From the NCBI GenBank assembly GCA_038087015.1, contig JASBNA010000022.1, positions 124,001 to 188,000 of the forward strand: DNA of 64,000 nucleotides, written 5' to 3'. This document shows, piece after piece, positions 1 through 64,000 of the stretch. The stretch comes from Cerrena zonata (Eukaryota; Basidiomycota; Agaricomycetes; Polyporales; Cerrenaceae). Within the stretch, counting starts at the first letter, position 1, and each line of letters begins with the position of its first letter. The translations under genes and the position numbers were made by a program. The notes beneath the pieces were generated by a model. It was not told where the DNA came from, searched no databases, and worked only from the letters and a program-made list of their open reading frames with translations.

Positions 1-2443
1 CGGTTCCTGCTTTGCGTGTGCTTGAGATGAAGAACGGTGCTCCCAACGTCTACAATGACCATGTCGACGAACGAGGTTTTGTCGATGGTGTCAAGGTGGC
101 TCGTAAGATGAGCAAGGCCAATGTATTGGGTAAAGCGACCGAATATATTCGGTATGTTTTTACACTCGTCGCTACGCTTGCTTTATCTAATCCAATGTTT
201 CGCTAGTGTCCTCAAGAAACGTGAAACCCGTCTCAAGCGTGAACAAGACGGTCTCAAGTCGCTTGTCTCCGGTCTTGTTGGCGGCCCCGCGCTTCTCAAA
301 GAATGGGAACGTGAATGGCGCGACAGGTTCGGCGGACAGGAGAAAGACGAAGTTGAAGACGACCTTGCCGCAGCAGGTAGCGATGATGAAGACTGTGACG
401 GCGAAGATAGCGATGGTGAAGACGAGGATGGTCGTGCTCGTAAGCGGGCAAAGGTTGCTCCCAAATCTGCAACAGTGAAGAAGGAACGTCCCCCAAGACC
501 TCCTCCAGCCCCTATCTCTACTATTCCCGGACAAGTACCAGAGAAGAGGAAGAGAGGTAGACCACGCAAGAACCCCCTTCCTATCCCCGCCGCTCCAGTC
601 CCTGCGCCCCCTGCGCCCGCTACTGCTACTGCTGCCGCTATGATGGGCGCCGTACCACCCCATGCTTCATATGCAGGCCCTGAGCACCCAATGCAACACA
701 TGCCTATGCAACAGGATGTCCCGATGCACCATCAGCAGGTCGTTCAACAAGTTGTTGCGGAACAGCCCGCACAACAATATTTGCTTGCTATTTTCGCGTT
801 CTTCTCTGTGTTGAACTCTCCTCTCGCCTCGTCTTACTCTCGCCCGACGTCTCAGCCTCATCCTCAACACACCCACCATGGTCATGTATTGTCAGAAACA
901 CCTATAGGTCCATACGCTATCCCAGTGATGCCCCCTTCTGCTCCATCGCATACGATCCTGGGATATCATGCCCCTGATCTCGTCCAAGCGTTCCACTTGT
1001 TTGTGTCAACTATGGTCCTCTTCTATATTGTTATGCCCTGGCTCTCTGACGTGATCAAACGTCGTCAATCTTCCTCCATTCTCTCGCACATCGCATCCTT
1101 CTTCACTCGTCCTCATGCCCATATTCCGTCTACACCTACTCCTGAAACACGTGCTCTTTCTCAGTCTGTCAAACAAACACCCGCCGCAATTGCTACCTCG
1201 AGCATAGTCCCTGCTGTCAATACGCCTGAGAGCCAAAACTTGGTGGAGGCGTTAGCTCCCGCGAAGAGAGGGGCTGAGGATGAGGCTGTGGTGTTGAGAC
1301 GGTGTTTAGGAGTGTCGACTGGTGTGTTGGGCATGGTGCAAGGTCTTATCAAGGCTGCGAGGCATGATCGTGGGATTGAGTTGGATCAACTCGAGCAGAG
1401 AGCTTGGGTTCGTTTGGGTGAACTCGTTGCGTTCGATGGTAAATTTTCCTCACGCTTTCATTTCTTAACTCAGTGGCTAACCATTTCATTTTTTCTCCTC
1501 AGCGAGACAAGGTCGCACGAACCGTCTCCAAACCTACTGGTGCATGTCCTGCCACATCTCAACTTACTCTGCCTCCACAACCGACCTCACCACTCTCGCC
1601 TTGATGATCCGCCCCGTCTTCCGTACCAAAGCTCAAGCACTCTGGGAACAAGCCCGCCAACGCGTCATTCGTCCATATGAGAATATCGTTCTCAGCAACA
1701 TGGATGTCGACGAAGCAGCCGAATGGTTGGAAAAGTGGCGTCAATGGCATATTAACGGTCGTAAAACTCGTTGTGCTGCTTGCGAGAAACGTACACCGTT
1801 GGGAGTGCTTGCGGCGATCTTGTTGAGGTACAGGTTGAGGAAACATGCGGCGAACATGTTTGTGAGGACTGTCATTCCTCAGGGAACGCAGCAAGAGAGG
1901 GAAGTCGTTTATGATCCCGAGGTAGAGGCTAAGGATGAGAAGGAGAGGATGGAGACAATCGAAGCTGGCAAGTCGATTGGTGGAAGGACAGCTGAGCTTG
2001 CTGTTCTCCTCGAGAGGATCTGGGATACTGGTTTCTGCTCACATGAAGATGTGTTCCCCCCACCCAAACAAGATTCTTCCATCGAAGCTGGTGATGATGA
2101 AGAGGACTGCGAAGACGAACATGATCTCGCTAGCACTGATGAAGCCGAGATTCGTTCTCTTCTCAGCGCGACGATGATCTACCGTCGTATTTTCCCTTCG
2201 TCATTCCCGAGCTACGCCGCTCCGACTGTTTCACTTATTCTTTCACCACCACCTTCGCCGTCAAGGAAAAACGTCTTGTTGCACGTCACGTTGAGGACCG
2301 CTTTGGGAAGCCCTGCCTTCGACGATCGGTTCGGAAGACTGGATGAGAAGTTGGGTGGTGCGTTGGAAGATGCGAGAGATCGCGTCGTCGATCGTCTTGT
2401 TGAGTTGGAACGTGCTGGAAGGAGAAATGGGAGGTACCAGTAA
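1..2443 (+). CDS. SRE1: SREBP/Sre1-like membrane-bound bHLH transcription factor (5' partial)
   Basis: Sterol regulatory element-binding protein: an ER-anchored factor released by proteolysis when sterol (or oxygen) is low, which then activates sterol-synthesis genes. Exons are <1-151, 207-1438 and 1503-2443, with phases that join cleanly into 773 visible codons; the start lies before the window. The first visible residues are the second half of a bHLH domain (VPALRVLE, then KMSKANVLGKATEYIRVLKK). A leucine-zipper-like stretch, an acidic segment and an AT-hook-like KRKRGRPRKNP follow. Two hydrophobic segments at about nt 775-830 (YLLAIFAFFSVLN) and 980-1053 (AFHLFVSTMVLFYIVMPWL) form the membrane hairpin with a loop of about 50 residues. 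The C-terminal region (LQTYWCMSCHISTYSASTTDL and beyond) resembles DUF2014, found in fungal SREBPs. The family call is confident; function as Sre1 is inferred from homology. Confidence 0.85.
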
Positions 2444-3008
2444 TTGGTATCTTTCTTCTCTGCTCTTTCGAAACTCATTCATCTATCCATCCATTCACAC
2501 CATCTATTCTCTGTCACCATTGTATACCTAGGTCTTGCTATGCCCATACTCGGAAGTAAGTAGTCAACTGCTATTGTTATTTGTGTTTCTCGTTCCTGTT
2601 TGTTTTTCGTCTCCTCTCCTCGTGTTAGAATCTACGTTACATGATCTCGCTATTCGTCCCCCTCATCTTCATCTTCAAATGTACCAATATCTGTTTCGTT
2701 TCCTCCATCTTTCCAAGCTAGTGTCTTAGTCCTAGTGTTATAAGATGATGGTCCTTTGATTATATGTGTCTATGTGTACAGTGTACATGAAAAAAAATGA
2801 GTAGAGACAGACATAGAAATATTAAACCCATTCTACGTGGCAAAAAATTGGAAAGGAAAGAGGGATTATACAAAGATACACGACTAGAAATTTGTCCCTT
2901 TTCTTTTGTTGTTCAAAAGGAATCGTTCATTAGAATTGAGGAGATTCGCATGGAAGTATGCTCAATTCTCAATCCCTATGCCGAGAAGACCGTCGTTCTC
3001 TATCATGA
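2444..3008. other. Convergent intergenic region
   Basis: This stretch lies between the stop of the SREBP gene and the stop of the minus-strand membrane-protein gene. It should hold both 3' untranslated regions. The short open frames in it lack recognisable protein features. Confidence 0.5.
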
Positions 3009-4664
3009 TCATGGAAGCAAGGTACCCTTCTTGATCTGCTCCCGTCCAGATCTAGAGTCCGGAACGAGAGTCACCATCATAGGGACAGGGATTGAGTTGC
3101 GCTGTGCTTCCAAATCGTAGTCATCACGGCTTCGAGCAAACAGTTCAGAATTGTATGTACTCGTTGGAGATCCGACGGATGAAAAGCGTGTGGTGAACAA
3201 GTTGTTTGGTTGGCTAGATGTATCAATGGATAGTTGATCAGATACTGACGATGATAGTGTTGTTGTATTGAATCGGGACTTACACTGTTTCTGGTGGAGA
3301 ATCAGAAGCGGGGATTTGGGTTTGAAGATTCCGGACGGCTCGTGTGGCGGCGATCTATTCCAACAAGAAAGTCACTTCATGTTAAATCCTGCTTCACATT
3401 GGACTTACAGTGATGACAGCGACAGTAGGGATATTGAGCATGACGTCCCACAGCGGGTCAAGGTTGAGAATTTCCAACACCACGACGCAGATATTTCCCA
3501 AAAGCCTTTTAACAAGTGAATAAATCGGAATGTCAGCGACATACATCGTGATATAACAAGCTGATATATTGAACGACACACTCACGCAACGATGAAGTAG
3601 ATCAACCCATCTCTAAATAGCATCGTTGTCAATTTGGAGTTCTGAGTGACCTTTGAAAGGATCCTCAATTTCCAATAAGACAAGATTATCACCACTATAT
3701 CAAGCACTGTGGAGACACTGTATGTCGCTGCCATAATTTTGTTATTTGTTCGAAGGTTGGTACATCCCTGGCCTAGGATCCAGTCGTGTTGAAGTTCACC
3801 AGCTGTTGCATTAGTCAAACGTTAAGATGCATTTTGATACTTTGACAGGACGTGGGGCAACTTACCTCGACAAATCAAACCCCATTGGGCTATCGAAAAA
3901 GCTGCAAGCAACGCGATGACATATTTGTTATTAGACCAAAGGACGACACTAAGAAAACATGTTCATTATAATCGTGTGGCTGAAGCGGACAGTGATATAC
4001 ATACGCCCGCATAGAGAGGTTGAGACTTGCGAATCCGACCGCCATATTCCCTGAAATCTAGGAGCATGTCAGCATATCTGCACAGAATCATTTTTCCAAA
4101 TTTACCTGAATGAAATTGAACAATGCATTGCAGTCCACTTTGCTAAAATTGTATCGACATTAGGCAATCAGTCGTTTGGAAGCCGTGCCTTCAGTTGCGA
4201 AGTAGAACGTACACAGTAAAAGCACTCGTTTCCGCGTAGAGTCTAATCGTTAAATGAATATTACCATTCCCCAACAGAAAGATCAGTACTTACAGGCATA
4301 TGAGAGCAGCGAGATAGGTGTAACGATTCAAGAAATAAAACAGCTATTGCAGAAACGTCAGTACGAAGGACGTAGAGAAACATCTTCATTACCATTGGCC
4401 AACGAAATCTTCTCTTCCTCGTGATGAAGCTCCATTCAAAGTCAAGGCTTATGAACCACTCCCACCTAGTTCAAGAGATTAATCTATCGTAGTCGCACTT
4501 CGCAACCACAACTTACAGATACAGCCCCGCAGCAAAATGAATGACCCTGAAAAGGATTTCTAAATACATAAAAAGTTGAGTAGGTGCCGATGAACCAGAA
4601 AGAAAATGTACTTCTTACCTTCCTCGTCTATTACAACCGACGCTTTTCGAGAGAAAATGAACAT
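3009..4664 (-). CDS. Seven-helix membrane protein, DUF6533-like (paralogue A)
   Basis: Multi-exon minus-strand gene. The ATG at 4664 gives MFIFSRKASVV, spliced to EILFRVIHFAAGLYL, then WEWFISLDFEWSFITRKRR and LFYFLNRYTYLAALICL. This is the N-terminal pattern of the large Agaricomycete family with DUF6533: a helix, a charged W-K/R stretch, then FLNRY. Further exons give NCNALFNFIQ-like, GNMAVGFASLNLSMRA and the segment around TVLDIVVIILSYWKLRILSK, followed by LFRDGLIYFIVA. The soluble tail ends at 3009. Introns are about 50-60 nt. The family has no established function; the seven-helix layout is only suggestive of a receptor. It is a tandem duplicate of the gene at 5145-6739 with the same intron positions. 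No broken exon was noticed. Confidence 0.7.
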
Positions 4665-5144
4665 AGTTCGTAAGGATGGTTGCGGTAACCAGACCGACTC
4701 TAGGGTTAGTCCATGGCCACATCTACTTATGTATATCGATGGGCCTCAGCTCACCAACATATGTTAGCGCGGATGATGTACGGGCGAAACATATTCACAG
4801 GCTCGGACAGATGGACAGATGTGATGCAGGGGCGGTGACAACACTGTCAAAGGCGAACTCCAGATCCATCAGCGCGCTTGTCATTCTGTCATTCGTACCT
4901 CTCAACACATACGAAAACTCAGATCGCTACCCGTTTGTTGCAAGGACAATTACTAAAGACCTTCATGTGGTAGAATATAGAGTAAGCAAAAAACACACAA
5001 AACGACAGTTGGAAATAGAAGAAAACGTTCGGCGCTGGCAGTCACTCTTTGAGGGTAATTGTTTCAGTATATCAAGGGTACCTTCGTGACCTAGCATGTG
5101 GATTCAGCATTATAACGGGAACTACGAAGTAGGCTTGGTGGTTC

Positions 5145-6739
5145 TTACCCGATTATCCCTTTTTCCGCAACAGTCCGCATCGCTCCTGCTTCTATATTAA
5201 AAGGAATTGGAATGGAGTCACGCTGTAATTCCAGTTGCGAGGACTCGAGATCATAACGGCTCCTGACGAAAGATTGATAGCTGTATATGCTCAGGGGTGA
5301 TTCAATGGATCGAAAGCGAGTGCTAAACACGTTGCTTGGTTGTCTAAACATATACCGTCAGATAGGATTTCACAGGCACGATAATAGGAGTACTGACACA
5401 GTTTCTTTGGGGAAAGCGGTGATTTGTTCCTGAAGGTTCCGGACTGCCCGTGTGGCGGCAATCTGCGACGAGTAGTGGTTATGTTCTCGAAAGGTTCCTA
5501 TTGAAGCGAGTAAGCTTACCGTGATGATGGCGACAGATGGAATGTTAAAGATCACATTCCATAATGGATCGATATCAATCACTTCGAAAACTACAACAAC
5601 GATGTTTCCCAACAGACTTCGAAAAGTAATTAGTCATAATCAACTTACAACTGAAACGATTGTAACTCACGCAACAATGAAGTAGATCAAACCATCTCTG
5701 AAGAGAATGGTAACGAACACTGAAGTGTGTACAGCTTTGGCCAGGATCCGTAGCTTCCAGAATGAAAGCAATAGCACCACTGTGTCGAGAACAGTGGATA
5801 TAGCGTAAGTTACTGCGAGCAAAGTGTTGTTTGTTTGGAGGTTTACACAACCAGCACCTTTCATCCATTCGGCCTGGAGTTCCCCACCTTCACCAACTAT
5901 TAGTCCTAACAGAGACCTGTCATTCGAAAGGTAGGTACCTTGGAGTATCACAGCCCATTGTCCGATCACCATGATTGCTAGCCCGGTGATAACATACTTA
6001 TTGCCAGACCAGAGAACGATTCTGATTCAAAACACACGGTTTAGCCATCTATCAATGTTCAAGACAGTATTCCACCTACGTTCGCACTGCTAGGTTAAGA
6101 CTCGCGAATGCAACAGCCATGTTTCCGCCGATCTTTTGAGAGCATTGGTCATGACTGATATCCATGTTAGGGATAGGTATGACGTTCACGGTACCTGGAT
6201 GAAGTTTAGCAGAACGTGGCAATCCAGTTCACTGAGATGAAGCTCAGCAGACATTCTCGTTGCCAGGAATACAAGCATGGCTTACGTATCGAAGGAGACG
6301 TCTTGTGTGTATAGTCTTATCAGGAGATTAGCGGGGGTTTAAGCAAATTGGGGAATTTGAGGCAAGCTCACAGGACTATCATTGCCGCAAGGTATGCATA
6401 GCGGTTTAAGAAGTAGAGAAGCTGGTATATTCTTGTAAGTCTATGCGACGAACGAAGTAGTGGATTCCCTACTATAGGCCACCTCCACCGTCGTTTCCCT
6501 GATACGAAACTCCAATCGAAGTAGAGCGTTGTGAGAAGCTCCCAGCTACGTTCGAGGCTTAATAAGAGTAACATTGCGGACATGAATGGAATTACTCACA
6601 AATACAGCCCTGCTGTGAAATGCGCTATCTTGTTCAGTAGTTCTAGGGGAAGAATAGTTCAGTACATAGGATCCTGCTCAATGCGAATGAGTCTCCCACT
6701 TTGCTCACTAACTTCGCGGTCCTCTTGCCAGGTGAACAT
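5145..6739 (-). CDS. Seven-helix membrane protein, DUF6533-like (paralogue B)
   Basis: Tandem paralogue of the neighbouring gene downstream, on the same strand. The likely start is ATG 6739 (MFTWQEDRE). A spliced segment leads into HFTAGLYL, WELLTTLYFDWSFVSGKRR, a 51-nt intron, then LLYFLNRYAYLAAMIVL. Later exons include GNMAVAFASLNLAVRT, CVNLQTNNTLLAVTYAIST and WKLRILAKAVHTS, then LFRDGLIYFIVA and GNIVVVVFEVIDIDPLW. The C-terminal tail STRFRSIESPLSIYSY aligns with STYNSELFARSR-type residues of paralogue A. Conserved blocks in the same order and intron positions support a real gene from local duplication. The exact splice after exon 1 is ambiguous, since two acceptors are possible. Function is unknown. 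Confidence 0.68.
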
Positions 6740-8006
6740 AATACACGAGGATCGTCGACTCTGAGTGGGTGACCAGACCGACTTTTGAGAGCCGCAACAG
6801 AAAGCCAGTGGTCTATGTATGAAGCCAGAGATCACCGCCCTGTCATCTTTTCGCACAGAAGATGTATTGGAGAAGGTCATCTCAATAGACAGATGGACAG
6901 GTCTGACAGATAAACATATCCAAGACAACCACCAAGCTCATTAAGGACTGTGTCCTACTGTCTTCTCGCATAAGGAAAGTCATATCGACGTTTATGTTCG
7001 GCATCTGCATAGATAAGAAAGAAAAAACTAAGTGACTCGTCAGTCAAGTCTACAGGATATATGGAAGTTCCCAATACAATAGTGTCAAGACGTTGCGAAT
7101 TGTCTCACAGACGTCAAGACGGGATATGTGGCTGACGTCGTCCTAACGAAGATCACTTCTTGCCAGGTAAGCTAAAACCAACTTTGTTAGGAATAAAGTC
7201 GTGGCAATATCTTTCACTGCTCGACTCATAGCAAGTGAATATCTGAGCTAAGCTCAATGGTTTGAGCATAAGCACTAAGTACCCAGTCTCGCTCGTTCAG
7301 GGAAATGCCTCGAGGGCCGCAGTGTTTGAAGCCCACTGTCAATCCTAGTGACTACGAACTTGACGGCAAGTATTGGATTACGCCCCCCAGCATCTCTGAT
7401 GCTATCAGCTATCTATAATAGTGCGGTGCCAGGCGTACAGAAGTAGTGTTCTTGATGTTGCTTGTCATGTATGGAACCGCAAATTGCCCAGTGCGTTTAT
7501 TTGAACGGACTTCTTGCTCCAGTTCCGCTTGTGACTGTCAACACCTGTCGGTTTCAAGGTGATTGATATCGATGCTCCCTACGAAGCTGCAAGTTGAAGA
7601 TACCTTTACTGTGGTACCTAGGTAATGATGGATGTGAGTATGGAGTATGTACCAGTAGTACTCCGTAGTATTGATGGGAACTAGAACTGGCTACGCCCGG
7701 AAAGTGCCGTCGGTTACGAGAGTCGATCTTCAAGCTCATCACGAAAAGATATTCTAAATTTCTAATAACCCAGGATGTCCGAGTGTAGCAACACTCCTAT
7801 ACTCAATATAACATATTGACAACATCTATTGGAGACGTTACAACGTTGGTCAGATTGTTGCCACATAAAACTGTTCTTCGCTCATTTGCTACAACACTGG
7901 CACTCATTGAACATGAATACTGAAAATCAAATTTGAATTAAGTATGGGGCCGACTAAGGATCTTGAGGTACATCAATGGAGACTAATATAAGTACACTAT
8001 GGTAGG
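6740..8006. other. Intergenic region, no gene recognised
   Basis: This stretch lies upstream of paralogue B and upstream of the left fragment of the broken MFS gene. It has stop codons in all frames with only short ORFs. Weak similarity of about 7860-8006 to the upstream exon of the second MFS copy suggests a heavily decayed 5' part of that gene, but this is not secure. Confidence 0.4.
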
Positions 8007-8084
8007 CGGTGTTTATCCTTGTCGTGTTCGGTTGGTGGGGCTTCAATACGCTCGCGTACTATGTCCCTTTGTACTATCAACAGG
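8007..8084 (+). pseudogene. Left fragment of MFS transporter copy 1 (cut by retrotransposon)
   Basis: This fragment encodes a helix ending NTLAYYVPLYYQQ and closely matches 30186-30263 in the second MFS copy. The reading stops at the CAGG target-site duplication where the left LTR begins and resumes in the same frame at 18997. Upstream exons are not recognisable, so this copy is also 5'-degraded. Confidence 0.8.
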
Positions 8085-8418
8085 TGTTGCGGAGGCGCCG
8101 GTTCCCTGGTAAAGGAGCAGTCGAGTCGTCGTAGAGTAAGATGGTAGAGTAGCAGCGAAATAACAAACCCCCGCGCTAGCGGAAAGTCCGAATTTCAAGT
8201 AGCGTGTAGTGTAGGGCCTCAGTGCCCAGGTTCTCGGATTCTCAAGTCAGACTCAGAGCGTCGCAGCGTCGACGCGACTCCGCCGTTCGTCGTAGTTTCG
8301 AGTAAAAGGGGAATGATTTTTCGAGGCGCGAAGGCCGTCGTTTGGTACAGTGCGATACGGCTCGCGATCTCCGCAGCCGTCTCCAACTATCCACGTGAAG
8401 GAAATGAGAAATGATCAA

Positions 8419-10744
8419 CATCAGGAAAAACACCCCCTGCTAACCAGTATTAATTTAGCACTGATTAGTACTAGATTTGATAATTCTTCTAGATCTCAAT
8501 AATTTATATAATTCATTATCTAATCCTAGACTGATGTTTCTCATTCTGTATAATACACTACCTAATAGTATCTGAAAACCCTGATTTGATCTATTTCTCC
8601 TCTATTTTACAATATAATAGGAACTAAAAGTCCTATTATTATCTATTTAGTTACTACTTTTCAGTCTAATCAATATAGCATGCAAGATAATAGTATCTGA
8701 TTTTACTATTTGAGTATACTCATTTGCTAGGTTGCAAGCTCTTTTCACTAGTTTGTTAGCTAATATTAGCTAGATATAATAACTGAGTATGGTGGACTAC
8801 TGGTATCCCAGCTAATATTTCCTAAAACCTCTAGATCTCTCTACCCAGTAGACTAGATAACCTTCATCAGGTAAAACCTCCAGCTCAGACTTAGAGGGTG
8901 TAATGTTGTCAAAATTAGGGCATCTGTTGAAGGTGGGTAATATATCTGATTAAGATATGGAGGGTCTCAAAAGGAAGAAGTGCTTTACTGCTTTCTCATG
9001 TGACTTTGAAGACTCCAATATATCAGGAGGAACTTGAGGAATTATAGGGACAAGTGGGCAAGGTGTTTCGGTGAGGATAGGGATGTAATTAATGTTGTAG
9101 GAGGTGTGGAGTCCGAATGAGCTATCCATTCAAGGCGTACAAGGGCTCTACAGATAGAGGGGACTGACCGCTCCCCAACGCGTCCCCAGCGGCCATAATC
9201 GGGCAAGAAATACCTGGGGAACTGTCTCATTAATCCGAATGAAATACTCATAAGCATCACAAAACTTACCGCCATATTGACAGTTATGTACCTAACGATA
9301 TGGGCAATGGTCGGTATCATTTGAAAGCTCTTCTTGAAGCGGTTCTAACGAGCTTAAGATGAGGTTATTACGACCATTCTAGGGTGAATAATCATGCGAA
9401 ACGATCGAAGTAAAACATCACAGTAAGGGAGGTGGGGTAATTGGCACTGAATGGAGTGTGTAGGTCAAACAAGCCGTTCAATCAGGACGTGCAAGAGTTC
9501 AAAATGTAGAGGAAGCTAGCCGCTACCCAACGCGTCCTCAACGAGCCTGCTACATAAAGAATAACCTATGAAACGATACCATTAGCATGGGTATGGTTCC
9601 AGTGATTCCCCGAAACTTTACCTCAATGTTAAGAGTTACATACCAAATGAAACGGAATGCGAAAGGCACTGTTCAAAAGCCCTCTTAAGCACGATTTGAA
9701 CGCATCCAAGAGCAGCCTCTTACGACGAGGACAAGGTGAGTAATCTCGCAGAACTCACCTAGGTCCCCTACCGTGTAAGTAACTGTGAGTATGTCCTGCT
9801 GTTATAGGGGCATAACCGCGTGTTAACCTATCAGGTGACCGGGCGCTCAATGTGATCGAGCCTACATGTCTGACTTGTGCTCTCTGTTCGCCTTCTCTCT
9901 CTCTTTCCCTCCCTCTCTCTCTTCACCTCTTCTTTGTGGCTCTCGACGAGCCTCTGATTCTTGTTCTTGTGGAGTGAGTGGCTTGGGGTTCTCAATATCG
10001 ATATCTCGGTACGTCTACTATTCTTTTGATAGTGTGACATTCACGCTGTCATTCTAGGTCTCTGATAGGTTTCTCACCCGACGGCTTCATATGGAGGTGC
10101 TTGTCCTTTGGCCCTGCCATCGTTACCCTCTCTAATGGCAAAGGTGCTAGACTCTTGGTGAGCTGCTCATGCCGTGCTGGCCACTGGTAAACTAAAGTAC
10201 ATCACCAAGGAACATCTGCACACCCTCTCTCATGCGCTGACATCGGTCTTGCTATTCAAGCACTATTGACACCACTCAGGGTGCTGCCCAATCTCTCCAC
10301 TGTTGTCTATGCCCCTTCCTGGTCCCTATATTGTCTTCTAGTGTGTGCATAACAACCTGACCCATGCCTGTGGCACTGTCACATATATCATTGCCCGCCC
10401 TACTACCCTGACATCTGTATCTTGCCTTTGAATGAACTAGATAGTTGTTATTTTATTATATTTTATACAGAATGTAATTCTATTTAGAGGAACATTTGGA
10501 ATATAAAAAGAGTAAAATTTGAGCAAAATAGAGCAAATAGAGTGAAGTCAGAAAGAAACTAGAAAGCAAATTAGAACTGAACTAGCAGCTAACTTAGTGT
10601 GGAATTAGCAAGGGATCTAGGGCTAATTCAGTCCTGGTTAGCTATAAGTTAATGCTGATCATTTTGCTATTATAATCGATGTGTCTGGTTAGCAGGATCT
10701 AGACCTAATTTTGTCCTGGTTAGACAGGGGGGGTTTTCCTGATG
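8419..10744. mobile_element. Non-autonomous inverted-repeat DNA transposon nested in the LTR
   Basis: A 2326-bp insertion begins CATCAGGAAAAACACCCCC and ends with its near-perfect inverse (reading GGGGGGGTTTTCCTGATG). The terminal inverted repeats are about 28 bp and extend into CTAACCAG/CTGGTTAG. The undamaged right LTR has five A residues where this copy has two before and five after the element, implying a 2-bp AA duplication (the run makes this ambiguous). CTGGTTAG recurs subterminally at 10634, 10685 and 10716. The interior is AT-rich and no transposase frame is visible, so it is a non-autonomous or decayed class II element. The superfamily is not assigned. Confidence 0.85.
9080..9770. 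repeat. Diverged tandem duplication inside the DNA transposon
   Basis: Two successive units of about 350 bp share ordered blocks. Examples are CCATTCAAGGCGTACAAG near 9127 against TTCAATCAGGACGTGCAAG near 9477, and CCCAACGCGTCC near 9173 and 9526. A matching later block follows near 9330 and 9670. The units are too diverged for a recent duplication. Confidence 0.6.
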
Positions 10745-11618
10745 AAAAAGGGTAAAGAAAACCTAATAAGCGAGGAGGTGAGTAGGGGGAGTGGTGCCTA
10801 TCTATCATTCCGTGCAAAAATCCCCTTCCGCCTTGGATTTCTGCACCTTTGGAGACAAGAACGAGCCGATCCGGCCTCTATTTCCTTACGCAAGTGCCCC
10901 GCCTCACAAGCGGAGGGGATTAGCGACTCGTCTCGTGTTCCTCTGGTGTTTTTCGTCCTCGACATCCGGTTCTGTAAGAAGAAATAAAGGGGCGGGAAGA
11001 AAGTGAGTACATCAAAAGAAATAATTACGTAGCGCCTATCCCTCAATGTCCCGCGTGCCCTCCTTCAATATCGCGATTTCGTGTCTTGGCACATCTTGAA
11101 GGCTCGGTCTTGAGGAGACGAGAGGTGGAGGGAGGTACTGGTCGTACATGTTGAAGTACAAGAGAAACGAGCAATTGCGTGTGCAACGTGCCTCCTTCAT
11201 TGACAGGTGGCTTGAACCTAAAGACAGAAATATCGTGAGAATTTACGAATGGGGCAAGAGCCACTACCACAAGGTGGGGAACAGTTTGATGCTGTCCTCA
11301 GCATCATGCCAGAAAAAGATAAACTAAGAGGATTAACAAATGGAAGACAGAATATAAATAGTGAAAGGCAAACATAAGGAACATGAATTGAAGAAGGAAA
11401 GGGATTAACCCCCAGAAGCAGAAGGCTTGCCACCGATTACCATAACGGGAAGTTAACCTCCTCTGGCTGAGGTGAGTCAGACGATAGGGGACCAATCTCG
11501 AAAGTTTAAAACTCGGCGTAAGTGCCGTCCTAGGCTCATAGAAAATAGAAAGACATAGAGAAGGGTATGAGTTGAGAGGAAGGGAGATAGATGAGAAGTG
11601 GAAGTTTCGGGTATAAAG

Positions 11619-14600
11619 CTACCACCAAGGTGGGGTGCAAGCTACACTTGTGCGAAGTTCCTCAAGATTGAGCATTTCGACTTGTTGACCGTCTAGGAAA
11701 ACATCTTCAGTGGGAATGTCTCCAAGAGTAGTGTAGAGAGTGCCAGAATTTGAGTGAAAGTTGGGAGAATTCGAGAGAGGAATGGGAGAGAATTCGAGAG
11801 GAAACGCGGTCTTGTCCGCGCGGGTGGGATTGAGTTGCTTCCGTTTAAGAGGGGGGTTCTCCATTGACTGGTGGCCTTGCCGATAATGAAACCGCTTGAC
11901 ACGGTCGAGCGCAAAAGCACCTTTCAGCTCGGTACCATCGAGTTCCGCCAATTTGTAGAAACGATCAACAATGTCTTTCACCACGTATGGCCCAGCCCAT
12001 CGCAAGGCTCCCTTGTTGCCTTTCTGATTGTCGAGCCACGTCTGGTGCACGAGGACCAATGTACCTTTCTCTAACATCTCCGCTAGTCGTCCTTCATTAC
12101 GTCTAGTATGCTCGTCGGTTGCCTTTTTACGAGCCTCGTTAAGCCTATTGAAGGCAATCTGAAGGTCATCATTTCGACGAGTGATTTGTTGAGTCCGGAG
12201 TGCAATAAGGTCAGCCGAGTCCTTGACAGAATACCAATCAAGGCAAGACCATGTTCGGTCAGCGATGAGATAACCGAAGACAGGGTTTTGGCCATAGAGG
12301 AGGTAGTAGGGAGTGTAACCGGTCATACGAGAGGTGGTAGTACGCATAGCGAGAGCGGCGGCGGGTAGGTAGAGTGGCCAATTAGCAATGTTGGTACCAC
12401 ATGATTTGAACAGAGCTTGTTTGAGTGTCTGGTTAGCTCGTTCGACCACACCGTTTGCCTGAGGATGATAGGGAGCAGTCAGTACACAAATGATTCCATA
12501 CTTCTCGAACAGGAGTTTCACAGCGCCCTTGAATTCAGAGCCATTGTCACAAGTGAACACCGGAATACAGGAAAATCGACAGATAATGTCAACATAGATG
12601 AAACGGGCCCAAGCCTTTGAGGTATTTGCTTTGGCAGAGCGGTTTTCAACCCATCCAATTGCAGGCTCAATACTGTTAAGTATGTACCGCTTGCCTCCAC
12701 GACCCTTAGGCATGATAATGGTATCAAGGTGGAACCGACGTAGCATTGTCGTCACAAAGGTTGGGTTATAAGTCATAACCGGCCTCGATCGTGCCCGAAA
12801 TTGGCAAGCATTGCACGTCCGCACGAAGCGAGTGACCTCCTCATACATGTTAGGCCAGTAGTAGTCTTCTGAGAGCTTTTTATAAGTCCCATCTCGACCA
12901 CGATGTCCACCCATATTGTGAACCTCCGCTATAATAAAATTCCGGCGAGTTCGGTCAGTAATCACAAGACGTGGTTTCTGGTCCTTCTTCACCAGCCACA
13001 GACGATTTTCATGAAGAATAAAACGAGCACAATGAGTCAGAAAGCGCTTCCGTTCTCGCTCAGTTTTGAGACGAGGAGGTAGCAAGCCATCCTTGAGATA
13101 GGCATGAACTTCATCCCAAATTGAGTCGGTTTCTTCGTCTCGGGTGCCGAATTTATGGCCCACATTGGCGTACCAGGACTCGTCCACATCAGGGTACAAA
13201 GCTCGAGTCGAAAACGTGCGAAATTCGAAAGAATTTGAAGGAATAGGACCACTTTTGGTCGGGGGAGAAGTGATAAAAGCATACCGATATTCCGTTATCA
13301 AACAGGAAATCAACTCGTTACCGATGAGGTAGGACTCTGAGTGCTCCTGGGGAACGTTCCTGCGCATGAAATCGTTCTGGATAAACAAGCTTTCGCCTGC
13401 TGAGAGTGAGTTAGTGAAAACTGTGAGGCTGGCAACCTCTGAGTCAAAACTATCAGAATCCGAGAGACTCGTGAGAGCGAAACCGCCGTCGGCGGTGATT
13501 CCGAGGGTAGAGAGATGTTCTGTAGAATGTAGAGAGGTCAGATCGAAAAACGGAGCCACCGCTTGAGAAAGACGGAGGTGAGAATAGTGAGAATAGAGAC
13601 GGATAGCCTCTGGCAGGGTAATCTCAGAGTTTCCGAAGAATCTATCAAGATATTCTTCCGCGTCGGACTCGTCTGAGTCGTCGGGTGCAGGAGGACGTCT
13701 AGAGAGTCCATCTGTAGCTTGGTGAGCCGTTGCCGGGACATGATTGACTGAAAAATCGAAAAGTTGTAAGTAGGAGATCCACCGGGTCATAGGTGCATTG
13801 GGTAGGTCAGGAGACTTGATCATCTGCTTTAGAAACTTCGCGTCGACGTCTAGACGGAAGTGGATACCCCAGATACGATGCCGAAGCTCTTTGTATGCTC
13901 GAAACACGCCATAGAGCTCCAATTTCGGCTGAGAATACCTGGACTCGACCTCATTGAAGGTGCACGAGCCAAACAGAGCTGGGTGCTTCTCCTTGATGTG
14001 AATCTGGAAGAGAATCCAACCCGAACCATAGAGGGACGAGTCTACAGCGACTATGACAAGCCCATGGTCGTTTTCGCGAGGTCTGGTAGGAGAAATCTGA
14101 CGAGCGGTGTCGTAATCGACAGGACGAAGCACAGGAGTGCTGGTTATGCGTCGTTTGAGCAAATCCATGGCATCCTGGCACTCCTGAGTCCACTCGAAGT
14201 ATACTTCTTTGCGCGTGAGGTTAACGAGAGGGCGGGCAAGGACTGAGAAGCCTCGAATCCACCGACGAGCCACTCCGGCGATTCCTAGAAAGCTACGAAC
14301 TTCAGAGACGTTAGTACAAGCCGTCCACTTCAAAACCTTGTTAATGATTCCATGCTCAAGATGCCAGCCCTCCAACGAGACAATCGTGCCAACGATGTGA
14401 AGTCTCGGGGTGGCAGCGACCAGTTTATGGCCTGAGGCGGTGATTCCAGCCAATTCGAAGCGGTTGAAGACCTCATCTACAGTTGTAAGGAACTCGTAAA
14501 CGAAGCGACGGATGGGGGAGCCAGGAATGATAGGCTCATTGTTGTAAATCGAGCGAGGGCCTTTGATACCTACATCATCAAGAATGGAGTCAGCTTTTCG

Positions 14601-15665
14601 AGGACGAACAGGACCTAATGTATGATCAATGTCCCGTTGAAACTCTGCTGTGGCGTTGCAGTAGCCCATCGGTAAGGAGGTTAGACATAGTGCACCAAGG
14701 GGACACATGAAGGTGGTGAGATCTCGAGAGCTTTCAGCCAAAAAGCGACCGTCGTACCCAGCAAAGAGGTCAGCAATCATGTAGATCGCATGGCCTACAA
14801 AACTCTCTGCGAAATCGTTGATGTTAGGTAAGAGTGCTGAGTCTCGAATGCTGATGGCGTTCAAGGGTTGGAGATCGTGGATAATTCGATAGGAACCATT
14901 CTTCTTCTCGACGACGAAGATTCGAGAACGATAAGAGGAGGAAGAGGGTTCATATTTGCCAGCATCACGTTGCTCTACCAGTAGGTCGTAGATTGCTGAT
15001 TCAATCGCTTTAGGAAGACGTAGGGGAGGAAGTTGCCAAGGGATGTGTTCAATTACTGGCATCTCGTAGTCGGGGAAATATTCACGAGAGAAATGGCCTC
15101 TCTCAGCATCGGTGAAAGCGAGTGCATGTTGTCTGTGGTTGAGCACATAGACAAGAAGATCAATCTCGGTAGGACCAAGAAAACCTTCTGGGATAGTGGA
15201 CAGAATCGTGTTGAGACGCTCGAGAGTGAGACGAGAGGTTGGTTGGAAAGATGAGAGAGATGGAGGATTGATAGGAAGTGGCTCTAGTTGCTGCTCGGGT
15301 ATAGGTTTGAAGACCTGCGCTGATGGTTTAGGCATATAAGTAGGTACTGGTCGAACCTTTTGGTCAACCAGTTTGTACCGTTTTTTCGCAGGCGAAGCAT
15401 ACCAGGTATCTTCAGAGAGAGCTCGTTGTACCCAGGGTGAGTTAGTAGACAAAACAGGAGAATTTAGAGAGAGAGAAGAGGAACTGAAGTAGAAAGAACG
15501 AAGTAGAGAATCAAAATTAGATGGGGGAAAAAGTGACTGCATCACTTCAATTTCCGAAGGAGCATAATTAAAAGAATCGCCTAGTAAGGCATATAACGAA
15601 CGCCCTAAGGTAGCCGGAGGCACAGCGGACATCCGTCGTACAACTTGTACCGTGCTCCGATTCAA
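11619..15665 (-). CDS. Gypsy pol polyprotein: reverse transcriptase, RNase H, integrase
   Basis: A single open frame of about 1348 codons. Residues about 230-400 are the reverse transcriptase, with fingers IFVVEKKNGSYRIIHDLQPL, the LTSLPMGYCNATAEFQ block and a catalytic variant ILDDVGIKGP in place of YxDD. RNase H follows with VDSSLYGSGWILFQ, an ELYGVFRA block and DGLSRRPP. The integrase has a zinc-binding HH-CC unit (HNMGGHRGR ... CNACQFRARS) and a DDE core including FTCDNGSEFKG and YHPQANGVVERANQTL. No chromodomain is seen after the integrase. The frame is -1 relative to gag and overlaps its stop by four bases (TTGA). Because it has no ATG at the junction, it is probably made by frameshifting or reinitiation at a run of five T. 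No lesion is visible. Confidence 0.92.
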   Translation of the reverse strand: MNRSTVQVVRRMSAVPPATLGRSLYALLGDSFNYAPSEIEVMQSLFPPSNFDSLLRSFYFSSSSLSLNSPVLSTNSPWVQRALSEDTWYASPAKKRYKLVDQKVRPVPTYMPKPSAQVFKPIPEQQLEPLPINPPSLSSFQPTSRLTLERLNTILSTIPEGFLGPTEIDLLVYVLNHRQHALAFTDAERGHFSREYFPDYEMPVIEHIPWQLPPLRLPKAIESAIYDLLVEQRDAGKYEPSSSSYRSRIFVVEKKNGSYRIIHDLQPLNAISIRDSALLPNINDFAESFVGHAIYMIADLFAGYDGRFLAESSRDLTTFMCPLGALCLTSLPMGYCNATAEFQRDIDHTLGPVRPRKADSILDDVGIKGPRSIYNNEPIIPGSPIRRFVYEFLTTVDEVFNRFELAGITASGHKLVAATPRLHIVGTIVSLEGWHLEHGIINKVLKWTACTNVSEVRSFLGIAGVARRWIRGFSVLARPLVNLTRKEVYFEWTQECQDAMDLLKRRITSTPVLRPVDYDTARQISPTRPRENDHGLVIVAVDSSLYGSGWILFQIHIKEKHPALFGSCTFNEVESRYSQPKLELYGVFRAYKELRHRIWGIHFRLDVDAKFLKQMIKSPDLPNAPMTRWISYLQLFDFSVNHVPATAHQATDGLSRRPPAPDDSDESDAEEYLDRFFGNSEITLPEAIRLYSHYSHLRLSQAVAPFFDLTSLHSTEHLSTLGITADGGFALTSLSDSDSFDSEVASLTVFTNSLSAGESLFIQNDFMRRNVPQEHSESYLIGNELISCLITEYRYAFITSPPTKSGPIPSNSFEFRTFSTRALYPDVDESWYANVGHKFGTRDEETDSIWDEVHAYLKDGLLPPRLKTERERKRFLTHCARFILHENRLWLVKKDQKPRLVITDRTRRNFIIAEVHNMGGHRGRDGTYKKLSEDYYWPNMYEEVTRFVRTCNACQFRARSRPVMTYNPTFVTTMLRRFHLDTIIMPKGRGGKRYILNSIEPAIGWVENRSAKANTSKAWARFIYVDIICRFSCIPVFTCDNGSEFKGAVKLLFEKYGIICVLTAPYHPQANGVVERANQTLKQALFKSCGTNIANWPLYLPAAALAMRTTTSRMTGYTPYYLLYGQNPVFGYLIADRTWSCLDWYSVKDSADLIALRTQQITRRNDDLQIAFNRLNEARKKATDEHTRRNEGRLAEMLEKGTLVLVHQTWLDNQKGNKGALRWAGPYVVKDIVDRFYKLAELDGTELKGAFALDRVKRFHYRQGHQSMENPPLKRKQLNPTRADKTAFPLEFSPIPLSNSPNFHSNSGTLYTTLGDIPTEDVFLDGQQVEMLNLEELRTSVACTPPWW

Positions 15666-17968
15666 AAATCCGAGTGATCGTGGGCGAGACGATCAGTGTT
15701 TCGGCGATGGTCTGGAGATACCAACTTAAGAGAAAGAACAGGACCGCGTTCATCACCATTAGGACGAATAGAAAGGGTCATAGGCCCTGAGCGATGGTAC
15801 TCGATAGCAGCAGAATACCACTGGAGCCAAGGTTGCCCCAAGATGACATCTTGCTTGCCTATACTCCCCTCGGATGAGACAAAATAATGATGGTCAAAAC
15901 GATGTCCACCAATCTCAGTCGCGAGGTCACGGGCACAACCCTGAAGTCCAACCGGGGCACCGCTAACTCCTTTAAGAGACCAGCGAGACCCGTCAATATC
16001 GAGGGGAACATTGAGAACCTCGAATGCCGAAGCAGACATGAGATTTAACTCTGAACCAGTGTCTATCATGCATGAAAGAATTGCACCACCGATACGGGCC
16101 TCGAAACGACCAGTGGTCATGGCGAAAAGACGAGAAGGATTTAGAGAAACAGTGTTAACATACTGTCCGAGGATTTCGGAGACATCTTCATCCTCATCCA
16201 AAGTAACGTACGCCCGAGCCGTTGATGCTTCGGTGACATCTTGGTTCGCTAGATACTGCGGGGCAAACTCTTCAACCTCTACCGCCTTAGCAGCATACTC
16301 ACGACGAGTGCGGGTGAGACCTTGGAACCGCTTTTGCAATTCCGGTGATGAAGCAAGTAGCTCCTTAAGTGAGATCGTAACCTGGGTATCCAGTAGTCGA
16401 GACTGCAGATCGTCAACATCCAGAGACTCTTGAATGTCTGATGTAAAACAGTAAGAAGGTCCTCGTCCTCTAGTATTCTCCTTCATTTCCACATCTCCAT
16501 CGCTAGCAGGTGTGGTAGGACGAGTGGGACGTTTCGCCGCAGGTTTCGGTTGGCTTGCCGGAGTGCGAATTTCGTCTACAGAAGGTTGGGGAACAGTTTG
16601 TGTTGTTGTCGTAGGCTGTGGAGCTGATGGACGTGATGATGAAGGTGGGTGTTGAACCTTAATGGAAGGTGGTTGACCTTTGCCAGAGACTCTAAGCTTG
16701 ATACCCGTAGCCGCATCGTCTTTCTTGCCGATAGGATCAAATCGTACTTCCTTCTTCTGAGAACGTGCTGCTGGATAGAGGGTGTACCCATCAAGAGCGG
16801 CTACTGCATAGACATCGCCTGAAATAACGTCTGAACCACCAGAGACAATGCCAACCGACATAGCACTAGCACTAGTCCCCATATGAGGGGGTACCTCACG
16901 ACCTTTTCCCTTCCCTTCCCAGCGAATCACGCCTGCAATGCCTCCTGACCCTGGTCGTACTAATGGCAACTCCGAGTTATCCACTTTCACCAATCTCCCT
17001 TCCGCGCTATACTTCAGCAACCCTTCGTCAACCAACTTCTTCGTCTCCGGACAATTCCTCATCCCAATGCGATGAGCATCGACTTGATCGCACATCCAAC
17101 AGCGTTTAGGACCTTCGATAGATCCCGGACGGCCTGAGCTTGCAAGCTGAGCCTGATGCATTTCGGCCATAGCGAGAGATAGCTGCTCCATACGTGAGGC
17201 GAGCTCGGCTACAGGATCGGCCTTCTCTGCTGACCTCGACTGCTCTTCTGACGCTGTAGTCGCCGTTTTCGACTTCGCTTTCTTCTTGGTACGTCTCTTC
17301 TTTCTCCTCATGCGTTCGCCGTCGGAGCCAGAGTCTGTACCAGATGAACTGCCGTCAGACTCTGCCGAAGAACCCGTATCAGTGAGGTCCAGATGCTCTT
17401 CGCCGTCATCGTCTGAAAGAACATCAATGTCGTTCTCGTCGTATAGCGCGCGCACGAAATCTAGCACCGATGTCATGGAATCGGGTTTGTTACGGTCGGT
17501 AGATTTAAGCTTGGAGCGAATCTTGTCCTTGACTGAATTCGGAAGTCCTTGATAGAAGCGTAGATCACGCTTCGTATCGGTGAGCTGTCCACGTTCCTTG
17601 AGATCACCAGCGATACGCATAAATTTGCGTACATAGTCGTCTAGATCACGACGGACTTTAAACCTAGATGAGGAGGTCTTTTGCGTCAGTGACTTCAACT
17701 GCTCTAGCATCGCACGCGGTTTCTGATCGCGGGACTTGTAGAGCTTCAGTAACGCTTCCTTCGCTTTATCCCAATCCTGACCTGTTGCAAGGTCATCTAA
17801 ATGACGGATAACATCGGCTACACTTTCTGAGCAGTAACGGATGACAAGCTTGGGTAGCTTCTTGTCCTCTACTCCAGAAGCAGTAGCTACCTCCTCAAAC
17901 TCCTCCAAAAAATCCTTGATATGTTTCCCTTTAAAATACGGCGCACCTTTACTCTTCGGCCTCGGCAT
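15662..17968 (-). CDS. Gypsy gag-protease polyprotein
   Basis: The open frame extends upstream to 18115 but has no ATG there. The first ATG, at 17968, starts MPRPKSKGAPYFKGKH and is the probable start. The retrotransposon gag domain follows (FLEEFEEVATASGVEDKK ... DWDKAKEALLKLY). A variant zinc knuckle CWMCDQVDAHRIGMRNC (C-x2-C-x5-H-x6-C) and a Ser/Pro-rich linker come next. The aspartic protease carries the catalytic IDTGSELNLMS and the flap-side VILGQPWLQW. The stop TGA lies in GATTTTTGA, where pol begins in the -1 frame. The reading frame is undamaged. Confidence 0.9.
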   Translation of the reverse strand: MPRPKSKGAPYFKGKHIKDFLEEFEEVATASGVEDKKLPKLVIRYCSESVADVIRHLDDLATGQDWDKAKEALLKLYKSRDQKPRAMLEQLKSLTQKTSSSRFKVRRDLDDYVRKFMRIAGDLKERGQLTDTKRDLRFYQGLPNSVKDKIRSKLKSTDRNKPDSMTSVLDFVRALYDENDIDVLSDDDGEEHLDLTDTGSSAESDGSSSGTDSGSDGERMRRKKRRTKKKAKSKTATTASEEQSRSAEKADPVAELASRMEQLSLAMAEMHQAQLASSGRPGSIEGPKRCWMCDQVDAHRIGMRNCPETKKLVDEGLLKYSAEGRLVKVDNSELPLVRPGSGGIAGVIRWEGKGKGREVPPHMGTSASAMSVGIVSGGSDVISGDVYAVAALDGYTLYPAARSQKKEVRFDPIGKKDDAATGIKLRVSGKGQPPSIKVQHPPSSSRPSAPQPTTTTQTVPQPSVDEIRTPASQPKPAAKRPTRPTTPASDGDVEMKENTRGRGPSYCFTSDIQESLDVDDLQSRLLDTQVTISLKELLASSPELQKRFQGLTRTRREYAAKAVEVEEFAPQYLANQDVTEASTARAYVTLDEDEDVSEILGQYVNTVSLNPSRLFAMTTGRFEARIGGAILSCMIDTGSELNLMSASAFEVLNVPLDIDGSRWSLKGVSGAPVGLQGCARDLATEIGGHRFDHHYFVSSEGSIGKQDVILGQPWLQWYSAAIEYHRSGPMTLSIRPNGDERGPVLSLKLVSPDHRRNTDRLAHDHSDF

Positions 17969-18114
17969 AGGCGGCCGAAATATAGCAGGTAGTTCCTGAC
18001 ATCGTCTCGACAGGTTGATAGCTCCAGTACTAGTATAGACAAGATCTCGATAAGAAGGCGACACAATCGGTGTCGTAGGACAGACGACCAGAGACGTAGA
18101 ACCCAGAGAACACA

Positions 18115-18134
18115 CCCCCCTGCGGTGGTCACCA
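18115..18134 (-). other. Probable tRNA primer-binding site of the Gypsy element
   Basis: On the minus strand the 5' LTR ends ...GCAACA, followed after three T residues by TGGTGACCACCGCAGG. This begins with the TGG expected opposite a tRNA CCA tail. The priming tRNA was not identified. Confidence 0.4.
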
Positions 18135-18137
18135 AAA

Positions 18138-18996
18138 TGTTGCGGAGGCGCCGGTTCCCTGGTAAAGGAGCAGTCGAGTCGTCGTAGAGTAAGATGGTAG
18201 AGTAGCAGCGAAATAACAAACCCCCGCGCTAGCGGAAAGTCCGAATTTCAAGTAGCGTGTAGTGTAGGGCCTCAGTGCCCAGGTTCTCGGATTCTCAAGT
18301 CAGACTCAGAGCGTCGCAGCGTCGACGCGACTCCGCCGTTCGTCGTAGTTTCGAGTAAAAGGGGAATGATTTTTCGAGGCGCGAAGGCCATCGTTTGGTA
18401 CAGTGCGATACGGCTCGCGATCTCCGCAGCCGTCTCCAACTATCCACGTGAAGGAAATGAGAAATGATCAAAAAGGGTAAAGAAAACCTAATAAGCGAGG
18501 AGGTGAGTAGGGGGAGTGGTGCCTATCTATCATTCCGTGCAAAAATCCCCTTCCGCCTCGGATTTCTGCACCTTTGGAGACAAGAACGAGCCGATCCGGC
18601 CTCTATTTCCTTACGCAAGTGCCCCGCCTCACAAGCGGAGGGGATTAGCGACTCGTCTCGTGTTCCTCTGGTGTTTTTCGTCCTCGACATCCGGTTCTGT
18701 AAGAAGAAATAAAGGGGCGGGAAGAAAGTGAGTACATCAAAAGAAATAATTACGTAGCGCCTATCCCTCAATGTCCCGCGTGCCCTCCTTCAATATCGCG
18801 ATTTCGTGTCTTGGCACATCTTGAAGGCTCGGTCTTGAGGAGACGAGAGGTGGAGGGAGGTACTGGTCGTACATGTTGAAGTACAAGAGAAACGAGCAAT
18901 TGCGTGTGCAACGTGCCTCCTTCATTGACAGGTGGCTTGAACCTAAAGACAGAAATATCGTGAGAATTTACGAATGGGGCAAGAGCCACTACCACA
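18138..18996 (-). repeat. 5' LTR of the Gypsy element
   Basis: An uninterrupted 859-bp copy of the LTR, with ends TGTTGCGG and ACCACA on the plus strand. It is followed directly by the CAGG target-site duplication and the remainder of the interrupted MFS exon. Confidence 0.92.
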
Positions 18997-19957
18997 CAGG
19001 TCTTATTGTTAAGTCCGATCCAGACCTCCGTGCGATTAGTTCCTCTAGGTGTCGCGGTATGTTCACCACTCGGGTGGCTTGACTGGTTGAGCTACACTTA
19101 CTGATGCGATTCCTTCAATAGGGATTGGTAACAAACCTATTAACAGGATATTTGGTTGCTATCTTCCCCTCACAAATCCTTATTATCATCGGTCTGCTTT
19201 GTACAACAGTCAGTCGTCTTCAATTTACCAAATTGTGACTCTATTCTCATTTTCGTTCACATTTGGTCTCACACCGCTCTATAGGCATCATCTATCATTT
19301 TTGCACTGATCAACGTGCATGCAAGCTACTGGTCTATGGCCTTCATCGTGATGTGCACCCTACCCGTCATGGATATCGCGTACACTATCGGCAACATGCA
19401 GGTGTGCAGCACATTCGATGGAAACTCTCAAGCTTTGTCTGGGAGTATATTTAGTATTGCTACCAGGGTATGAACGTTCCCCTGTTGTTAACATACACCT
19501 TACTAAATGGGATGGTTGTTTTTTCTAGCTCGGAACCTCAATCGGACTCGCTGTGACGTCCAACATCGCTACTTCCGTTTCAGTAAAGTTTAATGGTGTC
19601 TATCCCGAGCTCTCAAGTACGGATCCAGAAGTCCTCATGGTAGGGTACCGAGCAGCAGGTTGGACATGTTGTGGCGCCTTGGTGTTAAGTCTTCTGGTGG
19701 CAACAGTCGGGATGGGAGGTATGGGGATTATTGGACAACATAAACTTGGGCTTGATCCTACTCAATCGAAAAAATCATCACCCGAAGCCATTGAACTAGC
19801 AGAATTGGGATTGGAAGATGCCGGGATTACATCAACGGATGTTGTCATGGGTCTGAACGAAATACACCAAAGTATTGGTCAGACTCAGGCGATGGGGAGA
19901 GGCCAACATATAGGGATCAGTTTATCACAAAAACTGAAACTCTTTGAAGTTGTGTAG
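18997..19957 (+). pseudogene. Right part of MFS (DHA2-like) transporter copy 1
   Basis: Continues the exon cut at 8084: QVLLLSPIQTSVRLVPLGVA, then an intron, GLVTNLLTGYLVAIFPSQIL, an intron, SIIFALINVHASYWSMAFIV with AYTIGNMQVCST, an intron, and a final exon LGTSIGLAVTSNIATSVS. The final exon runs through the last membrane helix (GALVLSLLVATVGMGG) to a cytoplasmic tail ending KLKLFEVV at 19957. These exons are intact and this copy keeps the 3' end missing from copy 2, but it has lost its 5' exons and is split by 10.9 kb of retrotransposon. The family is the 14-helix drug:H+ antiporter group by similarity; the substrate is unknown. Confidence 0.82.
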
Positions 19958-20490
19958 ATGCATCGTTCGTTGTCGTTTTTTTCAAAGATCTCATAGATCC
20001 ACCTCAGTGGAAGCAAAGATTAAATCCTTACGCTGTGATTTGATTGGGTTCGAAGCAGGGGTATTGATATTCTCTACTAGACATCGTTCTGAGCGAGCAG
20101 AGACTGTTGAGGAGACCTTCAGGAACTTGACACCGAGATGAAACAGCGTAAGAGTCATCCATTCATACCGATCGATGTGATAGCTCACTAAGCCCATCCC
20201 TAAACCTATGTACACGCTAGCTCCTCAAGGCTCAAGCCACCATAATAATTGCTTAAACGGCGACATTAACTATCGACTCAAGGTCAAGGATGAACTTAAG
20301 AGAGACTGTAAGAGCGTTCTTTTGCCCGATTTGCCAGGTAGGTTGTCCCCGCAGCACTCGAACAGGGTGTTTGACAGTTTGAGATGTCGCTAGGCACAAG
20401 TTACTGTATATATCCGGCCCGAATAATGTCAAAACTTGCTAAATATGGACGGTTGATCGATGTTGATATTCGCTTAACTTAGCGAAGCTC
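18997..20490 (+). repeat. Segmental duplication, copy 1 (MFS 3' region)
   Basis: Matches 30264-31527 through MFS exons, introns and about 530 bp of downstream sequence, up to the block around cgatgttgatattcgctt. The other copy lacks a 230-bp segment present here at about 19550-19779. Confidence 0.85.
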
Positions 20491-20633
20491 TACACTGCAG
20501 TCACACAACGCGTTTTCCATTGTTCTAAATGCACCCGTGGACCTCGTTTGAATCGATGGATACATAAAGCCTAGCGATCTAGGTGTGTACGATTTAATCG
20601 CTCTGTGTATGAACCACCATCTCTTACTGCGAG

Positions 20634-23453
20634 ATGGACAGGCAGGGTACCGATCGAGTGGGGACAACTCAAACCACAAGCACCAAGGGTTCTGCTACAG
20701 ATCCCGACACAAATTCCAACGAACCCCATCTAACTGATCCATCTAGTACTAGTGGCCTTGAACGCAACCTCAGTCTTCTTGCTATCGAAGAGACTCCACG
20801 TCGTTGTTCTTCTACCGACACCACCAACGTTCACCAAAAGACACTTAAGACACTTCGCATTATGTACATCAAGGAACTTGGGCCTACCATTCCTGAGGTT
20901 TCTTGGGACTTCTTCGCTGGTGCTATCCTCCCTCATGTCCCTGCCGACAAGCTCGAGAAGATATGCAAAGCGGTCAACGCTTCGGACACGCTAGTTGCTG
21001 ATAATCGCTGGAAAGTGTTCCCTCTGGATCCGTCTAATAAGAAAATGCCGGTAGAGGATGTCACTTTCTCTGTCATGACCACCATCTGGGACAGAGTCGT
21101 TGCGATTGCGGAAACCGAACTCAATAAAAAGCCTACGTCGCGGTTGCAATCTAAGCCTACACAGACAATGTCTTCTGAGACAGCTTTGGGAGCATCCTTC
21201 AAGTCTGACGCTATCACAACGTCTATCATCAGTAGGGGCGCTGGAACTGGACCCGACTGGAAGATACCCAAGAAGAAAAGTCAGATTCAACAACCTTCTT
21301 CTCTCGTGCCTCCACCCCCACCCCCACCAAACACCTCATCCACTCTTCTCCCCTCACCGATTATTCCAGATAAATTGGTCGTCAATAAAGAGGTCGAAGC
21401 TCAACAACAACATGAAGCTCTCTCACGAGAAGCTGCTGATGCCACTACTGTTTGGGAATACAAGTGTCAAAGCAACCCTAAAGAGACAAATCAGGTGCGT
21501 TTTAAAGTCGTCTTAATCGTATTTCGACTAAGGACGGTACGTACTAGAATGTTCTACAAGTTGTTGGCGCTGCCTCCCACATATTGCATAACGATCCCTG
21601 CCGTCGTCATACATTCGGTGTCACGATAGAAGATAAACGCACTCGTGTCTGGTACTTCTCTCGATCTCTTGCGATGGTTAGCGAATCTTTTGACTTTATC
21701 ACTGAGGTACGTATATGTTCAGCTTTTCCTGAATAAGTTGATACTGAATCTCATTTGTCCAGAATCGCAATCGTTTCATTCACCTCCTCGTCTCTTTAGC
21801 TTTCGCCACAGACGTAGAGATCGGGTTTGATCCATCCGTCAAGCGCAGGCTTGTGCAGCATGACGATGCCGAGGCTGTTATCTGTTATGACATCCTCGTT
21901 AACGGCCGGTGGTACCAGACGATGGACTGTCTGGATAACTATCGAGCCAGCAGAGTGGTCGGTAGGGCTACACGGGTCTGGCAGGTCCGACTCCGTCCAG
22001 AAGAGGCTAAGAATGACGAAGAGAAGAGTGCCACCTATGCATTGAAGGATGTCTGGATTGGCGAGACGGCGAGATCGGAAAAAATGATCTTGGATGACAT
22101 ATGCACCCGGGTCAATACGGTCTACCCCATCTCAGATTTCGAGGAAGATTTCCGCGAGCGGTATTTCATGGATATCTTGGCGGACGAGGTTGTGCGCGTG
22201 GATGGGTCCGATGACACTCTGTCGAATTTCTTGGGAGCCATACCATTCCCTAAAGATTACGGGTCTTTCAAACTTGAAGAGGAACTAGATCCCCCTACCC
22301 TAGTCACGACTCTTCGGGGATCTCAGTCTACTACACCTGTTGGTGCGTCGGTTCCCGACACGACAGAACCATCGGGAAATCGTGCATCTAAAGCATCTGC
22401 CCCTTCGTTTGAGGCACGACAACATCGTCGCATCTTATTTCGGGATGTTGGGAAGACTTTGGGAAAGATTTCCAATCTTCAAGAATATCTCACACATTTA
22501 GCACATGTTACGAAAGGTTTGTCGTCATCCAGTTTCATTCGAATTTCCTCCCAGCTTAACCTTCACATTTTAGGCTTGGAGTATATGCATAGTGCCGGCT
22601 ATGTGCACCGTGATTATAGTCCAACAAATCTCCTCGTGTGTAGGGGTCTATGCAAAATCACCGATCTTGAATATTGCAAACAATATGACCAAATTAAGCT
22701 GAATTTGATTGACGATGCAGCGAAGCATGGGTTCAAGACTGTATGTTTTATCTTATTTGTATTTGGACATATTTGACCTCTTTCTAGGGTACACCTGCAT
22801 TTATGCCGATTGAGATGCTGGATGGTCGGTATCTGTTCCGTCCCGCTCCGACTGCACAGCCCTCAACTCTATTGCAAAACTACTTGCAGGGGCAACAGGA
22901 TTGGGTACCAGCACCTACGGTTGTGAGACACAACTATCTGCATGATATCGAATCCATTTGGTGGATCGCGATGTATGGTTTGTTAACCACTGTTCCCGTG
23001 AACACCGACCGAGCATCAACTGCACAAGACAGGCAGTTGGAGGTAGCAACAGCCGTTTTTAGGAATCGACTAGAATGCTCGATTGAACGTCGGTCACTGA
23101 TTCAAGAACGAGAAGAACTTCATCGACTCAGTAATCAAATTCTTCCACATGAGTATTGTGCTTCATCCACCTTTGTCACGGCTGTGGCGATCTGTCTAAC
23201 GAGTGAATACCGCATATTTGAGCAGTTTTCGGACACTTATGATTTCTCACGAATCAGCAAGACATACATGCTCACGAAAGGTCTGTATGAACAGGCTGCT
23301 TCCGTCGCGGTGACGCAGACGATGGATCTTCCAGGGTGGAAGTCGAGGGAAATAGAACCGAAAGTGCAGGTGCGGGGGCAAAAACGGAAGCAAAACGATG
23401 AACAAACGACCGAGGTGTCTAGTTCTAAACGTAACAAATTGGGACAGGCTTAG
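20634..23453 (+). CDS. FunK1-type fungal protein kinase
   Basis: Exons are 20634-21494, 21548-21706, 21763-22516, 22574-22740 and 22788-23453, which join in frame to 868 residues. The N-terminal part, with a Ser/Thr- and Pro-rich linker, precedes the FunK1 domain. The lysine is in YALKDVWIGE, the catalytic loop is GYVHRDYSPTNLLV (HRD with Asn), and the metal-binding position is DLEYCKQY rather than DFG, which is usual for FunK1. The activation segment continues GTPAFMPIEMLDGRYLF, then DIESIWWIAMYGLLT. The lysine-rich tail (KRKQNDE, KRNKLGQA) may be a nuclear signal. FunK1 kinases are expanded in multicellular fungi and substrates are unknown. The gene lies just downstream of the duplicated MFS 3' region. 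The gene model is clean. Confidence 0.88.
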
Positions 23454-23959
23454 CACCATGTACTATATTTATGTTGTGATGTTAAATCCTCAGACTGAGT
23501 TTTGTTAGCGAGAAGCTGAGGTCCATTTTTGAGTAAATTCGGAAGGCAAACTTGGCGCTCCATGTATCAGTGAGGGTGTTGCTAGCAGATACCTTTTTGA
23601 TCTGATGTAACAAGTCTTAAATGTACCCAGAAGGAAGTGAACAAACTTCGGACAAGTTACGTATACGGCTTAACTTGCATTCCTATAGCCGTATTACCAG
23701 GTATTGCCAGCGAGGTTTCTTTGTATTTAGCAAGGTACGGCTCATAGAATAAATAATGTACAGTGAGATACATGAGGTAGTACTATTATACACATCTAGA
23801 ATGGGAATGGAGCGGGAATGGAAAGAATAATGGAGTGACGAAGGTACTACGTGTGCAATGACTAGATGGAGCATGGGTATGAATAGCGGTATGACTATAA
23901 CCTAAAGAGAATAAATCATTTCAATAAACTTGGTTTCATAACTACATCTAGATAATCAA
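23454..23959. other. Convergent intergenic region
   Basis: Noncoding sequence between the FunK1 gene and the minus-strand F-box fragment. Only short frames without recognisable features are present. Confidence 0.5.
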
Positions 23960-25081
23960 TCATATAGGTTCCAGGATACCCGCTTTCTGTAGATTTGGAA
24001 AGTAATTATCAAGCATTGTCGAAGGGACTCGAAATGTGGCTAACGACGGGAAGTTTCCGCCAGTCAAGATGCTGTCAATAGGACCACAAAGATGTCTGAT
24101 CTGTTCCGGTTTTGCGTACCCATCCCTAATCGTGATGATCTCAATACCGACCTCCGAGGAGACAGCACCAAGCTGCCTGGCCATATACTTGAATGATACA
24201 TCAGAAGTAGCGTCCACCGAATAGCTCAATTCACGCAATTATAGGAAGGCCTCCAAGTGAACTAGGAAAAGAAAGTTATTAATGGTAATTTAATTACGGC
24301 TGTAATGCATCGCCGACTTACAAAGGTCGGAGATTTCATCTATCATAGATACACGGATGAGATCCACACCAAGATGCTCAACAGTTGCACTACAATGATG
24401 TAGTAACTCTTCCACTCCCTCAAAACATGAGCGAAACTTGGTCTTGTCACGGAAACCTTTACAAGTCAAACTGAGATGCTCCGTATATGCGAGATACGAT
24501 TCGGCTTTGAGAAGCCAGCCTATTAGCGTCGACACACCTGGTACTAGGTCCAAGATGAGGTTTTGCCGAGAACGAGTGGGGATGTGAGCCGGCTTTGGAA
24601 GTATTTGACCAGTGTACTCCAGAGATGTGGATGTAAAGAAAATTGTCAACGCTTCGAGGGAATGGAAGGAATTGATGAATCGGATCAATCGCGACACTTT
24701 ACGATCCCGGACTTCCCAAAGATATAGTTCTACTATGGAATGAGAGAGCTGTGGTCTTGACAGCCAAGTATGTTCCCGAACTAGGTTTAAGCGACGTGCG
24801 GTGAGGATTTTGAGATTCTGGAATCTGTGTGTAATAAGTAAAGAGGATATCGGCAGGGGTGGATCGCAGTAAATGTTCAGTACATTGGTGAGCGACAATA
24901 AATGACGGTCATTCCTAAGTGCACGCTCGAAAGTAGGTAGATATTGGCTCGATAGTGCGACGTTTGTGAATAGATGCATCCGAGCCCGGGTTCGCCATGC
25001 TCTACAAACGAGTGTGCATGTATAAAGTGTTCCTTGGAGTCCCCGGTCGCCAGGAAGACATCCTGACAAACCCGAACTCAA
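23960..25081 (-). pseudogene. Truncated F-box/LRR-type gene
   Basis: The main frame carries the second half of an F-box (TLYTCTLVCRAWRTRARMHLF), followed by leucine-rich segments such as LKILTARRLNLVREHTWL and HSLEALTIFFTSTSLEY. The last exon runs from about 24260 to 23960. The N-terminal LPxE half of the F-box and a start ATG are missing: the frame meets a stop just upstream, only 27 bp after the stop of the esterase gene on the same strand. After the intron (donor near 24322, acceptor near 24265) the best frame reads HLEAFL, then TAA, then LRELSYSVD, an in-frame stop. Both defects suggest a 5'-truncated, decaying copy. An undetected upstream exon remains possible. Confidence 0.65.
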
Positions 25082-25108
25082 TCAAAGCCAGTCTCAGCCT
25101 CTCTCCCA

Positions 25109-26449
25109 TCATACCAATCTGGGTGTCGACCAATCTATCCACTCCTCCGGGTTCCATGTGACATTGTTGAAGACGTCGTTGATCGTGAAAACCGTCGTAT
25201 TAGCCGGTTCACCTAACAGGAACCTGTCGATAAAGGAGAACAGTTGATCATTCAGGGTGGAGGGGAATGCACAATGGGCATGCCCTCCGACCTGAACAAA
25301 CCCATGATTGTTAGGTACACCCAACGCTTCCCAAACGGAATGAGCAGCAGTCATGCACCCAAAGCCGCACATCGGGCTCAGCCATACGAAATCGGTATTC
25401 TCGAATGAGATCATGGGACGTGGAGCAACCATACCAGCAAGGAAGTGATGGTCGTAGGGTAAGGCTGATATGTTGTGAACGAAGTTTTCGAAGTTGGTAG
25501 AGAACCAAACGTTCTCCTGGACGATCTCTACGGCCTCCTGTACGACACTCCCGTTATCCTGCTCGAACTTGGATAACCTCCAACACGTGTCCCCTCCTGA
25601 CCCAGACTCTTGTGGAATGGTGAGGGCAATACGTTCCTCGAAGGCTCCTGCCATGAGTGCGCCTTTACCGTTCCGTGAACAGCCCGTCACCCCGATTTTA
25701 TTGACGTTGATTTGAGCCGCAGGCGTGCGTTCGAGGACATCGATAATACGGCTGACTCCCCATACCCACGCCGTCATAGAGCTAGCGGTAGCGTTGTGCC
25801 CATACAGGTTATAGAAGAGTCCGACTCCTCGGCTGGATAGGTCGTTCTGTTGGGCCATTCCACTGTTATCATAGAACATAACAGCGATCTACAACGTCAA
25901 CTGTGAGTATTTATTTATCGTTGTGTTGTCTATTGATCAAACTCACTCCGTCGGGAATCGGAATACTAGGTCCTCCGTAACCAATAATCAACGGCCAACC
26001 TCCCTTCGGCGCATTCCCGCTCGGATACGAGATTGTTGGTGTGAAGGTAATCTCGTTATCAGCCGATAAGCTAGCCGTGATAGTTAGATTGGCTGTAGTG
26101 TTGGCCCTAGAGAAGCTTCTAGATAGTCGTGGAGGCTTAGGAGGGAAACTCCTAGCTTCATATCCTTGGATTAACGAGCTGATCTGGCGGCGACGACATG
26201 CCCAGTCGTTTTTTGTGCGAACATGCTGTCCGTTATTCAGAAGGAAGGGGTTGGGCAATTTGGTGTCGTTGAAGCGGGGATGAAAGACGGCGTAGAGCAC
26301 AAATTGGTGACTAGTATGAAAGCGACGCGTGTGAGATTGTGTTTCCCGAACATGCTCATGAATTACTGACCATCATTATCAAGTTCTTGTGGTAGCACAG
26401 TCACCACTATAGAGAGAAGTACGAAGTGAACGAAAAGGTTGAAGAGCAT
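25109..26449 (-). CDS. Glucuronoyl esterase (CE15), secreted; apparent one-base frameshift
   Basis: Cleaves ester bonds between glucuronic acid side chains of xylan and lignin alcohols, outside the cell. ATG 26449 gives a signal peptide [18 protein letters not shown], spliced to an N-terminus with CSTPSFIP. The body has [11 protein letters not shown] and [10 protein letters not shown], then a phase-0 intron to [14 protein letters not shown]. The serine motif is [13 protein letters not shown], the acidic residue lies in IPQESGSGG, and the histidine is in [10 protein letters not shown]. The end is [11 protein letters not shown] at 25109. Between CSTPSFIP and NDTKLPNP the frame shifts by one base, which one more C in the C-run at 26276-26279 would restore. 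All catalytic residues are present, so a sequence error is more likely than gene loss. There is no CBM1. Confidence 0.85.
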
Positions 26450-27175
26450 AGTGTGCTACAGTGTACACTTTTTCTTTGGCGCAAAGCGTGCAGCTCAACT
26501 TTCCATCTTTCTACTTTATACCTCCCAACAGACATATGGAGAGGCCCGTCGAGGTCCGTAACCTTCCATATCGTTTATTGTAGTCTCAATTGAAATTAGG
26601 TCACCCTACCTTCGTCGTAGTTGTATGACCTGAACAGGTGACAACTCCAGTCATCATCAGTACGAGCTATACATATAACCTATTAGTTCTCCAACGCGGA
26701 CGATGTTGCTTCTAATCATAGTCCTGGAAGAACAGTTTACGAATTTCGTTGAATTGTTTTGAAAACCAGAAGTCAGCGGAGTGGTAGGTGTAGTTCCCGT
26801 CTCTGGTAATGTTCTGTCGCCACCGCCCCGGGATCCACATGGATGGATGCTGCACCCACGGCATTCCATGTTCCAACCTACGAGGATCTTTCGTTCTTGT
26901 TGAGGCACAGAGGAGCGGCCGCAAAGCGCAATTTGAAGCTTAAAATATCTAGATTCCTCCGATATCCGGCCGTTCAGTGATGTACAATATGTTACCTGCC
27001 AAGCTCATCAACAAAAATCTTCAAAGTTGCAGCGGTTGGACCTACACCATGGCATCAATCCAGCAACCTGAGATCCACGCCATAAATTAGAATGCAACAG
27101 ACGCAAAATTACACAGCCTGTACAGTATTATACACCCTTCCAAGGTTACCCACAAACAATCACACGTGGGCGTTG
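26450..27175 (-). other. Intergenic region with a possible unrecognised gene fragment
   Basis: On the minus strand, 26712-26900 reads MPWVQHPSMWIPGRWRQN followed by NYTYHSADFWFSKQFNEI and ends FFQDYD. This has a protein-like composition with aromatic residues. A possible preceding exon (TAATLKIFVDELGR, about 27035-26995) ends at a GTAACA donor with an AAG acceptor near 26942. I do not recognise the family and no start is evident. It could be a gene remnant. Confidence 0.3.
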
Positions 27176-28390
27176 TCATTGCCCTGCAGTGCGAATCTCG
27201 ATTCCCGGTCCCTGCGTAATGACACCTACAGTTGCCTTCGCGTTGCTCTTCAGCTTTGCGGTCCCCTCATGCCCAGCAAATCCAAAACCCAACTTCTCTG
27301 CTACTCTTTGAACGTTCTCATCCTCTCTAATCCATTCGCCTTCGACTTTCTGTTTTGTCCACCAGCTATCAGCCGATTCTCTCGTGGCCGGATCCCGCAT
27401 GACCGCGCCTCGAAGATATTTGAGGGAGGTTAGACGAGCCATAGTTGCGTCCATTGTGGACCGCGTATTTTGGAGGAGTGTGTAAGGGTCGGAATTGGGT
27501 GGTGCGGCAGGAAGTAAATGAATTGCGACGGGGACGAGTAGAAATATCAAATGGCGGAAAAACCAGAGGTTATCGTGTAGCTATATCGAATATGAGTTAT
27601 CCAATAAAGGTGTCTTTGAAAGCACACGTACCATGTACACGTTCAATCCGTCTCTTGGGATTCTAACGGTGGCTGTGGCAACCCAGTAGCCTTCTACCAC
27701 CGCTGTAACAACTATAGCTGCAACACCATACGTCCTCCAACGTTCGCGACCACTGCCTTGAATTGTCAAGGCACCAATAGTAGCAGCCTCGCGAATGTAC
27801 CCTAGAACTGTCCATGGAAGAGCGTATAGGGCGTACTCATCAAACGTGCTGCAGTGTTCGCAATCTTGAAGGACGGTTTGTCCAAACCTACAGATGGAGG
27901 TGTTAAAGGTTGTTACACGAGAGGAAGAGGGTACGGCAAGACCTGACATAGAGTGTACACATCTCGAACGAGGATAGTCGCGTTAATAGAGCTTCTAAGG
28001 CCTTTTTGCATCGCTCTCCAAGCTAGCATGACGTAGCAGAAGCCTCCGAATACTATCCGAAGGCATTGTAAGCGGAACCTTGAGTCTTCCAAATAGATTT
28101 GGAGGCCATAAGACGGTGATAATGTAGATTATGTATAGTGTATGGAACACAACAAGGATGTTCAGAGGTTGTCGTAGTGGCGTATGGTTGACCGAGTTTT
28201 GCTTGTGAAGAAAGAGTATTAGGGAGCCAGAGATAGCAAGCGAGGTGAATATAAATGCATCTATGGATGCACTTATGACTGCCATTATGAAACCTTTCGT
28301 TGAGTTAGGGAGGATGCTCGTGGAGTCCCTTGAAGGTGGTAGTAAATAATGAAGTATATGCTGACTCAGCAACGTATCTAAATATGGCAA
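27176..28390 (-). CDS. Conserved fungal multi-helix membrane protein; apparent one-base frameshift
   Basis: The start MPYLDTLLSQHILHYLLPPS at 28390 is followed by a helix FIFTSLAISGSLILFL and LVVFHTLYIIYIITVL, then WPPNLFGRLKVPL. Later exons give LYVRFGQTVLQDCEHC, EYALYALPWTVLGYIREAA, a helix GVAAIVVTAVVEGYWVA, and LHDNLWFFRHLIFLLVPV. The soluble tail DSWWTKQKVEGEWIRED ends at 27176. I recall this architecture (CEYC, FDE, ALP, then HDNL) from uncharacterised proteins across Dikarya, without a known function. The frame between ESDAKR and ALEALLTRLSSFE is off by one base at an A-run (28003-28007 on the plus strand); one more A restores it. The intron near 27960-27905 has a weak GTCTTG donor. 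Confidence 0.65.
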
Positions 28391-28985
28391 AGGCTTCCGC
28401 CCTCGGCGAAAAAGGTCCTCCTAGGCTTTCTCTCCTCACCTTCACTATTGCGAAACATTCCAAAGTTGCGATGCTCATAGGGTCAGCTTGAATAAGTCCA
28501 CACTCTTGTATAAACCAACAATAAACACATGTGATAGCTCTGGTAGCAACTGTGAACACCTAAGTGTACCCTCCGGGCCTTATGTCGGTTTTCTTACAGG
28601 AGTATATCCATACAACTCACAGCTTCCTCGTCATCACCTCTTTCGCTCGTAAAATGAGTGCTTATGAGCTCACAGCCCAAAACATGAATCCTGCGTAGCA
28701 CTATACTGGGGTCCAAACTTTCTCGAAAATAGATGTTCTAGAATCCGAGATATCAATGACGTTTCTCTTCGCCGTAATCTTTTTCGGGGCAACAAATTCA
28801 CTTTTTGCGCATGGCCAGCTATTTCCGGCATCTCAATCATTCTCCTTCATGTACCTAGATCCGAGTCTGTACAACCGTTGACCCATCTTGAGACCCGAAG
28901 GCGCCGTGTCGGTCAGCACGGAGGAATTTTGCAGAGAAGATAACATAAACTTGAAATGATGGAATGGCTGGACACGATTCGTACG
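28391..28985. other. Divergent intergenic region
   Basis: Lies between the start of the minus-strand membrane protein and the 5' end of the second MFS copy. No convincing gene. ORFs seen here are antisense or out of frame with the neighbours. Confidence 0.4.
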
Positions 28986-30993
28986 AAGTGCCTCCTCCTT
29001 GAGTTCTTCCCTCACCCGAAACCTGACTGTGCCATTTCCTACACGCTCAATGGCAATGAACCAAAAGCTCAAGGATGGGTCAATTATAGCAACCATTTGT
29101 GGGGTCACAGTCCTCGGCATGGGTCGTCATTATGTTGCATATACCAAATGAATATTCACGACTGTTACCTAGATCTTTATGACTGGAGCTACCACCGTCG
29201 CTCTTACAACCATTGGCAAAGAACTAAACTTTAGACAGTCAGACCTTCAATGGCCGCTGAATGTCTACTCGTACGTACATTACCATCTAGCAACACTAGT
29301 TAAGCTGATCGTTTAGATATACACAATTCATAGATTGTCATATGGGTGCTTATTGTTGCTTTGCGGAAGGCTAGCAGACATAATCGGCAGTAAGATGTTC
29401 ATAATCGGTTCCGCCTGGTTTAGTCTTTGGTTCGTTCGTTCTCAGGCATGATGTGAGTATTGGTCACTCACCAATTTCCGAATCATATTTAGGAGTATTG
29501 CTGCGGCGTTAGCACCCAATCCATGGACCTTTATTATGTTTCTAGGGTTTCTAGGCGTCGGTCCAGCTGCCAACACTCCAGCTAGTGAGTTCAAAAGCAA
29601 TATAATTCTGACATTTTGTAGCTGTATGCTAAGTTAACATGCGCTCTTAGGTATCAGTATCATCTCCTCTTACCAGGGACGTCAAGAAATCAAGCCTTTG
29701 CCATTCTCGCCGCCGGGAAACCTATAGGTTTCATCATCGGTATGATCCTGGGTGGTTTGTTATCGGAATCCGGAGCTTCATAGCGTGCTATATTCGCCCT
29801 CGAAGCTGGTTTAGAATGTTTACTCCCCGTCATCGGCTGGCTTGTATTTCCAGAGGACGACTTGTCGAGGCGATACGATAAAGGGTTAGATATTGTCGGA
29901 GCTGTTCTCAGTACAGCTGGTTTGGGCCTTCTCGTTTATGACCTTGGGTGCGATTTACATTCCCACGTCGCTAGGCTGCAGAGGTCATTGTACTGACTGT
30001 TTTTCTTCGGACAGAGAATCTACGACCGCTCTAAAAGGATGGGCTACCCTATTCATTCCTTCACTGCTCGCCACGTCTATCTCTATTCTGATCCTTTTCG
30101 TCATATGGAAACTACGGAGAGAATCAAAAGGCCAGTCCGTACTCTTCCCGATGAGTCTTTGGACTCAACGTGGAGCTAAGATGGGACCGGTGTTCATCCT
30201 TGTCATATTTGGTTGGTGGGGCTTCAATACGCTCGCGTACTATGTCCCTTTGTATTATCAGCAGGTCCTGTTGTTAAGTCCGATTCAGACTTCCGTGCGA
30301 TTGGTCCCTCTAGGTGTTGCGGTATGTCATTATTCAGATGGCTTGACGAATTGAGCTACCTTTCCTGACGCGCTTCGTTTAATAGGGATTGGTAACAAAC
30401 TTATTAACAGAATATTTGGTTGCCATCTTCCCCTCCCAAATCCTTATTATAGTCGGTCTGCTTTGTACAACAGTCAGTCATTCTCTATTTACGAAATTCA
30501 ATTTAAGTCATATTCTCATCTTCGTTCGCATTTGGTCTTGGATCACTCTGTAGCCATCATCCATCATTTTTGCACTGATCAACGTACATGCAAGCTACTG
30601 GTCCATGGCCTTCATCGTGATGTGCACCCTACCCGTCATGGATATCGCGTACACTATCGGCAACATGCAGGTGTGCAGCACATTCGATGGAAACTCTCAA
30701 GCTTTGTCTGGGAGTATATTTAGTATTGCTACCAGGGTATGAATGTTTCGCTGTTGTTAACATACACCTTACTAAATGGGATGGTTGTTTTTTCTAGCTC
30801 GGAACCTCAATCGGACTCACCCGAAGCCATTGAACTAGCAGAATTGGGATTGGAAGATGCCGGGATTACATCAACGGATGTTGTCGTGGGTCTGAACGAA
30901 ATACACGAAAGTATCGGTCAGACTCAGGCGATGGGGAGAGGTCAACATGGGATCAGTTTATCACAAAAACTAAAGCTCTTCGAAGTTGTGTAG
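28986..30993 (+). pseudogene. MFS (DHA2-like) transporter copy 2, disrupted
   Basis: Retains the 5' half of a 14-helix drug:H+ antiporter-like gene. Exons encode TTVALTTIGKELNFRQSDLQ with WPLNVYS, LSYGCLLLLCGRLADIIGS, then APNPWTFIMFLGFLGVGPA, AILAAGKPIGFIIGMILGG, and VFILVIFGWWGFNTLAYYV. Lesions: a GTTC-repeat frameshift after WFSLW (about 29430), a frameshift near ISSxxPGTSRN (about 29675), and a TAG where the family has Trp (GAS-stop-RAIF, about 29780). A 230-bp deletion also removes the last helices, shifts frame and shortens the tail near 30818. The sequence from 30264 onward duplicates 18997-20490. The start region (DGSIIATICGVTVLG near 29070) is tentative. Confidence 0.82.
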
Positions 30994-31527
30994 ATGCATC
31001 GGTCATTTTTGTTGTTCTCAAAGATCTCATGGATTCACTTCAGTGAAAGTAGTGATTAAATTATTACGCTGTGAATGGATTGGGTTCGAAGCAGCGGCAT
31101 TGATATTCTTTACTAGACCTCGTTCCTAGCGAGCAGAGACTGTTGAGGAGACCTTCAAGAAATTTGATGAGGAGATAGTGTAAGAGTCATTCATTCATGC
31201 TGATCGATGTGATAGCTCACTGAGCCCATCTTCAAACCTATGTGCACGCTGGCTCCTCAGGCCTCATTAATCATTAATCATTGCTCAAGCCACCATAATA
31301 ATTGCACGAACGGCGAGATTGACTACCGACTCAAGGTTAAGGATGAGCTTGAGAGACTGTCAAAGCCCGATTTCCCAGGTATGTTGTCCTCGCAGCACTC
31401 AAACAGGGTGTTTAACAGTTTGAAATGTCGCTAGGCACTTACTGTATATATCCGGCCCGAATAATGCTTGCTAAATATGGACGGTTGATCGATGTTGATA
31501 TTCGCTTCAAGTTAGCGAGGCTCTAGC
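30264..31527 (+). repeat. Segmental duplication, copy 2 (MFS 3' region)
   Basis: Matches 18997-20490, including introns and the untranslated tail. It lacks 230 bp relative to copy 1, with a short overlap of identical bases at the junction near 30818. Confidence 0.85.
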
Positions 31528-31690
31528 GGCCCTTGTACTCAGCCTACTAGTACAGTAGTACTTATACCTTAAGTTAAACTTAACAGCAATGTGAAATGTC
31601 AGAACGCTACTACTAACAACATAGCAACCCCAGCGTTCCTATGATTAGTATTGATACCAGGGAATTGCCTCCTTGGCCACTAGTATCACC

Positions 31691-33013
31691 ATGTCTCGCT
31701 TTCCCGTTGAGATATACGAGAATGTCATCCTCTACGTCCACAAAGAAAGGTCTTCTCATGAAAAAGAAGTAACTCGAGTGTGTAATTATTCCAATTTGAC
31801 CCACTTGTGTTCTCATCTCTACCACAGTGCTCGACATTGGCATCCTGTAGTAGGACATGTCGCTCTTGGTATCCCAGGAGTCGTTACTACCTCTACAGCG
31901 ACGTTAGATTATCATACAAGGACTCAGAAGAAGGTTGCCCACAGCTGAAATCATTCACCGAATCTCTCTATAACACTCCCAACAATGGGTACCTTGTGGA
32001 ATCCTTCTCATTCGATACACCTTTTTTCGAGGATAGTTGAGTTAATTCAGCGATTCACATTCTAGCCCCTCTGCTCACCAATCTGCGTCGCCTGTCCTTC
32101 GGGATACTCTACATGGATTATTTACATCCTAATTTCTTTCGATCATTGTCGCGCTTCCACTCAGTTCGCGAGCTCATATGTCAAGTCGACACTTCACCTA
32201 TGTTTCATCGGTTCGCTCGACTACTGCAGACAATGCCTCAGCTTTCCACCCCCAATCTGACATTGTCATGCCGCCGTAGGACCCGCCCATTCGCGCCATA
32301 TAATGCCACAGCCAGACGTCCTCAGCAAGTATGCCTTACTTCGCTTAGTATCGATGTCAGCATCAGGAGTCGAGAATTGGCGATGGATTTGGTCCACGCG
32401 CCGTTCATACGGTGGATTCGGGACAATACATTCATCTCGTGCACCTTACGGAAGTTTGACTACCGATGCGCGTGTTATATCAGTGTGGAAGTCATCGTGG
32501 TAGATGAGTGTCTTAGACGATGTGGTGCTTCGCTTGAGGATGTTTCGCTCCGCGAAATAGACAGACCTCATCGTGCTGACATTGTGCCGAGTAAGTTTCC
32601 ATCCTCGTGAAACCCGTCCCGTAACAACCTACTAAAAGCGCCACTTAGTACTCAGTCTTGAACACAATACCAACCTACAGACATTGTGCCTGGGCCTGAT
32701 ATCATCTTCACTTACAGCCCTCGCATATCAAGCTATTCTAGAGACTCTCAACTGGACGCATCTCCAGTCTCTGCGTTTGATATTTGATTCTCATCAGCTC
32801 GAATCAAATTCTTTCGAGACGAAAGGCATTGACGAGACTATCTGTAACTTGAATTTGATGGACAAATGTCCCACTTTGTTGGTCCACGCGGAGCTGAGGA
32901 CACCCAATCTCAAGCAATGTAGTGAGACGCCAATAGAACCAGCCACCGAGAACATATTTCCTCACTCGCGAAAGAAGTCACCTAATTCTATTGTCGTAAG
33001 ATACTATCACTAA
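31691..33013 (+). pseudogene. F-box/LRR-type protein gene, probably damaged
   Basis: ATG 31691 begins MSRFPVEIYENVILYVHKER, the first half of an F-box. A 50-nt intron leads to CSTLASCSRTCRSWYPRSRY, its second half. The leucine-rich part includes LAPLLTNLRRLSFGILYMD and the third exon VPILSLEHNTNLQTLCLGL, spliced from a GTAAGT donor at 32593. An in-frame TGA at 32038-32040 interrupts the frame. It could be removed only as a 30-nt intron (GTTGAG...TTCTAG), shorter than any other intron here. The gene is therefore either a pseudogene or carries a sequence error. The family is a substrate-recruiting subunit type of SCF ubiquitin ligases, with unknown target. Confidence 0.6.
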
Positions 33014-33362
33014 GCAACCTATAGTCATGTACGGGTTAAAGACCTAAGATTCGAGTAAGGAATCCTTTGTAAGATTACGTATTGCTTCCAGTTATGTATA
33101 TTTCACTTTAACTTGTTAAGACGTTGAATATTCGGCCTAATAACTATAACTCGAAGGGAATAGGAAATACTAGGGGATTTATATATATAGCGTACAGCCT
33201 GACTACGGCAATTGCCGACATTTCGATCACCTTCCAGTTTCACGATCACCTTTTCTAAGTTACCATTTACAACATTCCGTTCGCAATAGCAGTAAGTATC
33301 CGAATATCAAGTAAACTTGTTTAGCAATACGAGAACAGACATAAATGTCATATTCCTTAGAA
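33014..33362 (+). promoter_or_regulatory. Upstream region of TRM8 with a probable 5'UTR intron
   Basis: A GTAAGT donor at 33292 and a TTCCTTAG acceptor ending at 33360 flank a 69-nt interval that stops two bases before the ATG at 33363. This favours 33363 over the in-frame ATG at 33345, which would lie inside the intron. Confidence 0.5.
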
Positions 33363-34314
<952 letters not shown>

Positions 34315-34422
34315 TTGTAACAGTATAATGACACTAATGTAGACACAGAAGAATAACTGGAGGATATTGAAGGAAAAATGAAGAGCAAATATATGGTACA
34401 GGTACTGATCAAGTCACAGAGC

Positions 34423-37400
34423 TCAGCCATCGTTGACGGCTTTCTTCAATATATCCTGCCAATCTGCGGCCAACTTCTGCAACGTCTTGCTTCTCGCTAT
34501 AAGAAAAGGGTTCAATGAGCATTCAGACCGGATTACGGAGAACGGAGAGGGACTCACCAAACACAGCCAAAACATCTTTCAGTAAATCTCGTTTGGAGGT
34601 TCCGAGTATTGTGGGAGACCAAGAATCTTCCCTACCAGGCCGCCTGTCACCAACATGAGCATTTCCCCATAAGCCTGAGAAGCAATACACGTACCAATAC
34701 ACCGGCCCAAACAACTCCTTGATCAGCTCCTCCGCTTTAGCCCTATAAGCTTGATCCGCGATCTTCTTCGCATAGAGTACCAAGGCCTGTTTGTACTCCT
34801 GAGGACTATCCAGCGACTTGGCGGCATACATCCTAGCTTCCAGATGTCCCAACGTCAAGGCATCACTCCACCAACTAGGTCTCTCCTTCACAGCATCAAT
34901 CGCCGGTAGACGTTCGGCAATTGCACTCTCGATAGTGTTAACGATTCCGCGAGTACCAGTCTGTGATCCCCGTTGTCTACCCGACCACACATCTGAGCCT
35001 TCTGCCCACCATCCATCACTGAGTTTCGTCCAGGCTAAGAGAGATGAATCATATGTATGTGCCACGCTGGTTGAGAGCTGAACAATTGGTGCACCATTTG
35101 CCCTGACAGAGGCGGTCACGATGGAGCAGTTTGGAGCGCTACCGAGAATGGCGGAGACAGAGATTGGAGGGAAGAGAGCTTGTTGTTTCTTGATATCCCA
35201 TACGTATATCGACCCAGAGGAGGTCAACACCATCAGGATGTTCTTCGCACTGCTGATAATCGAACATGGGACACCAAGGCTGATAACTGGCACAATCCTT
35301 TGTAACACACCATGTTAGATGTTATAATGTATAGTAAGTAGAGCAACAACAAACGTACTTTCGTCCGGTTGGTGAGTATACAGTAATGGCCCCGTCTTGA
35401 CTTGCAGCGGCACAAAATGAAGTTGTCGCAGTGAGCGCCAACACCTGAGTTGGCAGGTAATCCAGCCACTGTGTTTGCTTGCCACTAACGAATAGCACCT
35501 CTGTAGGCGTATTGGTGTCCTCGTAATTCCTGCCCTCAAATATATCTTCCGTGCCTTCAACTGACGCTTTCACATAGTTGAGCAACGATGATAGTGGAAG
35601 TCTCCCTGAAAGTGAGAGTTCGATCGAAGTAGAAGCAAAAGCAGCTACTCCCGGAGGGTTGAAGCCTGAAGAAAGCTCCTTAATCGATACTGCCTCCCGC
35701 ACGCGGTCGCCGCCCAAAGTCCGAGGTTTGATTGGTCTATCTTCCATGAAGTCCACAGCACTAGCTTTACGTTTGCCTTTCCTTCCACTAGTGTCGAGTG
35801 AACTGATTTGCACATCCGTGTTCAAATCTCCAGGTGAGTCCGAATCGGGGTACACAAGCATTGGTTCGTCACCAAATGAATGAGAGGTAGGAGAGTGCAT
35901 GTTCATGCCGGAAGTCGAGGTCTGTGGTTGGATTCTGGAGGATGACGCGATACCTGTCACTTCGTGGAACGATCGTCCAGTCGATACGGGAACCGAAGGG
36001 GGTTCAGGTGCCGACGTCTGCATATTCGATCTACCAGGGTTCATAGCAGAGGGTATATTTGAACCAAGTCCACCCATAAACGTAGGCTGCACCCGTTTCT
36101 TGGACTTTCGTTTCGCGACCAAATGATTAATTCGTTCACCGCCGAGTCCATTGACAGAGGAATCGAACCCTGGTGCCTCAGATGGAGCGCGAGCTTGTAC
36201 TTCGACTCGTTTGGGTGAAGGTGGGGGAGTCATTTGTTGATCGGTAGGTTGTGTTGTGTGAGAGAAGCCCGTGGGCAAAGGAGGCGGCGTAAAGCCGAAT
36301 TTGGCAAGGTATTTTTCCTGTACTGACAATGGTGCGAGACCTTCGAGTTCTTCTGGATCAAAGCTGAATACCGCCATAGTACCATCTGACGAGACCGCGT
36401 AGAGTGTTAGGCCGTCAAGAGACCTATAGAAATGTGATTGAGAATTCAATAAAGCACGAGGCCAATGGAATAGCTACCAGGTGAGGTCCATGATTTGCCG
36501 CTCAAACACCTCTTTTGCGACAACCAGAGGTCGAGCCGATTTAGTCTGCCAGACGGAGACGGAACGGTCATCCGCGCCCAGCGCAACAACAGAGCAAATG
36601 TTGGAGGCCACCACCGGTTGTGAGGGATTTCGTAAGAAGATGTGGGGATTATACGCCTGTACGAGAAGTAAGAACCTATAGTTAATGAGAGAACGGAATA
36701 TTCTGCGTACCGCTACTTCGATCGTATTTTCATGGCCGACCAGACTGATATCGGATGTCCAGCTACCTCTCGATATTACAGCAGCAATGAAAACATAGCC
36801 TCCATTGTTTGTTGCATTTGACGCAGTGATATGTGCACCATCTGGGGACCAACTGTTCCCAACATGAGAATTCGAAATGATAAGAGAAAAGGGAATCATA
36901 CCTTAGTCGTCGGAAGAAGGTACCTGGTGACTCCTCAAATGGCTTCTTAACTTCTGCCTCCAGTTCCCAGTCTTTGGTTCTCCATACTTTCACGGACCTA
37001 TCGTCTGAGGAAGTAGCAAGGAATTCCCCGACAGGGTCCCAACACACTCCTTTGACAAATCCTTGGTGCAGTTCTAGCTTTCGTAGTCGTTCTGTGTATT
37101 TTGTATCAGTAATAGTATCCAAATAGACATAACGGCTAGTCAGTCACCGAGAGTGAACCCACACCAAATAAGCACTTTGGAGTCTAGGCCAACTGACGCG
37201 AGGAATCGATCACCAGGGGCCCAAGCCAAGTCTGTAACATCTGTAGTATGTGTGAGGGAAACGTCAGCCATAATGAGGTGAATGACTACGTACCACTTTC
37301 GTGTCCTGGGAGCCGTTTAAGAGGTTTCCATCCTTCCACATTAACCTCATCGGATCCCCACACTTTCCCTTTCGCTGACCTGTCAAGTATAAAACATCAA

Positions 37401-37813
37401 AAAACACCAAACAAGTATACGCCCCGTATACATACGGGTCAAGGTCCCAAATCATCACAATCTCATCGTCACTCCCACTCGCGAGCCACCTCCCGGAATG
37501 TGCCCATCGGACAGTCAAGACTGGGCCAGTATGCATAGTAAGGGTACATAGCGACTTCGGTGGTCTTCCAGAGGCTTCAGAATCTGCGTTTAAGATAGGT
37601 TTTGTACTCCAAATTCGTACTTTCGCGTCGAGTCCGCCTGTGGCTATCCGTGAACCATCCGGGTGGACATGACACGAGAACATGGATAGTCGTTTTGCCT
37701 GATCACGGCTAGATGAATCTAAACACATTTTGCATTTATTATCAGTTGTATTAAGGGTAACATGATAGTGGCCAACCTTTATGTTGAACCCATGCGGGTT
37801 TTGTGAACCTCAT
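34423..37813 (-). CDS. HIR1: Histone chaperone HIR complex subunit Hir1 (HIRA homologue)
   Basis: Replication-independent H3-H4 deposition and histone-gene repression. ATG 37813 begins MRFTKPAWVQHK, the typical HIRA N-terminus, spliced into the first WD repeats (HPDGSRIATGGLDAKVRIWS, WAHSGRWLASGSDDEIVMIW). Further WD repeats are GDRFLASVGLD-like, WDPVGEFLATSSDDRSVKVW and VALGADDRSVSVWQTK, then SLDGLTLYAVSSDGTMAVF. The linker contains KSKKRVQPTFMGG, resembling the short basic B-domain motif by which HIRA proteins bind Asf1. The C-terminal Hira domain includes NILMVLTSSGSIYVWDIKKQ and GGWWAEGSD-like residues, and ends DWQDILKKAVNDG at 34423. Several introns of about 50-60 nt interrupt it. No lesion was noticed. 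Confidence 0.9.
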
Positions 37814-38190
37814 GTTGTCTGGCGAGTCGTGTCAACCTAGAGGTGGGATAGGGGTAGGGGATTATTTCAACAACCAGATTATGATAGAAGTGTAAAACTC
37901 TTGATAATTGGATGGGTATTAGTATACAGCAAGAGATTGAAACTCGGAAAGAGGTAGTAAGGTTATGCGACTTGCTTGAATGATGTTGCACGTCGAAGGC
38001 CGATCACCCGTGGAAAGCACGGCTTTCTAATTTTGGAAGGTCTTCAAGTTCATCAAACACGAGTATAATAATCAAACAGTTTATATGATGTGGTAGAGTA
38101 CAAAGTTGAATAACGTCCATGTGTATAGTCCATATAAATAGTGTCCGTAGTGCTCAGCACCCAACGTTAAAATAATAGGTGCGATGATAT

Positions 38191-39245
38191 TTAGGACAAG
38201 ATGGGAAGATAGATCTGACGCAATTGTCTGGTGCAAGCAAATTCCCGACAAACGGGGCATGCTCTCTTCTTCTCAAGGGCAGTGTTGATACAACTAAAAG
38301 GTACCAGTAAATGTCAGTTACATATTCTGAACCTGAAGAAGAAAGGTGAAGGCTTACGCAGTACAGAAGATATGTCCACAGCGTGTAGCACTGCACTGCT
38401 GAGGCGCCTCCAAGCAAAGAGGGCATCCATATGGCTGAGGACGCTGTTCACCAAAAACAACAGCGGTAGAAGTGGTTCCGTTCATGTTATCCGAGGATGT
38501 GGAGCTAGCTTCGGAGGATGATGAACCGGATGTGTATGCGGTAGAAGAAGAAGAGGCTGAACTAGATGACTCTGGCGTGTCAGAGCGAGCAGAGCTCGGG
38601 CCAGCCTCAATCGGCAGAGTGCTTCCGCCAACCGCACTGACTGAGGCGAATCCCCAGTAAGTGTCGCGCTCTTCCTCAAACTCGGTCTCGTCATCCTCGT
38701 CCCAGTATTCGTCGCCGGGACCGTAATCTTCGTCATCACTGGCGGGAATGTTGTCTTCCTCGCCTTCGTTGGGATAGCGGACTTCGGCAACTGCGTCTTC
38801 CCAGCCGTCGAAGGAGTCGTCGATGTCGTCGTCTTCCTCGTCCTCGTCGTCGCTGTCATCACGGTGGATAGCAGCCATCTCGACGTGCTGAGAACGAAAT
38901 GTAGTTAGTAAATACAATAAGTCTATGTTATTGAAGTTACTTACAACTCGGAATCCGCCGGCAGTGGCAAAGGTTTTCTGGCATGCAGCACAGTAGTGAT
39001 GTTTATCAGAGAAGACGTAGTGCTATTCAGAATAAAAATCAATAAAGCGTTTTTGAAGGTAAGAAAGGATTAGAAGCTCACGTTTCGTAAAGAGTTTCTG
39101 TTAGCGAACCGTCTGTTACAGGGCTCGCACATGGGATGGTTGGAAGAGAGTTGCACATGCTCAGCACGAGCTTCTCTCCATGGAAGTATAAATCGCAGAG
39201 CGAGCAGTAGACCATATCGGAGTAGAAAATTCCAATTTCGGCCAT
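38191..39245 (-). CDS. C2H2 zinc-finger and C-terminal RING protein; apparent one-base frameshift
   Basis: Start MAEIGIFYSDMVYCSLCDLY at 39245. The next residues in the downstream frame, EHVQLSSNHPMCEPCNRRF with NSLRN, and HHYCAACQKTFATAGGF with HVE, form C2H2-type fingers. A long acidic region (DDSDDEDEEDDD, EGEEDNIPASDDEDYGPG) and a Ser-rich stretch follow. A C3HC4 RING (CPLCLEAPQQCSATRCGHIF, then RACPVCREF) ends near the stop at 38191. RING proteins usually act as E3 ubiquitin ligases; the substrate is unknown. Between CDLYF and PWREARAEHV the frame slips by one base at the CC pair 39182-39183 (plus strand GG). One added base restores a continuous finger region, so a sequence error is likely. 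Confidence 0.72.
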
Positions 39246-39921
39246 ATTGTAAATCAAAGTTTAGACGAGTAGTAGTTCAAGTCGTGAGTGTGTAGTAGAA
39301 GTGTGAGTGCGTTGAATGAATTGCTGATGACTTTGCCTTCCAGAACCGCACCCCTTAAATACATCTCAGCCCCTCGGAAGGATGCATGAAAGCAGAATGG
39401 CCGTCGCTCGGATCGTTCGGTGCAGTGAGGACGTACCGACGCTCGATCCGCTCGTGAGTTGGAGTAACGAGTCTTCCGAAGGATTTCATTGGCCTAGTTT
39501 TGATTTTGACTGAGCTCGGTCTATGGTCATCTCGGGCTGACATTGGTACTGGAAAGGAGTCCAAATAAGGTGAATGGGAGGAGTAGGTGGGATACGTTAC
39601 GAGGGTGGAGCCGCACCCTCGCACTTGCTCGAAGCATAGCGGATCGCTCGACTTACCTATACCTCCACCAACGGTGTTGACGTATTGCCGGGTGTTGGAG
39701 TCCCCAAGGAAACGCGACCATTCGAGAGAACACCAGGTAGCATGCATCGATTATGATACTTTTCCACGTAAATTACACAAACAGATAAGTCAGAACAGAA
39801 ACGCAAACAAAAGAATAGCAACAAGCAATCACAGCAGAACAAACACGAGATTCGCAGAGTCCATGAGTGGAGGGCAACAAAAGTTTGTCAGGGAGGTAGA
39901 GCAATGTACGAGTGGGTGTGT
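39246..39921. other. Intergenic region
   Basis: Lies between the start of the C2H2/RING gene and the stop of the zf-PARP gene. Opposing ORFs of 112-130 codons occur but overlap each other, lack family features and have ordinary composition. No gene is called. Confidence 0.45.
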
Positions 39922-41669
39922 TTAGTCATAGTCATCCATATCCTCGTCATCGGAAACCTTTGCTGGCTTCTTGGCCTTGGGCTTCGGGGCTGCCTTCTTC
40001 GACGCAGGCTTGGACGAGCTAGCTTTCGATGCGGGAGCACGCTGTATGGAGATTATCATTAGTTCATAAACGAAGATACGTTCACGGAAGAGTCACGTAC
40101 CTTGCGCTTTTTAGGTGCAGGCTCTTCTTCCTCCTCTTCATCATCATCGCCGCTGACATTCGCGATCTCTTCAGCGAAAGTCCTCACCGGACTCTTCTTC
40201 GGTCTCAGCTTTCTTCTTACTGGCCCTTTTCTTAGGGGCAGCCTTCTCAGCCTTTTTAGCAGGAGCACGTTTAGCCTTAGGCTTCTCCTCTTCCTCGTCG
40301 TCATCATCCTCGTCCTTCTATACTCACATATAGGAATTAACTCGAGTCTAGCTATGGATACCAAATCGAAACACATACCTTAGCCTTCCTGACTCTCTTC
40401 TTAGGCCTCTCCTCCTCACCATCGTCGCTGTCCTTAGCTTTCTTCGCCTTCCTAGGGGCAGGAGCCTTCTTCTTGCCAGTGTCAATAGCTTCACCAGGAC
40501 CTTTATCGTCCTCGGGAATCTCATCTGCTTCCCAGGCATTACGGATTTTCTCTTGCTCGGCTTCCTTGATCTCGTCAAAGCCTGGAATAGACTCGGCCTC
40601 GGTGTAAGTACGTTTCAGTTTGGCGATGAGGTCAGCGGGAGTGCAACCCCAATGTTGCCAGGCCCTGGTAGACGGGATAGGATGTCAGCGTTGCGAAAAC
40701 ACGGAAGGAGGGAATGAACTAGACGTACATCGACTTGTGGCCACGGAACTCAACTTCGTCACCCACTCGGAAGAAATCCTTGCCAATTTGGTCCTTGCAA
40801 GCTACAGATAGAAATTCAGTAACCAGAAACGAACGAACGGAATACTGATACTCACTCTTGCACTTGGACCGTCCACTAGACGCATACTCCACCTTGAAGT
40901 TGCCCTTATCATCTTCCTCCTTCTTCTCCTTCTTCGCAGCAGCCTTCTTACCCTTCTTTTTACCGCCCTCCTCTTCGTCATCGTCCCCTGCGTCGCCCTC
41001 AGGCTTCTTGGCACTCTCAGGGCAGATCAGCAGGGGTCGACTTTACCGTCTTCCCAAGCCTTGGTGATCTTTTCTTGGTCGGCCTCTTCGAGTTCGTCGA
41101 AACCGTCGAGATCGGCGGCATTGTCAAAGATTTCCTTCATGTTGGAGATCACTTTGGGTGTTACACAGCCCCAGTGACGGTAAGCCCTGTCAAACAATAC
41201 GGAGATTAGTATTTGCCAGACAACATATAGGACGAATAGTTGGAAGAAATGTGAACAGCGATGCGCAAATTGAACACTTCATGGTTCCACATGCGTTCCA
41301 ACGACGGAACAGAGGGAAATAGGGGAACATTGCATCCCAAGGTATGGACTCGAACTTACCATGAAGTGTTGCCCCTAAAGTCAACGAGGGCGGCAAGGCG
41401 CAATTCGCCCTTGACGATTTTGGTACCTGTGAACGCGACATCAGTTGAGCTCCCCTCACCCAGTCAAACACGGAGCCTAATATACCTGCACAGGGCTTAG
41501 GACCTAGAGCAAGACCAAAGACACGAAACGACGCGCTCGTCAGCAAGGAGAACACGGAGTGACGACGACGAACGAACGACTGACCTTTACAGCCTGACCT
41601 GTTGTTAGTCGCGTAATCGAGACGGTATCCGCCCTTTCGCTCTTTAGTGCCGCCTTCGCTATCAGACAT
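39922..41669 (-). CDS. Nuclear protein with two PARP-type zinc fingers; three apparent one-base indels
   Basis: MSDSEGGTKERKGGYRLDYA begins the first zf-PARP finger (GCKGPKPCAGTKIVKGELRL, DFRGNTSW, HWGCVTPKVI). A second finger follows an acidic/Lys-rich linker: NFKVEYASSGRSKCK, CKDQIGKDFFRVGDEVEFRG, WQHWGC. The tail is a long run of acidic and basic patches (KKKAPAPRKAKKAKDSDDGE, PKKRVRKAK) ending DDEDMDDYD at 39922. PARP-type fingers bind DNA breaks; the fungal relatives (S. pombe Hpz-type) lack a PARP catalytic domain, as here. Frame changes occur at G-runs 41020-41022 and 41033-41036 (one extra each) and at AAA 40176-40178 (one extra). Removing one base from each restores VDPADLPESAKK and DFAEEIANVSG. 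Confidence 0.78.
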
Positions 41670-42269
41670 AATTCAATGCTAGATGGAGGGGGGTTCTGCG
41701 CAGGTTGTTGAGTAGGTTGCGAGAGGCAGGGAGATGGAGGGAGGGAGGAAAGAAATGTTGGTTGATAGGGAGAGGGAGGGTATTTGGCCGCGTAGAGACT
41801 ATAAATCGGATAGGTGGCAGGTGCCCTGTGCGCGGTGCTTCAATTGACTAACTGTATTCTCGCACAGGGTTCTTGTTTGTCAGACACGCACGGACCCCAT
41901 TCATCATTGACTTGTTCCAGATTGTCTTGACTCATTCCCTTTGCCTCTTCAATCGTTTGACTTTTGCCTGAGAGTGCTCTAGAAAGTGCCCTGGGACGGG
42001 TCTCTTGCCGCATAGCGTAGGTGCTGCTGGCAGGGATCAACTCGGGTTAGGGTTTCCGAGTCCTGATCATCGCTTCACACGGGATCCCAGGACACGCATA
42101 GCCGAATCAATACTATGGTACTGCAGAAGCTTATAGCACCCTCACTTATAAGTTGGTCACACCGTTTTCACACATAGAGTATTCATGCGAGGAAAGGATC
42201 ATGGTTATGATGAGGTCATGCGAGAGAAAATGGTACATAGCAAAAAACATAGCAGATTTTGACATTGAC
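41670..42269. other. Intergenic region
   Basis: Promoter side of the zf-PARP gene and 3' side of the eS26 gene. It contains a purine-rich tract (41745-41790) and an AT element ctataaatcgg near 41800. No gene was recognised. Confidence 0.45.
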
Positions 42270-42963
42270 CTATGCCTTTCCTGCAGCCTTGGCCTCCTCA
42301 GCCGCGACAACAGCAGGGTTGACCTTCTTGCCATCCTTCCATCGGACACGGGGAGGAGGTGCACGGTTGCGACGACCCTCACGCGAACGGACACGGACAA
42401 CTGTAGTGTTCAATTTAAGCACCTTCATTTCCCTCGAGACAAAATATATGCTGGTACGTACCGTGCGAGTGAATAGCGCATGATACACAGTATGCGATTT
42501 TGATGTAAAGCTTGGGGAGGACATATTCTGCACAATACATATATCTTTAGTTTATTTTCAAGCACAAAACTCCATTATAACGCACCGTTGTAGACGGAGG
42601 CCTCGCTGATATCCCGAACAGCGGCACTCTCAACCATGTTCCTCACGGTGAATCGCTTGATGGCCTTGTCCTTACCAACGCAACGCGAGCAGTTGGAGCA
42701 TCGGACAAAGTTAACGTGGCCGCGGCCCTTCTTGTTACGGCCGTTATTTCTTCTCTTCTTAGTCTAGAGAAACGCAAGCACAAGGCGAAGTTTTAGCAAA
42801 CGGTTTCCGGGAGAGTGTCCAAAAGCCCAGGCGAGAAAGTAGGATGTGTGAATGTCATCTGAAGGTGAATCAAGCCATCCATCCCATTCGAACAGAATTC
42901 GGTGCGTATTCTGGTGTCTGTGCGGTCCTGACGGGTCCTAAAGGTCAAAACGATGCTTACCAT
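42270..42963 (-). CDS. RPS26: 40S ribosomal protein eS26
   Basis: Component of the small ribosomal subunit at the mRNA exit channel. Exons on the minus strand are 42961-42963, 42586-42763, 42462-42527 and 42270-42400, which sum to 378 nt (125 residues). The first exon holds only the initiator ATG, immediately followed by a 197-nt GTAAGC...CTAG intron. The next exon starts [20 protein letters not shown]. Zinc ligands are in RCSNCSRC and [29 protein letters not shown] and the basic end [20 protein letters not shown] are typical of eS26, with an Ala-rich tail. The model is fully in frame. Confidence 0.93.
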
Positions 42964-43392
42964 AGTGAATCAACGTCGGGTGTCTTGAGGATTAACGAGG
43001 TCGGGCCCGACGACGGTCTTGAGGTTGCCTCTCCAGCTGCCCAGTTCCTGAGCTTTGGTGAGCACTGCCAAATTGGGAAGGCGCACGTGGTGGTACGGCA
43101 GTTACCGAAATGCCATCACAGCCCATTTGGTAACCTCATTGTTCTAATGTTGTTGTCCTCTCCCGCTTCGATACCAGCTGGAAATATACTTGAATGTCTG
43201 TGCAACTCAGGACAAGAAATGGGCAGCGTGCTCCCCATTCACCAGCTGGAAAATGCATTTGAATTCCGATTGACGTTTGACAAACAGCTTGAATAACCGG
43301 GAAGGCCGAGAGCAAACTACAGACAATAGCAGTATTCATCCCATTGTCACGCGCGGGAAGCTCTTGACTACCCCTTATCCTCGCATGGAGAG
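42964..43392. other. Divergent promoter region between eS26 and the CBM19-like gene
   Basis: Upstream of both neighbours. A 150-codon plus-strand ORF across 42844-43296 is antisense to the first eS26 intron and lacks any protein features, so it is not called. Confidence 0.5.
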
Positions 43393-43398
43393 TATAAA
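43393..43398 (+). promoter_or_regulatory. TATA box of the CBM19-like gene
   Basis: TATAAA within gagagTATAAAgaactg, 175 bp upstream of the ATG at 43573. A pyrimidine-rich tract (tcccttt, ccctcgtctcctctc) follows, as is usual before fungal transcription starts. Confidence 0.6.
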
Positions 43399-43572
43399 GA
43401 ACTGATGCAGTCTACTTCCCTTTCCCTCGTCTCCTCTCACAGGTTACGACCCTCACATTCTGAGCCCGGTGCTCCGCTCACTTTCATACGCATTCACACA
43501 TATACCTACTAGCCTTCCTCGCTTTCATTCACGTCACTTGTTCTCAACCTAATCGCCAACTACATCACGATC

Positions 43573-44547
43573 ATGCAACTCACAATGTTTAGACTCGCAC
43601 TCACTCTTGCTCTCACCTTTGTATCGATATCCCTCGCCGCACCCGCTTTGGACTCTGCCACTCTCTTGCAGAATGGTCAAGACGCTCAGACGTTGAACGC
43701 TGAGTTTAGGCAACTCTCTGCTAGTGACCCGTGTAACTGTAAGTCTTGATCTCTTTCATAATGTGTTAGCTGCGTTGGACGCGTTCGCCAGATGTGGCCG
43801 TCCCATTTTTGCAACACACTTAGAGTATACAGTTACTAACCTTCTCTTCAACAGCTGGTCAAATGGCTTGTATCAATGGTACCACCGCGTTATGCCAATT
43901 TCGGCTCCTGGACTAAACAAGCATGCCCCGACTCAAAGAAATGCTTCGCGATACCTTCCATCTCTTCACCTGGAACTGTAAGCATCACTTTCCCTCAATT
44001 CAACCCGACCTTTGATTCTAATCTACATATTTGACCACCACAGCGAGTCGTTTGCACGAGTAAAGCGAATGCACTTTCATTAATCGAGGCAACAGGAGCG
44101 AAAGGTGGCATCGTAGGCCTGGGGTCTAATAACCAGACACTTCCATTACCCACCACCTCTCTCCCTCCCTCAGCCACACCAAGTACGAATGCCACATCTC
44201 CGAATGAACCCACTGTGAAAGTGGTCACCGTGACTGTAACTGCGGGAGCCGATTCGAGTGCCACCCCCGCTCCTACCACACCAGCACCAACTATCACACT
44301 TCCCCCAACTACTAGGACCATTGACTCTGCAGGCGTTGATAGTCTGCTCTCGAGCCTTAGCGCAGAAGGAGTTGTTTTCGTCACTGCCGCTGCTTCGGCT
44401 ACACCCTCTGGTTCCGTCCCCCCTTCAGGAAGCTCTGATGATACACTACCAACTGCTACCGCAAGTCCCTCTGATGAGATGAAAGAACGTGAAAGAGTGG
44501 CGATCAAGATCGCGGCCTGGAGGAGACGTATCAGTCACGATTCTTAA
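43573..44547 (+). CDS. Secreted CBM19-like chitin-binding protein; apparent one-base frameshift
   Basis: The signal peptide MFRLALTLALTFVSISLAAP is followed by a short propeptide and a Cys-rich module: CNSGQMACINGTTALC, QFGSWTKQAC, then KKCFAIPSISSPGTRVVCTS. This spacing and the CFAxP...GT..xCTS end match the CBM19-like domains common in Agaricomycetes. A long Ser/Thr/Pro-rich tail follows (VTVTVTAGADSSATPAPT), probably O-glycosylated, without a clear GPI signal. Exons are 43573-43738, 43855-43977 and 44044-44547. Their sum is one base too many: the TTT in ccaatttcgg (about 43899-43901) should be TT for the Cys module to stay in frame. Chitin or cell-wall binding is inferred. Confidence 0.72.
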
Positions 44548-44893
44548 AGACTTGAAGTCTGAAGAAAGACTCGAATCACGTTGAACGTGATTTGGATATT
44601 AATGTTTATATGGGTTTTATGGGTTTTGACGACTAATTATGTCTTGTAGCAATAGAATTGTCTCGTTATTGTATTACTACTATTGAATCTGGATAATTCA
44701 GTGTTGTGTCAGAAATCGCGCTCGACAGTAGTTCGCTCTTGGTGTTATCCCGCCATGAAACAAAGAAAGTTACGGCTTCACTTTCTCCAGGTGAAGAACG
44801 AAACCTAGGTTCAGAGGACTCTTTGACATTATAAGATATTATTTCCGTAGGATATAGTGTACACAAGCAAGGGATAATGAAATGCGAGTACGA
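44548..44893. other. Convergent intergenic region
   Basis: 3' regions of the CBM19-like gene and VPS11. No gene seen. Confidence 0.5.
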
Positions 44894-47800
44894 TTAGATA
44901 GCCAGAGGTTCCGTCCTCGACAGGTTCATGATACCCCGACCGAACCCAGCAGCAACAGCAGCAAATCCACCATCCTTCACTTCCGAAAGATAAACGTCAT
45001 GCTGATCAGCCAGTCTTTCGTTATTCCTGCGAATCTCACGTATCATGCCATGTGAACGAGCACAGTTAGGGCATTCCGTATCATGTTCACCAAGGCATCT
45101 AGAGTTCAGACATTAGAAATCTTTTGCATCTTTACTGTAGGGGCTGTAACGTACCGCTGGTGATAACTGTGGTTACACATAAAGTGAACGCTTGGTAGGT
45201 CGAGTTGCCCCTTGCATGCTGTACATTGGGTGACGTGGAATACTCTAGGATGGTCAGAATCCGACAGTGATTCGACTTGTTTGAGTTTAGTATCCGTTTC
45301 GGTACGGTATGAGTCGATCAGTTTTTGATCCTGTTATGTATTTGTTAGCGTTTGCGAAAGAAAGAAGCATGGCAGTAAAACATACGGTGTCAATCTCATC
45401 CTGCGCTTCCCTGATTCGGGATACCAACCATTGTTTCACTAACCCTACACTCGCAACACCATTTCTGCTCAAAACCTGAACGACACTCAACGGTGGCATG
45501 ATCTTCTCTTCATCAATGTACTCCAGCATCTTCGTCACGTCAGCCGTATGCTTAGATAACAGCTCCGGAGACGAAGTGAGGAATCGCAGAACGAGTGGAT
45601 AGAGGTGAGGATGTTCGACACCATACTGATCCAAACATCGAATGACCTCTGGCGATGCGTTCGAGGCGTCATCTCCACCTTCTCTGTACTTGTCTATCCA
45701 GAAACGGACAACATCCTCGTACATGCCCAATTTCTCCCAAAGGAGAACCAGGCCGAGTGTAAAGTTTTGTGTCGAACAGAGGATCAGAGCATGCGTTGAA
45801 TCACAGGGAATATCCTCGCTCTTCAGGATCTTGAGTGCCTTGTCGATGAAGGCTTGTTTCTTGGACTCCTCCGCAGACATAGCAGAAGACAGGTATAGCT
45901 CCAACAACGTGTTCCAAACAGCCACTTGATCACTTTGTTCCGCTTGAGGATCGGCAAAGGGATCGTTTTCGACGACTACGGGAACGGCACTCTCTTCTAG
46001 TCGTTGTCCCCATCGTTTCAAAGCAACACTCTCAAGGAATTGCACGAACTTTTCCTTGTGGTCGATGAAATGTGGGAAGTAAATTCTAGGTGATGGGCGT
46101 TTGACTGAAGTAACGCGCGCTTGAATAGGGTTCGGTTGTCCGTTCGTAGGAGTTCCAGGTGGAGGAGTTGCAGTTCTGGATTCATGTGGGGAATCTTGCT
46201 GAGAGGAACGATCACCTGCTGGTAGGGCAGGGGCTGACGCAGCAGTAGGTGATACACCTCGATCCCTATTCAGGGCAAGGTAAGATAGGTAAGACGGTCC
46301 ACCACTCGTGCTGGGTTGTCTGCTTGGGAGCCCCTGTGGTTCATCTGTGTCTATCGTGAGCGGCGTCAGACTCGTACAGACATCGATGAGAAGCTCGGTA
46401 GTTTCTTCTGGAAGACTGTTTAGCATGGCACGGCCGTAACGAGCAAGATTACCCTCAGCCTATCAAAGGAACATTTAGATATCAATGCACGAAAGTCATG
46501 ACTGGACCGCTTACCGCTTCGGTACCCATACGTCGAAGATAACTCAATGCATCTTTATAGTTTCCTGCGTCCTCAATTTGGATTTGCAAGTAATCTCGTG
46601 ACGTTCGTATTTTTTAGCCAGGTACGAAGCGTGATCGAAGTATCCTGCTTGTCGGCACACCCGAATAGCAGTGTCCAGATCAAAGGGAAGTTCATTCTTA
46701 TCACCTTCTGAAGATCGTTTCGATTCTGTTTTGATGAAACTGTCTAATCGGGCGACGTCTTTGAGCTTTGTGTAGGTATTCAACAGCAAGGTCGTATGGT
46801 CCGAGTTGGCTAAGCCCTGGGTATGCAGTTCTTGCAAGTAACTCGCGAGGTTATGTATCCGTTGGGCATCAAGTAACTAAGTTAAATATTAGCATAAGTA
46901 TATAAGGGATGCTTATAAGGAAACCCACCTTGCGGATAACGAAGCTAGGTTGAGCATGACCGATCGTCTTCACATATTGTTGTGTCGCGCCATCATATTC
47001 GGCCTTGTTGTAAAGGTGATCACCATATTGTCGATGAATATCAGCAACATGGGATGCATCTAAACCTTGAGTTTTCGCCAGACTCAAAGCAAGTGGGAAT
47101 TGTGACTTGGAGTATAGCATGCTCAACTTTGTCGATGTCGATTTCTCCTCTAGGCATGTAAGCTGTAAACCGCAATCAATTGATTTTAACGTTGAAGTGG
47201 TTCTGCAATGTATACCTTTCCGCTATTAGCAAGCAGATACACCTCATCGAATGCCGAGAAAACTTCTCGTACGCCCTCGGTGAACGTATTTGAGAATGCA
47301 ATAAACTTGTTCTCCAAATCCAGTATGGTTACTTTGGTGATTTCCGCGCTTGCATCTGTGTTTCTTGCAGCAAAGTTACGCACAGTAGCTGAGGCTGCTG
47401 AGCCCGAAGGAGAGAATGGTGGCGAAATGATGACAAGATAGTTCCGGTGTGTATGGATGGATATCTTTTGTCCTGTTGATAATAATTCATAAGCGCAAAC
47501 CCACCATCGACGTCAAAAGGAGACATACCTTCGTATGCATAGCTTGCTCCTCTACTTTCGAGACCACACGCATATACAGCTTCATCTCGTGCAACTAGCA
47601 TATTCATCGCATGCCAGTCCATAGAAGCACACCCAAGTGCACACCCTACTTCGTCTACCAAAGCCGGAGAGCCTCCACTGCCGCGACCAGACGCTTGATA
47701 GCAGAGGACACGATTCGTGGTGACAATGAATAAGTGCATGTTCGGATTCTCGTCATCTGGTTCCCTGAAGCCCAGGCCGGTGATTGGTTCTGCAGGGGAT

Positions 47801-48572
47801 TCATGGATTGTCCGTGGTTTGGGGATTGCGGTCAAGGTGCTTCCACCGGAGAAGATTGACTGATCGAGGTGACGATACAAAATGACAGTACCATCCCCAA
47901 GTCCGACGGCAAGATATGCCAAACCATGTGAGAGCGCTATGGAGGTGACCTTAGGATGAAATGAGCAGTGAGCATTGCATCAGCAACGAAGCTACATACT
48001 GGGTGGGGGCGATTTCCGACTTGGACCTTCGTTGAACGTAGCAGCACAGGTCCATTGGTCTTCTTGTCAACTGCGTTCAAGTCCCACACTTTCAGCAAAG
48101 GTTGTCGAACAGAATCCTCTTCCTATATTAGTAAATCAGTACGAATGCAAGCAAAAGTATGTCTGCGACGTACACCAAGCGTTACGAGAATACCCTTCCT
48201 CTCCGCCATATGCGTGACCCTTCCCGAGCTATGTGCGACCCAGCTTCTAGACATTTCGAAATCCCGGTTTAATGTATACAAGCTTCCATGGATGTCCGCT
48301 ATCGCTGTCCCTAGCGTGGTATGTGTAATGCAGGAGAACTCTGGTGTTTTCTTCTTTACATGTCAGACATACACGAACGTTTAAACAGTAGAACGGCACA
48401 AGCACCTTGAATATCTCAGGGTCATTTGCAAGGTCATGTACATCCTTTACATGAACAGCGTCGAAGAATGTGAACTGTCTCCACTATGAAATACTCAAAT
48501 ATTGAACATGGAAGTATAGTAAACATACGTACTCACAGCTGAGGGAGCGGATTGTACGTCGCGCAAGGCCAT
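44894..48572 (-). CDS. VPS11: Vacuolar protein sorting Vps11 (HOPS/CORVET subunit); apparent one-base frameshift
   Basis: Core tethering subunit for endosome and vacuole fusion, on the cytosolic membrane face. The start MALRDVQSAPS at 48572 leads into WRQFTFFDAVHVKDV, and the N-terminal beta-propeller contains LAYLAVGLGDGTVILYRHLD. The clathrin-repeat region has SMLYSKSQFPLALSLAKTQG, IHRQYGDHLYNKAEYDGATQ, and AEGNLARYGRAMLNSLPEET with TELL. The C-terminal RING-H2 is QCTACKGQLDLPSVHFMCNH, SYHQRC, ECPNC, ending EPLAI at 44894. The frame breaks between KKYERHE and DYLQIQIEDAGN because one base is missing at GAGAT (plus strand about 46595); GAGGAT restores it. An upstream ATG at 48775 (MRQYKFGSN) could form an extra first exon. 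Confidence 0.9.
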
Positions 48573-48984
48573 GGATCTCAGAGGTAGGTTTGCAAAATTA
48601 GGAATAGAAGCTGTAGACAAGATCAATGTTGTGAATCACGCAGTAATATCAAAGCAAAGATATTAAAGTAAGGAACAGGAGACACCCAAGTTGGAGGTGG
48701 TCGCTTGTCAAGCGTGTCGGGCGTTCCAGTAGTGCCATAATAAGGGATGTTACTACCAAATTTGTATTGCCGCATCTAAATATGGCAACAGCCTCTGAGG
48801 GATATATACTTCGGAATCAAGCACATTCTCAGCCCTTCATGTTCATTCCATTTACGTTCACTATTTAGTTTGAGCCCCCAATCCAAATTCATTTCATGAT
48901 ACAACTACAACACCAGATCCATCTCTACAAATAATTAAAGGTCCCTAAGTTCGGGAGAGCAAGGACTGCTTCAAGTTATGATAT
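48573..48984. other. Intergenic region, possible extra VPS11 exon
   Basis: Holds the VPS11 upstream region, including an ATG at 48775 with GTGTCT donor and CTACAG acceptor before SIPNFANLP. It also holds the 3' untranslated end of the secreted repeat-protein gene. Confidence 0.4.
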
Positions 48985-49928
48985 CTATGCGTGTGGCTTG
49001 CTGACTGTGGCACCCTTAACCTGGGCTTGGACCTTAGGCGCAGCTGCTTTACTAGCTACGGGTGCAGGTGTCTTAGCCTTAGCAGCTTTCGTGGCATTCG
49101 GCAATCTCAGCTTCTTGCTACCCTTTTTGTGGCCTTTCTTGTGACCATGGCTCTTCTTTCGACCGTGTTGACCGTGAGCCTTCTTGTGTCGTGCCTCAAG
49201 ATCGAATCTAGAGGAAGAATATAAATATCAGAATCCAAAATGGGCAACAGGAATACTGTTAATTACCCTTCATCACGGGCAATAGCAAAGTTCGGGTGTT
49301 CACTGATCCACTTGCCCAACGCCGGTGTGATCTGAGAGCTAATGACCCGTTTGGCAAGTCTGGAAAAAGGTGAGTTTTTGGAATGAAAATAGGAAAGTAT
49401 CACTTACTCTTCATCACGAGCGATGGCAGTGCCTCGGTGTTCACTTATAAACTTAACCAATGCAGGGTTGATCGGAGTGGTGGCAAATCTTTTCGCAAGT
49501 CTGGAAGAACTGTTAGTAAGTACGACACAAATCAAGATGGGATTACTTACTCATCATCACGAGCCTCCAAATCCATAGTCACATCACGAGCGATCTGAGG
49601 GTGGTGACGGACTAGTTGAGCCAGTGTCAGCCGTTTCATGATTCTAAAGACGAGGTTAGCTGATAGGTCTTAGACTACTAGGTCCAGTAACACTCACTCC
49701 GCCTCAGCCCTGCGAACAAGAGATTCGCTGGAAGACGGCTCGCGCGTCGCGATAAGGGGGGAGCCAAAGTGAGGACCGCGTAAAATTCCATCTCTAGATA
49801 ATCAAAAGGATGATCAGTGGGATCGATTTTAAGATCGATGATGCTAGTACTCACATTGGGGCAAAGGCAAAAGCAGGAACAGAGGAAGCGACAGCAACAG
49901 CAACAGCAAAAACGGAAGAAAGACGCAT
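48985..49928 (-). CDS. Secreted exon-repeat protein with Lys-Arg sites, Kex2-type peptide precursor candidate
   Basis: Exons on the minus strand: 49855-49928, 49698-49793, 49551-49643, 49408-49500, 49267-49359, 48985-49207; 223 residues in frame. MRLSSVFAVAVAVASSVPAF is a signal peptide. Exons 3, 4 and 5 are each exactly 93 nt, all bounded by phase-2 introns, and each encodes one unit: EIMKR-LTLAQLVRHHPQIARD, ELAKR-FATTPINPALVKFISE, ELAKR-VISSQITPALGKWISE, the last two ending IARDE. Each unit starts with a dibasic KR that Kex2-like proteases cut after, which would release peptides of about 26-31 residues. The last exon encodes a His/Lys-rich stretch (HKKAHGQHGRKKSHGHKKG) and an Ala/Pro/Lys tail. 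I do not recognise the family. Function as a peptide precursor is inferred; a structural wall protein is the alternative. Confidence 0.75.
49267..49643 (-). repeat. Three tandem 93-nt symmetric exons
   Basis: Exons 49551-49643, 49408-49500 and 49267-49359 have equal length and phase. The last two start ACTTGC and end GATGAAG, and the introns between them start GTAAGT and end TCCAG. This indicates duplication of an exon with its intron edges. Confidence 0.85.
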
Positions 49929-50032
49929 GTTGAATCAAAGCAATGTGTAGGTGAAGATTACTCGTAAAGTCGTAAAGGAAGTGACGTTGAATATGAAGAT
50001 TGTAGTCGTAAAATGAAACGTAAATGTTGGCT

Positions 50033-50089
50033 ACAAATTAGGTGGGCTCAGTAAGTCTCGATGCATACAGTTAATAGATACAGTGCTCA
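50033..50089 (-). other. Probable 5'UTR intron of the exon-repeat gene
   Basis: On the minus strand GTGAGCACTG begins and TTTGTAG ends a 57-nt interval about 105 bp before the ATG, in the same size class as the coding introns. Confidence 0.45.
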
Positions 50090-50165
50090 CCAACCAGCAC
50101 CAGCACTTGAAAATGAATTGAAATGAGCGAAAGGGCTGAAGTCTGTCACCTCAAACACACAGGCC

Positions 50166-50171
50166 TTTATA
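50166..50171 (-). promoter_or_regulatory. TATA box of the exon-repeat gene
   Basis: On the minus strand cagTATAAAggcc, 238 bp upstream of the ATG and upstream of the candidate 5'UTR intron. A strong core promoter fits a highly expressed secreted product. Confidence 0.5.
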
Positions 50172-51031
50172 CTGTTTGTTGACATGGTGTTTTTGCAATT
50201 AAGGGGGCGCCGTGGCTGAAAAGCGATGAATCCAGATCAACGGTGTACATCAAAAGCGCATGAATCACCTCCAGTTGATCGTCGTTTGACACATTCTCCA
50301 AGGGAGACCACCCAGATCAGTAAACCTATATGTTGACGCCTTCAGTGTGAGAACGTCGGAGCATTACCTATGCGTATTACATGCCCTATACGCAATATTT
50401 TCAAGCTATTGTAATGATAATCAAGGTAAGGTGAGCAGAAGCTTGACTGTTACAAAAATGCCATCACTACCACGCCGCAAATTTGGTGCTGGACAATAGC
50501 CGAGCATGCACAAACGTTGGATATTGATCCGCGTATCGTTATAAGGTACCTGAGGAGCGAGCTGAAGGACACACTTGATTGCAATATTGTATAAGCACAC
50601 AACGGTAACTTGGTAGATTGATATGAAGGCCAGAATATGGACCATGGTGAGAGTCGAGGCTCTAGAAAATGATCAATATTCAACAAGCATCAGCCTGAGA
50701 CAATAGCGACAGCGACGGAATAGGTTTTTGGATATAGTATTTGTATTTCCTCAACAGTAAGTATGGTCTGAGTATGCGACAATATTATGCAACGAGTCGG
50801 ATAAGGTAGCGTACAAGTACTACTTAGTTACAACCAGGCCCGTAACGTTAACGATCGAGCTTGAAAACTACTGATCGATCGAACGATACTGGTCTATGGC
50901 CGGGATACTGACGGCAGAGTACACTTACGCTAACATCCGAGTCATTCACACAGTAACCATGGACGTGATGGTTCATTTCCCGTTGTTTCTGCATACAACT
51001 ACATTATCAACCCCCTCTACGGGACTCCAAA
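50172..51031. other. Intergenic region
   Basis: Divergent upstream region of the exon-repeat gene and the F-box/pseudokinase gene. Overlapping minus-strand ORFs of 74-78 codons at 50421-50686 show no family features. No gene is called. Confidence 0.45.
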
Positions 51032-53386
51032 ATGTCGGAAGGAGATCTAACACGACGACTCGGACTCGGAGATACTCCGTCATTACTTCCATTCGATATA
51101 GTGGTCCAGATAGGACGAGCCCTACAGTTCCAAATGTCTGACAATCTCATTCGATATCTTGACAGACAGGTCGATATCCATGCTCTCCTCTCAACTCAAC
51201 ACACACTGTCAACCTGGTGCCTGGTATGTCGTATGTGGTATGACGCACTGAGCCCTGTGCTGCTCAGAAATGTTGTTCTATACCAGCATAAGCAAGCTTC
51301 ACGACTTAGCCGTATCCTTCGCCAAAAGGGACAATACACTGATACCATTGTACTGGACTGCGCCCAGTCAGCCAATTTGTGGACGCATATAGGGACGATG
51401 ACGAATCTCCGAAGCCTAACTACACTGGTAATCACTTACCTGGATCCATCCTCGGTACACCCAAATTTTTCCAAGGTTCTGAGTGTATTGCGTAGGATGT
51501 CATCTTACTGCAAGATTTACATTTTGGAGGTCAACTATAGGTCACTATTGCAGGTTTCCAAGATACTGAATGTCCTTCCTCCATTTGGGAACACTGTGCC
51601 TGGACGACCATCGTTTCCGATCACGATAAGGCCACTGCACAAGCCCGTGGATGGGGTAGTAGGATACACAGGTCACCTGCTTTTCCACGCACTTCAGAAA
51701 GATGCGTATGCGGACTGGAAACGAATGGACCTGGACTTCCGTGGGTTTATGAGAACCGATCACCACGATGACGAAGACCAACAAGTAGCCATGCTTGTGA
51801 ATAACTCATTGAAAATACTAGAACAACGTCTCGGCTTCGTCAAGCTGATTCGGTTCGATTCAATCTATTTTCCCAATGCCCGGAAGAATGTAAGTCATCA
51901 CGAGGGTTGAATATTCTATAGATAACATCTATAATTTGTGTCCATTGGACCAGCTCGATACGCTGCTATCTATCCTGCTACCGCTGCTCCAGGGAAAAGC
52001 CTTTGTATCAGGAACAGCTCATCAGCATGAGGTTATCTCAGAAGCCATATTTCGACTCCTATGGAACTATCACCCTTGTTTATCGCCCACTGGGGCCTCC
52101 ACGACACCACCAAACATAGATGGCGTACTAGCGCGATCACTAATAAATTGTTTGCAATCAGTAAGTTCAAATCCAATCACATGGTTCAGGAATATTGACC
52201 GACGAATGTAACGAGTTCGTCGATATCTTCGAACATTCGCTTTATCACAACGTTCGCCGAGCTTTCGTACTTTACCTTGCCGAGTTATGCTGGATAACGG
52301 GAACGATCCCTCAAAGTATGGATCTCGATGTCGAATACACTTCGTCAGACCCTTTCGCAATTGGTCATAGCTCAGATATCTTCAAAGCAACATGGCAAGG
52401 TCAAATTGTGGCTGTGAAGTCCATCCGTGGATCTCCTGACAGAGAGTCAGCCTCCAACGATGTACGTGTGTGGCCTCTTTTCGTTGCGTCCATCAGAAAT
52501 GAAAATTGAAAACATGCTTTCATAGCTATTCTGTCATGAAGTTGTCACTTGGCGACAGCTTCGACACGAGAATATTCTCACTCTAATCGGGACCTGTAGT
52601 CCTAGAAGCGCAGGTCTCCTCCCTTGCTTGGTGTATCCGATGTATTCGACTGGTAATATCAATATACGACAAGCCCTGGACCTGTGGTCAGTCGAAGTAA
52701 AACAACTGGAAGATTGGGTACGTCAACGTAGAATATTCACGATGCGCTCATCTTCAATATCTTGTATGGATAGCTCTATCAAATTGCTAGAGGAGTGGAG
52801 TATTTACATAGCGAGAACGTCGTTCACGACGCCATTCGAGGAGTAAGTATCTACCGTCGATCCTCTTCTATTCAATTTTTACACCAACTTGCATTTACAC
52901 TAGAATAACATTATAATCACTGATAACCACTGCGTCAAAATAGACAATTTCGGTTTCTCGAAATTGTTTAGAACACCCGGGTTCCCTTCCATTCCGACTT
53001 ACGGCGGTTCAGTCCGCTGGATGCCACCAGAGCTACTTAATGAGTATGCCAACGCCGTACCGAATACGACATCAGACGTCTATTCGTTTGCATGTACATC
53101 TGTCGAAGTAAGCCATCTCTTACTTTACAATAGCAACGGGCTCATGACTGGTATGATTTAGCTGTACACACGAGATCGACCTTTCCCAGAGGTGCCTACG
53201 GAGACGGAGGTGATAACTCAAATAGTCAATGGTGCTCGACCTTCACGACCATCTGCATTATCTTGGAAAACGATGAGTAAACAGCTGTGGCAACTCCTCG
53301 AGAGATGCTGGGATCGAGATGATGACAAACGCCCCACTATGAAGGAAGTAGTATTCGAATTATCGAAACCTGATTGGCGTCAGTAG
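51032..53386 (+). CDS. F-box protein fused to a TKL-like pseudokinase domain
   Basis: Exons 51032-51889, 51954-52160, 52216-52461, 52526-52717, 52774-52842, 52904-53107 and 53162-53386 are all phase 0 and join to 666 residues. The N-terminal F-box is LLPFDIVVQIGRAL ... STWCLVCRMWYDALSPVLL, then a leucine-rich middle. The kinase domain has a degenerate glycine loop (IGHSSDIFKATW), VAVKSIRGS with the lysine, LRHENILTLIGTC and GVEYLHSENVVH. The catalytic loop is HDAIRGNNII, where relatives have HGDLKGAN, so the catalytic Asp is Ala. The metal site reads IDNFGF instead of ADFGL, so that Asp is Asn. RWMPPEL, DVYSFACTSVELYT and RCWDRDDDKRPTM complete the fold. Fusion rests on frame continuity. The intron at 52161-52215 has a weak GAG acceptor, so two adjacent genes are possible. 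Confidence 0.65.
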
Positions 53387-53631
53387 AAATAAGAGACCTG
53401 ATCATAAAGTAGAGTCGATGACATGGTGGTATGTAAATATGTCAATGTTATATTTCGAAGACCCAAGACGAATGCTAACATTCGATGTGCAGGATCACGC
53501 ATAGTCGGATATCGATCGATTGTGGAGAGGAATAAAACTTTGTACACCAACTGACCTGTGTACGAGGAAGACATCGTACAAACAAGATATCATTGTACTT
53601 CAGTTTCCTTTGGATCGAACCCAATCTATCT
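53387..53631. other. 3' region of the F-box/pseudokinase gene
   Basis: No coding features. Confidence 0.4.
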
Positions 53632-54640
53632 CATGATGGAACGAGCTTCGTGTCGATGATAACACACCAGTTCATCTTTTCCCCAAAGCCATAATCCAAA
53701 AAAAAACGATACCAAAAACCGAGCAGATTCGTAATCCCCGAAGCCAGAACATTATAGCGTTCTACTCCGCGGCTTAGGTGCTCTTCGAAATTGTTCCCAT
53801 TTCGAAGGATCTCAATATCACTTCTTCACCAATATAGAAGCCAATGGAATCATGCCATCCCTAAACAACTTTGTTGGCGAAGATACCATGCCCATCGGTA
53901 ACTGTACGTGCTGCCCGACAGAGCTCTTCATGCCACATATGACTACGAGAGATATCCCCAATACTGCGGGAAAGGAGTTTTCCAATCTGGAAAGTTGCAA
54001 AACACCAGAAATCTCGCTGCAGAATCCCACCCGGATTAGTAGGCAGGTTGTATGGAGTTTAAGATCTTAGCGATTTCAAGTTACAAGTCCACCATTTGAT
54101 CTGCCATAAATTAGCTGAACTGTAAACAATTTACTACGCCATATTTATCTACGGAAAGAAAGTAGTACTGACTCGGAGTGTGTCCTACGTGTACCCTAAC
54201 TTTTCTACCTTTCCGATCATTTAGGCTTGTCACTAGCACTGTGTTGCCATTTCTTCCTATACTTGTACTTCGTTGCCAGGCCAGTGGTTTCCTGAGTCTT
54301 AGATGTGCATATTACTCGTCGTACCTATGAGATGGGCACCTGTAGACTTACTCCCTTGCTCTCTGCTCGGTGTGTGTGGGCCAAGGGACGTCAACGAGTT
54401 GACTGGGGACTTGATCATGTCACAACGGATTACTACTACCTATGACGGAGTCGAGGACTGGTAGGGACTGGTACCTCCAGGTTGTCGTAACTGATTACGA
54501 TCTAGTCGAGGGTCGTTATTCATTAGTTCACAATCAATCCCTCTCGAGGTCAAGAGCAGCAGAATCAAGACTTGGGGACCTCGGACGTGGGGGATAAGTT
54601 CAATCATGAACTATAGATCTAGACGAAATCGACCCTAGAT
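53632..54640. repeat. Diverged noncoding tandem duplication, unit 1
   Basis: Shares ordered blocks with 54648-55470: cataatccaaaaaa, gataccaaaaaccgag, ctccgcggcttag, cttagatgtgcatatta, acaatcaatccctctcgag, and atgaactatagatc. Offsets shrink from about 1000 to 830 bp because of indels. No open frame is conserved between the units. Confidence 0.8.
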
Positions 54641-54647
54641 GGGTTTC

Positions 54648-55475
54648 TCATGATGGAATGTGCTTCTTTTCTTCCAAAGCCATCATGATAATCCAAAAAA
54701 ACTGATACCAAAAACCGAGTCGATTCGTAATGCTCGAAACTGGAGCATTATAGCATTCAACTCCGCGGCTTAGCTGCTCTTCGAGATTGTCCCCATCTCG
54801 AAGGATCTCAATACCACAGTAGCTTGTTTCACCATTATAGAAGTCAATGGGATTCTATCGTCCCCCAAACGATTTCATTGGCGACAAACAGGATACTATG
54901 CCCTTAGGTAACCGTACGTGCTCTCCATGCCGTATATAATTGCGAGAGAGATCTCCAACATGAAGAGAAGGGAGGTTATGGACCTCGAAAGCTGCAAGAC
55001 ACTAGAAATCTCGTTACAGAATCCTACCCGGGTGGCAGGTTGTATGGAGGCTTAGGGCCTTCAAGTTAGTGACTCGCAAGTCGACCGTCTGACCTGACAT
55101 GTCATAAATTAGCTGAACTGTAAACAAATACACTATATTTGTCTGCAGAAAGGAAAGTAGACTTTTTCTCCCCTTTTCGATTAGGCTTGTCACCGTCTTG
55201 TCCTTTCTTTCTGGGCTTGCACTTCGGTTTCCAGGTAGTGATTTCCTGAGCCTTAGATGTGCATATTATTCGCCGTACCTATACATTGACCCCTCTTGCT
55301 TCTGTTGCTGACTCCTATGTGAATTGGGAGACGTCAACGGTACGAGTGTTGCTTGTGATCAGCTCACAATCAATCCCTCTCGAGCTCAAGAGCAGAATCA
55401 AGACTCGGAACCAAGAACATAAAGACTAAGTTCAATCATGAACTATAGATCCAGACGAAATCAACCCTGGATGAC
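54648..55475. repeat. Diverged noncoding tandem duplication, unit 2
   Basis: The second unit of the same duplication, slightly shorter than unit 1. The conserved parts are spread along the whole unit. No coding or RNA-gene signature was recognised. Confidence 0.8.
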
Positions 55476-56470
55476 CTTGATGTGTATCATATCACAAGTC
55501 GTGATTACTGAACGATCTGTTTGAGCTCTATCACGACAAGAGTGTGGTTCCGGCCTACAAACGACGAATATATCCTATGCGGAGAAGTGAAAACCCACAT
55601 CGCTGCGCCGTAGCCTTCCTATGAGAAGTGCCGCTGAAAAGAAGTGAAACCTATTACAGCAAGGACACCTGCACCCAAATATCATTAACTTTAGACGGGG
55701 GAAATGATACATGTGACTTTCTATACACTTGCCGCACAACCAAGAGCCTACCAAGACCCCAGAGAGAGGGAGAAGGAAGGCATATCGATCATCGAATTTG
55801 ATGTATCTGGTCGCGGGAGTATTATGCAGTATGGGATGACATGCGTATTCAGACCTTTAGATGTGTGTGTGGATGATCAATTTCACCGCAGTGCAATGAA
55901 GTTGATTCTTGGTGGGCATGCATCAGCCTCGTGAAGGATGTTGTGTGCTGAAACTGAGTTCAGTGGCAGTTGATCATCGAATTTGATGTATGAGTGAATA
56001 GAGGTGGTCTCAGGGCTAGGGATGACTTGACTGTTCATCATGTTCCTTGGGTGGGTGAGATGTAGAGAGGCTCTGGGCACGAGTTCCAAGTTCCAAGCAA
56101 AACTTGTCCTCATAGATTTGAGGGAAGCATCCTTGCGTCAAAAACGTTTCCGAGTGCAAGTTATGCATATCAATGGAATTCACGGAAGTATTCCATGTAG
56201 AGGTGCAGATCCCGCGTAAGTGTACCTGAGTAGATATGAAGAGATCAAAATCCGAAGGCATTCCTGTGCAAGACGGGACGAGATAGCGAGCGTTTCGTGG
56301 GTGACAGATCGTTGACCGAACCATCGACCGGGGTCTAACAGATCCCAACAGATAGACCGAGATAGGCCAAAGAATGCAAGCTATTACACAATACACACGG
56401 TATTTGAAGTGTATTATATCATATTCCACTGTCAACCTTGAGCTTTTTGGCGCATCGAAAGAGATTAAAT
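55476..56470. other. Intergenic region with a short direct repeat
   Basis: No convincing gene. A perfect 20-bp direct repeat occurs at 55787-55806 and 55972-55991 (core atcgaatttgatgtat). ORFs here are short and unrelated to known families. Confidence 0.45.
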
Positions 56471-57283
56471 GGCAGAATCATACCACTCTCGAGGGAGTGG
56501 GACGAGGGGTGGACCAGGATTGGTGATAGAGTTGTGGCTTGGAGAGAGATTGGAAAGAGGGATTCCTCCTAGCTTCTGCCGGGTGGGCGTGGATAGAACG
56601 AGGCTACTGATAGAAAGGACTGTTGATGGAAACAAGGGAGGGGGGGTGCAATGATTAGGGCCCGTGAGGTGGTTGCCCGAGAGGACCTCAATCGGATAGA
56701 GATGAGGATTTACAAGGGAGCGCGAACCTGTTCAGACAATGATGGGAGATCTGTGTGACTAGGAATGGAGGCGAAAAAGAGCAGAGATTACGGAGATGGC
56801 GACGGACCAATGAGGTCGGACTCGGAATGAAGACGCTGCCCGAGACAATAGAGGCGCTCCAAATCGAGAGAGAAATAGAAGGAGAGAGCCGGCCGTGGGG
56901 GTTGTCAGCAGGTTGTATGCTTGCTCGACGACAGAGGAATGGTGAGGACTGCAGTGGATACACCGATAGCTGTCGAAGGCGGGGGCGGGGGAGAGGAAGA
57001 CCGCGGTGATGGCTATGGAGCCGGAAATGGCAAGGGGGCAGAGACGCCGGGAGTAAGCGAGTGGTCGAAAAGTGATTGGCTGAAAAGTCGTTCGACTTTG
57101 GGTCGCATTCTCGTTTCGTCTCACTCCAGCCTGGTCTACATATACTCTCTTCCCCGGACGGCTCACCTCAAGGGTCTCAACACCCCGCACGTACTCCTTC
57201 CTCCCTCTCACCCTCCGCCATACTGACCTCCATTCCTCTGTAGCCATACCCCAAGCCTCCGTTAATTACCTCTAGACCCAGCC
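56471..57283 (+). promoter_or_regulatory. HMG-CoA reductase upstream region with candidate SRE and inverted CCAAT
   Basis: ATCATACCAC at 56477-56486 differs by two bases from the sterol regulatory element ATCACCCCAC. An inverted CCAAT (ATTGG) is at 57075-57079 and a TATA-like CATATAC at about 57139, 145 bp before the ATG. Pyrimidine-rich sequence (ccttcctccctctcaccctcc) precedes the start. These are matches by eye only; a two-mismatch site is expected by chance at some frequency. Confidence 0.35.
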
Positions 57284-60200
57284 ATGCGTGCTCTCCTCAG
57301 ACCGCTGGCAACACACTCCGTGTTCTCGCCCATTGAAGCTATTGTATCCGTATTCGTCCTCGCAACTCTAGCCTACTTTCACATCCTCACCGGCATCAAA
57401 CACTCGTCCTTCTTCGCTCCCACTTTCCCGTCTGCTCTTCGTCCGGCCTATGCTAGGTTGTCCAAAGGTCACTGGAGTAATGCTATCAAGGCAGAGGGTG
57501 CGATAGAGCTTCAGCAGATTGTCTTTGCTTTGGACGACAAAGCGCGTAGGGTGAGTTCATCACTTTGCTCCAGGGTCCATGGCACTAGAAGCTGCTATGG
57601 TGGTTTACCTTCTGTCCCTGGCTCGTACCACTTCTGCCATCCAACTCTATGTCGCGGCGGCTCTGACTGTGGCGTGACGCTCGCGCATTGCATTCCTATC
57701 AGTCCGTGGCGTGTTGCAGTTCCTCTCATCGTGTTGCATGTTGCATGATGTGATGCGTCTGCGCACAACACCGCAAACGTTAATGACTTGCGGCACCAGA
57801 GAAGCTTAACGGAGTTTCACCCTCCTCATCTCCGCTTCATCATGTGGACACTGTGACGTCCTCTCTAGCGTCTCCAATAGAGTTGCCGTGAACCTTTCCA
57901 TTCGACTCTGCACATCAGTCATGAGACCTCCATATTGACATGTTATTTCATCTATTAGGTCAATCCCGCACTCGCTCTCAACTCTTCGTCGTTATCCACC
58001 ATCGCCAACCAACTTATTGAAGATGTCCTCTCCCTCTCTGGCAAATCTTATGGCGAGATCTGCCATTCGCCATCGAATGTCTCTACTTGCTTCACTCACC
58101 TCGATGACAACACCCTAACGCTTTCGTTTGCTCCTTCTGCCCGTGATGACTGGACTTCTGCTTTGAAACAAGCAGGCAAATTCCAAGTCGGTGACTACCA
58201 ATTTGAAGTCCAAAGTATCAAACGGGAAGAGCCTATTAGCGAGATGAAGAGTGGTAAATGGGTTGCTTATGCTCTCCGTGCTCTTGTTTTGCGATTCTGG
58301 GAGCTCACAAAGGCAAGCAAATTTGAATTCTTTGAATTCTTCCGATCCTAACAACCCTACAGAAGGCAGACTCGCTCGATATCCTTCTCGTTCTTATCGG
58401 CTACATCCTCATGCACTCGACATTCCTCCGTCTTTTCTTCTCTTCCCGTGCTCTCGGGTCCAACTTCTGGCTCTCGACCGGTATCTTCCTCTCGTCATGC
58501 TTCGCCTTCCTATTCACTCTCCCCTTATGTCGTTTCTTCGGTATCCCCCTCGATCCCGTCGCTCTCACAGAAGCTCTCCCCTTCCTCGTCTGCACAGTCG
58601 GGTTCGAGAAGCCCCTCCGTCTAGCTCGTGAGGTCATGAAGCACGAATACGTTTTCACTCCCCTACCCCCTTCATCACCCAGACCTGCTGTCTCAGGACA
58701 ACCCCAGCCCGTAAGCATGAAGCCCGCTGGTGAAGTCGTTCTCGAGGCTCTTGACCGTGCAGGCAACTCGATCGTTCGTGATTACGCTCTCGAGATCGCT
58801 GTTCTGCTCGTCGGTGCATATAGCCGAGTGGGTGGATTGAAGGAGTTTTGCGCACTTGCCTCGTTGGCTATGACTCTTGATTGTGTCATGCTCGGGACGT
58901 TCTACACTGCTGTTCTTACTGTCATGGTTGAAGTCCGTCGAATCAAAACAGTCAGGACACTCAAGAAGGAGCAAGAGTTGAACTCTGCGATGACGAGTGG
59001 TGCTCAGACTCCAAGACTCAAACCTGCTTTGTCTCGCACGCAAACTCCCAAACCTGGTGAACTGACTCGAGTGAAGAGTGTCGGCGAGAAGCTGTCCGAT
59101 GCTCTTCTTGGTGTCAAAGGTTCCCTCTTGACTAACCAACCCAAGCCTACGACCAAGCGCGATACTGACAGCAGACGTCAACAAGACCTCGAAGAGAACC
59201 CGATGGCGAGACTCAAACTCCTCGTCCTCGCTTCGTTCCTCACTCTCCACATCCTCAACTTCTCAACGACTCTCACTCCCACTGCTGCTGTCGCTCGTCA
59301 TGGCAAGCACTCACCCGTTGTCCTCCCTCAGCGTGTCGATCTCACTTCTCCCGCTATCTCGTCGGTGTTGGACGTTCTCTCTGTCAAAGAATTCGAGGCA
59401 TCCGAGTTGATTGATAAGGATGTTGTCGTCCGTGTCGTTCCTCCTATGCACATCCATGTCCTCCCCCTTGCCGTCGCCCACCCGAACCTCTCGTTCATCT
59501 CTCATGCCTCTTCCCCACACAACGCCGGATCCTTCGAAAGTTTCATGTCCTCTTGGTCTTCCCTCGTCGGCGACCCGGTCATCTCAAAATGGATCGTCGT
59601 CCTCCTCTTCGTCAGTGTCGTACTCAACGGGTATCTCTTGAAAGGTATCGCAGCAGGCAGTGGGCTCGGTATCGCTGCCTTCGTTAGTAGGACCGGGAAT
59701 AAGAGTGTTAAATTCTCTGGTGGGAGGGAAGCTGGTGCGGAAGCGGAGGTTACGGATGATGATGTGCTCGAGTTGAAACCCAAGAAACGGGCTAGTGTGT
59801 TCATCGAGTCTTCTGCACCTGCACCTAAAGCTGTTCTCGCTCCTGTCATCGAAGAACCCGTCAGCGTCGCCCGATTCGAAAACGTCGTTATCGAGAAACA
59901 GAAACTCGCACCTCTCACTCTCGATCTCGCCACCGTCGATGAGAAACTCTCACACGTCCAACCCCTCGCCACACCCTCATTCACACCCTCAGCATCATAC
60001 ACTCCCTCAGGGTCATTCACACCCAAAGAAACTTCATTCTCCGGAGAAGTCCGTTCGATCGAGGAATGCATTGATATCTTTGAGAACGGACCGAGACCGG
60101 TGTCTGCGTCGTTGGCGATGTTGAATGATGAGGAGGTGGTGTTGTTGGCTCAGAAGGGGAAGATTGCGGCTTATGCGCTTGAGAAGATGTTGGGTGATTT

Positions 60201-61665
60201 GGATAGGGCTGTTGCGATTCGGAGGAAGTTGATTTGTACGTGCCTTCCCCCTCTTTTTCTCTTTCCTTCTTTTTTACTTATTCTGGTTTTTTGGGTGTGT
60301 AGCCCGTGCGACGAAAACAAAGACACTCGAATTCTCGGACGTCCCTATGTACCACTACGACTACTCCCGCGTCATGGGTGCCTGCTGCGAAAACGTCATC
60401 GGATACATGCCCCTCCCCCTCGGCATCGCAGGTCCCCTCAAAATCGACGGCGAATCCTACCACATCCCAATGGCCACCGCCGAAGGCACACTCGTCGCCT
60501 CAACCTCCCGAGGCTGCAAAGCCCTCAACGCCGGCGGAGGCGTCACCACCGTCCTCACTTACGACGGCATGACCCGAGGTCCCGCTATCGATTTCCCGAA
60601 TATCAAACAGGCTGCTGCGGCGAAGTTGTGGATCGAGAGTCCGGAGGGGTATGCGATTATCAAGGAGTCGTTTGAGAGTACGTCGAGGTTTGCGAAGTTG
60701 CAGAATATCAAGTGTGGGATGGCGGGACGGACGTTGTTTGTGAGGTTTGCGACTAGGACGGGGGATGCGATGGGGATGAATATGATTTCGAAAGCTACTG
60801 AGAAGGCTTTGGAGACTCTTGGGAAAGAGTTCCCGGGGGCGATCGTACTCGCATTATCAGGAAACTACTGCACGGACAAGAAACCTGCTGCGATCAACTG
60901 GATCGAAGGGCGGGGGAAGAGTATCGTTGCTGAGGCGGTGATTCCGGGGAAGATTGTCAAGTCGGTGTTGAAGACGACGGTGGAGGCGTTGTGTAATTTG
61001 AATACGAAGAAGAATCTGGTGGGGAGTGCGATGGCGGGCTCGATTGGGGGTTTTAATGCGCATGCTGCGAATATCCTGACGGCGATCTTTTTGGCTACTG
61101 GCCAGGATCCTGCGCAGAATGTGGAGAGTTCGATGTGTATGACTTTGATGGAACCGTGAGTCTTCTGTCTACATATCCTCCTTTTTCTCCGTTCTAATCC
61201 CTAATTTCATTTGATAGACTAAACAACGGCGAAGACCTCCTAGTAACACTCTCCATGCCCTGTATCGAAGTAGGCACCGTCGGCGGCGGAACCGTCCTCG
61301 CCCCCCAAGGCGCCATCCTCGAAATGCTCGGCATCAAAGGCGCACACCAAACCAACCCCGGTCAAAACGCCCAACAACTCGCCCGCATCGTCGCCTCCGC
61401 ATGCATGGCAGGAGAACTCTCGCTCATCAGCGCTCTTGCCGCAGGTCATCTTGTTAGAGCACATCTTGCGCATAATAGGTCTCAGGTGAATACACCGGTA
61501 CCGTCGAGACCGTTGACGCCTGCACCTGGGACACCGAAACTTGTGAGTTTGGATGCGGGGGATGAGGGGGCGAGAGTGGGGAGAGGGTTGATTAGGCCGG
61601 GGGCGCCGTCGGAGAGTGTGTCGACTGATGTTGTTCCTACGACGACGGAGACGAAGTCTGAGTAG
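57284..61665 (+). CDS. HMG1: 3-hydroxy-3-methylglutaryl-CoA reductase
   Basis: Rate-limiting enzyme of the mevalonate pathway: reduces HMG-CoA to mevalonate with NADPH, in the ER membrane. Exons 57284-57550, 57959-58312, 58363-60235, 60303-61155 and 61218-61665 give 1264 residues in frame. The N-terminal region includes the sterol-sensing-like membrane domain ([20 protein letters not shown]). Catalytic motifs are [17 protein letters not shown], the Glu in [22 protein letters not shown]-binding DAMGMNMI, the Lys in [16 protein letters not shown], the Asp in [18 protein letters not shown], and the terminal His in [13 protein letters not shown] Pro-rich tail of about 60 residues follows. Intron 1 is unusually long (408 nt) and intron 2 uses a GC donor. 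Confidence 0.96.
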
Positions 61666-62199
61666 GCTGGTCTTTTCGCTTTTCTTCTTCATCACTACAT
61701 ATGAGCTTGGGATTTGCTATTCATTATTTTTTCTTGCTTTCGATTACATTTGATTAGGATATGAAGTCTAATGCCATACATTTCTAAGAATATCTTTTAT
61801 AAGTTATTCGACCAATAGATGACACTTATTCACGACTAGTAATCTCAATATGAAGCTGAGTAATAAAGGAACATCTGTTCAATAGCGTTCTTTCCGTAAA
61901 AAGAAAAGAAAAACACACGCATACTTTATACGATTCTGAAGATATGTGAAAGGTTACCTTACCTGTTCTGCGTATGTATCGTCAGGCATGACTTACATTG
62001 GATGTCCTCCACAAACTTCATTACCACTCGTGTAACATACCATAACACAGACGGGAAAATGGGACACATAGAGAATGCATTACAATAAAAAAGTGAAAAG
62101 CAACGATAGCAAGCATAGAGATCAAACAGTTAAATGCAGCAATGGGCAATCCTGAGGCGTACAAAAATAAGGGGATAACATGGAAAATACGAGATGAGA
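61666..62199. other. Convergent intergenic region
   Basis: 3' regions of HMG-CoA reductase and PDS5. AT-rich, no gene seen. Confidence 0.5.
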
Positions 62200-64000
62200 T
62201 CAATCATCGGATGCAGGTGCTTTACTCTTGCCCTTTCGTTTCGTTTGCTGTTTGATACGAGCCTGCGAAAGCATTAATGAGTCAGCTAGAAAAGGCCTCG
62301 AAGGAAATAAATGAACTGACCTTGGCTCGCGTCCTCGCCCCTCGTCGTAGCCGGTCTGACGGTTCGGGTTCTTCCTCTTCAGCCTCGTCTTCTGAAGTCT
62401 TAGGAGGTTCGTGAACAGATGAACGACCAGCATCGCTCTCAGCATCGTTGTCGTCATCATCTGATTCAGTCGGTGAGGATTGTTCATCCTCGGAATCGTC
62501 CTTTCGCCGTTTGCCTCTGGTTCGTGGGCGTCTGAGACGGAACATAAGTGGACGGTCTGTTTTAAGGCTGAGTTGGTCACTTACTTCGCACCACCGTTCG
62601 TCTTTGGAGCAGCCTTGCGTTTCGCAGGTTTCTTCTCCTTAGGTTTGTCCTAAACGCAAGTCAGTTAGAATTCGTCCCGTCGTGGAATTAAGAAGCAAAC
62701 TCACAGCCTGTTTCCCCTTCTCTGCAAGCCAGGACAACGTCTCTTCAGGCAGATACACTGTCTTCACAATCTGGACGAAGGTTAGCATAATCTGACAATC
62801 AGTCACAAAGGTCAAACACATAGTACATACCTCATTACAAGCATCCAGAGGTAAAGCTCGCAAGATATCTTGAGGCAGCTTGACTTTCCCAGGGAAACTC
62901 TCGATGCTCCAATTATGATGCTTCGCTCGAGCCCGAATCAAATGCGACGCTAGTTCGCTTGCAGCATACAGATTCTAACACGTCCTTGTAAATCACGTTC
63001 TTGTATATCAAATAGAAGAAATGTAACACACCTCACTATGTGTATGTGACTCTGCATCCCTTACTGTCTTCAGTCTGTTAGCTAGATGGAACAGGAGCGA
63101 GACATTGTCTGCTGTTGCAACAAGTTCAAGATAGAAATCGATATATCTAGATGGGCACGAATGATAAATAAACCGTATTCTCTCATTCGAAATGGATTTT
63201 ATCCTTACTTTGCCATGTCCGGTAGCCCTTCCGGAGTGATAGAAAAATCAGGATGATGTGCAAGGAGATGGAGAAGACGAGTAAAGTTCATCTCGAAATG
63301 CGCCAATCGTTGGTCTAGCGAGTAAGGTTGTCAATGAAAAATTATTCCACCAGGTTGAGTGAGTATTGTTACGTACTCTTAGCCATCGATCGAAGAGCAA
63401 CCAATATGAATGCTCTCGCCTAGTGAGAGGAACGAGGGAAGGTTAGCTCAATTATGAAACACAAATAGAACAACTCACATTGGTTCTCACATCTACCTCA
63501 GGATCATGGATGGACAGGAAGGGGATCACATAATACTGTGGCGGTAGACTTGGTGGTGATAGGACAGATAGAAGCTTAATGAGGAAGTTAAACCGGACTT
63601 GATAGCATGGGTCTTGCATCATGATGGCTATGGGGACGAAGTGAGGGGAGATAGCCTGGGCGAACGATTTCACGCAGGCGAGTCGCAAGAGGGAGGTAGT
63701 GGCTTGCAGTCGTAATCGTGCTTTCACTTTCGGGCTACCAGGGGAAGTCAGCATGGTTGGAACGAAGAACAGACAGTGCTTCATGGCAAACTTACTCATC
63801 ATTCGCATTATCCGTAAACGACCCTAAGTTTGTAACCAGCGTGATGAACATCTTCAGAACTGGTTTAGCGATATCCAGGGCATTTTCATCGCTAGCATGT
63901 GCATAACAGCGATTTCTGCACGTCTTGAGAGCAAAGATCTTTGCTCTCATCTGTGGTGATAAATCGTCATTATCGACCCACTCTTCGTCAGTATCCATTG
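62200..64000 (-). CDS. PDS5: Cohesin-associated protein Pds5 (C-terminal part, 5' end beyond window)
   Basis: HEAT-repeat regulator of cohesin loading, release and sister chromatid cohesion in the nucleus. At the window edge it reads MDTDEEWVDNDDLSPQMRAK, continuing IFALKTCRNRCYAHASDENA. Later exons have KVKARLRLQATTSLLRLACV, then FVPIAIMMQDPCYQVRFNFL and LPPQYYVIPFLSIHDPEVDV, all typical of Pds5. A further segment, KLPQDILRALPLDACNE, is followed by a charged tail (RRPRTRGKRRKDDSEDEQSS, then RLRRGARTRAK) ending KGKSKAPASDD at 62200. Short introns separate about ten exons. The acidic/basic tail after the HEAT repeats resembles that of other fungal Pds5 proteins. The N-terminus is outside the window. 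Confidence 0.88.

What the first reader, a model, noticed from the sequence alone, without database searches (positions are those of the whole stretch)
48985..49928. Secreted precursor built from three identical-length, phase-2, KR-headed exons
Seen directly: after a signal peptide, three consecutive exons of exactly 93 nt, all flanked by phase-2 introns, each encode a 31-residue unit starting (E)xxKR and ending ARDE/ARDD. This is an expandable cassette: any number of units keeps frame. The dibasic site per unit is the hallmark of Kex2-processed multi-peptide precursors (alpha-factor-like pheromones, repellents, dikaritin-type precursors), but the unit sequence and the His/Lys-rich cationic tail match nothing I recognise. 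It may be a new family of secreted fungal peptides (signal, antimicrobial or surface-active).
Basis: partly seen in the sequence, partly recalled or inferred. Interest (0 to 1): 0.85.

Follow-up and report, generated by a model that had tools for sequence, protein, structure and literature searches.

The report
One-peptide-per-exon secreted fungal peptide precursor
A wood-decay fungus carries a small gene that appears to make a secreted protein meant to be cut into peptides of about 29 residues, with each peptide and its cutting site on its own 93-base exon, so copies can be added without breaking the gene; a sister gene in the same genome carries four such units.

Summary
The gene (minus strand, 49928-48985, Cerrena zonata) has six exons joined by phase-2 introns; exons 3-5 are 93 nt each with KR at unit residues 4-5. 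The spliced product equals NCBI protein QCA50_011805 (223 aa). New here: the same genome holds a sister gene (C20, with a 97%-identical copy on C119; QCA50_011469, 239 aa) with four KR-headed, nearly identical units (ELAKRIIGSEITPALSKWMAQHPNIKWARDD): three on internal 93-nt phase-2 exons, the fourth on the terminal exon, with 58-nt introns. Unit number thus differs between the genes. Across seven distinct units only E1, K4, R5, A28 and R29 never vary; except against the diverged unit 1, synonymous change per site far exceeds replacement. The sister gene fits the published sequence definition of a KEX2-processed repeat protein (KEP) as far as I could check; the window gene fits less well (two clearly alike units, one diverged). 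Word-limited searches of 5.8 billion proteins found no relative outside this species. No UstYa match lies on the three contigs, so a dikaritin is unlikely. The peptides are neutral to acidic; the basic tail occurs only in the window gene. Best reading: an orphan KEP family whose repeat is an exon. Cleavage and function are not shown.

The parts
49855..49928 (-). Exon 1 (74 nt): start codon and hydrophobic signal peptide MRLSSVFAVAVAVASSVPAFAFAP
   Evidence: the sister gene's exon 1 is also 74 nt; no signal-peptide predictor was available
49698..49793 (-). Exon 2 (96 nt): pro-segment ending LVRRAEAE
49709..49714 (-). RR codons (residues 52-53), possible first dibasic cut
   Evidence: counted from the exon start
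49551..49643 (-). Exon 3 (93 nt), unit 1: EIMKRLTLAQLVRHHPQIARDVTMDLEARDD
   Evidence: edges alike, core diverged
49631..49636 (-). KR codons of unit 1
   Evidence: counted from the exon start
49408..49500 (-). Exon 4 (93 nt), unit 2: ELAKRFATTPINPALVKFISEHRGTAIARDE
49488..49493 (-). KR codons of unit 2
   Evidence: counted from the exon start
49267..49359 (-). Exon 5 (93 nt), unit 3: ELAKRVISSQITPALGKWISEHPNFAIARDE
49347..49352 (-). KR codons of unit 3
   Evidence: counted from the exon start
48985..49207 (-). Exon 6 (223 nt incl. stop): FDLEAR then Lys/His/Ala-rich tail, 74 aa counted from the split Gly codon, net charge +18
   Evidence: no homologue of the tail found; absent from the sister gene's product
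49929..50176 (-). 5' flank resembling that of the sister gene, including a shared stretch GCTGGTGCTGGTTGGTGAG / GTTGGTGCTGGTTGGTGAG (possible 5'UTR exon and donor, by eye)
   Evidence: blastn 63% over 328 nt, E 7e-24, spanning upstream and exon 1

Best explanation
The gene encodes a secreted precursor of the KEX2-processed repeat protein (KEP) type, belonging to a two-gene family so far seen only in Cerrena zonata. The chain enters the ER by its signal peptide; a kexin in the late secretory pathway cuts after each xxKR; a Kex1-like carboxypeptidase trims KR. This would release linear peptides of about 29 residues: LTLAQLVRHHPQIARDVTMDLEARDDELA, FATTPINPALVKFISEHRGTAIARDEELA, and a third core, VISSQITPALGKWISEHPNFAIARDEG, carrying or later losing the basic tail. 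The sister gene would give three almost identical peptides (IIGSEITPALSKWMAQHPNIKWARDDELA type) plus a terminal 26-residue form. The repeat is an exon: each internal 93-nt phase-2 exon carries one cleavage site at its 5' end and one peptide core, so duplicating, losing or skipping exons changes peptide number without changing frame. Shown: exon structure as modelled, second gene with a different unit number, constraint on the peptide sequence, a kexin gene. Inferred: cleavage, trimming, secretion, any exon skipping. The most likely role is a diffusible peptide acting on other organisms or other hyphae (signal or interaction), by analogy with studied KEPs.
For: Model identical to QCA50_011805. 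Sister gene with four KR-headed units on three internal 93-nt exons and the terminal exon, 58-nt introns, product identical to QCA50_011469. KR in 7 of 7 distinct units; E1, K4, R5, A28 and R29 the only invariant columns of 31, and ELAKR in 4 of 4 units of the C119 copy. Synonymous above replacement change per site: C20 u1-u2 6/20 vs 2/70 sites (Fisher 1e-3), u1-u4 12/20 vs 4/70 (6e-7), u3-u4 14/20 vs 8/70 (7e-7), C22 e4-e5 14/21 vs 16/69 (4e-4); rounded counts, four pairs tested. Sister gene: seven KR/RR fragments, four alike, against Le Marquer's at least four fragments and at least three alike and Umemura's at least three repeats of at least 8 aa between Kex2 sites. Kexin-like exons with catalytic-type blocks and TM/acidic tail on C3. 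Repeat size within the published KEP range of 3-352 aa. Peptides from other agaricomycete KEPs have been detected by mass spectrometry (PMC9769878).
Against: No transcript or peptide data. The window gene has only two clearly similar units; unit 1's core is no more similar than shuffles, and its dN/dS against units 2 and 3 is 0.82 and 0.54, so it may fail the 'three alike' rule. The count of full internal 93-nt exons is three in both genes. KR is also an ordinary pair in basic proteins. No conservation across species could be shown. AlphaFold gave no confident fold (mean pLDDT 36 and 48); this neither helps nor excludes. A weak match (E 0.022) of the sister protein to designed 31-residue helical repeats, not seen with three period-keeping permutations, leaves room for an uncut helical repeat protein. 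Pfam lists DUF3460 for the sister protein just over its cut-off (26 vs 25 bits, best stretch 18 residues).
Confidence: 0.66

Rival explanations
1. A secreted repeat protein that is not cut: each 31-residue unit forms a short helix pair, and KR is a conserved surface feature of a helix. The window copy uses its basic tail to stick to wall glycans or other anions.
For: 31 residues is the period of HEAT-like designed repeats (recalled); AlphaRep chains match the sister protein at E 0.022-0.96, while none of three permuted controls matches them (one control matched an unrelated chain at E 0.45). AF2 draws two helices per unit.
Against: Pfam scan up to E 10 lists nine families and no HEAT family. 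pLDDT 36, pTM 0.23, although solenoids usually fold well in AF2 (recalled). The single AlphaRep alignments are poor (11.7 bits, i-Evalue 1.1). The edges and KR are kept even in unit 1, where the core is not.
Confidence: 0.2
2. A dikaritin-type (ustiloxin-like) precursor whose cores are cyclised by UstYa enzymes.
For: Signal peptide plus Kex2-type repeats; UstYa genes exist in the genome (45 exon matches).
Against: None of the 45 matches lies on C22, C20 or C119. Cores are about 29 aa. The window ORFs that gave Pfam hits are housekeeping, carbohydrate-esterase or mobile genes.
Confidence: 0.04
3. An antimicrobial or cell-wall protein in which the Lys/His tail is the working part and the repeats are a pro-region.
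For: Tail of 74 aa with net charge +18.
Against: The sister gene's product lacks the tail but keeps four nearly identical units; constraint lies on the units.
Confidence: 0.1

Closest known systems
KEX2-processed repeat proteins (KEPs; Le Marquer 2019, Umemura 2020, Vogt 2022)
   Same: Signal peptide, dibasic sites separating repeated cores, orphan sequence, unknown role; sister gene meets the sequence criteria that I checked
   Different: The repeat is a separate 93-nt phase-2 exon. The main texts of the two surveys hold no 'exon' or 'intron' and Vogt's holds 'exon' 0 times; no paper of the library holds both 'kex2-processed repeat' and 'exon'
Ascomycete alpha-factor type pheromone precursors
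   Same: Secreted precursor with several KR-headed copies; leader ends RR-AEAE, faintly like the KR-EAEA spacer (recalled)
   Different: Cores of 26-29 aa against 9-24 aa; no XA/XP run before each core (one core begins FA); basidiomycete host
Dikaritin/ustiloxin precursors
   Same: Signal peptide and Kex2-type repeats
   Different: No UstYa match on the three contigs; long cores
HEAT/AlphaRep helical repeats
   Same: 31-residue period; weak match E 0.022
   Different: Not significant, no Pfam HEAT match, no confident fold

Membership tests
KEP | Signal peptide | tested here: inconclusive
   Hydrophobic N-terminus on a 74-nt exon in both genes; SignalP not available
KEP | At least four KR/RR fragments (Le Marquer) | tested here: met
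   Window gene 5 fragments, sister gene 7
KEP (sister gene) | At least three similar fragments / at least three tandem repeats of 8 aa or more | tested here: met
   Four alike, best self-shift identity 0.97 at 31 residues. Own approximation, not the authors' FIMO or seed scripts
KEP (window gene alone) | At least three similar fragments | tested here: inconclusive
   Two alike, third weakly (alignment scores 40 and 47 against 68); best self-shift identity 0.65 over 31, 0.58 over 40 residues
KEP | Cleavage at the dibasic sites in vivo | not testable with these tools
   Needs mass spectrometry
Dikaritin/ust-RiPS | UstYa (DUF3328) gene nearby | tested here: not met
   0 of 45 matches (E up to 0.001, best candidates only) on C22, C20 or C119
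HEAT repeat | Profile match or confident solenoid fold | tested here: not met

The most novel reading that the evidence does not exclude
Fungi use exon duplication, and perhaps exon skipping, to set the number and variety of peptides cut from one precursor: a symmetric phase-2 exon is the unit of peptide evolution, one invariant cutting site per exon and a core free to change, giving lineage-specific signal peptides.
Probability: 0.37. Interest if true: 0.65.

Novelty: new variant of a known kind. Interest (0 to 1): 0.43.

Why it matters
KEP surveys look for repeats in annotated proteins. A gene whose repeats sit on tiny separate exons could easily be mis-spliced in annotation and missed (inference). 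It also gives a clean case to study how secreted fungal peptides multiply: two sister genes with three and four units, and a near-copy showing what looks like exchange between units.

Tried and rejected
Pfam for the window protein: only FAM167 at E 0.13, rejected. Pfam for the sister protein: nine families listed up to E 10; LPD22 is below its cut-off, DUF3460 one bit above its own, the rest below theirs, best stretches of 11-52 residues; one search also shows three precomputed Pfam numbers for it, two of them these. I take them as chance summed over repeats. Rfam: 0 matches in the window at gathering scores. Three protein searches found only P0001 and P0002; only the 7999 candidates sharing most words were scored, only 35. 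Genome searches for further paralogues: with the window protein and two units only C22, C20 and C119; with the sister gene's leader only C20 and C119, so that search misses even the known window leader and says little about distant copies. PDB profile search of the units: nothing significant (best E 0.074); window protein: best E 0.017, an enoyl-CoA hydratase, not pursued. AF2 models were too poor for a fold search, so none was run. Literature: listings showed no fungal precursor with one peptide per exon; I read passages of the one paper (Glomeromycotina surface proteins, not this), and only titles and abstract starts of the rest. One search matched 12,157 papers of which 12 were listed, so it tests little. 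Papers seen: PMC9769878 outline, Results parts 1-2 of 3, Discussion, passages; PMC7329392 abstract, Detection section, term counts; PMC6339444 abstract, sections 6, 10 and 24, term counts; PMC6223083 passages. Cationic-peptide idea rejected on charge. Kex2 match on C24 set aside as a probable yeast contaminant. One search was a badly chosen short pattern and told nothing.

I lowered the novel case from 0.40 to 0.37 and interest from 0.45 to 0.43 for that.

Full report
1. Observation. The gene lies on the minus strand, start codon at 49928, stop codon ending at 48985. Splicing by standard GT..AG signals gives exons of 74, 96, 93, 93, 93 and 223 nt; every intron is phase 2. The 223-residue product is identical to a public protein, QCA50_011805 of Cerrena zonata, a polypore (Polyporales, Cerrenaceae). 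The public annotation may be ab initio, so it is only partly independent support.

2. How strong is the repeat? Exons 4 and 5 are plainly duplicates (68% DNA identity without gaps; 20 of 31 residues, 0 of 20000 shuffles reach the score). Exon 3 shares its edges and KR (7 and 6 of 31 residues with exons 5 and 4), but its core is no more alike than shuffled sequence. It is either an old, diverged copy or a separate exon of the same size.

3. The sister gene. A search of the same genome found a second locus on contig C20 and a near copy on C119. The two regions are 97-98% identical over about 6 kb and may be alleles or a recent duplication. Splicing gives exons of 74, 114, 159, 93, 93, 93 nt, all joined by phase-2 introns, and a terminal exon whose coding part is 94 nt including the stop. 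Each of the four KR-headed units is preceded by an intron of exactly 58 nt. The C20 product equals QCA50_011469 (100% over 239 aa). Its four units are almost the same peptide; units 1-3 are 90% alike in DNA, unit 4 is 75-82% like them. The last unit ends in a stop (WAREY) and there is no basic tail. The 5' flank and exon 1 of the two genes align (63% over 328 nt), so they share ancestry. The C119 copy has four units too.

4. Selection. Between units of the sister gene, change is concentrated at synonymous sites (dN/dS 0.06-0.20 for the six C20 pairs; Fisher 1e-3, 6e-7 and 7e-7 for the three C20 pairs tested). The fourth unit is nearly saturated at synonymous sites against units 1-3 (dS 0.9-1.75) yet keeps the peptide, while the intron before it is 93% identical to the intron before unit 3. 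This mixture suggests conversion between units plus constraint on the peptide. For the window gene e4-e5 the ratio is 0.19 (Fisher 4e-4); e3 against e4 and e5 gives 0.82 and 0.54, near saturation, and e4 against C20 u2 0.42. Numbers are small and pairs are not independent. Over seven distinct units (the four C119 units left out as near copies) E1, K4, R5, A28 and R29 are the only invariant columns of 31. E1 is partly set by the splice junction.

5. Machinery. A kexin-like gene is present on C3: a fragment matches kexin structures (E 1e-30), and blocks with the catalytic-type motifs, a membrane span and an acidic tail are readable in its exons (motifs recalled). A second P-domain match on C24 is an intronless, 34.5% GC, yeast-like kexin and is probably contamination. 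The P4 residue of each site is Leu or Ile (LAKR, IMKR), as in alpha-factor (LDKR); that preference is recalled, and the paper passages I read stress P1 and P2. UstYa genes exist in the genome but no match lies on these contigs.

6. What it does. Predicted peptides are 26-29 residues, net charge 0 to -3, with a short amphipathic stretch. They are not cationic antimicrobial peptides by charge. In Coprinopsis cinerea six KEP deletions had no phenotype in pure culture, and synthetic KEP peptides had no antibacterial effect (PMC9769878, Results parts 1-2 and Discussion read). By analogy I favour a secreted linear peptide used towards other organisms or other hyphae. This step is inference.

7. Rivals. 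An uncut helical repeat protein is the main one: AlphaRep chains match the sister protein at E 0.022, three period-keeping permutations match no AlphaRep, and AF2 draws two helices per unit, but at pLDDT 36. The match's single alignments are poor (11.7 bits, i-Evalue 1.1) and no HEAT family is listed by Pfam. Dikaritin and tail-driven readings are weaker.

8. Known or new. KEPs are common (7878 in 1345 of 1461 strains, 2560 stand-alone; abstract of PMC7329392), so an orphan KEP alone is ordinary. What I did not find described is the exon as the repeat unit: 'exon' occurs 0 times in the main text of the three KEP papers and no paper of the library holds both 'kex2-processed repeat' and 'exon'. 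Supplements were not open to me, and the library lacks most subscription papers. I did not test how often fungal exons repeat at equal length genome-wide, because this genome is not given as a file.

9. Neighbourhood. I scanned 19 of the 58 ORFs of at least 110 aa. Nine gave Pfam hits: a gypsy-type retroelement (two ORFs), a fungal kinase, a glucuronyl esterase, HIRA, VPS11 (two ORFs) and sterol-sensing/HMG-CoA reductase (two ORFs); 10 had none. Nothing seen suggests a biosynthetic cluster.

Noticed in passing
G000:C24:550677 (L035): Intronless yeast-like kexin, GC 34.5% against 47.3% in the window, GC3 19%, one CTG codon in 838: contig C24 of this assembly looks like yeast contamination.
   Followed up: partly
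L017 (C20) and L018 (C119): Regions of the sister gene 97-98% identical over about 6 kb on two contigs; alleles left uncollapsed or a recent duplication. Unit 2 of C119 is closer to unit 1 than unit 2 of C20 is (95% against 90%), as if converted.
   Followed up: partly
L017, C20 about 583550-583590: Downstream of the sister gene's stop a short stretch reads MDHRKGRRR and stop, by eye like a remnant of the basic tail exon (sequence); not tested.
   Followed up: no
window 51032-51910 (+) and L017 about 5 kb: By eye an F-box-like N-terminus in a gene next to each of the two precursor genes; no Pfam match for the window ORF.
   Followed up: no
window 11619-18115 (-): Gypsy-type retroelement: DUF4100 and gag-protease-like matches, RNase H and integrase zinc-binding domains.
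   Followed up: no
window 25109-25879 (-): Fungal glucuronyl esterase (GCE_fung, E 8e-85).
   Followed up: no
window 58411-61159 (+): Sterol-sensing domain and HMG-CoA reductase in neighbouring ORFs, probably one gene.
   Followed up: no
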